From assembly GCF_003605195.1 (NCBI RefSeq), contig NZ_QYOS01000018.1, forward strand, positions 62,001 through 126,000: 64,000 nucleotides of DNA, given 5' to 3'. The translations under genes were made by a program, and so were the position numbers. Below, piece after piece: positions 1 to 64,000 of this stretch (within the stretch, counting starts at the first letter, position 1; each line of letters begins with the position of its first letter). The notes beneath the pieces were generated by a model. That model had not been told where the DNA came from and searched no databases. It worked only from the letters and a program-made list of their open reading frames with translations. This DNA comes from Aurantiacibacter odishensis (GTDB taxonomy: Bacteria > Pseudomonadota > Alphaproteobacteria > Sphingomonadales > Sphingomonadaceae).

Positions 1-916
1 CGATTTCCAGCGCATAGATGCGGGCAATATCGCCCGAGGTCGCGCCGAGGATCTTCAGCGTGGCGATCGAATTGCGTCGGGCCTCGAGGTAAGAATTCAC
101 TCCCCCGCCGATGCCGATCCCGGCGATTACAAGCGCCGCCAGTCCGACCAGCGTCAGGAATTCGCCCATGCGGCTGACGAACCTGTCCGCTCCGGGAGAG
201 GCGCGGTTGCGGGTGCGGAAATCGAACGGGCTGTCGGGAAAGGCTTCCTGCATGGCTTCCGTGACCTCGTCCGGGTCCTGGTTGCCATCGAATGCGACGC
301 GCGTCTTGGTCTGGAACATGGCTCCGGGCGCGACGAGACCTGCTGCCTCAGGCAATTCGAGTGGCACGATCACAGTCTGGCCAAGGGCGAAGCCCTCGGA
401 AAGCCGGTCAGGTTCCTCGGCAATGATGCCCGCGATCATCACCTGCTCGGTGCCCAGCGTAATGGTGTCGCCGGTTGCCACGTCCAGCCGCTCCGCAGCG
501 CCGGGGGCGAGGTAGGCTTGCCCGGCCACAGGAGCACCGCTGCTGGAACCATCTTCCAGCAGCAGTTCGCCATACATCGGGTAGTTCGGCGAAACGGCCT
601 TGAGCTCGACCGGAACTGCAGCATCTGGCGTGGTCGCCATGGCCTGCAGCCTGTAGCCGGGGGAGACTTCTCCCAGCCCGTCCAGATAGGCCATTTCCTC
701 GGCGCTGGGCATGCGCTGCCACAGCTCCACTTCCATGTCGCCGCCAAGGATCGCCTGGCCCTGGCTATCGAGTTCGCCCTGTATGGCGGAGGTCAGACTG
801 CCGATGGCCGCCAGCGCGCCCACGCCAAGAAAGAGACAGACGAGCAGCAGCCTGAGGCCGCGAAAGCCGCTGGCAAGATCGCGCCGCGCGATGGTCCATG
901 CCGTGCGCCAGTCCAT
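1..916 (-). CDS. FtsX-like ABC transporter permease (YbbP type), C-terminus off window
   Basis: Reading the minus strand from the ATG at 916 gives MDWRTAWTIARRDLASGFRG, then a hydrophobic segment (LLLVCLFLGVGALAAIGSL) and a long soluble MacB-PCD-like periplasmic region. A second TM segment (FLTLVGLAALVIAGIGIGGG) follows near the window edge, so the remaining TM segments lie outside. The start is 5 bp after the ATPase stop at 922, indicating a two-gene operon. The pairing with an ATPase and a divergent TesA-like esterase matches the tesA-ybbA-ybbP arrangement of many proteobacteria. The role is probably lipid or lipoprotein related export, but the substrate is unknown. The supplied reading frames broke this gene up; I re-read the frame by hand. 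Confidence 0.8.
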   Translation of the reverse strand, partial: MDWRTAWTIARRDLASGFRGLRLLLVCLFLGVGALAAIGSLTSAIQGELDSQGQAILGGDMEVELWQRMPSAEEMAYLDGLGEVSPGYRLQAMATTPDAAVPVELKAVSPNYPMYGELLLEDGSSSGAPVAGQAYLAPGAAERLDVATGDTITLGTEQVMIAGIIAEEPDRLSEGFALGQTVIVPLELPEAAGLVAPGAMFQTKTRVAFDGNQDPDEVTEAMQEAFPDSPFDFRTRNRASPGADRFVSRMGEFLTLVGLAALVIAGIGIGGGVNSYLEARRNSIATLKILGATSGDIARIYALEI

Positions 917-921
917 GCGCG

Positions 922-1623
922 TCAGGCCGCTTTCGTATCGGAAGCGATCCGGCCATCGCCCAGCGTCACCACCCGGTCGCACATTTCGGCAAGGTGGCGG
1001 TCGTGCGTGATGATAACCAGCGTCGCGCCGGTTTCCCTGCGACGGCGGAACAGCACGTCGACAACGCTGTCACCCGTGCTGGCATCGAGGTTGCCCGTCG
1101 GCTCGTCGGCAAAGATCAGCGGAGGGCGCGGGGCGATGGCACGGGCGATCGCCACGCGCTGCTGCTCGCCGCCCGAAAGCTGCGCCGGGTAATGTGTGAG
1201 GCGGTGGCCAAGGCCGACCGATACCAGTTCCTCCGCCGCGCGATCCCACGCGGCCTTATCGCCCGACAGTTCCATCGGGGTGGCCACATTTTCCACTGCG
1301 GTCATGGTGGGAAGGAGGTGGAAGGCCTGCAGAACGATGCCGATACGGCCCCGGCGGGCGAGGGCAAGCGCGTCCTCGTCCAGCGCGGTGAAATCCTCGC
1401 CTGCCACTGTCAGAAAGCCCGACGTGGCCCGCTCCAGCCCCGATAACACCGCCATCAGCGAGCTTTTGCCGCTGCCGGAAGGGCCGAGAAGAGCGAGCGT
1501 TTCGCCGGGCATCACGTCGAGGTCTATTCCGCGAAGGATCTCTACGGCCGCCTCGCCGTCACCAAGGGTAAGGCGCAGGTCTTTGGCAGCGATGACGGGT
1601 TTGGCAGTGTCAGGACTTGTCAC
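922..1623 (-). CDS. ABC transporter ATP-binding protein (LolD/YbbA type)
   Basis: The 233 aa protein has the full nucleotide-binding set: Walker A GPSGSGKSS, Q-loop, signature LSGGEQQRVAIARA, Walker B PLIFADEPTGNLD and the switch His in IITHD. The 'DEPTGNLD' form is typical of the MacB/LolD/YbbA class, which works with FtsX-like permeases such as the one just downstream. The only usable start is GTG at 1623, 27 bp from the divergent esterase start, so the two promoters must overlap the coding ends. It should power the neighbouring permease. Confidence 0.92.
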   Translation of the reverse strand: MTSPDTAKPVIAAKDLRLTLGDGEAAVEILRGIDLDVMPGETLALLGPSGSGKSSLMAVLSGLERATSGFLTVAGEDFTALDEDALALARRGRIGIVLQAFHLLPTMTAVENVATPMELSGDKAAWDRAAEELVSVGLGHRLTHYPAQLSGGEQQRVAIARAIAPRPPLIFADEPTGNLDASTGDSVVDVLFRRRRETGATLVIITHDRHLAEMCDRVVTLGDGRIASDTKAA

Positions 1624-1650
1624 TGGGCGGCGATGGCATAGCTATGGGGT

Positions 1651-2391
1651 ATGAGCAAGCCAGTCCTAAGTCGGTGGCATAGCGCCATCCGCGCTTCGTC
1701 GATCATCGCCCCTCTCGCGCTGGCGCTCGCCGCCTGCGGATCGGAGGCACCAGCCCCCACCACCGAGGCTCCAGAAGCGAGCGAAGTCCATGCCGAGGAC
1801 ACGTTGCCCATGATGGGGCCGGAACGCGTAATCCTGGGTTTCGGCAACAGCCTGATGGCGGGTTACAATGTCGAGGAAGAGCAGGGCTATCCCGAAGTGC
1901 TCGAACGCGCACTGCGCGGGCGTGGCATCAATGCCAACGTGATCGACGCGGGCGTATCTGGCGATACCACGGCGGCGGGCCGTCAGCGCATCGCTTTCGT
2001 GCTCGACAACGCCGATGCCGACATCGACCTCGCGATCATCGAGCTGGGGGGCAATGATCTGCTGCGCGGCATTTCCACCGACCAGACGCGCGAGAACCTC
2101 GCTGCGATCATCGAGGAAGTGCAGTCTCGCGGCATTCCGGTCCTGCTCATGGGGATGCGCGCTCCGCCCAACCTGGGGGCGGACTACGTCGGCCAGTTCG
2201 ACGGCATGTATCCGGCGCTGGCCGAGCAGTACGGCACAGCGCTGGTGCCTTTCTTCATGGAGCCGGTGTTCGATGATCCCGAGCTGATGCAGGGCGATCG
2301 TATCCATCCGACTGCGGAAGGGATCGAGGACATGGTGGCTTCCACGCTGGATGCCGTTGTGGAAGCCTTGCCTGAGGAAGACGCGAGCTAG
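1651..2391 (+). CDS. TesA-like GDSL/SGNH arylesterase, predicted lipoprotein
   Basis: The 246 aa protein starts with a lipoprotein signal ending LALAAC, so it is probably lipidated and exported. An acidic Pro/Thr-rich linker follows. SGNH blocks are visible: block I GFGNSLMAG (Ser, with N in place of the usual D), block II Gly in DAGVSGDTT, block III ELGGND and block V DRIHPTAEG (Asp/His). The family hydrolyses acyl-CoA or aryl esters and lysophospholipids. It lies divergent from the ABC ATPase, the usual tesA-ybbA context. It converges on recF with a 4 bp overlap through a CTAG palindrome shared by both stop codons. Confidence 0.88.
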   Translation: MSKPVLSRWHSAIRASSIIAPLALALAACGSEAPAPTTEAPEASEVHAEDTLPMMGPERVILGFGNSLMAGYNVEEEQGYPEVLERALRGRGINANVIDAGVSGDTTAAGRQRIAFVLDNADADIDLAIIELGGNDLLRGISTDQTRENLAAIIEEVQSRGIPVLLMGMRAPPNLGADYVGQFDGMYPALAEQYGTALVPFFMEPVFDDPELMQGDRIHPTAEGIEDMVASTLDAVVEALPEEDAS

Positions 2392-3473
2392 AACCGCTCC
2401 ACCTTGCCGCCTTCGACGCGCCAGGCGGCCGCTTCCGACAGTATGCCATCGAACGGCGCAGGCTCGGTTCCGGTCAGCCACACCTGTGTTCCGCTTGCGC
2501 GAAGGCGATCGAACAGCGCCTCCCTGCGAACCGGATCTAGATGCGCTGCCACTTCATCCAGCAACAACACGCCGGGCCGCCCGCGCGCCGCGAGTTCCGC
2601 ATGGGCGAGGGTAATGGCGACGAGCATGGCTTTCTGCTCCCCGGTCGAGCATTCGGCGGCGGGCATCATCTTGCCCGCCATCGTGACGCCCAGCTCGTCC
2701 CGGTGAGGCCCCGATAATGTTCGCTGCGCCGCGCGATCGCGTGCGCGAGTTTCGCGCCACTGTGTGGCCAGACCCTCGCGCGCCAATTCACCTCCCGGCT
2801 CGTAAGTGAGCAAGGGGCGGGCGAAGGGTGCCTCGGGCAATTCCGCCAGCCGCCCCGTCAGTGCACCGACAAGCCGCGCGCGTCCCTGCGCCAGACCTGC
2901 GCCGACTTCGGCCATCTGTGCTTCGATGGAATCGAGCCACGCGGGATCGGGCTCCCGCTCGTCGGAGAGCAGGCGGTTGCGTTCCCTCAGCGCCGCCTCG
3001 TACCGGCTGGCGTAGCGGGCGTGTCCAGGTTCCAGCGCAACGGCGAGGCGATCCATGTAGCGGCGGCGCGCACCCGCGCTTTCGGCGAAAAGCCGGTCCA
3101 TCGCCGGGGTGAGCCAGCCCATGGCCAGCCATTCGCCAAGGCTGATTGCGGTCGCTTCAGCGCCATTGACCTGCACGATGCGCCTGCCGGGCCGGTCTGC
3201 CGCCATGCCGGTGCCGAGCTTCACAGGCTCTCCGCCATCGCCCGTGTCGAGCGACACGCTGGCTGCGAAGCCACCGGGGCCTTCCTGCGCGGCCATGTCC
3301 GACAAGGCCGCGCGGCGCATCCCGCGACCGGGCGCGAAAAGGGACAGTGCCTCGAGCACGTTGGTTTTTCCCGCCCCGTTTTCCCCCACCAGGAGGTTCA
3401 GCTGGCGCGTGTCGTCCAGCTGCGTTCCGGCGTGGTTGCGGAAAGTTGAAAGGGTGATGCGGTCGAGCGCCAT
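2388..3473 (-). CDS. recF: RecF DNA repair/replication protein
   Basis: The 361 aa SMC-like ATPase shows MALDRITLSTFRNH at the N-terminus, Walker A VGENGAGKTN, signature CSTGEQKAMLV and Walker B GVLLLDEVAAHLD. This order and length match RecF, which loads RecA at single-strand gaps with RecO and RecR. It is not next to dnaA/dnaN/gyrB here, which is common in alphaproteobacteria. The gene is monocistronic and divergent from the sigma54-type microprotein operon at 3.7 kb. Confidence 0.95.
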   Translation of the reverse strand: MALDRITLSTFRNHAGTQLDDTRQLNLLVGENGAGKTNVLEALSLFAPGRGMRRAALSDMAAQEGPGGFAASVSLDTGDGGEPVKLGTGMAADRPGRRIVQVNGAEATAISLGEWLAMGWLTPAMDRLFAESAGARRRYMDRLAVALEPGHARYASRYEAALRERNRLLSDEREPDPAWLDSIEAQMAEVGAGLAQGRARLVGALTGRLAELPEAPFARPLLTYEPGGELAREGLATQWRETRARDRAAQRTLSGPHRDELGVTMAGKMMPAAECSTGEQKAMLVAITLAHAELAARGRPGVLLLDEVAAHLDPVRREALFDRLRASGTQVWLTGTEPAPFDGILSEAAAWRVEGGKVERF

Positions 3474-3590
3474 GGGTGGCTCGCACCACTATTGCAGCAG
3501 GGCAGCGCTTGCCACTGCAAATGCAGTCGCATCAGCGATCCCCAAAGTTGGTGTAAAATCCCAAATAGTAGTCTGGCTGTTCGCGCAACC

Positions 3591-3611
3591 TTTCTGGATG
3601 CTGAACAGAAA
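3591..3611 (+). promoter_or_regulatory. Candidate PspF upstream activating site
   Basis: A perfect 6 bp inverted repeat, TTTCTG then 9 bp then CAGAAA, lies about 30 bp upstream of the sigma54-type promoter at 3639. An almost identical repeat (TTTCTG, 8 bp, CAGAAA) sits next to the pspF start at 19804-19823. Enhancer-binding activators such as PspF bind upstream inverted repeats, so this is a reasonable activator site, but binding is inferred. Confidence 0.5.
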
Positions 3612-3638
3612 TGGCAGAATTCTGCGGTTTTTCAAAAC

Positions 3639-3654
3639 TGGCACGCCCTCTGCA
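3639..3654 (+). promoter_or_regulatory. Sigma54-type (-24/-12) promoter
   Basis: TGGCACGCCCTCTGCA matches the RpoN consensus TGGCACG-N4-TTGCA with one mismatch. The invariant GG (3640-3641) and GC (3652-3653) are correctly spaced. Transcription would begin near 3665, giving a 5' leader of about 43 nt before the first microprotein ATG at 3708. The bases just upstream (TGCGGTTTTTCAAAAC) resemble those before the second candidate at 6921. Confidence 0.75.
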
Positions 3655-3707
3655 AAGTCTGGATCATGGGACGAAACAGTTCTGATCTAACACAAGAGGG
3701 AAACAAA

Positions 3708-3836
3708 ATGACTTTCGCAAACGATTTCACCGCTCGCATTTCCGCCGCTCTCGCTGCCGTAGTCGTCACCACGACGATCCTCGTCAGCAGCTTCTCGACG
3801 CCGCAGGCCAGCATCGTTGCCGGCCTTCTCGCCTGA
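3708..3836 (+). CDS. 42 aa single-TM microprotein, paralogue 1
   Basis: MTFANDFTARISAALAAVVV opens a 42 aa peptide with one hydrophobic helix (about residues 13-28) and a short tail ending IVAGLLA. A good Shine-Dalgarno (AGAGGG) lies 7 nt before the ATG, and a sigma54-type promoter lies 54-69 bp upstream. It resembles the next gene in length, TM position, the 'LVSSF' exit from the helix and the '-GLLA' end. The function is unknown. Linkage to a PspC-like protein and a Psp-type promoter suggests an envelope-stress membrane peptide. It was too short to appear as a separate called gene. Confidence 0.72.
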   Translation: MTFANDFTARISAALAAVVVTTTILVSSFSTPQASIVAGLLA

Positions 3837-3877
3837 TCCAGAGCAACCGTAACCACCACACTTTCAAGGAGGCTGAC

Positions 3878-4000
3878 ATGACCAACGAATTCCAGAACAA
3901 GCTGATGGCCGGCCTTGCCGCCGCTGCCGTCACTCTCACCCTGCTGGTGAGCAGCTTTGCCAATCCCAACGCCACCAGCGTTGTGGGCCTGCTGGCATGA
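3878..4000 (+). CDS. 40 aa single-TM microprotein, paralogue 2
   Basis: MTNEFQNKLMAGLAAAAVTL begins a 40 aa peptide with one TM helix, the motif LLVSSFANPNA and the end VVGLLA. A near-ideal AAGGAGG stands 6 nt before the start. Its stop overlaps the ATG of the PspC-like gene (ATGA at 3997-4000), so translation is coupled. It is similar to the 42 aa gene just upstream (shared VSSF and GLLA), which suggests local duplication. No characterised family is recognised. Confidence 0.75.
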   Translation: MTNEFQNKLMAGLAAAAVTLTLLVSSFANPNATSVVGLLA

Positions 4001-4218
4001 GCAAGTTCGACAGCAATCACAACGCGGTCCGCCCCGCATCCTCGAAGAACTTCCGGCTCGATCATGCAGACGGCAAGATCGCCGGGGTTTGCGGCGGCAT
4101 CGCCAAGTACTTCGGGATCAACCCGCTGATCGTTCGGCTGGTATTCCTGGTGGGGGCCGTTGCCGGGTTCGGCAGCTTCATCCTCATCTATCTCGCGATC
4201 TGGCTGCTGGCTGATTGA
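3997..4218 (+). CDS. Small PspC-domain membrane protein
   Basis: The 73 aa protein is essentially one PspC domain: FRLDHADGKIAGVCGGIAKY, then GINPLIVRLVFLVGAVAG and a second hydrophobic stretch. PspC domains act in the inner membrane as envelope-stress sensors or PspA partners. This copy lacks the C-terminal helical tail of the longer pspC at 18.1 kb. It is the third gene of a sigma54-type operon with two microproteins, so it probably belongs to the same PspF-controlled response. Confidence 0.88.
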   Translation: MSKFDSNHNAVRPASSKNFRLDHADGKIAGVCGGIAKYFGINPLIVRLVFLVGAVAGFGSFILIYLAIWLLAD

Positions 4219-4239
4219 AGCCGGCGGCCATTTCGCCCA

Positions 4240-4947
4240 TCAACTCCCGCGCGTTTCGCGTGACGCAAACGGGGAAAAATTGGTGTCGGTATCGAAAATC
4301 TCGACGCCCTCGCGCTTCTTCAGGAAGCCGACCACGCGGTAGGTGACTGGCGTCAGCACGGCTTCCCAGCCGACCTTGAGCGCCCAGTTCGTTACCATCA
4401 CCAGCACCACGTCGCTCGTCTCCCAAACGCCGAGAAAGGCGATGGGATAGAACAACAGGCTGTCCACCCCCTGGCCCACCACGGTGGAACCGATGGTGCG
4501 GGTCCACAGCTTCTCGCCATTGGTCCAGAGCTTCATCTTCGCCATGACGTAGGAGTTCACGAACTCGCCCGCCCAGAACGCCGTGATTGAGGCGAGGACG
4601 ATGCGGGGCACCTGGCCAAAGACCTGCTCGTAGGCTTCCTGCCCCGTCCAGCTTGCACTTGGAGGCAGGGCCACGACGACAAAACTCATCACGGCCATGA
4701 AGACCAGCGCGGCAAAGCCCGCCCAGATCACCCGGCGTGCGCGCGCATATCCGTAAACCTCGGTCAGTACATCGCCGATCACGTAGGAGAGCGGGAAAAA
4801 CAGGATGCCCGCGCCAAAGGTGAAACCGGCCACGGTCGAAAGTTTCGCCGCGCCGATAACATTGGAAAGCACCAGCACCACGACGAAGGCCGCCATCACC
4901 AGATCGAAATAGCGAAAGCGCGCGTGGGCCGAGGCGGAATTGTCCAT
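4240..4947 (-). CDS. yhhQ: Queuosine precursor transporter (YhhQ/VUT family)
   Basis: The 235 aa polytopic membrane protein has about six hydrophobic segments and VUT-family motifs such as LFFPLSYVIGDVLTEVYGYA, FWAGEFVNSYVMAKMK and DSLLFYPIAF. The family imports queuine-pathway precursors (preQ0/preQ1) for tRNA modification. It is transcribed alone, converging on the mini-PspC gene and divergent from tRNA-Arg. Confidence 0.88.
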   Translation of the reverse strand: MDNSASAHARFRYFDLVMAAFVVVLVLSNVIGAAKLSTVAGFTFGAGILFFPLSYVIGDVLTEVYGYARARRVIWAGFAALVFMAVMSFVVVALPPSASWTGQEAYEQVFGQVPRIVLASITAFWAGEFVNSYVMAKMKLWTNGEKLWTRTIGSTVVGQGVDSLLFYPIAFLGVWETSDVVLVMVTNWALKVGWEAVLTPVTYRVVGFLKKREGVEIFDTDTNFSPFASRETRGS

Positions 4948-5004
4948 GTGCGAGTGCTAGCGCCATTTGCTCCGGCCGCAAATATGGCTAGAGGCCCATG
5001 GGAC

Positions 5005-5081
5005 GCGCCCATAGCTCAGCTGGATAGAGCACGGGACTTCTAATCCTGAGGCCGCAGGTTCGACTCCTGCTGGGCGCGCCA
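5005..5081 (+). tRNA. tRNA-Arg(TCT)
   Basis: A 77 nt cloverleaf: acceptor GCGCCCA pairs with TGGGCGC, the D-arm is GCTC...GAGC, the anticodon loop CTTCTAA gives anticodon TCT (reads AGA), and the T-arm is GCAGG-TTCGACT-CCTGC. Discriminator G and an encoded CCA end at 5081. The downstream inverted repeat at 5085 probably ends transcription. Confidence 0.97.
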
Positions 5082-5084
5082 CAA

Positions 5085-5122
5085 AAGTAACGAGCCCGGC
5101 AAGGGTGCCAGGCTCGTTACTT
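5085..5122 (+). terminator. Hairpin after tRNA-Arg
   Basis: A long inverted repeat begins 3 nt after the tRNA CCA. AAGTAACGAGCC-GGCA pairs with TGCC-GGCTCGTTACTT across a 4 nt loop, with one mismatch. It lacks a long U-tract but is flanked by A/T pairs, and it is well placed as the tRNA terminator. Confidence 0.7.
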
Positions 5123-5161
5123 GTCCGGCTTTACCGGAATTGGTTTTGCAGGGGGGCGGGC

Positions 5162-5323
5162 GTGGGTCCTATCATACTTGGCGCCGCGGGCGTGATCCTG
5201 TTGGCCTACCTAGTGGCCGACAAGAGCAAGATCGGCCGATACCGCAAACAGCACAACCGCTGGGCCATCCCGTTCTGCATCTTCAGCCTTGCCCTGTTCG
5301 GACTCATGGTTTTCACCGGCTGA
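5162..5323 (+). CDS. Small two-TM membrane protein, unknown
   Basis: From the GTG at 5162, preceded by a G-rich AGGGGGGCGG, a 53 aa protein runs: a first TM (IILGAAGVILLAYLVA), a basic loop (DKSKIGRYRKQHNRW) and a second TM (IPFCIFSLALFGLMVF). No family is recognised. It lies between the tRNA terminator and the converging aldehyde dehydrogenase. The frame also extends upstream into the terminator repeat, which is unlikely to be coding. The start is uncertain. Confidence 0.5.
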   Translation: MGPIILGAAGVILLAYLVADKSKIGRYRKQHNRWAIPFCIFSLALFGLMVFTG

Positions 5324-5341
5324 CGCGCATTAGGGTCCGGC

Positions 5342-6721
5342 TCACGCGCTGCCGACGAAGATGCTCTTCGCATTGGTGAACTCGCGCATGCCGAAGCCGC
5401 CGTGTTCGCGGCCGTAGCCGGAGTTCTTCACCCCGCCGAACGGCATGGAAGGGTCCGCCACGCCGTAGACGTTGATGAATACCATACCGGTATCGAAGTG
5501 CTTCGAGGCGAGCTCGATCGCGCGATCCTCGTCCTTCGACAGGATGCCGCCGCCAAGGCCGTAGCGGCTGTCGTTGGCAAGCCGCATGGCGTCTTCATCG
5601 TCCTTTGCCTTGATCACCGAGGCGACCGGGCCGAAGATTTCATCGTCATAAGCGGGCTGGCCGGGAGCGACGTCCGTCAGGACGGTAGCGGGATAGAATG
5701 CACCGGGGCCATCGGGGATCTTCCCGCCACACGCGATCTTTGCGCCCTTGGCCACACTCTTCTCAACCTGTTCGTGAACATCGGCGCGCAGGTCCGTCCG
5801 CGACATCGGGCCCATGTCGGTGTCGTCGGCGGTCGGGTCGCCGGTCTTCACTGCTTCGAAACGGGCAACGAATTTCTCTAGGAATTCGTCGTAGACCTTC
5901 TCGGTCACGATGAAGCGCTTGCCGTTAATGCAGGTCTGGCCGTTGTTGTACAGGCGGGCCTCGGCGCAGACCTTTGCTGCCAGGTCGAGGTCAGCATCCT
6001 CCAGCACCATGTAGGCATCATTCGAACCAAGCTCCAGCACGGTGGGCTTGAGCACCTTTCCGGCAGCTTCTGCAATGTGCTTGCCTGCGCCATCCGATCC
6101 CGTCAGCGTGACGCCGCGAACCTTGTCGTGCGTGATGATTTCGTCAGAGGTGTCGTGATCGATTACCAGCACGGTGAAGAGGTTCTCGGGCAGGCCGCCC
6201 TCGCGGAAAATCTTCTCGATCATCAGGCCGCTGCCGGTGCAGTTCGATGCGTGCTTCAGCAGCACGCCGTTGCCTGCCATCAGGTTGGCAATAGCGTAGC
6301 GGATCACCTGGTAGGCAGGGAAATTCCACGGCTGGATGCCGTAGATCACGCCAATCGGTTCGTAGGTCACGATGCCGCGCCCGGCGTTGGACGGATCGCG
6401 CGGTTCGGGCGCCAGTTCTGCCGGGCCGCAACCGGCGGTGTAATCGCAGATGGCGGCGCAGAGCTCCACCTCGTCGCGGCTGTCCTTGATCAGTTTGCCG
6501 ACTTCTTCGGTCATCAGCTGGGCAAGCTCTTCTTTGTTGTCGCGGAGCGCCTTGCCCAGGCTCTTGATCGTTTCGGCGCGGTCCTCGCGCGATTTCAGCT
6601 TCCACTTGGTAAAGGCCTTGTGACAGGCATCGACCTTGGCCATCGCGGCGTCGCGGGCCAATTCCTCGTAAGTGTCGATATTCTTGCCAGTGGCGGGGTT
6701 GACGGTGGTGATCGTGGCCAT
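5342..6721 (-). CDS. NAD(P)-dependent succinate-semialdehyde dehydrogenase, Sad/YneI-like
   Basis: The 459 aa aldehyde dehydrogenase starts MATITTVNPATGK, with AAGGA upstream of the ATG at 6721. An in-frame 23-codon extension exists but lacks a good start. Family features are PWNFP (substrate/cofactor channel), ELGSNDA carrying the catalytic Glu, NNGQTCINGKRF with the catalytic Cys, and EIFGPVA. Length and sequence fit the short YneI/Sad group that oxidises succinate semialdehyde to succinate. The usual ELGG is ELGS here. The gene stands alone; the exact aldehyde is inferred. Confidence 0.85.
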   Translation of the reverse strand: MATITTVNPATGKNIDTYEELARDAAMAKVDACHKAFTKWKLKSREDRAETIKSLGKALRDNKEELAQLMTEEVGKLIKDSRDEVELCAAICDYTAGCGPAELAPEPRDPSNAGRGIVTYEPIGVIYGIQPWNFPAYQVIRYAIANLMAGNGVLLKHASNCTGSGLMIEKIFREGGLPENLFTVLVIDHDTSDEIITHDKVRGVTLTGSDGAGKHIAEAAGKVLKPTVLELGSNDAYMVLEDADLDLAAKVCAEARLYNNGQTCINGKRFIVTEKVYDEFLEKFVARFEAVKTGDPTADDTDMGPMSRTDLRADVHEQVEKSVAKGAKIACGGKIPDGPGAFYPATVLTDVAPGQPAYDDEIFGPVASVIKAKDDEDAMRLANDSRYGLGGGILSKDEDRAIELASKHFDTGMVFINVYGVADPSMPFGGVKNSGYGREHGGFGMREFTNAKSIFVGSA

Positions 6722-6920
6722 GGAGTTCAAATCCTTCAAAAGTTCGCTTTGAAGAAAAGACGCCTGAGCGAACGCAAAGGTCCGAGCCATGGGCCAAAGC
6801 AGTATGCCAGCGCGGCCAAGCGAGCGGGAGTCGCAAGCTGTCGGGATTTTTAACAGGTGCCAGCCGCGTCAACTTTCCGTCAACCATCGTGAAGCGCGGG
6901 ACCCTGCGGTTTGGCAAAAC

Positions 6921-6936
6921 TGGCACGGGGCATGCA
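6921..6936 (+). promoter_or_regulatory. Second sigma54-type promoter, no obvious gene downstream
   Basis: TGGCACGGGGCATGCA keeps the GG/GC dinucleotides and spacing of the RpoN consensus, and the first TGGCACG is perfect. The preceding bases (CCTGCGGTTTGGCAAAAC) closely match those before the promoter at 3639 (TCTGCGGTTTTTCAAAAC), so it probably belongs to the same regulon. Transcription would start near 6948 and run antisense to the yedK 3' end, through the hairpin at 6961-7025. Confidence 0.6.
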
Positions 6937-6960
6937 ATGTTATCGGCGTAACCACTGGTT

Positions 6961-7025
6961 CTTCGAATGAGGCGGGGCCGATCAAATGGTCCCCAACCAA
7001 GTCTCCCGGCTCCGCCTCCCCGAAG
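6961..7025 (+). ncRNA. Candidate structured RNA downstream of the sigma54-type promoter
   Basis: AGGCGGGGCCG (6970-6980) pairs with CGGCTCCGCCT (7007-7017), 11 bp with one G-U. An outer CTTCG/CGAAG stem encloses it. It starts just after the predicted sigma54 start site. It could be a small RNA, or simply the 3' hairpin of the oppositely transcribed yedK, although no T-tract follows on that strand. The assignment is tentative. Confidence 0.3.
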
Positions 7026-7049
7026 ACCTCCCCCCTGAAATCGCGAAGA

Positions 7050-7667
7050 CTAGCGCCGACCGGCCCAAGGCTCATCCGTGCGCGTGATCTGCATGTCTCC
7101 GGCAAAGGGGCGGCACAAGGTAAACGCCTCCTGCGGAGAGCTATCCAGCCACGTCGACCAATCGCCGGGTGACAGGATCACCGGCATCCTGTCGTGCACG
7201 CCGCGAACGTGATCGTTCGCATCGGTCATCACCATCGTGTAGGCCGCCCCGAATTCTGTGCTGCCGCGCCAGAAACCGGCCACTGCCATCAGTGGGCTGT
7301 CAGGAAGGGAAAACCAGGTGCGTGTCTTGCCTCCCTTCGGCCCTTCGGCCTCGGCAAAGTCGGAGACAGGGATCAGGCAGCGGCGGTTCTCGAAGCTCGA
7401 TCGCCAGAACGGGCTTTTCAACCTGTCCGTGCGCGCGTTGTTAACCGGCTTGGGCTTCAGGGGCTGGCCTTTCGCCCCAGTTCGGGCGAGCGGGAAGCCC
7501 CAGATCATTTGGCGAAGTTGGCCTTCGGCCAGAACGAGACCGGGGTAGCCGGGATAGATCATCTCCGGCGCGTTGCCTCCGGGCGCGACGGACAGGTCCT
7601 GCGCAATCGCATCGAAGAAATGCGCGACCTCATCCTGCGATTTCGACATGCGATAGAGGTTGCACAT
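7050..7667 (-). CDS. yedK: SOS response-associated peptidase (SRAP, YedK/HMCES)
   Basis: The 205 aa protein starts MCNLYRM. Cys2 becomes the N-terminal residue after Met removal and is the family's catalytic/crosslinking residue for abasic sites in single-stranded DNA. Other SRAP elements are NNARTD, RCLIPVSDFAEAEG (conserved Glu region) and GVHDRMPVIL (active-site His). Upstream in-frame codons are ignored because Cys2 requires this start. It lies 7 bp after the end of a secreted-protein gene read in the same direction. Confidence 0.95.
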   Translation of the reverse strand: MCNLYRMSKSQDEVAHFFDAIAQDLSVAPGGNAPEMIYPGYPGLVLAEGQLRQMIWGFPLARTGAKGQPLKPKPVNNARTDRLKSPFWRSSFENRRCLIPVSDFAEAEGPKGGKTRTWFSLPDSPLMAVAGFWRGSTEFGAAYTMVMTDANDHVRGVHDRMPVILSPGDWSTWLDSSPQEAFTLCRPFAGDMQITRTDEPWAGRR

Positions 7668-7674
7668 GGCAGGT

Positions 7675-8556
7675 TCAGTATCCTGCTTCAGCGGCAGACA
7701 CGGGCGGCGCAATCATCCCGCCAGCCATGGGCCAGATGATGTCGTCGGTCACAACGCCCATTTTCATAGGCAACTGGGCGGAAATGAACGCGTGGATCAC
7801 GTTGGGCGCAGCGCGCCCGTCATATTCGGTGACGTAAACGCTATTCGCGAGATCGGCATCGTCGGTCTGCCAGCTGATCAGCTCGCAGGTGTCGGTGACT
7901 ACCTCGGGATCGCCGACCTGCCCGAATTCGTCGAAGCTCACGCGGTAATGCTTGCCCAGCGGCACCGAACCCTCGGCAATCGGGCCATTCAGGACGTAAG
8001 CGTCCATCGCGCCAGTATCGTCGGGAGGCAGCACCAGCGGGATGTAGCTGACCGAATGGGTCGAGCCCACCGCCGCAGGTTCGCCCTCAAGGCAATAGCC
8101 GGCGTCGGGCGCGGCGATAACCGCGCGCGGTGCAACGTATTTCGCGCGGGCCATTTGTAGCGCCGTGCCGGAAAGCGCAGGTTCGGAACCCGCGTCGTGC
8201 AGAGTTTCGCTGAGGATTTCACCCTGCGTGACCTCGTATTCCGCCAGTGCGAAGAGATCGGCCTGCGTTCCATCACCGCGCGCGGCGACGAGGACGACAT
8301 TCCAGACGCCCAGTGAATCTTCGGAAGGGAAAGCGACCGCTCCGCGATAGCCATCGCCGAATTCGGCACCTGTCATGCCGAGATACTGCATCTGGGCAGC
8401 AGCGCTGGCTTCCTGCATTTCGATCAGTTGCCGCGCGGTCGCCTCCGCCACGCGGGCTGCGGCCACCCTCTCTGCCAGGTCGGCGGGCATGGCATTCTGC
8501 GCTGCGACCGGCGCAGCGAGAGTGATGGTGGCGGCAAGAAAAAGGGTGCGGATCAT
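7675..8556 (-). CDS. Secreted protein of unknown function
   Basis: From MIRTLFLAATITLAAPVAAQ, a clear signal peptide with cleavage after AAQ, a 293 aa protein is predicted for the periplasm. The N-terminal part is Ala/Glu-rich and helical (AERVAAARVAEATARQLIEM); the rest is mixed, with two Cys. No enzyme motif is recognised. The start at 8556 was chosen because the upstream 13 codons would bury the signal peptide. It is followed closely by yedK. Confidence 0.75.
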   Translation of the reverse strand: MIRTLFLAATITLAAPVAAQNAMPADLAERVAAARVAEATARQLIEMQEASAAAQMQYLGMTGAEFGDGYRGAVAFPSEDSLGVWNVVLVAARGDGTQADLFALAEYEVTQGEILSETLHDAGSEPALSGTALQMARAKYVAPRAVIAAPDAGYCLEGEPAAVGSTHSVSYIPLVLPPDDTGAMDAYVLNGPIAEGSVPLGKHYRVSFDEFGQVGDPEVVTDTCELISWQTDDADLANSVYVTEYDGRAAPNVIHAFISAQLPMKMGVVTDDIIWPMAGGMIAPPVSAAEAGY

Positions 8557-8635
8557 GCGGTCTCCAGGCGAATCGTTCGCCCGGAGACTAGGCATTTTAA
8601 TGTGAATGGGAACGGACCCGACCGGTCCATCCGGA

Positions 8636-8977
8636 TCAGGACGCCTTGGCGACCTGCTTTTCGTCCATCAACTGCTGAAGCTCACCGGCTTCAAACATTT
8701 CCATCATGATGTCGCTGCCGCCGACAAACTCGCCCTTCACGTAGAGTTGCGGGATCGTGGGCCAGTCCGAATAGGCCTTGATGCCCTGGCGGATTTCCAT
8801 GTCCTGCAGCACGTCAACACTGTCAAAAGCGACGCCGCAGTGGTCGAGGATCGACACGGCGCGGTTGGAAAAACCGCACTGCGGGAAAAGCGGAGTGCCC
8901 TTCATGAAAAGCACGACGTCGGCATCGCCGACGATCTTGGCAATGCGCTCGTTGGTATTGGCGTTCGTATCGGTCAT
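8636..8977 (-). CDS. grxD: Monothiol glutaredoxin, Grx4 type
   Basis: The 113 aa protein has the CGFS monothiol active site (PQCGFSNRAV), the WPTIPQLYVKGEFVGGSDI cis-Pro/GSH region and the KGTP motif typical of iron-sulfur carrier glutaredoxins. ATG at 8977 is preferred over a GTG three codons upstream. BolA, its normal [2Fe-2S] partner, is immediately upstream in the same operon, which supports a role in Fe-S trafficking and iron sensing. Confidence 0.95.
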   Translation of the reverse strand: MTDTNANTNERIAKIVGDADVVLFMKGTPLFPQCGFSNRAVSILDHCGVAFDSVDVLQDMEIRQGIKAYSDWPTIPQLYVKGEFVGGSDIMMEMFEAGELQQLMDEKQVAKAS

Positions 8978-9012
8978 CTGTCCCACCGGGAATTGCTAAA
9001 AACTGTCAGGCC

Positions 9013-9246
9013 TCAGTTGGGAACGCTGGTATGCAGTTGCAAGGCGTGAAGCTCGCCGCCCATGCGATCGCCCAGCGCGGCAAACACCATCTTGTGCTGC
9101 TGCACGCGATTCTTCCCTGCGAATTCGGCAGAGGTTACGCGGGCGAGCCAGTGGTCGTTATCATCCACCAGCGCCTCTATCTCCACCGTCGCGTCGGGAA
9201 TGGCGGCCTTGATGAGCGCTTCGATCTGAGCAGCGGGCATTGGCAT
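9013..9246 (-). CDS. bolA: BolA family protein
   Basis: The 77 aa protein has the BolA core: DNDHWLARVTSAEFAGKNRVQQHKMVFAAL, with the conserved His/Lys of the 'RVQQHKMV' helix. BolA proteins bind a [2Fe-2S] cluster with monothiol glutaredoxins. It sits between the DUF1476 gene (4 bp gap) and grxD, a conserved alphaproteobacterial group. A second in-frame ATG two codons in is possible. Confidence 0.93.
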   Translation of the reverse strand: MPMPAAQIEALIKAAIPDATVEIEALVDDNDHWLARVTSAEFAGKNRVQQHKMVFAALGDRMGGELHALQLHTSVPN

Positions 9247-9250
9247 CGGA

Positions 9251-9574
9251 TCAGGACTCGCTCATGAATTGGCGACGGGCCTCGATGGCCTTTTCTTCCA
9301 GCTTGGCGCGCACCTGCGCCTCATCCACGTCGCAGCCGGCCTGCGTCAGGTCGCCAAGCACCTTGCGGATCACGTCCTCGTCGCCCGCTTCCTCGAAATC
9401 GGCCTGGACGACCGCTTTCTTGTAGGCGTCGGTTTCTTCCGGCGTCAGGTCCATCAGACCCGCGGCCCATTCGCCAACCAGCCGGTTCCGGCGCGCGGCG
9501 ACCTTGAAGGCAGTTTCTTCGTCCATGGCGAACTTGGCTTCTTCGGCGCGTTCGCGGTCCCTGAAATCAGTCAT
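9251..9574 (-). CDS. DUF1476 protein, F1-ATPase inhibitor zeta subunit
   Basis: The 107 aa all-helical, charged protein starts MTDFRDRERAEEAKFAMDEE, the conserved inhibitory N-terminus of DUF1476 proteins. In alphaproteobacteria such as Paracoccus this family is the zeta subunit that blocks ATP hydrolysis by F1FO-ATP synthase. The region AARRNRLVGEWAAGLM is also family-typical. It is first in an apparent operon with bolA and grxD. Confidence 0.92.
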   Translation of the reverse strand: MTDFRDRERAEEAKFAMDEETAFKVAARRNRLVGEWAAGLMDLTPEETDAYKKAVVQADFEEAGDEDVIRKVLGDLTQAGCDVDEAQVRAKLEEKAIEARRQFMSES

Positions 9575-9625
9575 GTGAATCGGTCCTTGTAAGAGAAATC
9601 TCGCAATGGATAGCGCGAGCCGCGA

Positions 9626-10231
9626 TCAGGCTGCAACTCCGGTGCCGCGCGCGAGCCAGGGTTTGTCCTTCGTCAGGCGGTTTTCGTAACGCGCAATCAC
9701 GTCCTCGCGGGTGAGGGTAAGGCCCACCTCGTCCAGCCCCTCCAGCAGGCAGTGCTTGCGGAACGGATCGATCTCGAACGCGAAACGATCCTGGAACGGC
9801 GTGGTCACGGTCTGGCTATCGAGGTCGATGGTAACGGGGTCCGTCTTTGCCACCTCCAGCAGGCGATCCACCTGTTCCTGCGGCAGGGCCACGGTGAGAA
9901 TGCCGTTTTTGAACGCATTGCCTGCGAAGATATCGGAGAAGCTGGGTGCGATCACGGCGCGGATGCCGAGGTCCAGCAAGGCCCATGCCGCATGCTCGCG
10001 GCTGGAGCCGCAACCGAAGTTGTCGCCCGCGACAAGGATCGGCGATTCGGCGAATTCCTCGGAGTCGAACACGTTTTCCGGGTTATTGGCGCGCACGGAT
10101 TCGAAAGCGCCCTGGCCCAGTCCCTCGCGGCTGACCGTCTTCAACCAGCGCGCCGGGATGATCACGTCGGTGTCGACGTTCTTGCGGCCAAACGGAATGG
10201 CGCGGCCTTCGACCTGGCGGACTTTCTCCAT
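9626..10231 (-). CDS. leuD: 3-isopropylmalate dehydratase small subunit
   Basis: The 201 aa protein has the aconitase swivel-domain motifs [23 protein letters not shown] and [13 protein letters not shown]. With LeuC it isomerises 2- to 3-isopropylmalate in leucine synthesis. Its start overlaps the stop of the 52 aa gene upstream (TGATG), so it is translationally coupled. It is the last gene of the leuC operon here. Confidence 0.96.
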
Positions 10232-10389
10232 CAGTCGGTTTCCGGCTTCTCGCCGCTGGGAATCGGGCCGGGCTGGCTCGGCTCGTTCTTCTTCTTGCGA
10301 CGGTTCACGTAAAGCAGGGCTGCTGCAACGGCGGCGGAGCCGATTGCACCTGCTGCAATCGCGGCGGTCTTGGGGATTTTGTCAGTCAT
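10231..10389 (-). CDS. 52 aa single-TM protein in the leu operon
   Basis: [20 protein letters not shown] leads into one Ala-rich TM helix (to about residue 27), then a basic stop (NRRKKKNE) and a Pro/Glu-rich cytoplasmic tail. The stop is shared with the leuD start (TGATG). No family is recognised. The layout resembles small membrane or isopropylmalate-operon hypotheticals in sphingomonads. Its role is unknown. Confidence 0.68.
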
Positions 10390-10427
10390 GGTGTTCAAAT
10401 GCTCTCGGGACGGGAGGGTTGCAAGAT

Positions 10428-10922
10428 TCAGGACAGGAATTGTCGCAATTTTGCCCAGTGCCGCGCCTTTTCCTCGAAAGTCATCACCGCGTGGGCGGGG
10501 CTGGAGGAGGGTAGGGCGACCAGGGCGAGATCAAGCTGGGCCAGTTGAGGGCGTGCGGTCTTTTCGGACGCGCGCCCGTTGAACGCTACGGCCTTTAGAT
10601 CGGGGAGAGTCGCCGCAAGTGAGGGCAGGTCGGTCGCCTCTGCATCGCGAATGTCGGAATCGAGGCTGCCTTTGCGCGTCGCGGACTGGACTGCGTCCCA
10701 CAGGCCGACCTTGTGCGCGAGCAACGCGTCGAGGCGCTGCCGGTAGGGGAGCGCAACAAGTTCGCTGTCGATCACCTGTTCCATCAGTTTCCAGAAGAGG
10801 TTGCGGGGGTGGGCATAGTACTGGCCTGCCTCTAGCGACCTTTCCCCCGGCAGGCTGCCAAGCACCAGCAGCCGAGTTTCCGGGCGGACGACGGCCGCAA
10901 AGGATTGCTTACGCGGGCTCAC
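10428..10922 (-). CDS. DNA-deoxyinosine glycosylase (UDG family 6)
   Basis: The 164 aa protein has the UDG-superfamily layout: motif [21 protein letters not shown] (N-terminal active-site loop), FW at the base pocket, LWD, AFNG, and LPSSSPAHA (motif with the SSPA signature of hypoxanthine-DNA glycosylases). It removes deaminated adenine or uracil from DNA. It overlaps the leuC 3' end by 14 bp, so it is co-transcribed with leucine genes, an odd but translationally coupled placement. Confidence 0.88.
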
Positions 10923-12351
10923 GCGTCAATTCGCGCACGTCGGTGAGACGGCCAGTCACGGCAGCGGCCGCAGCCATGGCGGGCGAGACGAGGTGTGTGC
11001 GAGCGCCTGGACCCTGCCGGCCCACGAAATTGCGATTGCTGGTTGAGGCGGAGCGTTCTCCTGCGGGAACTTTGTCCGGGTTCATGCCGAGGCAGGCAGA
11101 GCAGCCCGGCTCGCGCCATTCCAGGCCCGCCTCGGTGAAAACCTTGTCCAGACCTTCCGCCTCGGCCTGCATCTTTACGAGGCCGGAGCCGGGGACCACG
11201 ATGCCCCACCTGATGTTCGGATGCTTCTTGCGACCGCGCAGCACTTCGGCCGCGGCGCGCAGGTCCTCGATGCGGCTGTTGGTGCACGAACCGATGAAGA
11301 TGTTCTGCACTTCCACGTCCTGCATCCGGGTGCCGGGTTCGAGGCCCATGTATTCGAGGCTGCCGCGGGCGGCTTCCTGCTTCGAGGGATCGGCGAAATC
11401 TTCCGGCGCCGGCACGACGCCGCCGATGCTCACCACGTCCTCCGGGCTGGTGCCCCAGGTTACGGAAGGTTCGACATCGCGTGCGTCGATCACCACGGAC
11501 TTGTCGAAGGTCGCATCGGGATCGGTGTAGAGCGTCTTCCAGTAGGCGACGGCATCGTCCCATTCGTCTGCCGTGGGCGCAAAAGGGCGGCCCTTGATGT
11601 AGGCGAAGGTCGTCTCGTCCGGCGCGATCAGGCCGCCGCGTGCGCCACCCTCGATGCTCATGTTGCAGACCGTCAGGCGCGATTCGATGCTCATCTCCTC
11701 GAACACCGTGCCCCGGTATTCGATCACGTGGCCGGTGCCGCCCGCCGTCCCGATCACGCCGATGATGTGCATGATCAGGTCCTTGGCGGTGACGCCAAGG
11801 CCGAGTTCTCCTTCAACGCGCACTTCCATCGTCTTCGAGGGGCGAAGCAGCAGCGTCTGCGTGGCGAGCACGTGCTCCACCTCGCTGGTGCCGATACCAA
11901 AGGCCCATGCGCCAAGGCCGCCGTGGCAGGCGGTGTGGCTGTCGCCGCAGACGATGGTCGTTCCGGGCAGGGAGAAACCCTGTTCGGGGCCGACGACGTG
12001 GACAATGCCCTGCTGCTGCGCCGTCGCATCGAAATAGCGGATGCCGAAGTGGGGCGCGTTGCGCTCCAGCGCGGCGAGCTGTTCGCGGCTTTCCTTGTCG
12101 GCGATGGGCACGCGATTACCCTGCGCATCCAGCCGGGGGGTGGTGGGCAGGTTATGGTCGGGAACGGCCAGGGTAAGCTCGGGATGGCGCACCGTCCGGC
12201 CATTCATCCGCAACGCCTCGAACGCCTGCGGGCTGGTGACTTCGTGCACCAGATGCCGGTCGATGAAGATCAGGCAGGTGCCGTCGTCGCGGCGCTCTAT
12301 CACGTGGGCGTCGAAAATCTTTTCGTAGAGGGTGCGTGGCTTGCTGGACAT
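10909..12351 (-). CDS. leuC: 3-isopropylmalate dehydratase large subunit
   Basis: The 480 aa aconitase-superfamily protein starts [18 protein letters not shown]. [4Fe-4S] ligand regions are visible: [26 protein letters not shown] and [12 protein letters not shown], each contributing a Cys. It partners LeuD, encoded three genes downstream, with a DNA glycosylase and a small TM gene between them. The upstream region is shared with a divergent thioesterase gene. Confidence 0.97.
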
Positions 12352-12449
12352 GGGCGGCAGATAGCGCGCGGGGACAATTCCGCCAAGATTTACGAGAAAA
12401 CGGTTTCTGCTGTCTTGGAAATTTAAGATTTCACGCCTAACTTACACTT

Positions 12450-12869
12450 ATGTCAGCCAATGCGCCTCCCAAGTCCTTCGCGATTCCGATCAAGATCCTG
12501 CCCGATGATATCGATTTCATGGGGCACGTGAACAATTCACGCTACCTGAACTGGGTGCAAGACGTGGTGCTGCAGCACTGGCAGAAACTCGCTCCGGCAG
12601 AGGAAGTGGCGAGCAAGGCTTGGGTCGCGATCAAGCACGAGATCACCTATCGCCGCCCGGCGTTCCTCGATGACGACGTGATTGCGGAGACCGTGCTGGA
12701 GCGGATCAAGGGCGCGCGCAGCTTCTATAACACCGTGATTCGCCGCGGGGAGGAAGTGCTGGCGGAAGTCCAGTCCATGTGGTGCTGCATCGACAGCAAG
12801 ACCCATCGCCCCGCTCGCATCGATCAGGACGTGGCAGAGCGCTGCTTCGGCATCGCGCGGAATCTCTGA
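12450..12869 (+). CDS. Acyl-CoA thioesterase, 4HBT/YbgC-like hotdog
   Basis: The 139 aa hotdog-fold protein has the YbgC/4HBT signature DIDFMGHVNNSRYLNWVQD (Asp catalytic position, HVNN) and EITYRRPAFLDD. It hydrolyses acyl- or aryl-CoA thioesters. It precedes crtW in the same direction with an 82 bp gap, so it may share transcription with the carotenoid genes, but no functional link is visible. Confidence 0.85.
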   Translation: MSANAPPKSFAIPIKILPDDIDFMGHVNNSRYLNWVQDVVLQHWQKLAPAEEVASKAWVAIKHEITYRRPAFLDDDVIAETVLERIKGARSFYNTVIRRGEEVLAEVQSMWCCIDSKTHRPARIDQDVAERCFGIARNL

Positions 12870-12951
12870 GCGGGCGGAACTGCTCATCTCCAGAGACATG
12901 GACCACGGGACGCATTTGCCTGCGCCTGAAATTGGCCTAAGGCCCACCACG

Positions 12952-13707
12952 ATGAGCCAGCACACGCCAGTGATCGCGCGCGCCGCGCAGGCGGGCATCG
13001 GCCTTGGCCTTGCGGCGCTGATCTTCGCGGCCTGGCTGGCCTTGCACATCTACGCGATTTTCGTATTCGAACTCACTTGGAGCAACGTTCCGCTGGCGCT
13101 TGTCATCGCGGCGGTTCAGTGCTGGCTGTCGGTCGGGCTGTTCATCATCAGCCACGATGCCATGCACGGCTCCCTCGCGCCCGGAATGCCGCGCCTTAAC
13201 GGTGCCATCGGCGGCGGATTGCTGTTCCTCTACGCAGGCTTCGGCTGGCGCCGGATGCGGGACGCGCATTTCGATCACCACCGCCATCCCGGCAGCGAGA
13301 GCGATCCGGATTTCGACCACGCCAACCCGCGCAGCTTCTGGCGCTGGTATTACACCTTTCTCACTCGCTACTTCGGCTGGCAGTCGGTCCTGTACGTTTC
13401 CACCATTGTCACGATCTACTGGCTGGTGGTGGGCGTGCCCATGGCGCAGATCGTGCTGGTGTTCGGCCTGCCTGCCATCGCATCGAGCATGCAGCTGTTC
13501 TATTTCGGCACCTATCGCCCGCATCGCCACCGCGCAGACGGCTTTGCCGACCGGCACAACGCTCGGTCCGACGCCTTTTCGCCCCTTGTCAGCCTCGCAA
13601 CCTGTTTCCATTTCGGGTATCATCACGAGCATCACAGGTTTCCGCAGACGCCGTGGTGGGCGCTGCCGAGTTGCCGCCGCGGGCTTGCGGAACCCAAACG
13701 GAGCTGA
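12952..13707 (+). CDS. crtW: Beta-carotene 4-ketolase
   Basis: From MSQHTPVIARAAQ, 251 aa. Membrane di-iron His motifs are HDAMH, HFDHHRHPG and HHEHHRFP, plus NPRSFWRW and several TM helices, all as in bacterial CrtW. The enzyme adds 4-keto groups to beta-ionone rings (canthaxanthin/astaxanthin branch). An in-frame ATG at 12898 would add 18 residues; neither start has a strong RBS, and the shorter fits family length. crtZ starts 3 bp after its stop. Confidence 0.92.
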   Translation: MSQHTPVIARAAQAGIGLGLAALIFAAWLALHIYAIFVFELTWSNVPLALVIAAVQCWLSVGLFIISHDAMHGSLAPGMPRLNGAIGGGLLFLYAGFGWRRMRDAHFDHHRHPGSESDPDFDHANPRSFWRWYYTFLTRYFGWQSVLYVSTIVTIYWLVVGVPMAQIVLVFGLPAIASSMQLFYFGTYRPHRHRADGFADRHNARSDAFSPLVSLATCFHFGYHHEHHRFPQTPWWALPSCRRGLAEPKRS

Positions 13708-13710
13708 GCA

Positions 13711-14211
13711 ATGAGTGTAGCCGAGATCGTCCTCACCGTAATCGGGGCGGTCGTGTTCATGGAAGCGTTTGCCTGGTGGGCGCACAAGTATGTCATGCAC
13801 GGCTGGGGCTGGGCATGGCACCGCGATCACCACGAACCGCACGACAACGTGCTGGAAAAGAACGACCTGTTCGCGGTCGTTTTCGGCAGCATCGTGATCG
13901 TCATGTTCATCGTGGGCTATTTCGTGTCGGACTTCCTCTGGTGGTTCGCGCTCGGCATCACGGTCTACGGCCTCATCTACACGCTGATCCACGATGGCCT
14001 TGTCCACCAGCGGTACTTCAACTGGGTGCCCAAGCGCGGCTATGCCAAGCGGCTGGTGCAGGCGCACAAGCTGCACCACGCCACCGTGGGGAAAGAGGGC
14101 GGGGTGAGCTTTGGCTTCGTTTTCGCACGAGATCCCGCCAGGCTGAAGGCCGAATTGCGCCGCCAGCGCGAAGCGGGCATTGCCGTGGTGCGCGAGAGTG
14201 CCGGGGCCTGA
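13711..14211 (+). CDS. crtZ: Beta-carotene 3-hydroxylase
   Basis: The 166 aa fatty-acid-hydroxylase-type membrane protein has the CrtZ histidine clusters HKYVMHGWGWAWHRDHHEPH, HDGLVH and HKLHH. It adds 3-hydroxyls to beta-ionone rings. With the adjacent ketolase the cell could form astaxanthin-type 3-hydroxy-4-keto carotenoids. The 3 bp spacing to crtW indicates one transcript. Confidence 0.95.
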   Translation: MSVAEIVLTVIGAVVFMEAFAWWAHKYVMHGWGWAWHRDHHEPHDNVLEKNDLFAVVFGSIVIVMFIVGYFVSDFLWWFALGITVYGLIYTLIHDGLVHQRYFNWVPKRGYAKRLVQAHKLHHATVGKEGGVSFGFVFARDPARLKAELRRQREAGIAVVRESAGA

Positions 14212-14223
14212 ACCGGCGTTTCG

Positions 14224-15504
14224 TCAGGGCGCGCGCTGCTCCGGCACCTGTAGCAACCGCTTTTTCAGCGTTCGCGTGGCCAGCCAGACCAGCAGCACGA
14301 CCGGCACGGTGATGATCGCCAACGCCATTTCGGCATCGAATCCGGCCCAATTGTGCGCTGCGCCTTTCAGCACGTAGCCGACCAGGCCGATCAGGTAATA
14401 GCTGAGCGCTACCACCGACAAGCCCTCCACCAGTTGTTGCAGGCGTAGCTGCATCCGCGTGCTGCGATCCATCGAGCGCAGCAGTTCCGCGTTCTGGTTC
14501 TCGATCCGCGTGCTGATGCGGGCGCGCAGCATGCTTGCGGCACCCTCCGCCCGCTCGGAGAGGCTGCGCTGGCGTTCCCGCACGGCGGCGCAGGTACGGA
14601 TGGCGGGCAGGAAACGGCGGTGGGTGAAGTCCACGAGGGAGGCATAGCCGTCTATCGGCGTGACACGCAGCTGGTCCAGCCGCTCGTTCACAAGCTGCGC
14701 GTAGGCATCCGTGGCGCTGAGCCGATAATCGATGGAATTGGCGATTGCGTTCAGTTCGGCGCTGTAGGCTGAAAGTTCGTCGAGCAGCATATCGTCTTTC
14801 GCCTCGTCCCCGGCAATCCGCTCGGCAACGGCGGACAGTTTCATGCCCACCGCGTCCAGCCGGGGCCAAGCCTCCTGCGCTGTCGGCAAGCCCAGCAGGG
14901 CGCGGTTGCGGTAATTTCCGAGGTCCTGAAGGCGCTGCACCAGCCGGCTGAAATCGCGCAGGTCCATCCCGTTAGCCGCGACGAGCAGTTTCCCGAACCC
15001 GTCGTCCTTGAGGCGAAAATCGCCCCACATCCGCGCGGCACCGCCGAAGTTGCAGGAAATCAACTCCGAGCGCAGCAGGTCGAGCGAGGGGAGAAGGCGA
15101 TTGGCCACCTTGTCGTTGGCGACCACCATGATCTTCGTCGCGCGCATTACTTGTCCGGGCAGGCCCTGCGCCCACCCGAGCGCCTGCGCCACATGCTTGG
15201 GCGGCGTGTCGGCAATCAGGTCGTTTTCGGAAATGTTTCTGATGAAAAGGGCTATGCTGCTGCCCTCGCTGTGCTTTTCCCACGACACTTCCACGTCGTC
15301 GGATATAAAGCCGGAGCGGTGCGTGGGCGTATTGCCTTCCGCATGGGCAGGAGAGACGCGATCGAGGTGTTCGGCTTCCTCGCCGCGTTCTTCTGGCGCA
15401 ACGATCAGCACCCACTGGATGACAAGCGACGGGACCGAAAGCACGGGCCACCGCCGCAGGTGCATCTCCGACACCACCTGTTTCCGCAATTCGTGGTCGC
15501 GCAT
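14224..15504 (-). CDS. DUF3422 family membrane protein
   Basis: The 426 aa protein matches the DUF3422 pattern: N-terminal RxHxLRxxVVxExHxR-like segment (MRDHELRKQVVSEMHLRRWP), a long helical middle, and two C-terminal hydrophobic segments (GLSVVALSYYLIGLVGYVL, ALAIITVPVVLLVWLA). This is reminiscent of CorA-like helical channels, but the family's function is not established. It converges on crtZ with a 12 bp gap. Confidence 0.85.
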   Translation of the reverse strand: MRDHELRKQVVSEMHLRRWPVLSVPSLVIQWVLIVAPEERGEEAEHLDRVSPAHAEGNTPTHRSGFISDDVEVSWEKHSEGSSIALFIRNISENDLIADTPPKHVAQALGWAQGLPGQVMRATKIMVVANDKVANRLLPSLDLLRSELISCNFGGAARMWGDFRLKDDGFGKLLVAANGMDLRDFSRLVQRLQDLGNYRNRALLGLPTAQEAWPRLDAVGMKLSAVAERIAGDEAKDDMLLDELSAYSAELNAIANSIDYRLSATDAYAQLVNERLDQLRVTPIDGYASLVDFTHRRFLPAIRTCAAVRERQRSLSERAEGAASMLRARISTRIENQNAELLRSMDRSTRMQLRLQQLVEGLSVVALSYYLIGLVGYVLKGAAHNWAGFDAEMALAIITVPVVLLVWLATRTLKKRLLQVPEQRAP

Positions 15505-15582
15505 ACCGGCCCCCCGATGTCACAGGGGGCGAGCATGGCGCACGCCGCGAGTGGGCGCAATCTCTAACGCGTGGTTTAGGGC

Positions 15583-15741
15583 TTAGCGTGCGTAGTTCAC
15601 GTAGAGGCCGTGAATCAGCCCGGGAATGAAGCCGAGCAAGGTCAGCACGAGGTTCAGCAGCGTTGTGCCGCCGAGGCCGTGTTTGGCTGCAACGCCCAGC
15701 GGCGGCAGCAGGATCGTGGCGATAAGGATAAGAATAGACAT
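15583..15741 (-). CDS. YqaE/Pmp3 family membrane protein
   Basis: A 52 aa protein (MSILILIATILLPPLGVAAK ... GFIPGLIHGLYV) has the two TM helices, the 'LPPLGV' turn and the 'GxIPGxIHAxYV'-like end of the Pmp3/UPF0057 family. These stress-linked peptides affect membrane potential in other organisms. AGGAGACC precedes the ATG. It lies between DUF3422 and sufE and was missed by length-filtered calls. Confidence 0.88.
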   Translation of the reverse strand: MSILILIATILLPPLGVAAKHGLGGTTLLNLVLTLLGFIPGLIHGLYVNYAR

Positions 15742-15818
15742 TCGGGGTCTCCTGAAAAACTAACCCCCTCCGTTTGCCCATTCAACGGCCTGGCCGGTCT
15801 CGCGTTCCGGGACGGTGG

Positions 15819-16226
15819 TTAGTCCTGTGCGATGCGTGCCGCGTGTTCCTGCACCAGCGCGATCATGTTGGGCACGCCCTGTGTGCGGTTGGAGGACAAC
15901 TGGTTCTTCAGGTCGAACGGGGCCAGCGCGCCCGCGATATCCATCTTCGCCACTTCTGCGGCGGGCTTGTCCTGCACGGTGGAAATCACCAGTGCAACGA
16001 TGCCCTTCGTGATCGCAGCGTTGCTGTCGGCGAGGAAATGCAGCTTGTCGGCCTCCGTCGTGGGATAGACCCAGACCTGCGCCGAACAGCCGCGCACCAG
16101 CGTGGCGTCGGTTTTCAGGGCAGCGGGCATTTCGTCCAGCTCGCGGCCCAGCTCGATCAGCAGACGATAGCGTTCGTCGCCTTCGAGGAATTCGTATTCT
16201 TCCTGGATGTCTTCAAGTGTGCGCAT
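15819..16226 (-). CDS. sufE: SufE family sulfur acceptor
   Basis: The 135 aa protein has the SufE motif DATLVRGCSAQVWVYP with the sulfur-accepting Cys. SufE takes persulfide from the cysteine desulfurase SufS for Fe-S assembly. Here it is 24 bp downstream of the Psp-linked array rather than in a suf operon, so it may be transcribed with it. Confidence 0.93.
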   Translation of the reverse strand: MRTLEDIQEEYEFLEGDERYRLLIELGRELDEMPAALKTDATLVRGCSAQVWVYPTTEADKLHFLADSNAAITKGIVALVISTVQDKPAAEVAKMDIAGALAPFDLKNQLSSNRTQGVPNMIALVQEHAARIAQD

Positions 16227-16250
16227 GGCGAGGCATGTAGTGCCTCGGCG

Positions 16251-16490
16251 TCAGAGGTCCACCCCGTTGGCGATGGCTTCCAGCTTGCGGATGCGTTCCT
16301 TCAGGTCGGCAATCTCGATCCGCGCCATGCCTTCGCGGGATCCACCTTCCATTTCGGGCGGCACGCGGTTCATCTCCAGCTCACGGTTCTTGAGGGCGAG
16401 CCAGCCCTGCCAGCCCATCAGGACAGAGGCGGTCAGCATGGCCAGCGCAAGCAGGGCGCTGGCGGCGATCAACAGGTCGATTTGCGTCAT
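16251..16490 (-). CDS. Small TM + coiled-coil protein, last of the Psp array
   Basis: The 79 aa protein has an N-terminal TM (LLIAASALLALAMLTASVLMG) and a helical tail ending DLKERIRKLEAIANGVDL. The end matches only the first half (R-x2-LE-x-I) of the motif shared by its upstream neighbours, so it may be a divergent or shortened copy. The gap to the preceding gene is 28 bp. The function is unknown. Confidence 0.75.
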   Translation of the reverse strand: MTQIDLLIAASALLALAMLTASVLMGWQGWLALKNRELEMNRVPPEMEGGSREGMARIEIADLKERIRKLEAIANGVDL

Positions 16491-16518
16491 TTGGTCCTCC
16501 CTGCGGTGGCAGCAACGA

Positions 16519-16770
16519 TTACTCGTCGCGCAGCTTCTCGATTTCTTCGGCCGTGCGGCGGGCCGGATCGGTGGCGATGCGTTCGAGCACTTTTACCCGT
16601 TCGCGCAACTGCTCCACTTCTTCCTGCAATTCGGCTTCGCGGCGCGTGGAGGCGATGGGGTCGCCCCTGTTATCGCGGACGATGCCTTCCTTCGCATCCT
16701 GCGTCCGCTTCCAGACGGCATAGGCCACGCCGACCAGCACCAGCAGGAAGATCATTGTCCCCAAACTCAC
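16519..16770 (-). CDS. Small TM + coiled-coil protein (Psp array)
   Basis: The 83 aa protein has a TM at residues 5-20 (TMIFLLVLVGVAYAVW), then a charged helix ending RVKVLERIATDPARRTAEEI and LRDE. The tail matches the motif shared by the array. It overlaps the preceding gene by 4 bp. By topology and linkage it resembles PspB, but no direct match to a described family is claimed. Confidence 0.8.
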   Translation of the reverse strand: MSLGTMIFLLVLVGVAYAVWKRTQDAKEGIVRDNRGDPIASTRREAELQEEVEQLRERVKVLERIATDPARRTAEEIEKLRDE

Positions 16771-17066
16771 GATATTCTCTCCTCCCGCGCCGTTCGATCG
16801 GCGCGCAATTCCTCGATCTGGCGGGTCAGGTCCGCGCCGGGATCGGTCACGATACGCTCCAGCACGCGCAAGCGGTCTTCCATGTCCTCGGCCATCTGGC
16901 GCTGGCCGCCGGCCTGCTGAGCCTTGGCCTCCTCGATGCGGGCCTTGATTTCCAGCTTGCGCTCCTCGTGCTGCTGCACGCGCTGGTTGATCACAAAGGC
17001 GAACGGCAGGATCAGCATCAGCAGGCAGAGGATGAAGCCGAAGATCAGCATCAGGTCACCGTCCAT
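16767..17066 (-). CDS. Small TM + coiled-coil protein (Psp array)
   Basis: The 99 aa protein has an N-terminal TM (LMLIFGFILCLLMLILPFAF), a long Glu/Lys/Gln helix, and the end RLRVLERIVTDPGADLTRQI then EELR. The ATG overlaps the previous stop by 1 bp and the next gene by 4 bp, so translation is tightly coupled. A membrane-anchored coiled coil facing the cytoplasm is predicted; its partners are unknown. Confidence 0.82.
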   Translation of the reverse strand: MDGDLMLIFGFILCLLMLILPFAFVINQRVQQHEERKLEIKARIEEAKAQQAGGQRQMAEDMEDRLRVLERIVTDPGADLTRQIEELRADRTAREERIS

Positions 17067-17377
17067 CAGTTGGTTTCCTTCCCGTCGCGGCGCAGGCTCT
17101 CGATCTCGTGGGTCAGGTGATAGCCGCTGTCGGTGACGATGCGCTCCACATTGGCGAGGCGATCCTTCAGCGATCCGAGTTCGGCCTGCAGCGCGGCGTT
17201 TTCCTGGCTCAGTAGTTTCACCCGCTCAACGGCCTGGTCGTTCTTGGGATAGACGGCCTTGCCCCAGCTGTTTTCCAGCGGATAGCCGTGCTTCATTCGC
17301 ATCCAGGTGTTTATCACCCAGCCTGCGGTCATGATGGCGACACCGGCGATCACGGTGGTCTCGGTAATCAGTTCCAT
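17066..17377 (-). CDS. Small TM + coiled-coil protein (Psp array)
   Basis: The 103 aa protein has a TM at about residues 8-24, the juxtamembrane NTWMRMKHGYPLEN, a helical stretch, and the end RLANVERIVTDSGYHLTHEI then ESLR. HGYPLE after the TM is shared with the gene immediately upstream, marking these two as the closest pair in the array. Overlaps at both ends are 1 bp. Confidence 0.82.
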   Translation of the reverse strand: MELITETTVIAGVAIMTAGWVINTWMRMKHGYPLENSWGKAVYPKNDQAVERVKLLSQENAALQAELGSLKDRLANVERIVTDSGYHLTHEIESLRRDGKETN

Positions 17378-17727
17378 CAGACCTTTTCCTTCTTTCCGAG
17401 ATCGAGTTGCACGCCTGTGCCGTTATCATGAGAATGTGGCCTGTCGCGCAGCGCCTCGATCTCTTCCGCGACGGTGTATCCCTTGTCGGTGACAATGCGT
17501 TCCAGCACGATCATGCGGTCCTCCATACGCTCCACGACGTCGCGCAGCTGCTGGTTCTGTTCGCGAAGCTTCTTCGCCTCTTCAGTGTCGGCGCGCTCGG
17601 ATTTTCCGAACAGCTCATCTTCAAGCGGATATCCGTGCCTGGCGCGAATCCAGTTGTTGATCAGCCAGCCAAGCGTCGAGATGACGACAAGCAGAACAAC
17701 GAACATCGGGCCTCCCCAGTCCATCAT
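17377..17727 (-). CDS. Small TM + coiled-coil protein (Psp array)
   Basis: The 116 aa protein has a TM at residues 8-24 (MFVVLLVVISTLGWLIN), NNWIRARHGYPLEDELFGK, a coiled-coil-like helix, RMIVLERIVTDKGYTVAEEI, then EALRD and a His/Asp-containing tail. The start overlaps the previous stop by 4 bp. It is closest to the next gene downstream (HGYPLE) and to the one upstream at the C-terminus (GxGVxLDxxKKE). Confidence 0.82.
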   Translation of the reverse strand: MMDWGGPMFVVLLVVISTLGWLINNWIRARHGYPLEDELFGKSERADTEEAKKLREQNQQLRDVVERMEDRMIVLERIVTDKGYTVAEEIEALRDRPHSHDNGTGVQLDLGKKEKV

Positions 17728-18035
17728 GCGTTCTCCTTTTTCGCGAAGTCCAGCGTTACGCCGCTGCCCGCCTCGTCCACGGCGCGCTGATCGCGCAGGG
17801 CCTCGATCTGCGTGGCCACGTCGTATCCCTTGTCGGTCACGATGCGCTCCAGCACGCGGACCCGGTCCTCCAGTTGCTGCACGCTGCTGGCGTACTGTGC
17901 GGCGCGCTCTGCGGTGTTCTGCGCGGTGGCATCGACCTGGAGCTGCGCGACCTTTTCCTTGTGCTTGGCCCAGATGGCGGTGATCGGAATGCCGCAGCCC
18001 ATGATGATGGCCACGATCGGTATCAATTCACCCAT
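17724..18035 (-). CDS. Small TM + coiled-coil protein, first after pspC
   Basis: The 103 aa protein begins MGELIPIVAIIMGCGIPITA, a PspB-like TM start, followed by a helix with RVRVLERIVTDKGYDVATQI and EALRD, then SGVTLDFAKKENA. AAGGGGGA precedes the ATG. It follows pspC by 39 bp. The C-terminal motif and the position make it the prototype of the array; a PspB-like adaptor role is inferred only. Confidence 0.82.
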   Translation of the reverse strand: MGELIPIVAIIMGCGIPITAIWAKHKEKVAQLQVDATAQNTAERAAQYASSVQQLEDRVRVLERIVTDKGYDVATQIEALRDQRAVDEAGSGVTLDFAKKENA

Positions 18036-18074
18036 TGCTTGCGTCCCCCTTTTACCTTGTGTGGTTCGCGCCCC

Positions 18075-18452
18075 TCAGCGCAGTCGTTCGATTTCCTGCG
18101 ACAGGCGCGGATTGGCGGAGACGTAGTAGGTTTCCACGTCGGCCAGGCGGCGGTCGATATCCTTCATGCGGGCCCGGATTTCACGCGCGGTGCGCTTGGG
18201 GCTCTGCCGCACGCGCTGCCAGTACTGCGTCTCGTCGGGCGCGGTGTAGAGGTGCGCGGGCTTCTTGCTCAGCAGGAAACCGGCGATGATGTACATGGGG
18301 ATGGTCAACCCGCTGACGGCGAAGGTCAGGAAGATCGCGGCAAGGCGGACCCAGATTGCCTGGATGCCGGTGTAATCTGCAATGCCTGCGCAAACACCCA
18401 GCAGCTTGCCGTTCATGCTATCGCGATAAAGCGTCGTGCGGGGGGTGTTCAT
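18075..18452 (-). CDS. pspC: Phage shock protein C
   Basis: The 125 aa protein has a PspC domain (LYRDSMNGKLLGVCAGIADY, GIQAIWVRLAAIFLTF), a second TM (GLTIPMYIIAGFLLS) and a C-terminal cytoplasmic helix ending RLADVETYYVSANPRLSQEI then ERLR. This tail parallels the C-termini of the small proteins downstream. PspC senses envelope stress with PspB and binds or releases PspA. It overlaps pspB by 4 bp. Confidence 0.93.
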   Translation of the reverse strand: MNTPRTTLYRDSMNGKLLGVCAGIADYTGIQAIWVRLAAIFLTFAVSGLTIPMYIIAGFLLSKKPAHLYTAPDETQYWQRVRQSPKRTAREIRARMKDIDRRLADVETYYVSANPRLSQEIERLR

Positions 18453-18745
18453 GCGTGGTCTCCCTTCTTCTCGGCGAGCAGTTCCTCCAGCTCGCGCAGC
18501 GGTACGTTGTCGACGGCCTTGTCGTGGCGAATACGGGCGGGCTCGAAGTCAGGGTTGTCGGCAGCGACGAGGCGTTCGACCGTGTCCATCCGTTCGTCCA
18601 GCCGCTTGGCCAGCTGGTAGAGTTCCTCCAGCAGCGCCTCGTCATCGGTGGTGATGGTGGCGGCCGTCTTCCACTTCGTTACGTAGTGCAGCACCACCCA
18701 CGGCAGGCCGATGAAAATGGCCGGTATGATGATGAGTTCTTCCAC
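18449..18745 (-). CDS. pspB: Phage shock protein B
   Basis: The 98 aa protein has an N-terminal TM (MEELIIIPAIFIGLPWVVLHY) and a leucine-zipper-like helix (LLEELYQLAKRLDERMDTVE), as in PspB. It is a little longer than enterobacterial PspB because of a C-terminal Glu/Leu extension. It sits between pspA (2 bp gap) and pspC. Confidence 0.9.
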   Translation of the reverse strand: MEELIIIPAIFIGLPWVVLHYVTKWKTAATITTDDEALLEELYQLAKRLDERMDTVERLVAADNPDFEPARIRHDKAVDNVPLRELEELLAEKKGDHA

Positions 18746-18747
18746 GG

Positions 18748-19443
18748 TTATTCCCCTTCGTTCTTCTTTTCAGCGGCGCTGCCCTTGCCGAGTGCGCGCT
18801 TCATTTCCTCCAGTTCGTCGTCGACCTTGTCACCGCCTTCGAGAGCGGCAAATTCGTCGGCGAGCGACATCTTGTCCTGCGCGATGTTGAGCGCATCGGC
18901 GCGGCCTTCGGCGTAGTCGACGCGGCGTTCGAGCTGGTCGAAACGGGCGTGCGCCTCGTCCACCCGGTCGCTGGTCATCAGGCTCCGCAGCTTCACGCGG
19001 TTCTCTGCGCTTTCGAGGCGGGCAGAGATCTGGCTCTGGCGGCTGCGGGCTTCGCGCAGGCGGTTCTGCAGCTTGGCAATGTCCTGCTCGTAGGCGCGCA
19101 GCGCGTCGTCCAGCACGGCGATCTCCTGCTTCAGCTGGTCGCAGGTGTCGGATGCCTTGCGCTTTTCGATCAGCGCGGCGCGGGCCAGGTCTTCGCGGTC
19201 CTTGGACAGGGCCAGCTGTGCCTTTTCCGCCCAGTCGGCCTGCAGCCGTTCCAGCTTCACGGTGTGGCGGTGCATTTCCTTCTGGTCGGCAATCGTACGC
19301 GCCGCGCTTGCGCGAACTTCCACCAGCGTCTCCTCCATTTCGAGGATGATCATGCGGATCATCTTCGAAGGATCGTCGGCCTGATCGAGAAGCTCGTTGA
19401 AATTGGCGGCGATGATATCACGCGTGCGAGAGAAAATGCCCAT
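18748..19443 (-). CDS. pspA: Phage shock protein A
   Basis: From the ATG at 19443, preceded by GGAGGA, 231 aa begin MGIFSRTRDIIAANFNELLD, the amphipathic membrane-binding N-terminus of PspA. The rest is one long coiled coil (DDPSKMIRMIILEMEETLVE). PspA stabilises damaged membranes as an ESCRT-III-like polymer and holds PspF inactive in unstressed cells. The frame stays open upstream to a GTG at 19584 that overlaps the previous stop; the RBS and family length favour 19443. Confidence 0.95.
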   Translation of the reverse strand: MGIFSRTRDIIAANFNELLDQADDPSKMIRMIILEMEETLVEVRASAARTIADQKEMHRHTVKLERLQADWAEKAQLALSKDREDLARAALIEKRKASDTCDQLKQEIAVLDDALRAYEQDIAKLQNRLREARSRQSQISARLESAENRVKLRSLMTSDRVDEAHARFDQLERRVDYAEGRADALNIAQDKMSLADEFAALEGGDKVDDELEEMKRALGKGSAAEKKNEGE

Positions 19444-19580
19444 CAAGGGTCCTCCGATATTAAGCGAGTTGCCGGTTGGCGTCGGGCTTGTGCGGATACG
19501 CTCTATCTCCTGATCGAGACGAGAGCCAATCCGCTTCGTGCCACGCGCCAGCGGCGCCAAAGGGTTGCGGTTGTTGTCGG

Positions 19581-19733
19581 TCACGCCAGTTCCACCAGCG
19601 GGGTGCCGACCAGCATGGTCTCGGACCCGGCAGTCGGCAGCATTCCGGCGAAGATCGTGAACGCGACCATCGCAGCGATGCTGACCAGTGCGGCCTGGCC
19701 CAGTTGGCTGCTGAAGAAGCGGCGATCGAACAT
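19581..19733 (-). CDS. 50 aa single-TM microprotein, first gene of the psp operon
   Basis: A strong AGGAGG precedes MFDRRFFSSQLGQAALVSIA. One TM helix (about residues 13-31) is followed by a short tail ending GTPLVELA. The layout (short polar start, one TM, roughly 15 residue tail) resembles the two microproteins at 3.7-4.0 kb. It is the first coding sequence after the near-consensus sigma54 promoter. It could correspond in position to small Psp peptides such as PspD/PspG, but similarity is not evident. Confidence 0.75.
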   Translation of the reverse strand: MFDRRFFSSQLGQAALVSIAAMVAFTIFAGMLPTAGSETMLVGTPLVELA

Positions 19734-19769
19734 TGGTGTTTCCTCCTAAACCCTTTCTAACCGATGAAT

Positions 19770-19785
19770 TGCAACAGGCGTGCCA
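19770..19785 (-). promoter_or_regulatory. Sigma54 promoter of the psp operon
   Basis: Read on the minus strand, TGGCACGCCTGTTGCA is a near-perfect RpoN promoter (TGGCACG-N4-TTGCA). Transcription would start near 19759, about 25 nt before the 50 aa gene. It lies 18 bp from the inverted repeat at 19804 and divergent from pspF, as in classic psp loci. Confidence 0.9.
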
Positions 19786-19803
19786 AACCTGCCGAATCGC
19801 TGT

Positions 19804-19823
19804 TTTCTGCGGATTTTCAGAAA
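19804..19823. promoter_or_regulatory. Candidate PspF binding site
   Basis: TTTCTG, 8 bp, CAGAAA forms a perfect-arm inverted repeat between the psp sigma54 promoter and pspF. A matching repeat occurs before the second sigma54-type operon (3591-3611). PspF is known to bind upstream of its target operon and to repress its own gene by overlap; the location here allows both. Binding is not demonstrated. Confidence 0.6.
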
Positions 19824-19885
19824 GGTGAAGAAAACTGGTTTGGTCCCTATTGCCAAGACTTGGGAAAAATAACTATATTTTGGTC

Positions 19886-20911
19886 ATGGAGCGTGACAAT
19901 CAGTTCATCGGCCAGTCCGGCGCCTTTCTCGACGCGGTGGAGCGGGCCAGTCGCGCCGCCCCCATGGCAAGGCCCGTACTCGTAATCGGCGAACGGGGGA
20001 CCGGCAAGGAGCTGATTGCCGAACGCCTACACCGCCTGTCAGACCGGTGGGAGGAGCCGCTGGTCACCATGAATTGCGCCGCTCTTCCCGAAACGCTGAT
20101 CGAAGCCGAACTTTTCGGCCACGAACAGGGCGCCTTCACCGGCGCTACCAGAGCGCGCGAGGGTCGGTTCGAGGAAGCCGACCGAGGCACGTTATTTCTC
20201 GACGAACTGGGTACGCTGTCGATGGGCGCGCAGGAGCGGCTGCTGCGCGCGGTCGAATACGGTGAGGTGACGCGCATCGGTGCGAGCCGCCCGACGCGCG
20301 TCGACGTGCGCATCGTCGCCGCCACCAACGAGGACCTGCCGCGCAGGGCGGAGGAGGGCACCTTTCGCGCCGACCTGCTCGACCGGCTCAGCTTCGAGGT
20401 GATTACCCTGCCGCCGCTGCGTGTGCGCGAAGGCGATATCCCGGTGCTGGCCGACTATTTCGGACGGCGCATGGCGGCGGAACTGGGTTGGGAAGAATGG
20501 CCCGGCTTTGCCGATCACGTCGCGCAGCGGATGGAGGACCATCCCTGGCCAGGCAACGTGCGCGAACTGCGTAACGTCGTCGAGCGCGCGGTCTATCGCT
20601 GGGACAACTGGGACCACCCCATCGGCGAAGTCATTCTCGATCCGTTCGATTCGCCGTGGAAGCCGTTGCCGGTGTCGGGGTCGCAATCGGGCAAGCGGGA
20701 GAGTGAGAGCGTACGACGGGAGGCTCGTCCGGCCAGTCCGCAATACGACAAAGTCGACGATCTTCGGGCAGCGGTGGACGCGCACGAGAAGGCGATTGTG
20801 GAGCATGCGCTGGGCGCCAATCGCTGGAACCAGCGCCAGACGGCAAAGGCGCTCGGCCTCACCTACGACCAGTTGCGCCATGCCATCAAGAAGCACGGCT
20901 TGACGGAATAG
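19886..20911 (+). CDS. pspF: PspF sigma54-dependent activator
   Basis: The 341 aa bacterial enhancer-binding protein lacks an N-terminal sensor domain, as PspF does: GERGTGKE (Walker A), GAFTGATRAREGRFEEADRG with the sigma54-contacting GAFTGA loop, GTLFLDEL (Walker B), arginine-finger region and a Fis-type HTH (WNQRQTAKALGLTYDQLRHA). ATG at 19886 is chosen over a TTG at 19850. PspA normally inhibits it. It is divergent from the psp operon. Confidence 0.94.
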   Translation: MERDNQFIGQSGAFLDAVERASRAAPMARPVLVIGERGTGKELIAERLHRLSDRWEEPLVTMNCAALPETLIEAELFGHEQGAFTGATRAREGRFEEADRGTLFLDELGTLSMGAQERLLRAVEYGEVTRIGASRPTRVDVRIVAATNEDLPRRAEEGTFRADLLDRLSFEVITLPPLRVREGDIPVLADYFGRRMAAELGWEEWPGFADHVAQRMEDHPWPGNVRELRNVVERAVYRWDNWDHPIGEVILDPFDSPWKPLPVSGSQSGKRESESVRREARPASPQYDKVDDLRAAVDAHEKAIVEHALGANRWNQRQTAKALGLTYDQLRHAIKKHGLTE

Positions 20912-21062
20912 CGGGTGCCCGGGCCGGGGCGGGCCTTGGTGACCCCGTGTTAAGCAGGACTTAGGAACTCTTCTTTAAGCAGAATTGCGCAGGCGCCGGT
21001 AACGCGATCTTTGCCTTGTGTTGCAAGGCTGCAAGGCCGGGTCGCGCCAACAAGCTTTCGAG

Positions 21063-21473
21063 ATGGATATCATGCCGCAACCCGCAATTCCCATTCCCGA
21101 TCGGCCGAGTATCCGCCGCCCCACGACTCGTCGCGGCCGGAAATCGATCGGCATGAGCGCGCTTGTGCTGTTTGCCTCGATTGCAGTCGTCGGCGGCTGG
21201 GGGATCGACGGGTTCCGGGCCGGCGACGAAGCTGATGAAGCCGGGGCACAGATAATCTTCGAGGGCGGTGCACCCTTGCGCGATGCAGGGCAGGGGCAAG
21301 TCAACGACGATGGCCCGGCTGCCTTTGCCGAAGACGATTACGTCGTCGGCACCTACGGCGATCCGGTCAACGAGCTTTACGCGAGCGATGACAATGGCGG
21401 CTGGGGCGACAGCTTTCGCGAACCGAGCAGCCAGCGCACGCCGAGCATCACACGAGGCGCCCTGGCGGACTAG
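21063..21473 (+). CDS. Hypothetical single-TM protein
   Basis: From MDIMPQPAIPIPDRPSIRRP, 136 aa: a basic Pro/Arg-rich N-terminus, one TM (SALVLFASIAVVGGWGI), and an acidic, Gly/Asp-rich periplasmic region ending in a Ser/Thr/Arg tail. A second Met three codons later is also possible. No family is recognised. It stands alone between pspF and the rimP operon; codon usage is like its neighbours. Confidence 0.6.
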   Translation: MDIMPQPAIPIPDRPSIRRPTTRRGRKSIGMSALVLFASIAVVGGWGIDGFRAGDEADEAGAQIIFEGGAPLRDAGQGQVNDDGPAAFAEDDYVVGTYGDPVNELYASDDNGGWGDSFREPSSQRTPSITRGALAD

Positions 21474-21637
21474 CTGGCAAGGCTTGCCGCTTTTCTTTTG
21501 TGGCCTTTTGCTTTGATGTTGCCTTTCTGGGCGGCTGAGCCTACATAGCCGCCATCCCGACATTGTCGTGACTCTGAAGGGCTGGCGCTGAGAGGGGCCG
21601 GCAGCAAACCGCTTTGTCCGCAATGATGGGCTGATTG

Positions 21638-22213
21638 ATGGAGAACCACTTGGCCGATATTGCGCGCCTTACCGAAGTGATCGAACCTGAAGCCAAGGCT
21701 CTGGGCTTCGAACTCGTGCGCGTGAAGATGACCGGTTCGGGTGACGAGCGCACCCTGCAGATCATGGCCGAGGACCCTGCCACCGGACAACTGGTGGTGG
21801 AACAGTGCATGGATCTCTCCCGTCGCATTTCCGACCGCATCGACGAAGTCGAGGAAGGTGGCGAGGAACTGGTGCAGGGTGCCTACCACCTCGAAGTGAG
21901 CAGCCCCGGCATCGACCGTCCGCTGACCCGGCCGAAGGATTACGCCGACTGGGCAGGGCACGAAGCAAAGATTGCCCTGGCTGACAAGATCGACGGGCAT
22001 CGCAGCCTCAAGGGCGAACTCGTCGGAATCGAAGGCGACGTGGTCACCATCGAGGACAGAAAGGCCGGCCGTGTTGCCGTGCCGCTGGACAAGATTCATT
22101 CCGCCCAGCTCGTCTTTACCGACAAGCTGATGGCAGCAACCCGCCCGCTCGACATGAGCGGCGTCGAAGACATCGAAGAACTCGAACAGGAAGAAGAAGA
22201 GGCACAAGACTGA
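21638..22213 (+). CDS. rimP: Ribosome maturation factor RimP
   Basis: The 191 aa protein starts MENHLADIARLTEVIEPEAK and carries the RimP core (GFELVRVKMTG, VSSPGIDRPLTRPKDY) with an acidic C-terminal tail. RimP assists 30S maturation. It leads the conserved rimP-nusA-ylxR-infB operon and its stop overlaps the nusA ATG. Confidence 0.95.
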   Translation: MENHLADIARLTEVIEPEAKALGFELVRVKMTGSGDERTLQIMAEDPATGQLVVEQCMDLSRRISDRIDEVEEGGEELVQGAYHLEVSSPGIDRPLTRPKDYADWAGHEAKIALADKIDGHRSLKGELVGIEGDVVTIEDRKAGRVAVPLDKIHSAQLVFTDKLMAATRPLDMSGVEDIEELEQEEEEAQD

Positions 22214-23868
22214 TGGCCAGCCCAATGTCTGCCAACAAGGCTGAACTGCTTGCGATCGCCAACGCCGTTGCGTCGGAGAAGATGATCGACAAGAGCATCG
22301 TGATCGAAGCTCTGGAAGAAGCGATCCAGAAAGCCGCGCGTGCGCGTTTCGGCCAGGAGAACGATATCCGCGCCCGGCTCGACCCGCAAACCGGTGACCT
22401 GCGCCTGTGGCGCGTGGTCGAGGTGGTCGAGGAAGTGGACGACTACTTCAAGCAGGTGGACGTGGAACAGGCCCAGAAGCTGGAGCCGGGTTCCGCCGTG
22501 GGTGACTTCATCGTCGATCCGCTGCCCGCCATGGACGACCTTGGCCGCATCGACGCGCAGAGCGCGAAGCAGGTGATCTTCCAGAAGGTCCGCGATGCCG
22601 AGCGTGAGCGCCAGTACGAGGAATTCAAGGACCGCGCCGGTGAAGTCATCACCGGTGTGATCAAGTCGGTCGAATTCGGCCACGTGATCGTGAACCTCGG
22701 CCGTGCCGAGGGCGTGATCCGCCGCGACCAGCAGATTCCCCGCGAAGCCGCCCGCGTGGGCGAGCGCGTGCGTGCGCTGATCAGCAAGGTGGAGCGCAAC
22801 AACCGCGGGCCGCAGATCTTCCTCAGCCGCGCGCATCCCGATTTCATGCGCAAGCTTTTCGCGCAGGAAGTGCCCGAGATCTACGACGGCATTATCGAGA
22901 TCAAGGCCGCTGCCCGCGATCCGGGCAGCCGCGCCAAGATCGGCGTGATCAGCCACGATTCCTCCATCGACCCGGTCGGCGCCTGCGTCGGCATGAAGGG
23001 CAGCCGCGTGCAGGCCGTGGTGCAGGAACTGCAGGGCGAGAAGATCGACATCATTCCCTGGAGCGAGGACACCGCGACTTTCGTGGTCAACGCCCTCCAG
23101 CCCGCCACCGTCAGCCGCGTGGTGCTGGACGAGGAAGAAAGCCGCATCGAAGTTGTGGTGCCGGACGATCAGCTTTCGCTGGCCATCGGTCGCCGCGGCC
23201 AGAACGTGCGTCTCGCCAGCCAGCTGACCGACAGTCAGATCGACATCATGACTGAGGAAGAAGCCTCGGAGAAGCGCAGCAAGGAATTCTCCGCGCGCTC
23301 CAAGATGTTCGAGGAAGAGCTGGACGTCGACGAAACGCTCTCGCAGCTGCTGGTGGCCGAAGGCTTCGCCGAGCTGGAGGAAGTGGCCTACGTGCAGCTT
23401 GAAGAACTCGCCACCATCGAAGGTTTCGACGAGGAACTGGCCGAGGAACTTCAGAGCCGTGCGCAGGAAGCGCTCGAGCGCCAGGAAGCCGCGCACCGCG
23501 AAGCGCGCCGCGAACTCGGCGTGGACGATGCGCTTGCCGAACTGCCGCATCTCTCCGAGGAAATGCTAGTGGTGCTGGGCAAGGCCGGGATCAAGGATCT
23601 GGACGATCTGGCCGATCTCGCCACCGACGAACTGATCGCCAAGAAGCGCGAGGCTCCGCGTCGCCGCAACAACGATGCCGGCCCGCCGTTGCGTCGCCCG
23701 CAGCGCGAGCAGGACAAGGGTGGTGTGCTGGGTGCCTTCGGTCTGACCGAAGAGCAGGGCAACGAGATCATCATGGCCGCCCGCGCGCACTGGTTCGAGG
23801 ACGAAGAGCCCGCCAGCGAGGCTCCGGCCCAAGCAGAGGAGGCCGCCGATGCGGAATCCTCGCAATGA
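22213..23868 (+). CDS. nusA: Transcription termination/antitermination factor NusA
   Basis: The 551 aa protein has an N-terminal RNAP-binding domain, S1 domain (GEVITGVIKSVEFGHVIVNL), tandem KH domains (VGACVGMKGSRVQAVVQELQ; LAIGRRGQNVRLASQL) and C-terminal acidic repeat/HhH-like segments (DVDETLSQLLVAEGF, IKDLDDLADL). It modulates pausing, termination and antitermination. It overlaps rimP by 1 bp and ylxR by 20 bp. Confidence 0.97.
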   Translation: MASPMSANKAELLAIANAVASEKMIDKSIVIEALEEAIQKAARARFGQENDIRARLDPQTGDLRLWRVVEVVEEVDDYFKQVDVEQAQKLEPGSAVGDFIVDPLPAMDDLGRIDAQSAKQVIFQKVRDAERERQYEEFKDRAGEVITGVIKSVEFGHVIVNLGRAEGVIRRDQQIPREAARVGERVRALISKVERNNRGPQIFLSRAHPDFMRKLFAQEVPEIYDGIIEIKAAARDPGSRAKIGVISHDSSIDPVGACVGMKGSRVQAVVQELQGEKIDIIPWSEDTATFVVNALQPATVSRVVLDEEESRIEVVVPDDQLSLAIGRRGQNVRLASQLTDSQIDIMTEEEASEKRSKEFSARSKMFEEELDVDETLSQLLVAEGFAELEEVAYVQLEELATIEGFDEELAEELQSRAQEALERQEAAHREARRELGVDDALAELPHLSEEMLVVLGKAGIKDLDDLADLATDELIAKKREAPRRRNNDAGPPLRRPQREQDKGGVLGAFGLTEEQGNEIIMAARAHWFEDEEPASEAPAQAEEAADAESSQ

Positions 23869-24538
23869 CACATTAGGTTCGCCTAAAACCGAAGCCGATG
23901 CCTCGCCTGAAAAGGGGAGCGAGCGTCGCTGCGTGCTGACCGGACGAACGTCGGCGCGCGACGATCTCGTGCGCCTTGCGGTCTCACCAGATGGCGACGT
24001 GCTGCCCGATGCCCTGGCAAAGGCGCCGGGACGGGGCGCGTGGATCGGTGTTTCGAAAGCCGAACTCACAGACGCCATGGCCAGCGGAAAGCTGAAGGCC
24101 GCGTTGTCGCGTGCCTTCAAGACCGGCGCGCTCGATGTGCCGGAAGACTTGCCTACACGCATCGAATCCGCGCTGAAAAAGGCCGTGCTGGAAAGACTGG
24201 GCCTCGAAATGCGCAGCGGACGCCTTATCTTGGGGTCCGACCGTATCGCGAACGAAGCGCGGATGGGGGCAGTAGCTGCCCTGTATCACGCAGCGGATGC
24301 GAAAGAGGACGGCTGCCGCAAGCTGGATCAGGCGTGGCGCGTCGGCCTCGATGAGGAAGGGTCCGGAAGGAAAGGCGAACGCCTGCCTCTGGACCGGGAG
24401 GCCCTGTCTGTGGCATTGGGCCGCGACAATGTCGTCCACCTGGCGCTTGCCGATGCCAGATCGGCGCAGCGGATTGCCATTCCGTTGGGGCGTCTGCAGA
24501 CCTTTCTGGGGGCCGCCGACGCGGTGGCCGAAACGTAA
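23849..24538 (+). CDS. YlxR (DUF448) fused to an L7Ae-like domain
   Basis: The 229 aa protein has the YlxR signature ERRCVLTGRTSARDDLVRLA and PGRGAWIGVSK, followed by a second domain (RSGRLILGSDRIANEAR, VHLALADARSAQRIAIP) resembling the YlxQ/L7Ae RNA-binding fold. The two are separate genes in Firmicutes; the fused form is usual in alphaproteobacteria. It overlaps the nusA 3' end and precedes infB. Confidence 0.85.
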   Translation: MRNPRNDTLGSPKTEADASPEKGSERRCVLTGRTSARDDLVRLAVSPDGDVLPDALAKAPGRGAWIGVSKAELTDAMASGKLKAALSRAFKTGALDVPEDLPTRIESALKKAVLERLGLEMRSGRLILGSDRIANEARMGAVAALYHAADAKEDGCRKLDQAWRVGLDEEGSGRKGERLPLDREALSVALGRDNVVHLALADARSAQRIAIPLGRLQTFLGAADAVAET

Positions 24539-24559
24539 CCTCGCCGGGTGGCGGACCAA

Positions 24560-24597
24560 GCTTCCCGGAGACAGGGAAGCGTGACTGTTTGATTTTG
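24560..24597 (+). terminator. Hairpin with T-rich tail between ylxR and infB
   Basis: GCTTCCC (24560-24566) pairs with GGGAAGC (24574-24580) around a 7 nt loop, followed by GTGACTGTTTGATTTT. It may attenuate read-through into infB or mark an RNA processing point in the operon. Confidence 0.45.
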
Positions 24598-24615
24598 AAG
24601 GACTAATACGAGCAC

Positions 24616-27168
<2,553 letters not shown>

Positions 27169-27178
27169 TAGCGGCTGT

Positions 27179-27245
27179 GGCCCCGGCGAAAGTCGGGGCC
27201 CTGCCTGCCAAGTTCAACCGCCTTCCGGCCCGCGCCGGGATGACG
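27179..27245. repeat. REP-like palindromic intergenic element
   Basis: GGCCCCG (27179-27185) pairs with CGGGGCC (27194-27200), and a second GC-rich half (CCGGCCCGCGCCGGGATGAC) follows. Elements of this style recur between genes in sphingomonads. It sits between infB and the PaaI-like gene and may also act as a weak terminator. Confidence 0.45.
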
Positions 27246-27258
27246 AGGTGTTTTCGTA

Positions 27259-27684
27259 ATGGACAACCTTCCGACCGAGCCGCACTGGCCTTCCGCCCGC
27301 ACGATGGGCGCGAAATTCGTCGGCTACGATGCCGAGAGCCACACGGCGCGCATGGCGTTCGACCTGCCCGAAAGCTTCGCCAATATGCGCGGCACGGTGC
27401 AGGGCGGATTGCTGGCGGGGCCGCTTGACGAGGCCATGGGCGCGGCGGTGTTCCTGTCCAGTGGCGGAAAGCTGCAACTGTCGCTCGACATCAACCTGTC
27501 GCTTCTGCGCCCGGTGCCGCTGGGAAAGGTGACGGTGACAGCGCGCGCGGTGAAGGGCGGTCGGCGTGTCACATTCGTCGAAGGCGAACTGTTCGATGCC
27601 GAGGGGAAGCTCTGCGCCCGCGCCACAGCGACGACCATGACGACCGAATGGCCCGATCGCGGGAAAGTCGAAGGAGACGGCTGA
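27259..27684 (+). CDS. PaaI-like hotdog thioesterase
   Basis: The 141 aa protein has the PaaI-type hotdog pattern: [20 protein letters not shown] (the variant HGG position is QGG) and a beta-rich C-terminal half. The family hydrolyses acyl-CoA thioesters. It lies between infB and rbfA and its stop overlaps the rbfA ATG, so it is inserted in the translation operon. Confidence 0.82.
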
Positions 27685-28079
27685 TGGCTCGTCATTCCAA
27701 GCCCGACGACCAGTCCGTCCGCCTGTTGAAAGTGGGTGAGCGTGTGCGGCATATCCTTTCCGAATTGCTGGCACGCGGCGAGGCGCACGACGACGTGCTG
27801 CGCGCGCACAACATCTCCGTCACCGAGGTGCGCATGTCGCCCGACCTCCGCAACGCCAAGGTCTACGTGAAGCCATTGCTGGGTGAGGACGAGGACGTTG
27901 TGGTGAAAGCCCTGCGGACCAACACCGCCTTTTTCCAGCGCGAAGTCGCCCAGCGTCTCGGCCTGAAATTCGCGCCGAAGCTGCAATTCCGCGCCGACGA
28001 GAGTTTCGACGAGGCGAGCCGGATCGAAGCTTTGCTGGACGATCCCAAGGTCCGTCGCGACCTGGACGACGAGGACTAG
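27684..28079 (+). CDS. rbfA: Ribosome-binding factor A
   Basis: The 131 aa KH-like protein has [20 protein letters not shown]-like [20 protein letters not shown] and LRFRADES-like [19 protein letters not shown]. RbfA is needed for 30S maturation and cold growth. The start overlaps the preceding thioesterase stop (TGATG). Confidence 0.95.
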
Positions 28080-28147
28080 GAGTTCTCCCCTTTTTCCGCT
28101 CGGCCTGAACTTGTCGAGAGGCGGTCCTACCTCCCATAAATCGGGCC

Positions 28148-28729
28148 ATGGCCAAGCTCTATTTCTACTACGCCAGCATGAACGCGGGCAAATCGACCAC
28201 GCTGTTGCAGGCGGACTTCAACTACCGTGAGCGCGGCATGGCGACGATGCTGTGGACCGCCGCTATCGACAACCGCGCGGAAAGCCCCATCGCCAGCCGC
28301 ATCGGCCTGTCCGCCGACGCGCGCCGATTCACGCCCGGCACGGACCTGTGGCGCGAAGTTATGGCACAGCACCGCGAAGGCCCGCTCGCCTGCGTGCTGA
28401 TCGACGAGGCTCAGTTCCTGACGGCCCAGCAGGCATGGCAATGCGCGCGCATTGCGGACGAGGGCAATATCCCGGTGCTCTGCTACGGCCTGCGCACCGA
28501 TTTTCGCGGGGACCTGTTCCCCGGCTCCGCCGTTCTGCTCGGCATCGCGGACTCGCTGGAGGAACTGAAGGCGGTCTGCCACTGCGGGCGGAAGGCGACG
28601 ATGAACCTGAGGGTCGGGGAGAGCGGCGAGGCCGTGGGCGAGGGCGCGCAGACCGAGATCGGCGGCAACGAGCGCTACACCGCGCTGTGCCGCAAGCATT
28701 TCGCTGAAGCGCTGGGAATGTATCGCTAG
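28148..28729 (+). CDS. tdk: Thymidine kinase
   Basis: The 193 aa TK1-type enzyme has P-loop YYASMNAGKST, the DEAQFL catalytic segment, CYGLRTDFRG, zinc-site Cys in CHCGRK and CRKHF, and lasso GGNERY. It phosphorylates thymidine for salvage. It is separated from rbfA by a short region with a GC-rich inverted-repeat fragment. Confidence 0.95.
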   Translation: MAKLYFYYASMNAGKSTTLLQADFNYRERGMATMLWTAAIDNRAESPIASRIGLSADARRFTPGTDLWREVMAQHREGPLACVLIDEAQFLTAQQAWQCARIADEGNIPVLCYGLRTDFRGDLFPGSAVLLGIADSLEELKAVCHCGRKATMNLRVGESGEAVGEGAQTEIGGNERYTALCRKHFAEALGMYR

Positions 28730-28732
28730 ACG

Positions 28733-29224
28733 CTAGAAAACGCCCATTTCCAGCCCCGCCGCCAGCGTTCCGCCCAGTTCGCGGGCCTTTTCAAGATCGC
28801 TGTCACCGATGGATTTTTCCGCGAGGATTTCTTCCTTCGTCTGCGCTCCGACGTTGATGATCGGCGTGTCGGCCACTTTCTTGAGACGCCAGCCCGTGCA
28901 TATCCGCTCGAGCTGCTTTTTTGCGTTCTCGCCGTCCGATCCGGCGCAGATTATAGCGGCGTAAGGGCGACCCTCTATCCTGCCGAGCACCTCGTAATAG
29001 GTGCGATCAAAGAAGGCTTTCATCACGCCCGCAATCGCGGCGAGGTTTTCCGGGCAGGCGAAGACGTAGCCGTCTGCCTCCAGCAGGTCGTCCGCTTCAG
29101 CGTCTTCCGCTTTCAGGAACCGCACATCGATATCGCCCGCTTCCAGCGCCGCATCGCGCGCAGCCTCGGCCAGTTGGCGGCTGCCGCCGGTGCGCGAGTA
29201 CCAGATGATCGCAAGCGTGGTCAT
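28733..29224 (-). CDS. Flavodoxin/NADPH-dependent FMN reductase family protein
   Basis: The 163 aa protein begins MTTLAIIWYSRTGGSRQLAE, the phosphate-binding loop of flavodoxins (SRTGGS), with FACPENLAAIAGVMKAFFDR and AAIICAGSDGE as further FMN sites. It probably moves electrons through FMN. It is translationally coupled (ATGA) to the AbgT transporter upstream, suggesting a joint role, but no substrate is evident. Confidence 0.82.
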   Translation of the reverse strand: MTTLAIIWYSRTGGSRQLAEAARDAALEAGDIDVRFLKAEDAEADDLLEADGYVFACPENLAAIAGVMKAFFDRTYYEVLGRIEGRPYAAIICAGSDGENAKKQLERICTGWRLKKVADTPIINVGAQTKEEILAEKSIGDSDLEKARELGGTLAAGLEMGVF

Positions 29225-30816
29225 TCGCCCATGGTAACAGCAGCGGGCACGTCCATGAACACCTGTGCGCCCGGACCCAGCGGCAGGTCGAGGATGACCC
29301 AGCCTGCGGTCAACATCATGCCCGTCACCATGATGCCCAGCGCATAGGGCATCATCGTCGCCGTCAGGCTGCCGAGGCCGAATTCCTTGGTCCAGCGCTG
29401 ACAGAACACCAGCACGAGCGGGAAATAGGGCATCAGCGGAGTGATGATGTTGGTACCGCTGTCGCCCACGCGATAGGCCGCGGTGGTCATTTCGGGGGAC
29501 AGGCCCAGCAGCATCAGCATCGGCACCATGACCGGGCCAAGCACCGCCCACTTGGCGCTGGCGGAGCCGATCAACAGGTTGAGCGTCGCACCGAAGATCA
29601 GGACGCCCAGCAGCATTGCCCAGCTTGGCAGGCCGCTGGCACGCAGGGCGTCGGCCCCGTCCACCGCCAGCACCAGCCCTATGTTGCTCCATGCGAACAT
29701 GGCCACGAAATGCGCGGCAGCGAAGGCGAGAACCATGTAGTATCCCATGTCTTTCATCGCACCTGCCATCATCTCGACAAGGTCGGCCTGGCTCTCGATG
29801 GTGCCCGCCGCGCGGCCATAGGCCCAGCCGGGCAGCAGGAAGACCAGCAGGAAAAAGGGCAGCAGGCTGCGATAGAAAGGTGTCAGACGGCCTTCTGGCG
29901 GCGCGTCGGGATCGACCAGCGGCGCATCCGGCATCAGCACCAGCACGGCCCACAGGGCCACCAGTGCCAGCACGACAAGCCCTGCGTGCTTCAGGCCGCG
30001 GCGCTGCTCCGGCGTGGTCGCGGTCTGCTCGCCCGCGCCCTTCTCGGCCTCCACGGCAGAACCGTCCAGCGCGTAGCCCGACAGGCGCGGCTCGATCATC
30101 CGGTCCGTCACGTACCAGATCACCGGCAGGTAGATGATGGTCATGGCAGCGATGAAGTACCAGTTGCCCGCGATATTGGCGGTCCAGCCCTCGAACACGG
30201 TGTTCACGCTGGCCTCGGTGATGCCCAGCAGAAGCGCGTCGAGCTGGCCCGGCAGCAGGTTTGCGGAAAAACCGCCCGATACTGCGGCGAAGCTGGCGGC
30301 GATGCCCACCAGAGGGTGGCGACCGGCGGCGTGGTAGATGATGCCCGCCAGCGGGATCATGACGACGAATGCTGCATCCGCCGCATGGTTGCCCATCATG
30401 GATACGAGCGCGACGGCGGGTGTCAGCCAGAAGGTCGAGACCTTTGCCATGCTCGCCCGCATGGCCGTGGCGAACAGGCCCGATCGCTCCGCCACGCCCG
30501 CGCCCAGCATCACGGTCAGCACGTATCCCAGCGGCGGGAAGTGCGTGAACGTCTCGGGCATTTCGGTGAGAAGGCGGCGCAGGTTCTGGCCCGAGAGAAG
30601 GCTCTCCACCGCGATGATGCGGTTGGTGCCGGTGTCGGGGTCGATCTCCACGGGGTGCGGGGCAGACCACCCCGCCCATGCAGCCACGACGGAGACGGCC
30701 ACCAGCGCCAGGATGAACCACAGGAACAGGAATACGGGATCTGGCAGGCGATTGCCTGTTCTCTCCACCCAGCCGAGAAATCCTGTCTGCGCTGTTGGTG
30801 CCGCTGTTGCCGCCAT
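29221..30816 (-). CDS. AbgT family transporter
   Basis: The 531 aa protein from MAATAAPTAQTGFLGWVERT has about a dozen TM segments and the AbgT pattern: GNRLPDPVFLFLWF at the N-terminus, SMMGNHAADAAFVVMIPLAG, YRVGDSGTNIITPLMPYFPL. Family members transport p-aminobenzoyl-glutamate or export sulfonamides. The longer in-frame start at 30969 lies in the divergent promoter region. It is co-transcribed with the flavodoxin-like gene. Confidence 0.9.
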   Translation of the reverse strand: MAATAAPTAQTGFLGWVERTGNRLPDPVFLFLWFILALVAVSVVAAWAGWSAPHPVEIDPDTGTNRIIAVESLLSGQNLRRLLTEMPETFTHFPPLGYVLTVMLGAGVAERSGLFATAMRASMAKVSTFWLTPAVALVSMMGNHAADAAFVVMIPLAGIIYHAAGRHPLVGIAASFAAVSGGFSANLLPGQLDALLLGITEASVNTVFEGWTANIAGNWYFIAAMTIIYLPVIWYVTDRMIEPRLSGYALDGSAVEAEKGAGEQTATTPEQRRGLKHAGLVVLALVALWAVLVLMPDAPLVDPDAPPEGRLTPFYRSLLPFFLLVFLLPGWAYGRAAGTIESQADLVEMMAGAMKDMGYYMVLAFAAAHFVAMFAWSNIGLVLAVDGADALRASGLPSWAMLLGVLIFGATLNLLIGSASAKWAVLGPVMVPMLMLLGLSPEMTTAAYRVGDSGTNIITPLMPYFPLVLVFCQRWTKEFGLGSLTATMMPYALGIMVTGMMLTAGWVILDLPLGPGAQVFMDVPAAVTMGE

Positions 30817-30913
30817 CGAAGCCCCCGCCTGAAAGGCGGCAAGACTGTCACGCGGCCTTCGCGCGGTCCAGTGCTCTTTAACGGGGAGGCGCCTCTCCCC
30901 ATCTTGAAAAGCG

Positions 30914-31597
30914 ATGACAGAGACCTTGATCCTCGCGGCTATCCTTATCCCTTGCCTGGTGATCGCCATCGTGTTTCACGAGGTGGCGCACGGCTGGACG
31001 GCGCTGATGCTGGGCGATCCCACGGCGAAGGAGCAGCGACGCCTGTCGCTCAACCCCATTCGCCACGTCGATCCTGTCGGCACGCTGCTGGTGCCCGGCG
31101 GCCTCGCGCTGGCGGGCCTGCCGGTGTTCGGCTGGGCCAAGCCCGTGCCGGTGATAAAGCAGCGGCTGGATAACCCGCGTTTCGGCATGATGGCTGTCGC
31201 CGCTGCCGGGCCGGGAACGAATTTCATACTGGCGCTGATTGGCGCGGTGCTCCTGGGCCTTTCGTTCGACGGCAACGCGGCCAGCGGGGCAGCGCCTGAT
31301 CTTGTTACGACCGCGCTCGTCTACTTCATCTCGATCAACCTCTTCCTTGCGCTGTTCAACCTGCTGCCGATCCCGCCGTTCGACGGATCGCACATCGTGG
31401 AGGGACTGTTGCCGCCCTCCGCCGCGCGCATCTACGACAAGCTGCGCCCCTTCGGCATGATCCTGCTGTTCGCGCTGCTGCTGGTCGTGCCTTACGTTTT
31501 CCCGGAAGCGAACATCATCGAGAGGTTCGTCGTGCCGCCGGTCGAGTGGGCGATGGGTTATTACTTCGCGGTGGCGGACTGGATTGCGGCGCTTTAG
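30914..31597 (+). CDS. Site-2 protease family protein (M50B)
   Basis: The 227 aa polytopic protein has the zinc motif HEVAHGW near the N-terminus and the third ligand in LPIPPFDGSH. It lacks a PDZ domain, so it is the short SpoIVFB-like type rather than RseP. It cleaves membrane-embedded substrates; the target is unknown. It overlaps the converging sulfotransferase-like gene by 4 bp (TTAG). Confidence 0.88.
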   Translation: MTETLILAAILIPCLVIAIVFHEVAHGWTALMLGDPTAKEQRRLSLNPIRHVDPVGTLLVPGGLALAGLPVFGWAKPVPVIKQRLDNPRFGMMAVAAAGPGTNFILALIGAVLLGLSFDGNAASGAAPDLVTTALVYFISINLFLALFNLLPIPPFDGSHIVEGLLPPSAARIYDKLRPFGMILLFALLLVVPYVFPEANIIERFVVPPVEWAMGYYFAVADWIAAL

Positions 31598-32490
31598 GCC
31601 ACGGCCGACTGGATCGGCGCGAAGCAACGCAGTGCCTTGCTGTGACTCTCGGCGTAACGTTCACCTATGATCGCGGCGTAGGTCTCGATATTGTCTAGCC
31701 CATTCTGCATGCAGGTGAGGAACCCGTCGAGAATGCGCGCCTGGTCGGCGTCGTTCGGTACGGCCTCCTCCACACGCTCGGCAAAGCCACGGATGATCTC
31801 GTCGGTCGCGGGGCGCGCATTACGAGCCGAGCGTCCGGGAAAGGTGACCAGCGCATCCAGCACGCCGAGGTGATCGAGTAGCCCCGCGCCGGGGAAGGGC
31901 GCGGCGTGGGCGAAGTCGTGCGCGAAAAGCGGCGCGTCGGCACGTTCCTGAAGCCGGTCGAGATCGGCAAGGTGATCGAAAGCGTAATACCAGTAGGGCG
32001 TGCCGTGGCCGGGCGTGGGCTGCGCCATGTGCACGAAACCGCGCCGCATGACGTCGCAGAACAGCTGGAAGGCATCGGCGTAGACGTGGTGCTGCAACTG
32101 CGCGAACAGGCTGGCAAAGGCGCTACCCGGTTCGCGCAGGACCACGTGCCATTCGATGTGGGAAACACCGGCTGATGCTGCCGCTGCTCCGATCGCCGCC
32201 AGCGGGCGATCGTCGTATAGCGCGCCCTCGAGGTCTTCCGAAGACAGCACCAGTGTATGGCACTGCGCCCTGCGGGCATTCTCCACCATCGCCACCAGCG
32301 GGGCGGGATCGCCCAGCAGGATGCGCCATGCTGCGTGATGGTGCGCAGGATAGCCCTGCTGCGGCTGATACCACACGCCTTGCGCAGCCAGCGCGGCGTG
32401 GTTGTCGTTCAGCACGTGCTGCAGATAGGTGGAGCCTGTCTTGTGCAGGCCGGGATGGACGATCAGCTTCATGCCCGTGGCAGTAGCCAT
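31594..32490 (-). CDS. Sulfotransferase-like / P-loop protein
   Basis: The 298 aa protein has near its start KLIVHPGLHKTGSTYLQHVL, a close match to the 5'-phosphosulfate loop of sulfotransferases. SHIEWHVVLREPGSAFASL fits the 3'-phosphate-binding segment. A PAPS-dependent transfer to a carbohydrate or lipid is possible but unproven. Starts at 32490 and 32472 are both weak; upstream in-frame codons run into the truB promoter. Confidence 0.65.
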   Translation of the reverse strand: MATATGMKLIVHPGLHKTGSTYLQHVLNDNHAALAAQGVWYQPQQGYPAHHHAAWRILLGDPAPLVAMVENARRAQCHTLVLSSEDLEGALYDDRPLAAIGAAAASAGVSHIEWHVVLREPGSAFASLFAQLQHHVYADAFQLFCDVMRRGFVHMAQPTPGHGTPYWYYAFDHLADLDRLQERADAPLFAHDFAHAAPFPGAGLLDHLGVLDALVTFPGRSARNARPATDEIIRGFAERVEEAVPNDADQARILDGFLTCMQNGLDNIETYAAIIGERYAESHSKALRCFAPIQSAVA

Positions 32491-32584
32491 CGGCGGTGAA
32501 GGCCCGGCGGACCCGCCCCTACGCAAAAACCCTTGGGCGGACTGTTGCTGGACGGGGCGCGGGGGCAGGGCTAGGGCATGCGCC

Positions 32585-33568
32585 ATGTCAGACAAACCCA
32601 CTGTCAACGGCTGGATCATCCTCGACAAGCCGCGCGGCCTCGGCTCCACGCAGGCCGTGGGCGCGGTAAAGCGGAACCTGCGCGAAGCGGGCTTCGGCAA
32701 GGTGAAAGTCGGCCATGGTGGCACGCTGGACCCGGAAGCCGAGGGAGTGCTGCCGATTGCGCTGGGAGAGGCTACGAAGCTCTCTGGCCGGATGCTGGAC
32801 AGCGACAAGACCTACGAGTTCACCATCCAGTTCGGCGAGGAGACCGATACCCTTGATGCGGAGGGCGAGGTGGTGGACAGCACCAATCGTCGCCCCCCGC
32901 GTGCGGCCATCGCGGCGATCTGCGAGCATTTCACCGGCGAGATCGATCAGGTTCCGCCCAAGTATTCTGCGCTGAAAGTGGACGGTAAGCGCGCCTATGA
33001 TCTTGCGCGCAAAGGCGAGGACGTGGAGCTGGAAACGCGCCGGGTGACGATCCATTCGCTGGAAGTGCTGGGCGGGGGCGCGGCGGACGACCGCTTGGGT
33101 TCCGCTTTCGCCACCACCCTCGGCCGTCCCGATCCCTACGATCCGCAGGCACCGCTGGAACTGGCGGAGACGGCAACGCTGGTCGCCCGTGTCAGCAAGG
33201 GCACGTATATCCGCAGCCTTGCACGGGATATCGCGCATGCCCTTGGAGCGCTGGGTCATGTCACCTATCTACGTCGCACCAAGGCAGGCCCTTTCAGCGA
33301 GGATCAGGCGATTTCGCTGGACAAGCTGAACGAAATCGGTAAGGGCGCGCCTCTTCAAGACCACCTCCTGCCACTGGAGGCGGGGCTGGACGGTATCCCG
33401 GCCCTCGCTCTCGATCCGGATAGTGCGCAGGCGGCCCGACAGGGCCGGGTCGTATCCGGATTGCCCCAACCCGACGGGCTCTACTTCGCCAAGCTGGAGG
33501 AAACTCCGGTGGCACTGGTGGAACTCGAAGGGGGCGACATGAAAGTCGTGCGCGGGTTCAACGTCTGA
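32585..33568 (+). CDS. truB: tRNA pseudouridine(55) synthase
   Basis: The 327 aa protein has the TruB catalytic motif GHGGTLDPEAEGVLPIALGE (Asp nucleophile), TYEFTIQFGEETDTLDAEG and VSKGTYIRSLARDIAHALG. It makes pseudouridine 55 in the T-loop of tRNAs. Upstream in-frame codons before ATG 32585 are in the sulfotransferase promoter. It precedes rpsO by 25 bp, the usual truB-rpsO-pnp order. Confidence 0.97.
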   Translation: MSDKPTVNGWIILDKPRGLGSTQAVGAVKRNLREAGFGKVKVGHGGTLDPEAEGVLPIALGEATKLSGRMLDSDKTYEFTIQFGEETDTLDAEGEVVDSTNRRPPRAAIAAICEHFTGEIDQVPPKYSALKVDGKRAYDLARKGEDVELETRRVTIHSLEVLGGGAADDRLGSAFATTLGRPDPYDPQAPLELAETATLVARVSKGTYIRSLARDIAHALGALGHVTYLRRTKAGPFSEDQAISLDKLNEIGKGAPLQDHLLPLEAGLDGIPALALDPDSAQAARQGRVVSGLPQPDGLYFAKLEETPVALVELEGGDMKVVRGFNV

Positions 33569-33593
33569 GGATACTGCGAAAAGGAAATGAAAT

Positions 33594-33863
33594 ATGTCGG
33601 TTACTGCCGAGAAGAAGCAGGAAATCATCAAGGACAACGCCGTTGGCAAGGGCGACACCGGTTCTCCGGAAGTACAGGTCGCCATCCTGACCGAGCGTAT
33701 CCGCAACCTGACCGAGCACTTCAAGGATCACCACAAGGACAACCACTCCCGTCGTGGCCTGCTCAAGATGGTCAACAAGCGCCGTAGCCTGCTGGCCTAC
33801 CTCAAGAAGGTGGACCTCGATCGCTACAACGCGTTGATCCAGAAGCTGGGTCTTCGCAAGTAA
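33594..33863 (+). CDS. rpsO: 30S ribosomal protein S15
   Basis: The 89 aa protein is a typical S15: [61 protein letters not shown]15 binds 16S rRNA early and often represses its own translation. AAAGGAAATG precedes the start, and a strong terminator follows. Confidence 0.98.
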
Positions 33864-33872
33864 GAGTTTCTC

Positions 33873-33901
33873 GAAGGGGCGGCTCCAAGAGCCGCCCCTT
33901 C
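33873..33901 (+). terminator. Terminator after rpsO
   Basis: GAAGGGGCGGCTC pairs perfectly with GAGCCGCCCCTTC around a CAA loop, starting 9 nt after the rpsO stop. A short mixed pyrimidine run follows. It should separate rpsO from pnp, probably partially. Confidence 0.85.
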
Positions 33902-33965
33902 GTCTATCTGCAAGCCGTCACATTCGGCTGGCATTTTGAAAGGGCATCCTTCGCAATTCGGTGAA

Positions 33966-34031
33966 GGGGCCATGAGGCCAAGAGAGGCCTCGCACCGGAC
34001 CGGGCCGGATCTCCCGGAAAAAGTAGGCCCC
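33966..34031 (+). promoter_or_regulatory. Structured pnp leader
   Basis: In the leader before pnp, GGGGCC (33966-33971) can pair with GGCCCC (34026-34031), enclosing a GAGGCC/GGCCTC hairpin (33974-33991) and a CCGG-rich stem. In other bacteria the pnp leader is cut by RNase III and used for autoregulation; a similar role here is inferred. Confidence 0.45.
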
Positions 34032-34069
34032 ATGACGCAATGTGGCGCATGGGTTCAGAAGGAAAATCA

Positions 34070-36382
34070 ATGTTCGACACGAAAACTGTATCGCTGGAGT
34101 GGGGCGGAAAGACCCTCACTCTGGAAACCGGCCGTATTGCCCGTCAGGCCGACGGCGCCGTTCTGGCCACCTATGGCGAAACCGTGGTGCTGTGCGCCGT
34201 GACCGCCGCCAAGAGCGTTAAGGAAGGGCAGGACTTCTTCCCCCTTACCGTTCACTACCAGGAAAAATTCTCTGCCGCGGGCCGTATCCCCGGTGGCTTC
34301 TTCAAGCGCGAAGGCCGCGCCACGGAGAAGGAAACGCTGACCTCCCGCCTGATCGACCGCCCCGTGCGCCCGCTCTTCCCGGAAGGTTTCTACAACGAGA
34401 TCAACGTGATCTGCCAGGTCCTTTCCTATGATGGTGAGACCGAGCCCGATATCGTTGCCATGATCGCTGCCTCTGCCGCGCTGACCATTTCCGGCGTGCC
34501 CTTCATGGGCCCGATCGGTGCCGCGCGCGTCGGCTTCCGCAACGGCGAATACGAACTGAACCCGTCGCTGGACAAGGCGCTGGACGAAGATGGTCGCCTC
34601 GACCTCGTCGTCGCCGCCACGCAGGACGCGGTGATGATGGTGGAGTCCGAAGCCAAGGAACTGACCGAGGAAGAAATGCTCGGCGCCGTCATGTTCGCGC
34701 ACGAGGAAAGCCGCAAGGTCATCGGCGCGATCATCGATCTGGCCGAACAGGCTGCCAAGGATCCGTGGGAACTTGACAAGGTCGAAGACAAGTCGGGCCT
34801 GCTGGAAGAGCTGCGCGGCGTGATCGGTGCCGATCTGGAAGCTGCCTACAAGATCACGAACAAGGCCGAGCGTCAGGACGCGATCAACGAGGCACGCACC
34901 AAGGCACGCGAACACTTCGCCGATCTCGCCGAGAGCGATCCGGCTGGCTACATGGGCCGCCTGAAGCTGGTGAAGAAGCTGGAAAGCGACATCGTGCGCG
35001 GCTCCATCCTGAAGGACGGCACCCGCATCGACGGCCGCAAGCTGGACGAGGTTCGCCCGATTGAGGCGATGGTCGGCCTGCTGCCCCGTACGCACGGTTC
35101 CTCGCTGTTTACGCGCGGTGAAACGCAGGCGATCTGCACCACCACGCTGGGCACCAAGGATGCCGAGCAGATGATCGACGGGCTGGAAGGCCTTTCGTAC
35201 AACCACTTCATGCTGCACTACAACTTCCCGCCCTATTCGGTTGGCGAAGTGGGCCGTTTCGGCTTTACGGGTCGTCGCGAGACGGGCCACGGCAAGCTGG
35301 CATGGCGTGCGCTGCACCCGGTGCTGCCGAAGCATGAGGACTTCCCCTACACGATCCGCGTCCTGTCCGACATCACCGAGTCCAACGGCTCGTCCTCGAT
35401 GGCGACCGTGTGCGGTGGCTGTCTGTCGATGATGGATGCCGGTGTTCCGATCGAACGCCCGGTTTCCGGCATCGCCATGGGCCTGATCCTGGAAGGCGAC
35501 AACTTCGCTGTCCTGTCCGACATTCTCGGTGACGAAGATCACCTGGGCGACATGGACTTCAAGGTGGCCGGTTCGGAGAAAGGTATCACCAGCCTCCAGA
35601 TGGACATCAAGGTTGCCGGCATCACGCAGGAAATCATGGCGCAGGCGCTGGAGCAGGCCAAGGGTGGCCGTGCTCACATCCTCGCCAAGATGAACGAAGC
35701 CCTGTCCGGCTCGCGCGGTGAAGTGTCCAAGCATGCTCCGCGTATCGAGACCATGCAGATCGACAAGTCAAAGATCCGCGACGTGATCGGCACGGGCGGC
35801 AAGGTGATCCGCGAGATCGTTGCCGAGACCGGCGCCAAGGTCGACATCGACGACGAAGGCACGATCAAGATCTCGTCCTCCAACGCCGATGAAATCGCGG
35901 CTGCGAAGGCCTGGATCGAAGGCATCGTGGAAGAAGCCGAAGTCGGCAAGATCTACACCGGCAAGGTCGTCAACATCGTGGACTTCGGTGCATTCGTGAA
36001 CTTCATGGGCGGCAAGGACGGTCTCGTCCACGTGTCCGAAATGAAGAATGAGCGCGTCGAGAAGCCGACCGACGTCGTGTCCGAAGGACAGGAAGTTAAG
36101 GTCAAGGTCCTCGAGATCGACAACCGCGGCAAGGTCCGCCTGTCGATGCGCGTTGTCGACCAGGAAACCGGCGAAGAGCTGGAAGACACCCGTCCTCCGC
36201 GCGAAAAGCGTGAGGGCGGCGACCGTGGTGGTCGCGGCGGCGATCGTCGTGGACCGCGTGGCGGCCGTGATGGCGGTGGTCGTGGTGGCCGTGGCGGCGA
36301 CCGTGGCGGTCGTGGCGGCAACAAGGGCGGCGACAACGGCGGTGGCGAAGACCATATGCCCGCCTTCCTGAAGGACGACTAA
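34070..36382 (+). CDS. pnp: Polyribonucleotide nucleotidyltransferase
   Basis: The 770 aa protein has two RNase PH domains ([32 protein letters not shown]), then KH ([20 protein letters not shown]) and S1 ([20 protein letters not shown]) domains. The last about 60 residues are a Gly/Arg/Asp-rich RGG-like tail ([17 protein letters not shown]). It degrades RNA phosphorolytically. GAAGGA precedes the ATG at 34070; the earlier in-frame start at 34040 lies in the leader. Confidence 0.98.
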
Positions 36383-36413
36383 GCCACACGCTCGATACTC
36401 CGGGCAAGTGATC

Positions 36414-36454
36414 GGGGCCGCGAGGGGATATCCCTTGCGGCCCCTATTGCTTTG
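36414..36454 (+). terminator. Terminator after pnp
   Basis: GGGGCCGC-AGGG pairs with CCCT-GCGGCCCC around a short loop, followed by TATTGCTTT. It begins 32 nt after the pnp stop. Confidence 0.8.
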
Positions 36455-36483
36455 TGAACTGCGGTGACTGATACGGCTGCAAG

Positions 36484-37551
36484 ATGCTGAAGACTCTCGA
36501 TAACCTGTCGGCAGGCAGCCTGTCGTTCCTGCAGAAACTCCCGCTCGCGCGCGACAAGCCGTGGGTGGGATACCTCGTGGCTGCGCTGGCGAGCCTGGCA
36601 GGATACTTCGCCCGCGTCTGGGTGAGCGATGCCCTGCCGGACGGCTTCCCCTACATCACCTTCTTCCCCCCGGTGATCCTCACCGCCTTCTTCTTCGGGG
36701 CTCGTCCCGGCGCGCTGGCCGGTCTGCTGTGCGGGTTGATGAGCTGGTATTTCTTCATCCCGCCTCTCGGCAGCTTCGCGCTGGATTACCGTGCAGTAGT
36801 GGCGCTGTTGTTCTTTGCAGGGATCGTGGTGGTGGACATCGCCCTCGTGCACTGGATGCAGGTGGCCAACGCGCGACTTGCGATAGAGCAGCAGCGCAGC
36901 ACCGAACTCGCCGAAACGCGCGAGATGCTGTTCCAGGAATTGCAGCACCGGGTCGGCAACAACCTGCAGATGATGTCTTCCATCCTCAACCTGCAGGAGC
37001 GACGCGTGGCCGAAGGGCCGGGCAAGTCGGCCTTGTCCGACGCGTCACGCAGGCTCGGGCTCGTGGGCCGATTGCAACGCACGCTCTACAGCGCCGATGG
37101 CGCGCAACTGTCTCTGGCGAGCTATATCGACCGTATCGTGAAGGATACGCTGGAGACTTCGGGACGGACGGATATCTCCTATATCTTCGATGCCCAGGCG
37201 AGCGGTGCCTTGCCGACGGAGAGCGCGGTGCCCACGGCATTGATCGTCGCAGAGGCCATCAGCAATTCCATCGAGCACGGTTACGCTGATGGCGGTGGTC
37301 CGATCGAGGTAACGCTGGTGGGAGGCGAGAACGGTGACGATTACATCATCTGCGTCCAGGACGAGGGTCAAGGTTTGAAAGAGGGCTTCGATCTGAAATG
37401 TGCCGATAGCCTCGGCCTGCGTATCGCGGTAAGCCTCGCTCGCGGCCTCGATGGCGAATTCACGCTCGATAACCGCGAAGACGGAAAAGGCGCAATCGCC
37501 CGCCTCGTCATTCCCCTGCCCGTGGAGGAGGACACCAATGCTACCGCGTGA
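36484..37551 (+). CDS. DUF4118 membrane sensor histidine kinase (HisKA_2)
   Basis: The 355 aa protein has a DUF4118-like N-terminal TM region (about residues 28-125, four helices), a HisKA_2 phosphoacceptor (ELQHRVGNNLQMMSSILNLQ, His in LQHR) and an HWE-type ATPase domain (ALIVAEAISNSIEHG, VQDEGQGLKEG). Such kinases often feed the alphaproteobacterial general stress response. No response regulator is adjacent; it overlaps the next gene by 14 bp. Confidence 0.87.
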   Translation: MLKTLDNLSAGSLSFLQKLPLARDKPWVGYLVAALASLAGYFARVWVSDALPDGFPYITFFPPVILTAFFFGARPGALAGLLCGLMSWYFFIPPLGSFALDYRAVVALLFFAGIVVVDIALVHWMQVANARLAIEQQRSTELAETREMLFQELQHRVGNNLQMMSSILNLQERRVAEGPGKSALSDASRRLGLVGRLQRTLYSADGAQLSLASYIDRIVKDTLETSGRTDISYIFDAQASGALPTESAVPTALIVAEAISNSIEHGYADGGGPIEVTLVGGENGDDYIICVQDEGQGLKEGFDLKCADSLGLRIAVSLARGLDGEFTLDNREDGKGAIARLVIPLPVEEDTNATA

Positions 37552-38224
37552 GGAACTGGCGACCGCGCAGATACCCGGCGGCGACACGCTGACACTGGTC
37601 AGCCACGGGCGCGATTTCATCATCATGCTGGGCCGCGACGAGCTTATGGGCACGCGCATGCAGTTCAGCGAGGAGCAACTTGCCCGCCTGACGCTGGAGC
37701 GGCTGGACACGCCTGCCCCGCGCGTGCTGATCGGCGGCTACGGCATGGGTTTCACTTTCCGTGCTGCGTTGGCGGCGCTGCCCGACACCGGCGGCGAAGT
37801 GGTTGTGGCCGAAGTGGTCGAGGACATCCTTCAATGGGCGAAGGGCCCGCTGGCCGGGTTGACGAGCGATTGCCTGGACGACCCGCGCGGTGATGTCGTC
37901 ATCGCCGATGTCGCCGCGCTGGTGGACGATGCGGTGGACGGCACCACGCCTCGCTACGACGCGATCCTGCTGGACGTGGACAACGGCCCCGACGGGATCG
38001 TGCGAGAGGGCAACGAACGGCTCTACACCCGCACCGGCATCGGCCGCTTGCGCGATGCCTTGAACGTGGGCGGCGTACTGGCCGTGTGGTCTGCCGCGCC
38101 CGATCACAAGTTCACCCGCCGCCTGATGGATGCGGGGCTCGATGTCGACGTGCAGCGCGTGCGTGCCCGACCCAACAACAAGGGCCCCCAGCACACCATC
38201 TGGTTCGCTCGCCGCCAGCGGTAG
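37538..38224 (+). CDS. Spermidine synthase-like protein
   Basis: The 228 aa Rossmann-fold protein resembles SpeE-like methyltransferases/aminopropyltransferases: APRVLIGGYGMGFTFRAALA (cofactor loop), EVVVAEVVEDILQWA, RYDAILLDVDNGPDGIV. GGAGGAGG precedes the ATG at 37538, which lies inside the kinase gene. It lacks the N-terminal beta region of full SpeE. Polyamine synthesis is not assured. Confidence 0.75.
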   Translation: MLPREELATAQIPGGDTLTLVSHGRDFIIMLGRDELMGTRMQFSEEQLARLTLERLDTPAPRVLIGGYGMGFTFRAALAALPDTGGEVVVAEVVEDILQWAKGPLAGLTSDCLDDPRGDVVIADVAALVDDAVDGTTPRYDAILLDVDNGPDGIVREGNERLYTRTGIGRLRDALNVGGVLAVWSAAPDHKFTRRLMDAGLDVDVQRVRARPNNKGPQHTIWFARRQR

Positions 38225-38295
38225 CGCAAACCATCTTCCCTCCGCGCAGTCCGGTGCTAGTCTTCCGGACAAAAGCAATCTGGGAAGGTTGAGCG

Positions 38296-39360
38296 ATGAG
38301 CGAACAGGATATCCATTTCGGCAAGGTGGAGGCGATGGCCGGCAAGGTCATGGGGCACGTGGCAGGTGCTGTCAGTGTCATGATGGCATACATGGGCGAT
38401 CAGGCGGGGGTCTGGGCGGCGATGGACGGTGAAGGCCCGATGACGCTGGACCAGCTGGCCGCGAAGACCGGAATTGAGCCCAAGTACCTGCGCGAATGGC
38501 TGGGTTCGGTCGCGGCGGCGGGGTACGTCGAATTCGATGGCGAGAAAGAGACCTTCGAACTGACGCCAGAGGCCGCGCTGATCTTCACTCGAGAAGGCCA
38601 GCCGCTGTGCATGCAGGGCTTCTTCCAGGCCGTGGTGGCACAGTACGACACGCATGAGAAGGCGGTGGAGGTATTCAAGTCCGGCGAGGGGCGCCCGTGG
38701 TCGGACCACTCGCAGTGCCTGTTCTGCGGCACGGACCGCTTCTTCCGTCCGGGCTACGAAGCGAACCTGATTTCCAACTGGCTCCCCTCGCTCGAAGGCG
38801 TGACGGAGAAGCTGGCGGCCGGGGCCAAGGTGGCCGACATCGGCTGCGGCTACGGCAGTTCCACCATCCTGATGGCGAAGGAATACCCGCAGTCGCACTT
38901 CGTCGGCATCGACTTTCACGAGCCTTCCATCGAGACCGCCAGAGCGCGGGCGAAGGAGCAGGGCGTGGAAAACGTGGAGTTCCACGTCGCGAAGGCGCAG
39001 GATTTCGAGGGCGACGGCTTCGACTTCGCTTGCATCTTCGATGCCCTGCACGACATTGGCGACCCTGTCGGCGCGGCAAAGCATATTCGCGAAGCGATGA
39101 AACCGGACGGCACCTTCATGGTGGTGGAACCGATGGCGGGCGACACCATGGCGGAGAACATGCACCCGATGGGGCAGATATTCTACGGCTTCAGCTGCAT
39201 GGGCTGCGTGCCGGTGTCGCTATCCCAGGAAGTTGGGCTGGGCCTTGGCGCACAGGCCGGGCAGAAACGGCTGGCAGCGGTGCTGAACGAGGCAGGATTT
39301 GCGAACGTGCGCCGGGCGACTGAGACGCCGTCGAACATGGTGCTCGAAGCCAGGGTCTAA
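38296..39360 (+). CDS. Class I SAM methyltransferase with N-terminal winged helix
   Basis: The 354 aa protein has an N-terminal dimerisation/wHTH region (MTLDQLAAKTGIEPKYLREW) and a C-terminal Rossmann domain with the SAM motif VADIGCGYGSSTILMA. The layout is like Rv2258c-type small-molecule methyltransferases. The substrate is unknown. It is transcribed alone. Confidence 0.82.
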   Translation: MSEQDIHFGKVEAMAGKVMGHVAGAVSVMMAYMGDQAGVWAAMDGEGPMTLDQLAAKTGIEPKYLREWLGSVAAAGYVEFDGEKETFELTPEAALIFTREGQPLCMQGFFQAVVAQYDTHEKAVEVFKSGEGRPWSDHSQCLFCGTDRFFRPGYEANLISNWLPSLEGVTEKLAAGAKVADIGCGYGSSTILMAKEYPQSHFVGIDFHEPSIETARARAKEQGVENVEFHVAKAQDFEGDGFDFACIFDALHDIGDPVGAAKHIREAMKPDGTFMVVEPMAGDTMAENMHPMGQIFYGFSCMGCVPVSLSQEVGLGLGAQAGQKRLAAVLNEAGFANVRRATETPSNMVLEARV

Positions 39361-39374
39361 TCCGACTTCGCTGC

Positions 39375-39893
39375 CTAGACCGCAGCGGCGCGGATCTGCC
39401 CGAGGTAATCCATCTTGCCCACGTCCACCCCGACGTGGCGCAGGATGGCGTAGGCCGTCGTTGCGTGGAAGAAGAAGTTCGGCTGCGAGAAGCTGAGCAG
39501 GAAATGCTCGCCAGCGAACGGAATGTCGACGTTGTGCGGCTTGTAGACGAAATGCACTTCCTGCCCCACGAAGCTTTCCAGTTCACCGATGGAGAGCGCG
39601 CGCAGCTTGTTTTCCGCCGCGCCGAGGTTCAGCCGCATCTGTTCAAGCTCGGTCGTCGGGTCTTCGAGGTCGGGGTTCATCTCGCCCTTGCGCACCGCCT
39701 CGATCGCGCCCAGCGAGTGGCAGATCATCCAGTTCACCTGCTTGGGGAACGGGGCCATGTCTTCCCGCAGGCAGGCCGTGGCGATGGTTTCTTCCGATAT
39801 GTCGCTGGCCTTGGCTTTCTCGATCCAGCCCTGCGCTGCATTCAGCATCTGGATCATGGTCGGCACCGTGGCATCGTACAGCGAAATCGGCAT
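39375..39893 (-). CDS. DUF1993 family protein
   Basis: The 172 aa helical protein starts MPISLYDATVPTMIQMLNAA with GAGGGA upstream. It matches the DUF1993 pattern, including the DMAPFPKQVNWMICHSLGAI segment and the FVYKPHNVDIPFAGEHFLLS end. The function is not established. A long in-frame upstream extension overlaps the divergent SDR gene and is not used. Confidence 0.85.
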   Translation of the reverse strand: MPISLYDATVPTMIQMLNAAQGWIEKAKASDISEETIATACLREDMAPFPKQVNWMICHSLGAIEAVRKGEMNPDLEDPTTELEQMRLNLGAAENKLRALSIGELESFVGQEVHFVYKPHNVDIPFAGEHFLLSFSQPNFFFHATTAYAILRHVGVDVGKMDYLGQIRAAAV

Positions 39894-40053
39894 GTCTGTT
39901 CCCTCATACGGCGCGTATCCCTGCGCCAGCCCGCTTTCATAGCTGCCACCAGTGGCACCCATCTGCAAGTTTGGACGGACCTTTGGCCTCATTCCTTTAT
40001 GCGTGACATTCACGAGCCTGCTGGCATTGTGGAGCGCGGAGAGGGAGCGATTC

Positions 40054-41001
40054 ATGGAACATCTGGAGGGCCGCGTCGCCTTCATCACCGGCGGTGCCAG
40101 CGGCATCGGTCTCGGCATGGCCAAGGCCTTCCTGGCAGAGGGCATGAAGGTCAGTCTAGCGGACTGGAACGACGATCACATCGCCAAGGCAAAGGCCGCG
40201 CTGCCAGGCAACAATGCCGTTTATTTCGTGAAAGCCAACGTGGCCGACCGGGGCAACCTCCGCGCCGCCGTTGACGAGACGCTGAAGCATTTCGGAAAGA
40301 TCCACGTGCTGTGCAACAACGCCGGGGTGAACGGCGGCGGTACGGCAGCCAGCCCCGATTTCGACGATTGGGACAAGGCGCTTTCGGTCAACCTCGGCGG
40401 CGTGGTCAACGGCACCAAGATCGTCGTGCCTATCATCCGTGCGCAGGGCGAGGGCGGCCACGTGGTCAACACCAGTTCGATGGCAGGTGTCGTCCCGCTG
40501 CCGGGCCTCGCCGCCTATTCCACGGCCAAGTACGCGGTGCGCGGTTTCTCTGAGTCCCTGCGTATCCAGCTTGCCGAGAAGGGTATCGGCGTGTCCTGCC
40601 TGTTTCCCGGTGCCACCCGCACCGCTCTGGTGCCGACCCCGGAAGACGATTCGACACTGGACGAGGAAAACGCGCCGCAGTTCCTCAAGGACCTGTGGGA
40701 CGCGATGCGCGGAGCGATCGACCCTGAAGATACCGGCCGCGCCGTGGTGGAGGCCATTCGCGAGAACCGTTTCTACATCTTCACCAACAGGGAATTCCTC
40801 GAGGAAGTGACGGAGCGGCACCGCGAGATCGAGGAGGCGTTCCCCGATGACGAGCCGACCCCCGGCCGCGTGAAATTCGAAAACGCCCGGCGCGCAATGG
40901 TGAAGAACCTGATGGCGCCCGGCAATCGTCCCGTGCCGCAAGCGGACTATGGCGATATGACACTCGATCTCGGCTCCCGGCCCCCGGAAGGAAATACCTG
41001 A
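40054..41001 (+). CDS. Short-chain dehydrogenase/reductase
   Basis: The 315 aa SDR has the nucleotide motif TGGASGIG, NNAG, catalytic Ser in TSSMAG and YSTAKYAVRG (Tyr/Lys). A longer C-terminal tail (about 60 residues) than the minimal SDR is present. GGGAG precedes the ATG. It is 2 bp from an MFS gene, so the two act together, perhaps oxidising an imported aromatic or terpenoid alcohol. Confidence 0.85.
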   Translation: MEHLEGRVAFITGGASGIGLGMAKAFLAEGMKVSLADWNDDHIAKAKAALPGNNAVYFVKANVADRGNLRAAVDETLKHFGKIHVLCNNAGVNGGGTAASPDFDDWDKALSVNLGGVVNGTKIVVPIIRAQGEGGHVVNTSSMAGVVPLPGLAAYSTAKYAVRGFSESLRIQLAEKGIGVSCLFPGATRTALVPTPEDDSTLDEENAPQFLKDLWDAMRGAIDPEDTGRAVVEAIRENRFYIFTNREFLEEVTERHREIEEAFPDDEPTPGRVKFENARRAMVKNLMAPGNRPVPQADYGDMTLDLGSRPPEGNT

Positions 41002-41003
41002 CC

Positions 41004-42359
41004 ATGGCGAGCAACCCAGTGAAGACCACGTTCGGCGATGCGTTGAATGCGCAGCCTGTCAAACCCGTGCAGTGGGCGATTGTCACCGTCTGTATGCTGG
41101 TGCTGGTGTGCGACGGTATCGACCTGCAATTGCTCGGCGTTGTTGCGCCCAAGGTGATGGAGGCTTTCGACGTCACCCGCTCCACCTTCGGCATTGCCAT
41201 GATGGCGGCGCTGATCGGCTTTGGCCTTGGCGGCTGGGGCGGGGGCTGGCTGGGCGATGCCATTGGGCGGCGCTGGACGCTGGTGATCGCGGCGCTGGTA
41301 TTCTCGCTGGGCACGATGGCGGCGGCGACCTCGGAAGGGGTCTGGACCATGGCCTTCTGGCGCATGTTCGCAGGGCTCGGCTTTGGCGGGGCCTATGCCA
41401 ACGCGCTGGCGATGGCCGGTGAATGGTTGCCGGATCGCTGGCGCCCGGTGGTGGTCAGCACGCTGGCGGTGGGCACGCCCATTGGGGGAACCATCGTGGG
41501 CTGGATCGGACCGGACCTGGAACGCGCATACGGCTGGGAAGGCACTTTCCTGATTTTCGGCATGGGCACGCTGCTGGTGGTGGTGGCGATCTGGGCCGTG
41601 CTGCGGGACAGTCCGTCCTTCCTGCTGGCGCGCGGACGGCGTGAACAGGCGGAAAAGAACGCGAAGCTGGTTCTGGACGAGGACATTGATCTGGCACCCG
41701 ACCGGCACGAGACAGATGTTGCCGACGGCCCGCAGATCGGCGTGCTGCATCCAAGCAATTTCCGCCTCAATCTGGGCATCGGTATCGCTTTCGCGGCAGC
41801 CACGCTGGTCGCCTACGGCATTCTCAGCTGGGGAACCACGTTCCTGACGGCGCAGGATTTTACTCTGGATCAGGCGGGTGACGCCGTAGCGCTGGCAGGG
41901 ATCAGCTCGATGGTCGGCTCCATCCTCGTCGGCATCGTGATGCGCCGCTTCGGCTCGCGCATCGTCATGGCAGTGCTTTCCGCGATGATGGTGGTGTGGA
42001 TGCTGGTTATCGGCTCCACGATCGAGGGGCTTCCCGCCGTGCTGGACGACGAAACCCGCAGTTCTGTGACCTGGCTTGTCGGCCTCTCCGGCTTTGCATT
42101 CAGCGCCGCGATCGCAGGCATGTACGTGATGATGACGCATGGCTATCCGCCCAGTTGCCGCTCAGGAGGTATCGGTTTCGGCATCTTCATGAGCCGCGTG
42201 GGCGCCGTTTCCGCCACGGGTCTGGGCGGTGCGCTGCTGGATTTCGGAGGCGAAAGCGTCTGGCCGTTCTTCGGTACGCTTGCTGCTGCGGGGGCGCTAG
42301 TCGCTGCCGCCGCATTTGTCGTCGACCGGCACGTGCCTCCGCTCGGGCAAGCTGGCTGA
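41004..42359 (+). CDS. MFS transporter, aromatic acid:H+ symporter type
   Basis: The 451 aa protein has 12 predicted TM helices. The first-helix motif CDGIDLQLLGVVAPKVMEAF and the loop GGWLGDAIGRRW fit the AAHS branch (PcaK/BenK-like). It probably imports aromatic or other organic acids. It follows the SDR gene by 2 bp. Confidence 0.82.
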   Translation: MASNPVKTTFGDALNAQPVKPVQWAIVTVCMLVLVCDGIDLQLLGVVAPKVMEAFDVTRSTFGIAMMAALIGFGLGGWGGGWLGDAIGRRWTLVIAALVFSLGTMAAATSEGVWTMAFWRMFAGLGFGGAYANALAMAGEWLPDRWRPVVVSTLAVGTPIGGTIVGWIGPDLERAYGWEGTFLIFGMGTLLVVVAIWAVLRDSPSFLLARGRREQAEKNAKLVLDEDIDLAPDRHETDVADGPQIGVLHPSNFRLNLGIGIAFAAATLVAYGILSWGTTFLTAQDFTLDQAGDAVALAGISSMVGSILVGIVMRRFGSRIVMAVLSAMMVVWMLVIGSTIEGLPAVLDDETRSSVTWLVGLSGFAFSAAIAGMYVMMTHGYPPSCRSGGIGFGIFMSRVGAVSATGLGGALLDFGGESVWPFFGTLAAAGALVAAAAFVVDRHVPPLGQAG

Positions 42360-42556
42360 CACGTCGGTTCAGACTGTGGATCAGTCCTGTTTTCCCCTGA
42401 TTTCGAGGGAACACAGCCATGCTGTCGGGAGTAGCAGAAGTTCGAGCCGTCGGGCCTTGATCCAACGCCGCCCTTGGAATTGCCGCGCATGATTGGCATG
42501 GGGTGGCATCCACCGGGCCGGTGGGACCGTGAAGTAGAGAAAAGGGCGCCAGCCAC

Positions 42557-43195
42557 GTGAGTTCAAATGAGCAGGCTTTGACCAGGAACGGCACGAGGCG
42601 CGGGCCTATCAGCCGGTTGCTGGGCCCCTTCGCCGTATTCCTTCGCGGCTACATCGAAAATCCGGGTATGGTTGCCTCGGTTATCCCGTCCTCGCGCGTC
42701 ACCATCGATGCAATGCTGGAACGGGTCGACTGGAAGAACTGCAAGCTGTTCGTCGAATACGGACCGGGCGTGGGGACATTCTGTCCCCATATCCTCGACC
42801 GCTTGCCGCCCGGGGGGCAATTGCTGGTGATCGACACCAACCCGCGATTTATCGAGTACCTGAACGAGACGATCGACGACGGACGCTTTCATGCAGTGCT
42901 CGGCTCGGCTGCTGATGTCGAGAAGTATGTCCAGCAACTGGGACACGAGAAAGCGGATTACGTGCTGTCAGGCCTGCCGTTCTCCAGCCTGCCGGAGGAC
43001 GTCGCAACGGCCATCGCAAAGGCCACCCAGCGAGTGATCCGGCCCGGCGGCGCATTCCTTACCTACCAGTTCCGGCCGACGGCGAAGGAACTGACGGAAG
43101 AATATTTCGACCGGATCGAGACTGGCTTCGTCTGGCGCAACATACCACCATGTCTGCTTGTTTGGGGCTGGAAGGAACCCGTAGAGGCCAGTTAG
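42557..43195 (+). CDS. Phospholipid N-methyltransferase-like SAM methyltransferase
   Basis: The 212 aa protein starts at GTG. VASVIPSSRV and FVEYGPGVGTFC are typical of the PmtA/rRNA adenine-methyltransferase-like class (GxGTG variant), with LVIDTNPRF and LSGLPFSSLP following. It may methylate phosphatidylethanolamine. A bidirectional-looking terminator separates it from gcrA. Confidence 0.75.
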   Translation: MSSNEQALTRNGTRRGPISRLLGPFAVFLRGYIENPGMVASVIPSSRVTIDAMLERVDWKNCKLFVEYGPGVGTFCPHILDRLPPGGQLLVIDTNPRFIEYLNETIDDGRFHAVLGSAADVEKYVQQLGHEKADYVLSGLPFSSLPEDVATAIAKATQRVIRPGGAFLTYQFRPTAKELTEEYFDRIETGFVWRNIPPCLLVWGWKEPVEAS

Positions 43196-43228
43196 GCCAG
43201 ATTCCCAGCATTGCGGGACAAAGAAAAA

Positions 43229-43263
43229 GCCCGCCATCCGGTCTCGGATAGCGGGCCTTTTCC
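43229..43263. terminator. Bidirectional terminator between PmtA-like gene and gcrA
   Basis: GCCCGC-ATCC pairs with GGAT-GCGGGC around GGTCTC, with an A-run on the left and CCTTTT on the right, so it can end both converging transcripts. Confidence 0.85.
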
Positions 43264-43293
43264 AACTCAGTATGGCCTGTCGCTGTCGCGCGG

Positions 43294-43980
43294 TCAGCGA
43301 ACCCGCGGGCCACCGAAAGGCAGCGGGGGCGGGGGGCGGCGCACGCCGCGCGGAAGCTGCGCCTGATAGGCCCGACCGCAGTGCTCCACGCAATATGGGA
43401 AACCAGGGTTCACCTTCTCGCCGCAGAAATGGAAGTCGGGTTCGCCCGGATGGCCCATCGGCCAGCGGCACACCCGGTCATTCAGATCGAGCAGGCTGGT
43501 CTTGTCCGCGATAGAGGGATCGGGCTTGGCCGGCACGAGGCGACGGGGCGGGGCAGGGGGAATCGGCGCCTGCTGGTCGCCCGGACCCTGCCGCAGGAAG
43601 CCGCCAGGACCGTAGGAAACGATCTTGGGCAAGTCTTCCCGCTTGTCGGGCATGGGCTGGTTGGCGTTGGTGGGCGCTGCTTCTTCGCTCCTGGGTTCGG
43701 CCGCCTTGGGAGCTTCGGGCTCCTTTGCCTTCTTGGGCGCGGGTGCCTTCGGCTTTGGCTTGGCGGCAGCGGGCTTCGCCGCGGCTTCCTTCTTCTTGGC
43801 GGCCTTCTTCTTCTCGTTCGCCTTCACCGGGCTGGGGCGTGCCTTCAGGCCCAGCCGGTGCGCCTTGCCGATGACAGCGTTGCGCGAGACACCGCCGAGT
43901 TCGGTGGCGATTTCGCTCGCGGTCGCGCCGCCCTCCCACATCTTGGTAAGGGTGGCGATGCGTTCTTCGGTCCAACTCAT
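43294..43980 (-). CDS. gcrA: Cell cycle regulator GcrA
   Basis: The 228 aa protein begins MSWTEERIATLTKMWEGGAT, the GcrA DNA-binding domain (SRNAVIGKAHRLGLKAR), followed by a long Lys/Ala/Pro linker and a C-terminal sigma70-binding segment with Cys/His (CRWPMGHPGEPDFHFCGEKV). GcrA activates cell-cycle genes at CcrM-methylated GANTC sites. A GATTC site lies about 10 bp upstream of the start. Confidence 0.95.
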   Translation of the reverse strand: MSWTEERIATLTKMWEGGATASEIATELGGVSRNAVIGKAHRLGLKARPSPVKANEKKKAAKKKEAAAKPAAAKPKPKAPAPKKAKEPEAPKAAEPRSEEAAPTNANQPMPDKREDLPKIVSYGPGGFLRQGPGDQQAPIPPAPPRRLVPAKPDPSIADKTSLLDLNDRVCRWPMGHPGEPDFHFCGEKVNPGFPYCVEHCGRAYQAQLPRGVRRPPPPLPFGGPRVR

Positions 43981-44067
43981 GGGATAAACAGATTCCGTTC
44001 GTGTCGGCCCCTGTAGGGCCATCTCTAGTTCTTGCCAGCCCGGCCATAGGGAGATAGTCGCGCCCCC

Positions 44068-44958
44068 ATGGTCGATCAAGCACCCGCTACAAACTCCGCA
44101 CAAGGCGAATTCATCGCATCAGGCAGCAATGCCGGGCGCAAATTCCCGCCGAAGGGAGAGCCGCAGATCACCGGGATCAACCGGATCGGGCTGTGGAGCC
44201 TCTATATTAAGGAAATCCGCCGCTTTCTCAAGGTGCAGACGCAGACGGTGTGGGCACCTGCCGTTACCACCCTGCTGTTCCTTGTGATCTTCACCGTCGC
44301 GCTGGGGCGCGGCGGGCGTGAAATCCTGGGGGTGAACTTCGGCACTTTCGTGGCGCCCGGCCTGATTATGATGGGCATGATGCAAAATGCTTTTGCCAAT
44401 TCCAGCTTCAGCCTGCTGGCCGGCAAGCTGCAAGGGACGATCATCGACCTGCTGATGCCGCCACTGTCGGAGGCCGAACTGATGATCGGCATCGTCATGG
44501 CAGCCATCACGCGCGCGGTGATGGTCGGCGGCGCGGTGGCGCTGGCCATGCTGCTGTACCCGGATGTCGACCTTTCCGTGGCGCATCCCTGGGCGGTCGT
44601 ATGGTTCGGCCTGATGGGCGCCACCATGCTGGCGATCTTCGGCCTGCTGGCCAGCATCTGGGCGGAGAAGTTCGATCACAACGCCGCGATCACCAATTTC
44701 ATCGTCGCGCCGCTGAGCCTGCTGTCGGGCACGTTCTACGTGATTTCCAACCTCTCGCCCTTCTTCCAGGCGGTGAGCAAGGCCAACCCGTTCTTCTACA
44801 TGATTTCGGGCTTCCGCTACGGCTTCCTGGGTGTCAGCGATATCGGGAATGACAACGCCCATGTGGTCGGCGCGGCCATCGGCGTCGGCGTGCTCAACCT
44901 GGTGCTGGGCGTGATTACCTACCGCGTGCTGAAGAGCGGCTGGAAGATCAAGTCGTAA
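44068..44958 (+). CDS. ABC-2 type transporter permease
   Basis: The 296 aa protein has about 35 cytoplasmic residues, then six TM helices of the ABC-2 pattern (AYTLLFLVIFTVALGRG-like, SLLSGTFYVISNLSPFFQAV). The 'PLSLLSGTFYP'-like motif near helix 5 is typical of drug/polysaccharide exporters. No ATPase gene is adjacent, so its partner must be elsewhere. It is divergent from gcrA. Confidence 0.85.
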   Translation: MVDQAPATNSAQGEFIASGSNAGRKFPPKGEPQITGINRIGLWSLYIKEIRRFLKVQTQTVWAPAVTTLLFLVIFTVALGRGGREILGVNFGTFVAPGLIMMGMMQNAFANSSFSLLAGKLQGTIIDLLMPPLSEAELMIGIVMAAITRAVMVGGAVALAMLLYPDVDLSVAHPWAVVWFGLMGATMLAIFGLLASIWAEKFDHNAAITNFIVAPLSLLSGTFYVISNLSPFFQAVSKANPFFYMISGFRYGFLGVSDIGNDNAHVVGAAIGVGVLNLVLGVITYRVLKSGWKIKS

Positions 44959-44962
44959 GGGA

Positions 44963-45343
44963 TCAGTGGGTCAAGCTGCGGCGCAGGCGATAGCGCCCGG
45001 CGCTGAAGTGCTCGAACAACTGATCCACCTGCGGGTGATCGATAGGCTCACCCTCGGTATCGGCCAGCAGATTCTGCTGGCTGACGTAAGCGACGTATGA
45101 GCTGTCTTCGTTCTCTGCCAGCAGGTGATAGAAGGGCTGGTCCCGGTCGGGCCGCTGGCCTTCGGGAATCTGCTCGTACCATTCTTCCGAATTGGCATAG
45201 ACCGGATCGATATCGAAGATCACACCGCGAAAGTCGAACTTGCGGTGTTTCACGATGTCGCCGATGGCAAAGCGGGCACGCGACCGGCGGGGAGCATCGA
45301 TGCGACGACCGGCCTGAGACGAGTAGAATTCCGAGCGATCCAT
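44963..45343 (-). CDS. hspQ: Heat shock protein HspQ
   Basis: The 126 aa protein has the HspQ/YccV core: ARFAIGDIVKHRKFDFRGVI, DQPFYHLLAENEDSSYVAYV, LLADTEGEPIDHPQVDQLFE. In enterobacteria HspQ binds hemimethylated DNA or Lon as a specificity factor. It converges on the ABC-2 permease gene with a 4 bp gap. Confidence 0.92.
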   Translation of the reverse strand: MDRSEFYSSQAGRRIDAPRRSRARFAIGDIVKHRKFDFRGVIFDIDPVYANSEEWYEQIPEGQRPDRDQPFYHLLAENEDSSYVAYVSQQNLLADTEGEPIDHPQVDQLFEHFSAGRYRLRRSLTH

Positions 45344-45507
45344 AGTGCAAATATATGTTGGATGCGCCTTTCGACAAGCGTCGGGGCCTGGCAGTCCCCC
45401 GATTTTGCGAGATTTCGTGAGGAAGGGACTTGGCAAGCACGGATCACTCCGCTAACCGCCGCGCTTCCCTATCGACTGCAGTTTTGCAGACAGCGGATAC
45501 CCCTTGC

Positions 45508-45597
45508 GGAGAGGTGCCGGAGTGGTCGAACGGGGCAGTCTCGAAAACTGTTGAGCCCTTACGGGTTCCGAGGGTTCGAATCCCTCCCTCTCCGCCA
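45508..45597 (+). tRNA. tRNA-Ser(CGA)
   Basis: A 90 nt class II tRNA: acceptor GGAGAGG/CCTCTCC, anticodon loop CTCGAAA gives CGA (reads UCG), a long variable arm (TGAGCCCTTACGGGTTCC) and T-arm GAGGG-TTCGAAT-CCCTC, with encoded GCCA. An integrase gene starts 158 bp downstream, so its 3' end is the likely attachment core. Confidence 0.97.
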
Positions 45598-45755
45598 CCG
45601 GCCTTTTCAGGGCCATCCAGACATCTCCAGAAATGCGCAAAAACCTTTACAATTGCGCCATTTGCGACTCCAATCCCGTCCACGCCAGTCTGCCCCTAGC
45701 CAAATGCATGTTGGGGTAAATTGGGGGTAGCGAAAACTCGGATTGGGGGTATCGG

Positions 45756-47069
45756 ATGCTGACGGACAAGGCGGTGCGCGCGGCGGGGGCGAAGGACAAG
45801 GCCTACAAGCTCACCGATAGCCGAGGACTGTACCTCCACATATCGGGCAAGGGTCACAAGAGCTGGCGCTACAAATATCGCTTCGAGAAGAAGGAGCGCT
45901 TGCTCACTTTGGGCACCTATCCGGAGGTTTCTCTCGCCGAGGCCCGTGAAAAGCGTGACGAGGCGAAGAAGATACTGCGTGAGGGCCGGGACCCTCGGCA
46001 TGCGGTGAAGCGCGGACGACTCGTAGGTGAGGAGGGGGCGCCGAAGTCCTTCGAGACGGTGGCCCGCGAATGGCATGGGCTTCAATTGGGCCGCTGGAAG
46101 CCGGTGCACGCCAACGATGTCATTACCAGCCTCGAACGTGACATCTTTCCTGATCTCGGATCTATGCGCTTGGCCGATATCGACAAGCCGCTGCTTCTGG
46201 CTGTTCTGCGCAAGGTCGAGAACCGTGGTGCCATCGAGACGGCTAGGCGTCTCAAGCAGCGCGTCGCTGCGGTCTATCGCTATGCCAATGCCGAGGGTGC
46301 TAAGCTCGAAAACCCCGCTACCGAGATCAACGATGCGCTGAAGCCACTGCCACCGGCGAAGCGCTATCCGGCCTTGCTGTCGGTTGAGGCGATACTTGAA
46401 TTGATGGGAGATATCGATCGGGCAGGGGCTTCGCCGGTGAATCGTTTGGCAGCGCGGGTACTTGCACTCACCGCGCAACGCCCCGGTATGGTGCGCTTCA
46501 TGGAATGGGACGACATTATCGGTATAGACTGGGCTAGTCCTCAGGCTGATAGCAGCGATGCCTTGTGGACGGTCCCTGCGGAGAAGATCAAGCAGGAGCT
46601 TCACTTGCGCAGCGATGAAGCCTTCAGCCATCCTATTCCGCTATCGCGGCAGGCTGTCGAAGCTCTCCGCGCTGTGCGCTGGCTTACGGGGCGATCGCCG
46701 TTTGTCTTTCCCGGCGCGCGTTCGGGCCTCAAGCCAATCAGCGAGAATGCCATCGGCTATCTCTACAACCGCGAGGGCTACAAGGGACGGCACGTCCCGC
46801 ATGGCTGGCGTTCCAGCTTCTCGACCATCATGAACGAACAGGCGGAGCGGGAACTCGGTAACGATGTCCGGCTCTTGGCCGATCGCATGATCATTGACCT
46901 GATGCTCGCGCATACCCCTAAGGGAATGTCTGCAAGCGAACTTCGGTACAACCGCGCTGCCTACATGGCTCGCCGCCGCGAACTCGCTCAACGCTGGGCA
47001 GACATGATCATGGAAGGAGCGATACCGCCAGAGGAGATTGTCGATAGTCCCGGACGCAAGCGACGCTAG
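45756..47069 (+). CDS. P4-type tyrosine integrase
   Basis: The 437 aa protein has a DUF4102 N-terminal arm-binding domain (LTDSRGLYLHISGKGHKSWR, LGTYPEVSLAEAREKRDEAK), a core-binding domain and the catalytic region: Arg in TAQRPGMVRF, HGWRSSFSTIM (His/Arg) and nucleophile Tyr in YNRAAYMARRR. It should insert into the adjacent tRNA-Ser. A CTAG overlap joins it tail-to-tail with the AlpA-like gene. Confidence 0.93.
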   Translation: MLTDKAVRAAGAKDKAYKLTDSRGLYLHISGKGHKSWRYKYRFEKKERLLTLGTYPEVSLAEAREKRDEAKKILREGRDPRHAVKRGRLVGEEGAPKSFETVAREWHGLQLGRWKPVHANDVITSLERDIFPDLGSMRLADIDKPLLLAVLRKVENRGAIETARRLKQRVAAVYRYANAEGAKLENPATEINDALKPLPPAKRYPALLSVEAILELMGDIDRAGASPVNRLAARVLALTAQRPGMVRFMEWDDIIGIDWASPQADSSDALWTVPAEKIKQELHLRSDEAFSHPIPLSRQAVEALRAVRWLTGRSPFVFPGARSGLKPISENAIGYLYNREGYKGRHVPHGWRSSFSTIMNEQAERELGNDVRLLADRMIIDLMLAHTPKGMSASELRYNRAAYMARRRELAQRWADMIMEGAIPPEEIVDSPGRKRR

Positions 47070-47914
47070 CTTTCGCCGCGCTTTGCTGCCTGTTCGGCGA
47101 TCCAGGCATGAACTTCGGTCTTCAGCCAGCGTGAACTCGCTCCAATCTTCACGCGCTCGGGGAACTGCCCCTTTCTCTCGTAATCGTAGATTGAAGATCG
47201 GCTACGATTAATTAGCGTGCTGACTTCCTCTACGGTGAGCAATTCGGGACCGACACCGGGCGGAGTGGATGCCACATGCGCATGGCCCTCTACCTCCCCG
47301 TCAACAATGCCGATCTCGCGATCAACGCTCCGCCTCGCAACAGACCTTGCCGCGCGCAACTGCGGGTCGACGATTTCTTCTATCTGGCGATTGGACAGTG
47401 GTCCGAGCGGTTTGAGGCTTGCGAGCCAGCTATCGAACTGCTGGCCATCGACGAAGATACGATGCGTCGGCTCGGCCCTCTCGTTAGCCCAATGGTCCAT
47501 ATTCAACGCACCAGTTGCGAAGCGCGGCAAGGTATCATCGAGCTCCCACAACTCAGGTGCGATAGCGGTTACCTCTCCGCCGCCCAGCGGGCGTGCAAAA
47601 CTGGCAAGACGGCCGTTCGCAAGCACGCGCGACAGGAGCTCGGCCTCGAGCCGGACGAGATCGCGCGCGGCGTCGTTCTCACCGTCATCCTCAGGGGCGG
47701 CGAAGATTTCAGGCAACTCGTGGGACTGGAAGCCCTGACGAAAAACGACGAGGTCGGCAAACGCTGATGTAAGCGTCCGTTTTCCACCGGACACCATAGA
47801 CGTGCGCCCCTCGTAGGGAGACCAAGGAAAGATCGTAGTGGTCATCGCGGAGCGGATAGCAGGCTTTGTCCCAAGAGCAACGAAATGGCCGTTTTGCGCC
47901 CTCATCTCGGACAT
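47066..47914 (-). CDS. AlpA-like regulator with long N-terminal domain
   Basis: From an ATG with GGGGGAGGGG upstream, 282 aa. The last about 60 residues are a MerR-like HTH of the AlpA/excisionase family (LLTVEEVSTLINRSRSSIYD). The first about 200 residues have no recognised domain; they contain acidic helical parts (APEDDGENDAARDLVRLEAE). AlpA proteins control integrase/excision in P4-like elements. The longer in-frame extension overlaps the GST gene and is rejected. Confidence 0.8.
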   Translation of the reverse strand: MSEMRAQNGHFVALGTKPAIRSAMTTTIFPWSPYEGRTSMVSGGKRTLTSAFADLVVFRQGFQSHELPEIFAAPEDDGENDAARDLVRLEAELLSRVLANGRLASFARPLGGGEVTAIAPELWELDDTLPRFATGALNMDHWANERAEPTHRIFVDGQQFDSWLASLKPLGPLSNRQIEEIVDPQLRAARSVARRSVDREIGIVDGEVEGHAHVASTPPGVGPELLTVEEVSTLINRSRSSIYDYERKGQFPERVKIGASSRWLKTEVHAWIAEQAAKRGES

Positions 47915-48009
47915 TAGCCCCTCCCCCGCGATTGCCTGCAACCTGCCATTCGTCACTCTGAACGTCGATGGCCGCCACGCGGCTTCTTCTAAAGATGCAG
48001 TGGAGAATC

Positions 48010-48636
48010 CTAGGTCTGTTCGCGTGCGAGAGCGGCGAGGCTGCTTGGCCGTTGCGATGATTTGGTGAAATGCGCGCTGAGCGCAGTAAAGCCGCCGGGA
48101 TCGAAGCCCGCGTCTGTGATCCGGAACCAGATCCATGCGACATACGCGTCCAGGATCGACCAGCCTTCCTCCAGATACCATTCCTGCTTTTGCAAGAGTT
48201 CGTCGATCTGGCGCAACTGCATCCGCAACATCTCGTCGGCCTGCTGCCTGATTTGAGAGGCGTTCGCTGCCTCGCCCGAAATCAGTTCCGGCTTTGCAAA
48301 TCGGGTCACCAGCGGGTGCAGGTCGCTCGAGCAGCGGAGCATCATCGAGAGGAGGTGAGCCCTGCCAGCGGCAGTGCTCCGGATAGGCAGCAATCGCGCT
48401 TCGGGATAGGTTTCGGCCAGGTAGAAGAGGATCGCGCCGTTCTGCGTGATCAGGCCATCGTCCGTCATGAGCGCTGGCACCTTGCCCGACGGGGTTATGG
48501 CCAGAAAATCTGGCTTGCGGTGTTCGCCCTTCGACAGAGCGACCAGCCTCGTTTCGAACGGCTGGCCGATTTCCTCAAGGGCTGTGAGCGGAACCCGGGA
48601 GCAACTGCGGGGAGAGAAATAGAGAAGCGGCTTCAT
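48010..48636 (-). CDS. Glutathione S-transferase
   Basis: The 208 aa GST starts MKPLLYFSPRSCSRVPLTAL, with Ser/Cys at the usual active-site turn (SPRSCS), GKVPALMTDDG (cis-Pro) and LITQNGAILFYLAETYPEA (glutathione site). It could act on maleylpyruvate-like or ether intermediates, or in detoxification. It is the last gene of the leftward group dioxygenase-esterase-GST. Confidence 0.88.
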   Translation of the reverse strand: MKPLLYFSPRSCSRVPLTALEEIGQPFETRLVALSKGEHRKPDFLAITPSGKVPALMTDDGLITQNGAILFYLAETYPEARLLPIRSTAAGRAHLLSMMLRCSSDLHPLVTRFAKPELISGEAANASQIRQQADEMLRMQLRQIDELLQKQEWYLEEGWSILDAYVAWIWFRITDAGFDPGGFTALSAHFTKSSQRPSSLAALAREQT

Positions 48637-48647
48637 GGCAAAGCGCG

Positions 48648-49538
48648 CTATTGGCCGGAAACGGCGTTGTCGGTTACTTCGCGGACAAACGATTCGATCT
48701 CGTCGGCAAGACGCCTGTCTGACGAACCGAGGTGGTATGCCATCGAGAAATGGTTGTGGCCCGAACCGACGTAGGTCCGAGGCAACTGTCCATGCTGTTC
48801 GAGCCGCCTGCTCAGAACGCCGAGGAATTCCGTCTGGAATCGCGGTGGATCGAATTGCGCGCAGCACACCAGTAGCGGGAGGTCCGTCGCGACGACGGCA
48901 TCGAGCGGCGCCATCTCGGCATGGCGGGTTTCGTCATCGCCGTAATAGCTCCGGTCGCGCCGGTCATCCATCGGCGTGACGCCGTAGACTCCGGAAAGGA
49001 ACACCGCGCCACGCACCTCGCCTGCGTGATCTGGCCGGTGCTTCAGGTACCCGGCTACGTGCGCAGCCCCAGCGGAAGTACCGGTAACCACGATCCTGTC
49101 AGGGTCTCCGCCATGCTTGCCGATATTTTCGCGCACCCAGTCGACAGCCATTGCCAGATCCTCTGATCCGGAAGGCCAGACGTTGTCGGGCGCGAGCCTG
49201 TAGTTGATGACCACACCGATCATGCCGCGCGATGCTGCCATGCGACCGACATTCGCGTTCGGCCATGCAGAACCCTCACCGCCCTTGTCTCCGCGCAGGA
49301 AGCCTCCGCCATGGACGAAGACCAGGACCGGCAGCGATGCCCCGCCACCCTCGGGACGATAGATATCGAGCCGGTGCCGCTCATGCGGACCATAGGGGAC
49401 ATCCGCTTCGCTCACAGCCACCCGCTGGGCCAGTGCAAGCTGCTCATCTTCGTAGAGGCCATGAACGAGCTCGATCGATTCCGGGCTGATCTCCGTTCCC
49501 TGCCGGGCGAGCGCCTGCGCAACCTTCTGAATCGACAT
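48648..49538 (-). CDS. Alpha/beta hydrolase carboxylesterase
   Basis: The 296 aa protein has the oxyanion motif VFVHGGGFLRG and nucleophile Ser in VTGTSAGAAH, placing it in the hormone-sensitive-lipase-like carboxylesterases. Asp and His are probably in CCAQFDPPRF and SGHNHFSM. AAGGA precedes the ATG. It starts 1 bp after the Rieske oxygenase stop, so it acts in the same pathway, probably cleaving an ester of the substrate. Confidence 0.88.
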   Translation of the reverse strand: MSIQKVAQALARQGTEISPESIELVHGLYEDEQLALAQRVAVSEADVPYGPHERHRLDIYRPEGGGASLPVLVFVHGGGFLRGDKGGEGSAWPNANVGRMAASRGMIGVVINYRLAPDNVWPSGSEDLAMAVDWVRENIGKHGGDPDRIVVTGTSAGAAHVAGYLKHRPDHAGEVRGAVFLSGVYGVTPMDDRRDRSYYGDDETRHAEMAPLDAVVATDLPLLVCCAQFDPPRFQTEFLGVLSRRLEQHGQLPRTYVGSGHNHFSMAYHLGSSDRRLADEIESFVREVTDNAVSGQ

Positions 49539-49539
49539 T

Positions 49540-50634
49540 CTATACTGTTCCTTCTGCCATCGTGCTGACACTCTGCGATGAATTCGCTGCAACTCCGGCC
49601 ACTTCATCGGCGATCAGCTTCTGAAGCTTGCGCCTTGCCAGCACTGCGGCCTTGTCGATCGGCAGCAGCGCGGGTTTCAGGTCCATGATCTCTGCATGAC
49701 CGATCGCCTTCGCCTGGGCATCGATCATCGCCTTGTCTTCTTCGATGAAAGCGCGTTTCAGCGCTGCCGCAAAGGCGTCTGCGGTGTGGGCATCCTGCAC
49801 TTCGCGGTCGAGACTGGCGAGATAGAAGTAATGGGCGCTCGTGTCGGTTTCGGGCGTGAACAGGTGCAGGGACTGGGCGCCTGTCGTCCAGTTCTGCGCC
49901 TCGTCCACTGGCTCGACGGTGATGGCGAGAAGCATGTTGGACGGCGCGCTCCAGACCACTTCCATCGTCCTGTTCACGCGCTCTTCGCCGGACTTGTAGA
50001 CCTTGGCCAAGGTAGGCGGGAGGACCTCGTCGAGCATTCGCCTGGTGGTCGTAACCGTCCGTTCGTCGTGCGTCGTTTCCACTTTCGCCCGGCTCACCGC
50101 GTCCGTGCCCAGTGCCGGATGCAGGAATTCGATATGGCTGAGATCGAGGATGTTGTCCGACATCAGCTGGTAATTCGCCTCGCCGTGCAGATAGCCGCGA
50201 CGGACATGAAAGCGGTCTTCCTCGAGGCTGGGAAAACGGGGCAGCAGGTCGTAGTCGACTTTTCCGGCGTCCCCCATCCACAGCCACAGGATGCCGTGAC
50301 GGACGGCCAGGGGATAAGCAGCCACCGCCAGGCCGGCCGTCTTCCCATGCGGGTTGTGGACGCATTTGCCGGTGCGATCGAAACCCAAGCCGTGGTAGCC
50401 GCAACGAACCTGCCCATCCACGACGGTCCCACGGTCGAGAGGTGCGAAGCGATGCGGGCACAGGTTCCCGATGGCTGCCGGTGTTCCATTCCTGTCCCGG
50501 TAGAACAGCACGGACTCGCCTAGAATCTTGCGGGAGAACATAGGCTGAGTGTCCAGCTCTTCCGCGAATCCGCCCGCGTACCACGCATTGCGCAGGAACA
50601 GGCTGTTGCCCGCCGATTGACGCGATTTGCCCAT
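49540..50634 (-). CDS. Rieske oxygenase alpha subunit (VanA-like)
   Basis: The 364 aa protein has the Rieske [2Fe-2S] ligands NLCPHRFAPL and CGYHGLGFD, and the mononuclear iron site DNILDLSHIEFLHP. Length and sequence fit the VanA/PobA-like class that hydroxylates or O-demethylates aromatic acids. A ferredoxin/reductase partner is not adjacent. The in-frame upstream part before ATG 50634 is promoter region. Confidence 0.92.
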   Translation of the reverse strand: MGKSRQSAGNSLFLRNAWYAGGFAEELDTQPMFSRKILGESVLFYRDRNGTPAAIGNLCPHRFAPLDRGTVVDGQVRCGYHGLGFDRTGKCVHNPHGKTAGLAVAAYPLAVRHGILWLWMGDAGKVDYDLLPRFPSLEEDRFHVRRGYLHGEANYQLMSDNILDLSHIEFLHPALGTDAVSRAKVETTHDERTVTTTRRMLDEVLPPTLAKVYKSGEERVNRTMEVVWSAPSNMLLAITVEPVDEAQNWTTGAQSLHLFTPETDTSAHYFYLASLDREVQDAHTADAFAAALKRAFIEEDKAMIDAQAKAIGHAEIMDLKPALLPIDKAAVLARRKLQKLIADEVAGVAANSSQSVSTMAEGTV

Positions 50635-50972
50635 GTCTTTCCAGTCCTCTTCCGCCTTTCGCGCGCCTTCCCGATAAATGAGAGACGCGCCATTTTTCCG
50701 GGTGAATGCCAGACGAGAGAGGTTTCCGTCTAATTCTAGTTCTCGATCAAGCCATAAATTCTGATTATACACCTAGCTGCGTGGACCAAGCGAAACTCGC
50801 AATGCCGGGCGAACACATCTACGAATTGTCGAAACGCTCTGCGGCTGGGACATGCATAAGATAGTTTTATGGAAACCAAAGTAATCGGTATTTTACATTA
50901 TCCGCCGGTTCTTGGACATTCGAACCAAGACAAGTGATCGGAGGAGTTCAGCCTTCGGCGGGAGTGGATAAG
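50635..50972. promoter_or_regulatory. 338 bp divergent control region of the catabolic cluster
   Basis: It separates the leftward Rieske group from the rightward amidohydrolase operon. It contains AT-rich stretches (AAATTCTGATTATAC; GGTATTTTACATTATCC) and an inverted repeat TCTTGG-N9-CCAAGA (50910-50930) about 43 bp before the amidohydrolase ATG. It is a likely binding site for the LysR regulator at 61.5 kb or another factor. No coding sequence is seen. Confidence 0.55.
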
Positions 50973-52205
50973 ATGAATACCCTGATTAAGAACGTTCGGA
51001 TTTTCGACGGAACAGGCGCGCCCAGCTATGATGGCGCAGTTCTCGTTTCCGGTAATCGCATTGCGAAAGTCTTGCGTGCCGATGACGACGCCGATCTTCC
51101 CGACGCCGATCAGGTGATCGACGGCGAAGGCAAGACGCTGATGCCCGGCCTCGTCGATGCCCATACGCACCTCACCTGGGGTTCCTCGATCGAGAAGATC
51201 TATCACCAGTTCATCCTGTCGGAAGACGAATATAACGTAGCGGCACGCCGCAATGCCCGCGTCCTGCTCGATCATGGCTTCACCAGCCTCTACTCGGCGG
51301 GCGCCCTCACCGACGGCCTGGAGCCTGCGCTGCATGACGAGATCGATAGCGGCAAGACCGTGGGGCCGAGGCTGATCCCGTCCACCATCGAGCGCAGCCC
51401 TGAGGGTGAGGAAGGCGTCGATACCGGCGGCGTGTTCCACGGCCGGGGCCCCGATGCGATGCGCGAGTTCGTGCAGCACTGCAAGGACACGGGTGTCGAA
51501 TCCATCAAGCTCGTCGTTTCAGGCGAAGATGCTCTTAAGCCGGATACGGCGATGGACATTCTCTACACCGAAGAGGAAATCCAGGCCGCGGGTGAAGCAG
51601 CGAAAGACGCTGGGCTATGGATCGCGGCGCACACCTATTCGCCCAAGGCGATCCGCATGGCGATCGATGCCGGAGCGCGGGCGCTCTACCACTGCTCCTT
51701 CGCAGACGACGAAACCGTCGATTACATGGCGAAGCACAAGGACAGCATTTTCTATTCGCCAGGCACCGGAGTGTCGGTCGCCGCGCTGGAGGCGAACCCT
51801 CCGCCCCACGTAGATATGACGCACATGAAGGCGAGTGCGGCTGCACGCATGGAAGCCGAGAAGACTCTGGTCCCCAAGCTCAAGGAAGCGGGCGTGCGCA
51901 TCTGCATCGGCGGCGATTACGGTTTCCCGTTCAATCCGCACGGCACCAATGCCCGCGATATCCTGCACTACGTGGAGTATTTCGGGTTCACGCCGACCGA
52001 GGCCCTGAAGGCTGCGACGATGAACGGTGGCGAACTGATGGGACTGGAAACCGGGCAGGTGAAGGAAGGCTACCTTGCCGACCTGCTGCTGGTCGATGGC
52101 GACCCCACGCAGAACCCGGCGGTTCTGCTCGACGCGAACAACCTCGCGATGATCATGCTCGACGGTGACCTGCACAAGGCCCCTTCCGAACTCGTAACGG
52201 CGTAA
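50973..52205 (+). CDS. Amidohydrolase family metal-dependent hydrolase
   Basis: The 410 aa TIM-barrel hydrolase has the HxH metal motif DAHTHLTW, a Lys region (SIKLVVSGED), HTYS and YHCSFAD His positions, and ICIGGDYG (Asp). The N- and C-terminal beta sandwich (MNTLIKNVRIFDGTGAPSYD; GYLADLLLVDGDP) is typical of the imidazolonepropionase/prolidase-like group. It cleaves a C-N or similar bond. GGAGTGGATAAG precedes the ATG at 50973. Confidence 0.9.
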   Translation: MNTLIKNVRIFDGTGAPSYDGAVLVSGNRIAKVLRADDDADLPDADQVIDGEGKTLMPGLVDAHTHLTWGSSIEKIYHQFILSEDEYNVAARRNARVLLDHGFTSLYSAGALTDGLEPALHDEIDSGKTVGPRLIPSTIERSPEGEEGVDTGGVFHGRGPDAMREFVQHCKDTGVESIKLVVSGEDALKPDTAMDILYTEEEIQAAGEAAKDAGLWIAAHTYSPKAIRMAIDAGARALYHCSFADDETVDYMAKHKDSIFYSPGTGVSVAALEANPPPHVDMTHMKASAAARMEAEKTLVPKLKEAGVRICIGGDYGFPFNPHGTNARDILHYVEYFGFTPTEALKAATMNGGELMGLETGQVKEGYLADLLLVDGDPTQNPAVLLDANNLAMIMLDGDLHKAPSELVTA

Positions 52206-52210
52206 AGTTC

Positions 52211-53740
52211 ATGACCTATGACGTAATCGTGATCGGCTGCGGGCCGGTCGGCGGCCTCATGGCCAACCTTCTCGCCCGCGACGGCCTCTCCGTCCTCGTC
52301 CTGGAGAAGGAGGAGGATCTGCATCCGCTGCCCCGCGCCGTGCACATCGACCATGAGATGCTGCGGCTCTTCCAGTCGGCTGGCGTGATCGATGCGATCC
52401 TGCCCGATCTGCGCGAAACCGATGGCCACCTGCACGTGGGCGCCGATCACGGCGTGATCCGCTACATGGGCACAGTAGGCAAGCCGCGCCCCTTCGGCTG
52501 GGCCAACGATTACTTCTTCTATCAGCCTGAACTGGAGCAACACCTGCGCGATGGCTTCGCCAAGAATGCGAAAGTCACGCTGCTGACAGGGGCCGAATTC
52601 CAGGGCCTCACGCAGACCGGCGACTTCGTGACCGTCACTTACACCAAGGATGGCAAGAACCATCAGGCACAGGCGCGCTGGGCCGTAGGCAGCGACGGAT
52701 CGCGTTCGCCGGTACGCAAGCACTTGGGCATTGCTCTCGACGATCTCGATTTCGAGGAGCCCTGGCTCGTGGTCGATGTCGAAGCCGAGGGCGACGTGAA
52801 GTTTCCCGACCTGACCGGCGTTCCCGAAGAGGCGGACCTCCAGCGGCTTTCGGTGATGATGTGCGATCCGGTCCGTCCCGCTACGGTCGTGCCGGGACGC
52901 GGAAACCACCGCCGCTGGGAATTCATGCTGCTGCCTGGTGAAGACGACGAGGAAATGATGCAACCCGATGCCGTCGCGCGGCTTCTGGAGCCGTATCTCT
53001 CCGGCGTACCGCACAAGATCGTACGCGCCGCGACCTACCGTTTCCACGGCCTGATCGCCGAGAAGTGGCAGCAGGGTAACGTGTTCCTCGCTGGCGACGC
53101 CGCGCACCAGACCCCGCCGTTCTTCGGCCAGGGCATGTGTCACGGCTTCCGGGATGTATCGAACCTGGCCTGGAAGATGGCACAGGTCGTCAACGAGGGC
53201 GCGAACCCCGCCATACTCGACACCTATCAGCTGGAGCGCGATCCGCATGTCCGCGCGGTCATTGGCGCCGCGGTCAATGTCGGGCGTTACATCTGCGTCC
53301 TCGATCCGCAGGCGGCCGCCGAACGCGATACGAAAATGCGCGAGCGGGCCGAGTTCGGAACTTCCGAGACCGCAGGCGATCTGATCCCGGCGATCGGGGA
53401 AGGCATCGTCCTGACCGGCACCGAGGCGGCAGGCGAAAGGTTTATCCAACCGAAGATCAACGGCAAGTTGCTGGACGACCAGACAGGCGGCGGCTGGCGG
53501 CTGTTTGCGCGCGATGCCGATAGCGCGGTGGCTGCCAACGACATCACGACTATCAATCTGGCGGAGCAGGACGAAGCAGCAAACGTACTGGCCTGGCTCG
53601 ACGAGCGCGGCGTCGACGCTGTGCTCGTTCGCCCCGACCACTATGTCTTCGGCACTGCCCGCGGATCGGCGCACGCGCTTCTCGACACTCGCAACGCGGC
53701 GCTGGGGCTTGGCGACCTCAAGAGCCAGGAGGCCGCGTGA
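52211..53740 (+). CDS. FAD-dependent aromatic monooxygenase (MhpA-like)
   Basis: The 509 aa class A flavoprotein has GxGxxG GCGPVGGLMANLLAR, LEKE, DG motif (AVGSDGSRSPVRK) and GDAAHQTPPFFGQGMCHGFR. It is similar to 3-(3-hydroxyphenyl)propionate hydroxylases, which add an ortho hydroxyl to phenols before extradiol cleavage. It is 5 bp after the amidohydrolase and overlaps the next gene. Confidence 0.93.
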   Translation: MTYDVIVIGCGPVGGLMANLLARDGLSVLVLEKEEDLHPLPRAVHIDHEMLRLFQSAGVIDAILPDLRETDGHLHVGADHGVIRYMGTVGKPRPFGWANDYFFYQPELEQHLRDGFAKNAKVTLLTGAEFQGLTQTGDFVTVTYTKDGKNHQAQARWAVGSDGSRSPVRKHLGIALDDLDFEEPWLVVDVEAEGDVKFPDLTGVPEEADLQRLSVMMCDPVRPATVVPGRGNHRRWEFMLLPGEDDEEMMQPDAVARLLEPYLSGVPHKIVRAATYRFHGLIAEKWQQGNVFLAGDAAHQTPPFFGQGMCHGFRDVSNLAWKMAQVVNEGANPAILDTYQLERDPHVRAVIGAAVNVGRYICVLDPQAAAERDTKMRERAEFGTSETAGDLIPAIGEGIVLTGTEAAGERFIQPKINGKLLDDQTGGGWRLFARDADSAVAANDITTINLAEQDEAANVLAWLDERGVDAVLVRPDHYVFGTARGSAHALLDTRNAALGLGDLKSQEAA

Positions 53741-54165
53741 TGAAACTCTCGCTGGCTCGTGAAATTCTCGATAGCGCGATGGCGGCTGGCCGCGAAAAGG
53801 GCGCGAAGCCACTGGCAGTGGTCGTGCTGGACGCAGGGGGCAATCCCGTGATCGCTGCACGCGAGGACGGTTGCAGCCTGTTCCGGCACACAATCGCGCA
53901 GGCCAAGGCGATGGGCGCGCTCGGCATGGGTGCGGATACCCGCGTGCTGGCCGAACGGGCCAAGGGCAATCCGGTATTCTTCCAGAGCGTCAGCGCTGCG
54001 GTCGGTGGGCAGGTCGCCTTCTCTCCCGGTGGTGTGCTGGTGAAGGACGAAGAAGGCACCTTGCTGGGCGCGGTCGGCATCAGCGGGGACACGGGCGAAA
54101 CCGACGAAGACTGCGCGCGCGCAGGGATCGCTGCGGCAGAACGCGGCAATGGAGCATCACAATGA
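53740..54165 (+). CDS. GlcG/HbpS-like protein
   Basis: The 141 aa protein has the GlcG/HbpS pattern PLAVVVLDAGGNPVIAARED, KGNPVFFQSVSAAVGGQVAF, GAVGISGDTGETDEDCA. HbpS proteins bind heme; others are accessory in catabolic operons with an unclear role. It overlaps the hydroxylase stop (TGATG) and the VOC gene start. Confidence 0.88.
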   Translation: MKLSLAREILDSAMAAGREKGAKPLAVVVLDAGGNPVIAAREDGCSLFRHTIAQAKAMGALGMGADTRVLAERAKGNPVFFQSVSAAVGGQVAFSPGGVLVKDEEGTLLGAVGISGDTGETDEDCARAGIAAAERGNGASQ

Positions 54166-55067
54166 AACTTCGCAGCATCGAACTCGGTGTCGAAAATCCC
54201 GCCGAGGCATCGGCATTCCTGACCGATATCTGGGGCATGGCGGAGGCCGGCGAGAAGGATGGCCGCCACTACCTGCGCGGTTCGGGCCCCTTAGCATATC
54301 TGGTGGCGCTGGAGGCGGCGGACGAGCCCTTCGTGCGCAGCGTGACCTTCATTTGCTCCAAGGCACGGCTTAGCCAGATCGCCGAAGCGGTGGAGAAGGA
54401 AGATCTGGCCGCGCGCCCTGTCGTGTCCGACGATCTTGGAGGCGGCGAAGGCCTGCTGGTCGAACTGCCGGAAGGCTCGATCTTCCGTTTCCTCGCAGAC
54501 ACCGACGATGTGGAGCCGCTGGAAGACGCGGACCTACCGGTGCAGTTGACGCATGTCGTGCTGAACGCAACTGATGCCGAAGCTTGCGGCGATGCAGTCG
54601 AGAGGCTTTTGGGCTTCAAGGTATCGGACCGGACGAAGGGCATGGTCTTCGTGCGCTGCAACGATTCCCACCACAGCACCGCCTTTGCCCGTGCTGGCTT
54701 CCCCTCGCTCAATCACATCGCCTTTGAGATGGAAGATTTCGATGCCGTGATGCGCGGCACCGGTCGCCTGCGCGATCATGGCATGGCGCCCGCGTGGGGG
54801 CCGGGACGACACGGCCCCGGCGCGAACATCTTTTCCTACTTCATTGCGCCCTTCGGCCCTGTCGTGGAATTCTCCACCGCCGTCGAGAAAGTCCCCGAAG
54901 ACTACAAGACCGGTGCGCCCGAAGACTGGACTTGGCCGGAAGGCCGCATCGATCACTGGGGCCTGTCGGAAAAGGATTTCGACGGCCTGCGCGCTGCCGA
55001 GGAAAAGTTCCGCTTCCGGCGCGACTGGGGGCCTGCCTCCCTCGAACACCTCATGGAGAATTCGTAA
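54162..55067 (+). CDS. VOC superfamily protein, extradiol dioxygenase-like
   Basis: The 301 aa two-domain VOC protein has THVVLNATDAEACGD, SLNHIAFEMED (metal His) and FGPVVEFSTAVEKV (Glu) in the catalytic domain, as in catechol 2,3-dioxygenase-type enzymes. It should cleave the catechol made by the FAD monooxygenase. It overlaps both neighbours, indicating a single operon. Confidence 0.88.
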   Translation: MKLRSIELGVENPAEASAFLTDIWGMAEAGEKDGRHYLRGSGPLAYLVALEAADEPFVRSVTFICSKARLSQIAEAVEKEDLAARPVVSDDLGGGEGLLVELPEGSIFRFLADTDDVEPLEDADLPVQLTHVVLNATDAEACGDAVERLLGFKVSDRTKGMVFVRCNDSHHSTAFARAGFPSLNHIAFEMEDFDAVMRGTGRLRDHGMAPAWGPGRHGPGANIFSYFIAPFGPVVEFSTAVEKVPEDYKTGAPEDWTWPEGRIDHWGLSEKDFDGLRAAEEKFRFRRDWGPASLEHLMENS

Positions 55068-55891
55068 TGCGTCTTGTCAGTTTCCTGCGTCCCGATGGCA
55101 CTGCCAGCTATGGCAGGCTTGAAGGCTCCACCGTCGTCGATCTGGGCGGATCGGCGGGTGGTTCGCTGCGCGAGGCGCTCGGTAGCGAGGGACCGTTCAC
55201 GGGCGAAGGAGAGGAGCGCGACCTCGAAAGCGTAACGTTGCTGCCGGTCATTCCCGATCCTGCGAAAATCCTCTGCATTGGCCTGAACTACGCGACCCAC
55301 GTGAAGGAAACGGGGCGCGAGCAGAAGGAATATCCGGCGGTCTTCACGCGCTGGGCAGATACGCTGGTGGCGCATGGACAGCCGCTCGTCCGCCCGCAGG
55401 TCAGCGAGCGATTCGATTACGAAGGCGAGATCGCTGTCGTCATCGGCAAGGGCGGCCACAAGATCGCGCGCGACAACGCGATGGACCATGTCGCCGGATA
55501 CTCGCTCTTCAACGATGCATCCGTGCGTGACTGGCAGCGTCACAACATCCAGTTCACGCCCGGCAAGAACTTTCCCGGCACGGGTGGTTTCGGGCCTGCC
55601 CTCGTCACCCCTGACGAGGTGACCGACATCGCCTCGGTGCGGGTGCAGACCCGCCTCAACGGCGAATTGCTGCAGGACCAGCCGATCAGCGACCTGATCT
55701 GGGATATTCCCTTCCTGATCGAATACTGCAGCGCCTTCACCCCGCTGGCACCGGGCGACGTGATCGTCACCGGCACGCCGGGCGGCGTGGGCGATAAGCG
55801 CAATCCGCCAATCTACATGAAAGATGGTGACCGGGTGACCGTCACAGCCGAACCGATCGGTGAACTGGTGAACCCGGTAACCGACGAATAA
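55067..55891 (+). CDS. Fumarylacetoacetate hydrolase family protein
   Basis: The 274 aa protein has the FAH metal site YEGEIAVVIGKGG (Glu, Glu) and catalytic context LNYATHVKETGRE, GTGGFGPALVTPDE, GTPGGVGDKRNPP. In meta-cleavage pathways such enzymes hydrolyse, hydrate or decarboxylate ring-cleavage products. It overlaps the VOC gene stop by 1 bp. Confidence 0.93.
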   Translation: MRLVSFLRPDGTASYGRLEGSTVVDLGGSAGGSLREALGSEGPFTGEGEERDLESVTLLPVIPDPAKILCIGLNYATHVKETGREQKEYPAVFTRWADTLVAHGQPLVRPQVSERFDYEGEIAVVIGKGGHKIARDNAMDHVAGYSLFNDASVRDWQRHNIQFTPGKNFPGTGGFGPALVTPDEVTDIASVRVQTRLNGELLQDQPISDLIWDIPFLIEYCSAFTPLAPGDVIVTGTPGGVGDKRNPPIYMKDGDRVTVTAEPIGELVNPVTDE

Positions 55892-55927
55892 CAAAAACCA
55901 ATAATAACAAGACTACGGGAGATGATA

Positions 55928-58285
55928 ATGAAACTGAAATTTGGAGCCTCGTTGCTGGCGAGTTCTGCTTTCGCCATGATCCTTGCGGCCCCTGCCCATG
56001 CGCAGGACAGCGGTGATGGGGATGATTTCGAACAGGTCGACGGCATCACCGAGCAAGAGAACGCCGGCGTTGGCCTCAGCACGATCACCGTGACGGCCAA
56101 CCGCCGCGAAGAAAGCCTGCAGGACGTGTCCGTGCCGGTGAACGCCATCGATGGCGATGCGCTGCTCAATCGCGGGATTGTGGCGACCGAGGACCTTTCC
56201 TCCGCTGTTCCAGCCCTGCAGGTACAACCGGCAGGCGGCTCGGGCCTCTCATTGTTCGTGCGCGGTGTGGGTACCCGTTCGGGCAACTCCTTCGCGGAGA
56301 ACGCGGTCGCCTTCAACTTCAACGATGTCTATCTCGCCCGTCCGACTTCGGTGGGTGGCACGTTCTTCGATCTGGAGCGCGTGGAAGTCCTCAAAGGGCC
56401 GCAGGGCACGCTTTACGGCCGGAACGCCACCGGCGGCGCGGTGAACGTCATCCCGAAGCGGCCTGAGCTGGGTGCAGTCGGCGGCAGCTTCACGGCGTCA
56501 TACGGCAATTACGATCACGTGCTGGTTTCCGGCGCGATCAACGTTCCGCTCGGCGATACTCTCGCCATTCGTGCAGCGGGCCAGATCAGCGAGCGTGACG
56601 GCTACCTCTCCGACGGAACAAGCGACGAGAGCGTGCAGGCCGGACGTCTTTCCGTTCTGTTCGAACCATCCGATCTTTTCTCCGTCACGATCGTGGGTGA
56701 CTACTCTCATCAGGGCGGAAAGGGCACCGGCAGCGTGATCATTCCCTCCGCTAGCGGAGCTTACGATGCACCTCCGCTCGAGGATCGTGTCGGTGCAACG
56801 GATCCACGGGCTCGTGCAGTTCCGATATCTGTAGCGGCGGGCAGCTTTGCCCCCCCTTACTGCGGCGGCTTTGGCGGATTCGTGACCAGCGGCTGCGTCA
56901 TGGTGGCCGGCGACCTGGGAGAACCTTCGCTGGATAGCGAGAACTACGGCATAAGCGCCAATTTCGAAGCTGACCTCGGCTTCGCCACACTCAATGTCAT
57001 TCCCGCGTGGCGTCAGGCTTCATCAGACTATGTCAGCTACGTGCCGGGATTCCTGCTCGATGTGACGGACGACTCCGAGCAAATATCGCTCGAAACACGG
57101 CTGTCGTCGAACAGCGATGGACCGTTCGAATACGTCGTCGGCGCATACTACTTCAAGGAAGAGCAAAGCGCGATCAATCGTTTCTCGCAAGGGACCCTCG
57201 CAACAACGCTGTTCACGCCGGAATTGGAAACGGAAAGCTTCGCATTGTTCGGTCAGGCATCCTTCGCCTTGAGCGACACCTTCCGTCTCATTGGCGGTCT
57301 CCGCTGGACCGACGAAGACAAGACCCAGGTGACTTCGCTTGGTCGCGGCGATCCGAGTTTGCCCGATCCCTATAACCCGCCGCTGACCCGGCAATTTACC
57401 GGCGAACAAGGCTTCGAGAAGTTGACCTGGAAAGCGGGTTTCGAATTCGACGTCGGCATGGACTCGCTTCTCTACGGTAATGTAGCGACTGGCATCAAAT
57501 CGGGCGGTTTCTTCGTGGCCGCTCCGCCGGACAACACATTCGAACCGGAAGAGCTCACGGCTTACACTGTGGGGATAAAGAACCGCTTCCTCAACGACCG
57601 GCTGCAGCTGAACGTTGAAGCCTTCTACTGGGATTACAAGGACCAGCAGATATCATTCGTCGGCGCGGTGGTTGATGACACGACTGGCGAACTGGTAAAC
57701 ACGGGCCTCACACGAAATGCCGGCCAGGCAGAGATGTATGGTATCGAACTGGACGGGCTTTTCCAGTTGTCGCCATTCGATCTGTTCTCGTTCAATGTCC
57801 AGTGGCTGGAAAGCGAGTACAAAGATTTCGAAGTCGCCCTGTTTGGTCCGACACCCGTACTTCCGCCCACCAGCTGTCAGATTCTGGAGACACAGGCCCG
57901 ACCCGGCGGTTTCCTGTTCCCAACGCAATGTGCCGGCAATCCCGCACTCAGTTCTCCGCGCTGGACCTTCAATCTGGGCTATGAGCATACCTTTGAACTT
58001 GGCTCTGGCCTGGAACTGATTGCAGGTGCCCAGACCACGATCGAATCCAGCCGGTACCTCGATGTCGACTTCTCCGAAGAATCCCTTCAGGACAGTAGCA
58101 TGAAGAGCGATGCCTTCCTCACGCTGGAAAGCATCGATGATGGCTGGTCGCTGACGGCGTTCATCAACAATATCGAGGACGAGGAAATTCTGGCATCGTC
58201 TGGCACGCGACCGATCCTGAATATCAAGTACGGCGCGCTGCGACCGCCCCGTACTTACGGTCTTCGTGCAACCAAGCGGTTCTGA
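55928..58285 (+). CDS. TonB-dependent outer membrane receptor
   Basis: The 785 aa protein has a signal peptide (MKLKFGASLLASSAFAMILA), a plug domain (ITVTANRREESLQDVSVPVN, ERVEVLKGPQGTLYGRNATG) and a 22-strand barrel ending KRF. The start at 55928 gives GGGAG good spacing. The catabolic context suggests uptake of the aromatic substrate. It overlaps the next gene by 1 bp. Confidence 0.95.
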   Translation: MKLKFGASLLASSAFAMILAAPAHAQDSGDGDDFEQVDGITEQENAGVGLSTITVTANRREESLQDVSVPVNAIDGDALLNRGIVATEDLSSAVPALQVQPAGGSGLSLFVRGVGTRSGNSFAENAVAFNFNDVYLARPTSVGGTFFDLERVEVLKGPQGTLYGRNATGGAVNVIPKRPELGAVGGSFTASYGNYDHVLVSGAINVPLGDTLAIRAAGQISERDGYLSDGTSDESVQAGRLSVLFEPSDLFSVTIVGDYSHQGGKGTGSVIIPSASGAYDAPPLEDRVGATDPRARAVPISVAAGSFAPPYCGGFGGFVTSGCVMVAGDLGEPSLDSENYGISANFEADLGFATLNVIPAWRQASSDYVSYVPGFLLDVTDDSEQISLETRLSSNSDGPFEYVVGAYYFKEEQSAINRFSQGTLATTLFTPELETESFALFGQASFALSDTFRLIGGLRWTDEDKTQVTSLGRGDPSLPDPYNPPLTRQFTGEQGFEKLTWKAGFEFDVGMDSLLYGNVATGIKSGGFFVAAPPDNTFEPEELTAYTVGIKNRFLNDRLQLNVEAFYWDYKDQQISFVGAVVDDTTGELVNTGLTRNAGQAEMYGIELDGLFQLSPFDLFSFNVQWLESEYKDFEVALFGPTPVLPPTSCQILETQARPGGFLFPTQCAGNPALSSPRWTFNLGYEHTFELGSGLELIAGAQTTIESSRYLDVDFSEESLQDSSMKSDAFLTLESIDDGWSLTAFINNIEDEEILASSGTRPILNIKYGALRPPRTYGLRATKRF

Positions 58286-59277
58286 TGATGAAAATGAAAT
58301 CGACATCACTTCTCGCAGTTGCAATGTCGGCAATTCTCGCAACCGGAGCATGCGCTTCGGTTGCGCAGGAAGCCCCGGCCAATGGCAACGTCGATGACAA
58401 TACGATCGCGAGGCTTGCAGGCGGCACTCTGCCTGCCGCCAACAGTCTGACATTGTTGGGTACTGGAGGCGGGCCGATTTCACGGCCCGACCGTGCAGGC
58501 AGTGCAACCCTGCTGCGCCTTGACGGGCACAATTACCTGATCGACGCCGGACAGGGCGTTGTCGAGCAGTTGTCCAAGGTGGGTATTTCGAGCGAGCAGG
58601 TACCGCTCGTTTTCCTCACCCACATGCATGACGATCACTATGTGGGGCTGCCCGCACTGGCATCGTTCTCCTTCACTCTCGGCGGCAGCGGCGTGACGTT
58701 GATCGGGCCCGAACGCACCGGGGAACTCGAAGATGCGGTAGAAGCGATGATGGATCTCAGTGCGGAAATCCGTATCGTTGAGAACCGCATCACGGCCACA
58801 GTTGAAGATCACGTCAAATCGCAAGAAATCGCGCCGGGCGAGATTTACCGCGACGACAGAGTGATCGTCACCGCGCTCGAGAATCACCATTACCGCTTTG
58901 CGGCGGAAACGGATGTAGGGCGGTCGAACAGTTCCTTGGCCTTTGCCTTCGAAATGGCCGATCAGCGCATCGTTTTCACCGGAGACACTGGGCCGTTCGA
59001 TGAACTGGCAGACTTCGCGCGAGGCGCCGATATTCTCGTCGCGGAAATGGCATCCTACGCCGATCGGAACAGCGTCCCCGACTTCGTCATTCCGCACATG
59101 GATCGGGAGCATCTTTCACCGACCGAGGCGGGCCGCCTGGCAGCCGCCGCTGGCGTGGAGACGCTGATCCTCTCTCATATCGGCGTGGTTGGCGAAGACG
59201 ACATCGCCGAGATCAAGCGCCACTTTTCGGGTCGTGTCATTGCAGGCGAAGACCTGATGACCTTCCCCCTGGACTAA
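58285..59277 (+). CDS. Exported MBL-fold metallo-hydrolase 1
   Basis: The 330 aa protein has an export signal (LLAVAMSAILATGACAS) and the zinc motif TxHxHxDH as THMHDDHYVGLP, then FTGDTG and a late His (LSHIGVVG). RNase Z/arylsulfatase-like MBL hydrolases of this form act on lactones, phosphoesters or sulfates. It could open a lactone or ester in the substrate. A second copy follows. Confidence 0.85.
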   Translation: MMKMKSTSLLAVAMSAILATGACASVAQEAPANGNVDDNTIARLAGGTLPAANSLTLLGTGGGPISRPDRAGSATLLRLDGHNYLIDAGQGVVEQLSKVGISSEQVPLVFLTHMHDDHYVGLPALASFSFTLGGSGVTLIGPERTGELEDAVEAMMDLSAEIRIVENRITATVEDHVKSQEIAPGEIYRDDRVIVTALENHHYRFAAETDVGRSNSSLAFAFEMADQRIVFTGDTGPFDELADFARGADILVAEMASYADRNSVPDFVIPHMDREHLSPTEAGRLAAAAGVETLILSHIGVVGEDDIAEIKRHFSGRVIAGEDLMTFPLD

Positions 59278-59288
59278 GGACAATCGTC

Positions 59289-60299
59289 ATGCATTTTCGA
59301 CCGCTTCACGCGTTGCTCGCTGCTGCCTTCCTGTGCGCAGCACCTGCCGCGTTGGCTACCGAACAGACCGATGACATGGTAACGCCGTCCGCCGCGACGG
59401 AGGCACCCAGTGCCTGGGTCACGCTCGGCACCGTCGGCGGCCCGCAGCCGGTTGCCAATCGGAACGAGCCAGCCAATCTCTTGCTGGTGGGCAATGATGC
59501 TCACCTCGTCGACGTCGGCGATGGCGCAGCGACATCCATGATCCGTGCCGGGGTGCAATATGCTGACCTGCGCAGCATCTGGATCAGTCACATCCATTTC
59601 GACCATATCGGCGGGCTGTTCGGTGTGCTTGGCCTGCGGCTCCAGACCCGCACCGAAACTCCGCTGACCATCTACGGTCCTCCGGGGACGCAGGAAATCG
59701 TGGACGGCCTGCTTGCGGCGATGCAGCCCAGCGCCCGCTCGGGCTTTGGTGTTCCTGGAGAGCAATCCATCGATCCCGCAGCTTCGATCACGGTAAGGGA
59801 GCTGGACGACGGCGATGTGGTGAACCTTGGATCGGATACAGTCAGGGTCGCTAACAACACGCACTACAGCTTCGAGGCGGGCACGCCTGAAGAGGAGTAT
59901 TACCGTTCGCTGTCGTTCCGTTTCGATCTGGCCGATAGGTCGATCGTCTATACCGGCGACACCGGACCGAGCGAGGCCGTGACGGAACTCGCACGAGGCG
60001 CCGACATGCTCGTGACCGAAGTTATCGACCTTGAACACACGATGAGGCGCATCAGGGCCAACGCGCAGAACATGCCTTCGCCCGTCGTCGAACAGATGCG
60101 TCAGCATCTCAGCACACATCACGTCACGACGGATGATATCGGCAGGATGGCTCAGGCTGCCGGTGTCGGTCAGGTGGTGGTCACGCACTTCGCAGGCGGC
60201 GCGAATTCGTCGGCGACAGGACTCGCCCGATACGTGGCGGAGATCAAGGTTCACTACGATGGCCCGGTCCAGGTCGCCAACGACATGGATCAGTTCTGA
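59289..60299 (+). CDS. Exported MBL-fold metallo-hydrolase 2
   Basis: The 336 aa protein has a signal peptide (LHALLAAAFLCAAPAALA) and the motif SHIHFDHIGGLFG, YTGDTGPSE, VTHFAGG. It is a divergent tandem relative of the MBL protein just upstream (shared layout, FTGDTG/YTGDTG). Both look periplasmic, so substrate is perhaps processed outside the cytoplasm. Confidence 0.85.
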   Translation: MHFRPLHALLAAAFLCAAPAALATEQTDDMVTPSAATEAPSAWVTLGTVGGPQPVANRNEPANLLLVGNDAHLVDVGDGAATSMIRAGVQYADLRSIWISHIHFDHIGGLFGVLGLRLQTRTETPLTIYGPPGTQEIVDGLLAAMQPSARSGFGVPGEQSIDPAASITVRELDDGDVVNLGSDTVRVANNTHYSFEAGTPEEEYYRSLSFRFDLADRSIVYTGDTGPSEAVTELARGADMLVTEVIDLEHTMRRIRANAQNMPSPVVEQMRQHLSTHHVTTDDIGRMAQAAGVGQVVVTHFAGGANSSATGLARYVAEIKVHYDGPVQVANDMDQF

Positions 60300-60331
60300 T
60301 TGTTCTGGCTCCAGCCTGAAAGGAAGTTGGC

Positions 60332-60802
60332 ATGCAAGCCGGGAATTACATCCGCAAAGAGACTGTCGTCAGCGCCATCATAGGTGCCGTCATCAGCGCT
60401 GCGTTCTTCTTCGGGCTTTTCGGTTTCGAGGGACCGGTTCCGGTGGAAGGGCCGGGCAATTACGCCTTCGATTTCCTGCCGCAGAGCTTCTTCGTCGGAC
60501 TGATGGCATGCCTCGTCCCCACGCTGCTGCTGCGCAAGGCCGTGCTGGCCGGGAAAATCGATACCCGCTCCCCTCCTCCCGAAATTCGCTCGGCGTTCGG
60601 CTGGGCCTTTGCGAGCGCGCTGTTCGCTCTTGCAATCGGGTTGATCGTCGGGGCTGTTCTCTGGCTCCTGCCTGCCGATGAGCTCGCCTTCGCTCCCGCG
60701 CTGGTTGCCAAGATTGTTTACGGGGCGGTTCTCGGAAGCTTCGTCACCCGCCGCAATCTGGTGAAGCGCCTCAGTCGGAACAGCCTCGCCCATTCCAGTT
60801 GA
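60332..60802 (+). CDS. Four-TM hypothetical protein
   Basis: The 156 aa protein has four hydrophobic segments (VVSAIIGAVISAAFFFGLF; FFVGLMACLVPTLLLRK; FGWAFASALFALAIGLIVGA; ALVAKIVYGAVLGSFV) and a basic C-terminus. No family is recognised. It lies between the MBL genes and cytochrome b561, with the same direction and short gaps, so it probably belongs to the operon. Confidence 0.75.
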   Translation: MQAGNYIRKETVVSAIIGAVISAAFFFGLFGFEGPVPVEGPGNYAFDFLPQSFFVGLMACLVPTLLLRKAVLAGKIDTRSPPPEIRSAFGWAFASALFALAIGLIVGAVLWLLPADELAFAPALVAKIVYGAVLGSFVTRRNLVKRLSRNSLAHSS

Positions 60803-60817
60803 TTAGAGGAATTCGAC

Positions 60818-61393
60818 ATGCCGATGCACGATCAGTCCGTCACCCGGTATTCCACCGTCGCTATCGTGCTTCACTGGGCGATCGCGCTTCTTCTTATCCT
60901 GAATATCGCCCTTTACTGGATTTCCGATAGCCTGCCGGAGGAGCAAGGCCGGGCGCTGATGGACTGGCACAAGTCAACCGGCATGCTGATCCTCATCCTC
61001 AGCCTGTTCCGGCTCGGGTGGCGGTGGCTTCATCCCGTTCCTCCCTATCCCGCTGGCTTGCCGCAGTTGCAGAAACTCGTGGCTAAGGCCGTGCACGTCG
61101 GTTTCTACGTCATCATGATCGGGATGCCGCTTACCGGATGGGTCATGATGTCCGGGGCCCCGCCCTATGCGCAGATCATCTTCTACGGCCTTTTCGAATG
61201 GCCGCGGCTGCCTTTCGTCGACGGCGCGCAGGGCGCGGCCGCCGATTTCTGGGAAGCGGTGGGCGGCTCACACGAATTGCTCGCATGGCTCGCCTATGGC
61301 CTGATTGCGCTCCATGTCGCAGGCGCGCTCTACCACCAGTACATCGCGCGCGACGCAATCATGGCACGCATGAGCCCGCGATCAGGGAAATGA
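60818..61393 (+). CDS. Cytochrome b561 family protein
   Basis: The 191 aa protein has four TM helices and the b561/YceJ heme-His pattern: VLHWAIALLLI, MDWHKSTGMLILIL, VHVGFYVIMIGMPLTG, HVAGALYHQYI. It carries electrons across the inner membrane and could serve the oxygenases of the cluster. Confidence 0.9.
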   Translation: MPMHDQSVTRYSTVAIVLHWAIALLLILNIALYWISDSLPEEQGRALMDWHKSTGMLILILSLFRLGWRWLHPVPPYPAGLPQLQKLVAKAVHVGFYVIMIGMPLTGWVMMSGAPPYAQIIFYGLFEWPRLPFVDGAQGAAADFWEAVGGSHELLAWLAYGLIALHVAGALYHQYIARDAIMARMSPRSGK

Positions 61394-61522
61394 GGCGATC
61401 TTCGTCCGGGCGCATACGATCCGGCGACGAAAGCGGTTGACGGATCGGGCTCAAAACATGACTTGTCTCCCCCCGCGAGTATCATGACGAACGTCGAAAG
61501 CTCGGGAAGAGGGGGGAGCCTG

Positions 61523-62413
61523 ATGCCCATCGATCCGCGCGCATTGCGAACCTACCTGGCCGTGTGCCGGGCCGGATCCATCACAGGTGCCGCGCAGGCT
61601 CTCAACATATCGCAGCCAGCGATTTCGGTGACGATCTCGCAACTCGAGGCCGCCCTTTCAACGACCCTGTTCGAACGCACGAGGGCGGGCGTCATCCTCA
61701 GTCCCGCCGGCATTGCTCTTAAGCGCCGTGCCGAAGCCCTCGAGTCCTTGCTGAAGTCTGCCGAGGAAGAAGTCGCCATGGCGGACAAGGCCGTCGCCGG
61801 TCCCTTCCGCATTGGCGGAACGCCCGGCGCACTGGCCAGCCTGGTCCCCAGGCTCGTTTCCGCCATGCGCGAGCGCGGCCTCAAGTTTTCCATGCACGTC
61901 GTAGAACAGACCGATGCGCAACTGACGGACATGCTTCGCAAGGGCGAACTGGACGCCGCCATGGTCACGACCGGCATCGAAGCCCTTGCAGAGGACCTGG
62001 AAGAGCATACGCTGACAAGCGACGTCTTCAGTCTGATCGTTGGCCGGAAGAACGATCGCCTGCCAGCCAACATCGAACTGCGCGATACGACAGATCTGCA
62101 ATGGGTCATGCCAGAGGCAGCCGGCGCATTCAGGCGTCAGATCCGCGCTCTCTTCATTGCCGCTGATGCTCCAATGCCATCCGAAGTCGTCCGTTGCGAT
62201 TCGCTTCTGGCGACCCTAGCGATCGTTCGTACTACGGATTACGTCACAATCCTCCCGCACGGCGTAGCCTCGGCAGAAATCGATGCCGGATCGTTACGGG
62301 CAGTCCAGATCACGGGAGCGCCCTTCCAGCGCAAGATCGGCATCAGGACGATGAAAGACAGCAAGAGCGATCCCACCGTCCGCTCGCTTCTTGACTGCCT
62401 CGACGTTTCTTAG
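61523..62413 (+). CDS. LysR family transcriptional regulator
   Basis: The 296 aa protein begins MPIDPRALRTYLAVCRAGSI and has the LysR HTH (TGAAQALNISQPAISVTISQLE) and a type 2 periplasmic-binding-like effector domain. GGGGGGAG precedes the ATG. It probably controls the cluster, with the inducer an aromatic intermediate. Confidence 0.92.
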   Translation: MPIDPRALRTYLAVCRAGSITGAAQALNISQPAISVTISQLEAALSTTLFERTRAGVILSPAGIALKRRAEALESLLKSAEEEVAMADKAVAGPFRIGGTPGALASLVPRLVSAMRERGLKFSMHVVEQTDAQLTDMLRKGELDAAMVTTGIEALAEDLEEHTLTSDVFSLIVGRKNDRLPANIELRDTTDLQWVMPEAAGAFRRQIRALFIAADAPMPSEVVRCDSLLATLAIVRTTDYVTILPHGVASAEIDAGSLRAVQITGAPFQRKIGIRTMKDSKSDPTVRSLLDCLDVS

Positions 62414-62613
62414 CGTCGGTTACAGCTGCAATCAGCGGCTCGCAATTCGATCCTCTCGGCATAACCAAATCGGATACAAGCCCAAATATATATTATTTGA
62501 TCTTCTCCCAGTTCCGCTCGATCTTGCGATCAAGACAGCGCGAACGGCTGGATATTCTGGGAGGTGAAAATGTGGATAGGCGGCACTTTACGCGGCCTTC
62601 GGGATGCGCCGGC

Positions 62614-63804
62614 ATGACAATGACGCTCGCTCGCCTCGATCTGGACCCGTTCGACGAAGCCTTTCTGGCCGATCCCTATGCACATCACGGCGCCATCAGG
62701 GACGCCGGGCGGGTCGTCTGGCTCGATTCCATCGGCGCATACGGCATGGCGCATTACGAGGATGTCCGGCGGGCGCTTCGCGACCATGAGACCTACTGTT
62801 CCGCGCGGGGTGTGGGCCTGGCCGATTTCGCGAAGGAGGAGCCATTTCGCCCCCGTTCGCTGCTGCTCGAGGTCGATCCGCCCTTGCACAACCGGACCCG
62901 GTCGATGATGAACGGGATCGTCTCGCTCAAGGCACTCAAGCAATTTCGCCCTCTTTGGAAGGAGAAGGCCGAAAGCCTGATCGATGAGCTTGTCGGACGG
63001 CGGCGCTTCGATGCTGTTTCCGACCTTGGCGAGGTATTCCCTATGATGGTGTTCCCCGACACCATCGGTCTGATGGACGAAGGACGCGAGCTTCTGCTCG
63101 ACTACGCCGCTATCGTCTTCAACGCCTTCGGACCGAGGAATGCGGTGTTCGAGGAGTGCAATCGCGGCAAGGAAGGAGCTATCGATTGGGTCGCGCAGGC
63201 GTGCAAGCGTGAGTACCTCAAGCCGGGCGGTTGGGGCATGCAGGTCTACGAAGCAGCGGACCGCGGCGTGTGTTCGCATGACGAGGCCGAGCGTCTGGTG
63301 CGCTCATTCCTGAGCGCTGGCGTGGACACCACCGTCAACGGCATCTCTCACCTGGTCCTGGCGCTGGCCGAGCATCCCGATGAGTACGCCAAGCTGCGCG
63401 CCAATCCGCGCCTGGCGGTAAAGGCATTCGAGGAAAGCCTGCGCTGGGACTCGACCGTGCAGACGTTCTTCCGCACAACCACGCGCGAGGTGGAAGTGGC
63501 CGGCACGGTGATACCGGAAGGGGCCAAGGTCCTGCTGTTTCTTGCCGCGGCAAACCGCGATCCGGCGCGATGGGAAAATCCCGAACGCTTCGACCTTGAC
63601 CGCAACGCCAGCGGCCACGTCGGATTCGGGTTCGGTATCCATCAGTGCCTCGGGCAGATGGTCGCCCGGCTCGAAGGAGAACTGATCGCCACCGCACTTG
63701 CCGAGCGCGCGGCGGCGATCCGCCTCGCCGGCCCTCCGCTTCGTCGCCTCAACAATACCCTGCACGCCATCGAAAGCCTGCCGGTCGAAGTCACGCCTGC
63801 CTGA
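62614..63804 (+). CDS. Cytochrome P450
   Basis: The 396 aa P450 has the I-helix SAGVDTTVNGISHL, ExxR in EESLRWD, and the heme loop GFGIHQCLGQMVARLEGEL with axial Cys. It is a soluble bacterial class I type and needs a ferredoxin from elsewhere. It may hydroxylate or O-demethylate an aromatic. The AT-rich region before it (AAATATATATTATTT) may hold its promoter. Confidence 0.92.
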   Translation: MTMTLARLDLDPFDEAFLADPYAHHGAIRDAGRVVWLDSIGAYGMAHYEDVRRALRDHETYCSARGVGLADFAKEEPFRPRSLLLEVDPPLHNRTRSMMNGIVSLKALKQFRPLWKEKAESLIDELVGRRRFDAVSDLGEVFPMMVFPDTIGLMDEGRELLLDYAAIVFNAFGPRNAVFEECNRGKEGAIDWVAQACKREYLKPGGWGMQVYEAADRGVCSHDEAERLVRSFLSAGVDTTVNGISHLVLALAEHPDEYAKLRANPRLAVKAFEESLRWDSTVQTFFRTTTREVEVAGTVIPEGAKVLLFLAAANRDPARWENPERFDLDRNASGHVGFGFGIHQCLGQMVARLEGELIATALAERAAAIRLAGPPLRRLNNTLHAIESLPVEVTPA

Positions 63805-63926
63805 GATCCAATCGAATGTAGTGCCGACCCCAAGCTGGGCAAATTTCCCCTGACCACAGTCGGATGCGACGCTGATTGTATCCACGAAGTCACTCGCGAA
63901 AAATCTGATCAAGGAAGTAATTGAGA

Positions 63927-64000
63927 ATGAAAACCCGTGCCGCCGTAGCTTTCGAAGCCAAGAAGCCGCTCGAGATCGTCGAGCTTGACCTCGAAGGCCC
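63927..64000 (+). CDS. Class III alcohol dehydrogenase / S-(hydroxymethyl)glutathione dehydrogenase, 5' end only
   Basis: The first 24 codons read MKTRAAVAFEAKKPLEIVEL then DLEG, the conserved N-terminus of class III alcohol dehydrogenases (AdhC/FrmA). AAGGAAG precedes the ATG. The rest lies outside the window. It oxidises the formaldehyde-glutathione adduct, consistent with a demethylating pathway. Confidence 0.8.
   Translation, partial: MKTRAAVAFEAKKPLEIVELDLEG

Follow-up and report, generated by a model that had tools for sequence, protein, structure and literature searches.

The Psp response depends on PspF, which drives sigma54 promoters and is inhibited by PspA, and in Yersinia the C-terminal cytoplasmic domain of PspC binds PspA in the on state, as described in PMC5596341. 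In E. coli, only residues 40-119 among three PspC fragments bound PspA, with the zipper motif (77-98) being needed; PspB was not seen to bind PspA, its contact with PspC was independent of zippers, and for the end of PspC either a periplasmic location or a dual topology was proposed (all as described in PMC3068692). According to these E. coli results, neither PspA binding nor a cytoplasmic location can be taken for granted in a PspB-like tail. Variation of the operon has been mentioned as well, in that Ravi et al. 2024 (PMC11237479) speak of "PspB duplicates" and a "divergent PspB fused to PspC" in psp operons, with AOL22920.1 as an example. Most of what is known about the psp operon comes from E. 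coli and Yersinia, where it encodes a single PspB and a single PspC, and here we describe extra tails of the same type in the psp operon of most sampled Sphingomonadaceae.

Six small genes behind pspC

The window, a stretch of 64,000 nucleotides from Aurantiacibacter odishensis, contains a psp operon on its minus strand. The gene of the sigma54 activator PspF is divergent (19850..20911, plus strand; Sigma54_activat, 205.8 bits; HTH_8). Upstream of pspA lies the site TGGCACGCCTGTTGC (19771..19785, minus strand), the sole exact match within the window to the -24/-12 consensus of sigma54. The three core genes follow on the same strand: pspA (18748..19584; TIGR02977, 276.7 bits, cut-off 242.95; usual MGIFS start at 19443), pspB (18449..18745; TIGR02976, 93.3 bits, cut-off 51.7) and pspC (18075..18452; TIGR02978, 124.6 bits, cut-off 104), the last with an array-like C-terminal tail. 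A first-pass annotation had reported six small genes of 79-116 aa after pspC, and all six open reading frames (ORFs) lie there on the minus strand: the array proteins O1 (17724..18035, 103 aa), O2 (17377..17727, 116 aa), O3 (17066..17377, 103 aa), O4 (16767..17066, 99 aa) and O5 (16519..16770, 83 aa, GTG start), and O6 (16251..16490, 79 aa), a shortened relative placed between the array and a sufE-like gene (15819..16226, minus strand; PF02657 SufE, 117.5 bits, cut-off 27).

The spacing of these genes is tight. The gaps amount to -4 nt between pspB and pspC, 39 nt between pspC and O1, -4 nt for O1/O2, -1 nt for O2/O3 and for O3/O4, -4 nt for O4/O5, 28 nt for O5/O6 and 24 nt for O6/sufE; four of the five junctions among O1-O6 are overlaps of 1-4 bp. 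A consensus scan of the minus strand from pspA to sufE found no terminator. We infer that O1-O6 are probably expressed jointly with pspABC, controlled by PspF and sigma54. The pattern of the sigma54 site recurs in 23/23 same-genus loci and in all ten testable loci of other families, and in 36 of 72 named loci (from the best 80 of 563 confirmed matches, see below) and 5 of 7 loci of other genera, so the site is firm for the genus only. No site was found within 450 nt in L045, L055 and L069, and a separate scan found none in 3 of 35 PspA-bearing loci.

Several other features were observed around the psp genes. A hydrophobic leader ORF of 50 aa (19581..19733, minus strand), with a good ribosome site and the ending VELA, lies downstream of the sigma54 site, ahead of pspA, and shares 4 bp with the extended pspA frame. 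Its motif occurs in 22/23 same-genus loci, 13/72 named loci and 0/10 other-family loci, its pN/pS is 0.21-0.44, and Pfam gave nothing beyond a sub-cut-off OppC_N match. In five loci from other families of the order (L040, L042, L054, L060 and L065), a different small ORF starting with MNIL or MNML occupies the interval from the sigma54 site to pspA. PspA itself carries a conserved N-terminal extension of 47 aa (19444-19584, minus strand) with the motif RLDxEIERLRTSPTPT, which is present in 22/23 same-genus loci; the internal MGIFS start retains its own ribosome site, and two forms of PspA are possible. A second protein with a PspC domain and a missing C-terminal tail is encoded at about 3997-4218 on the plus strand, and 24 of 25 same-genus genomes have at least two PspC-model matches, array tails among them.

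Sequence features and relatives of the array proteins

The single N-terminal membrane segment proposed earlier for each protein agrees with the hydropathy, as O1-O6 all have a hydrophobic stretch starting at residue 1-8, with a best 19-residue Kyte-Doolittle mean of 1.57-2.98 (the best stretch alone was computed). The C-terminal motif, said to occur in five of the six, is indeed carried by O1-O5 in the alignment, with the typical end (L/V)ERIVTDxGYx5IExLR. When O1 was searched against the whole of its own genome at a cut-off of E 10, exactly O1-O5 were returned (E 4.7e-14 to 6.3e-5), so their likeness is not a matter of chance. O6 is without the full motif (LKERIRKLEAIANG) and is absent from these matches; the profile of its family reached an hhalign probability of 92 (E 6.6e-7) against the array profile and of 0.5 against PspB. 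Where the source gives names, array proteins among the matches listed are called "hypothetical protein".

Judged by their sequences, O1-O6 are under purifying selection. Against five relatives their pN/pS was 0.11-0.75 (on best matches, which in some pairs may be paralogues, and with dS saturated in one), compared with 0.09-0.44 for PspC and 0.06-0.20 for the PspA core and PspB. The tail is better conserved than the membrane part, with 88% against 58% identity in the first genes and 60% against 38% in the last genes (400 random pairs each, from which proteins lacking the exact motif spelling dropped out). The structure model of O1 is one long helix (4-89) of low confidence (pLDDT 66.7, pTM 0.28), and the search of solved structures gave a best E of 0.055 (a potassium channel coil) and another best of 0.28. 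Pfam matches of the array proteins to transposase, ZapB and bZIP families were weak, all under the cut-off, and were rejected.

PspA, PspB and PspC of the window pass the NCBIfam cut-offs, and O1-O6 fall below every curated cut-off. The best PspB scores were 15.6 bits for O4 (Pfam, cut-off 25.6) and 16.6 bits for O1 (TIGR02976, cut-off 51.7), the best PspC score was 20.3 bits (TIGR02978, cut-off 104), and the PspC domain PF04024 had no match at E ≤ 1 in O1-O6. The juxtamembrane signature HYxTxW, in which H, Y, T and W are invariant in the PspB alignment, was found in 120/123 PspB proteins and in 0/502 proteins of the array family. As a family, the array proteins are not PspB proper. They resemble PspB (PF06667 / TIGR02976) in having one N-terminal hydrophobic stretch, a helix after it and a place in the psp operon, and the two profiles align with an hhalign probability of 93 (E 2.6e-7); PspB, however, ends in ERILDxExPDWR, unlike the typical array end. 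Against the C-terminal tail of PspC (TIGR02978), 43 columns of the array profile were aligned with a probability of 94 (E 2.2e-7), whereas a PspC domain match is missing from the array proteins. The similarity of the PspC and PspB tails to the array, noted in the first-pass annotation (for PspB as weak), is thus borne out at profile level.

By profile comparison, the closest relatives of the array found here belong to an unnamed single-TM family, which occurs outside psp operons in other families. It aligns with the array profile over 82 columns, membrane part included, with an hhalign probability of 99.6 (E 4.6e-24), and its profile, which includes two array proteins of L087, finds O1-O5 at E 1.1e-15 to 1.9e-8. 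Its consensus is like MxVFEMVVLIVLIS...LEERVRVLERIxTDKxxxLxDEIxxL, and the named members are from Emcibacter, Luteithermobacter, Paremcibacter and Hyphomonas; unlike the array, it has 1-2 copies in most genomes, mostly apart from psp genes. The profile of the orphan relatives reached a probability of 96 (E 4.2e-9) against PspB, 78 (E 1.9e-5) against PspC and 43 (E 2.6e-4) against PspA. For comparison, PspB and PspC profiles gave a probability of 11 (E 0.0027) against each other, and against the PspA profile the array reached 0.9 and PspB 1.2.

The specificity of the tail was examined with a tail profile from whose building PspB and PspC were excluded, and which was run against 12,527 ORFs (fetched loci and the window) and an equal number of reversed decoys. 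Two members of the 28-protein array profile were omitted from it, their exact motif spelling being missing. At E ≤ 10, the tail profile retrieved 100/131 PspC, 81/123 PspB, 106/106 O6 and 18/124 PspA proteins, compared with 1/11,312 other ORFs and 7/12,527 decoys; the 502/502 array-family proteins also retrieved are a circular result, as labels and profile share sequences. At E ≤ 0.01, array proteins and 7 PspB alone remained, and the best single E values were 0.00046 for PspB and 0.013 for PspC. The strength of this profile therefore lies in its specificity, since single scores are weak. Outside its own family, the tail retrieves almost only PspB, PspC and O6. An origin by chance or as a generic coiled coil was rejected on the decoy test, and the doubt whether the motif might be an unrelated common coiled coil is settled by the same counts; the other ground for doubt, transcription apart from pspABC, found no support in the terminator scan.

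Distribution, linkage and age of the array

In the protein collection, O1 has 5487 homologues at E ≤ 0.001, and among the best 120 of these the source-named ones are mostly from Erythrobacter-group genera. The array profile, built from 28 proteins (27 array members and one gene from L045), matches 373 of 397 sampled genomes of Sphingomonadaceae and 88 of 96 genera, with copy numbers being lower bounds because 12 candidates were scored per genome. Within the order, 96/118 genomes match, families other than Sphingomonadaceae mostly with one match and some with 2-3. The orphan-relative profile matches 6/240 genomes of the class, 3 of them from the window's own family, and 33/299 genomes of the phylum, namely 13 of the own family, 3 others of the class and 17 outside the class, which we guess to be Gammaproteobacteria.

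Every same-genus locus with pspC (23/23) has PspA, PspB, array genes and O6, with sufE in 22 and divergent pspF in 21; the array genes number 5 in 13 loci, 6 in four, 4 in three and 2 in three. Of 563 confirmed matches, the best 80 make up the named loci, which lean to Erythrobacter-like genera because the patterns came from O1/O2-type genes. PspB or PspC is present in 79 of these best 80 of 563, the exception (L123) starting at a contig end; by gene, the same best 80 of 563 have PspC in 79, PspB in 78, PspA in 78, O6 in 79, sufE in 76 and pspF in 72. Copies per locus in this best 80 of 563 are 4 in 27, 5 in 19, 3 in 15 and 6 in 8, more rarely 2 (5 loci), 7 (4) and 8 (2), where array labels depend on the profile thresholds chosen and cover some ORFs that extend too far. 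A few genomes are represented by two fetched loci (e.g., L063 and L092).

Among the 397 genomes, 371 have both array genes and PspA, 19 neither, 5 PspA only and 2 array genes only (Fisher P 7e-26, hand tally), a test weakened by shared ancestry, incomplete genomes and the dependence among same-genus genomes. Co-absence is also partly expected, as the genes share one operon. Elsewhere in the order, such a gene follows pspC in one (L045) of 12 loci, in 13 loci fetched from the other families (L071-L083) nine are unlinked and four follow pspC (L076, L078, L082 and L083), and none of 20 fetched loci of sister proteins outside the order has a Psp gene nearby. The family therefore also lives apart from psp. 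Neighbours of such copies include a sigma-70-type factor, a dUTPase, AcrB-type and other unrelated genes, and no common neighbour was found among the contexts examined, except that in L074 (4896-5168) and L075 (4905-5177) the array relative, away from psp, comes immediately after the gene of a sigma-70-type factor. In L213 and L214, from one other family of the class, two tandem array-family genes stand away from psp, the L213 pair adjoining dUTPase and flavoprotein (DFP) genes.

The paralogues are old. Among 355 array proteins of the window and the best 80 of 563 loci, with over-extended ORFs trimmed to the last 118 residues, 354 are most similar to a protein from a different genome, and matches keep position (first with first in 78/80, last with last in 79/81). 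As best matches lie in other genomes and by position, the array set predates the divergence of the sampled species and has been kept in order since, with gains and losses. Recent local duplication was rejected, only 1/355 best-matching its own locus. The earlier proposal of a repeatedly duplicated PspB/PspC tail module thus holds for the psp linkage and the common tail, and fails where it implies that PspB or PspC was recently duplicated on the spot, given the 354/355 and the nearer unnamed family (E 4.6e-24). A single founder position was sought with the orphan profile in 110 loci: the full profile matched best at the first gene in 53 loci, at a middle gene in 38 and at the last in 19, its N-terminal part alone gave 3, 63 and 44, and the idea of a founder was dropped.

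Natural variants are informative. The genome G079 (locus L087; estimated complete) has no PspB over the cut-off in the whole genome, and the best matches to the PspB model are its two array proteins (E 1.3e-4 and 0.0185). Its sole PspC domain at E ≤ 1 is in an 88-aa protein (PF04024, 46.6 bits) that stops short of the tail; it is the two adjacent array proteins that match the C-terminal part of the PspC model (model positions 52-121 and 91-121; E 6.6e-4 and 0.17). In this genome, the array proteins seem to provide the tail function. At L087 4622-5407, PspC looks split, a gene for a tail-less PspC domain preceding the two array proteins. The near-complete genomes G088 and G114 have pspABC with no array protein found, G114 retaining O6, so the array can be lost.

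Possible roles and comparison with known systems

Homology, operon position, old paralogy and a conserved tail can be read directly from the genes. Our main reading, to which we give a probability of about 0.5, is that O1-O6 are tandem PspB-like single-pass inner-membrane proteins that the pspF/pspABC operon of Sphingomonadaceae has recruited, and whose tails would relay stress to PspA/PspF and anchor PspA. Each would combine a variable N-terminal membrane part with a common helical tail of PspB/PspC type. The tails would face the cytoplasm and could pair with each other, with the tail of PspC or PspB, or with PspA; stress might then be sensed through several different membrane parts and passed to a single PspA/PspF switch, and PspA would be tethered to the membrane at many points, not one. 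Given the PspC/PspB type of these tails, the mechanism requiring least would be a set of extra membrane-fixed modules that bind PspA or the PspC tail. Most likely, the array proteins are extra membrane-anchored PspB/PspC-type tails, and we infer that these act on PspA or PspC. A possible, rather speculative form of this is a multi-input sensor, in which each membrane part responds to its own particular inner-membrane state and one interchangeable tail reports to PspA. If so, the two-sensor PspB/PspC switch would have been expanded in Sphingomonadaceae to take as many as about ten inputs.

Other roles have to be weighed against this. The array could do no signalling and serve as a docking platform of many tails tethered to the inner membrane, which hold PspA (a polymer of ESCRT-III type) there with an avidity set by copy number. 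The better conservation of tails than of membrane parts, the 2 to 8 copies per locus (best 80 of 563) and the added N-terminal segment of PspA in the genus all fit such an anchor, which we consider unlikely all the same, as avidity alone predicts common recent duplicates and only one protein in 355 best-matches its own locus. Still less probable is that the copies are passengers, a general small-membrane-protein family caught in the psp transcript by happenstance with no role related to PspA: copies outside psp operons do adjoin unrelated genes, but the linkage in 79/80 loci (best 80 of 563), the tail specific to PspB/PspC and the joint presence and absence with PspA speak against it.

The array tails could also act chiefly by engaging the tail of PspC, and so hold the response in its off state. 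In Yersinia, the cytoplasmic domain of PspB reportedly occupies the PspC tail. In hhalign comparisons the orphan relatives come closest to PspB (E 4.2e-9), and PspB has an altered end in the array-bearing family, as if the role had moved: a [DE]W[RK] end is found in 3/107 there against 16/16 elsewhere, the median length is 100 aa against 75.5, and the median score with the tail profile is 7.5 bits against 14.7. However, the W of PspB is retained in three array-bearing loci (L084, L085 and L089), and the array-less G088 lacks it, so the PspB end change does not track the array, and it may be a single old event in the ancestor of the family. A silencing role is doubtful, less probable than the anchor and somewhat more so than the passenger.

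If the tails of the main reading act on PspA, the arrays are a natural sensor set with swapped membrane parts, with which one could ask what it is that PspB and PspC sense. In addition, the PspB/PspC tail is now linked to an unnamed protein family that is more widespread in the phylum. Among the titles and abstract openings listed, none describes the array, and an earlier entry in a supplementary table is possible; the main text of PMC11237479 has no word beginning "sphingomon" or "erythrobacter", and that of a second survey, PMC9239133, none beginning "sphingo" or "alphaproteo". The variants of Ravi et al. 2024 (PMC11237479), as described in that text, are the same kind of operon variation, compared here by description; the passages compared mention neither an array nor a copy number, lineage or tail family, nor O6. 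We therefore rate the array as a further case of the psp-operon variation already mentioned there as "PspB duplicates" (PMC11237479).
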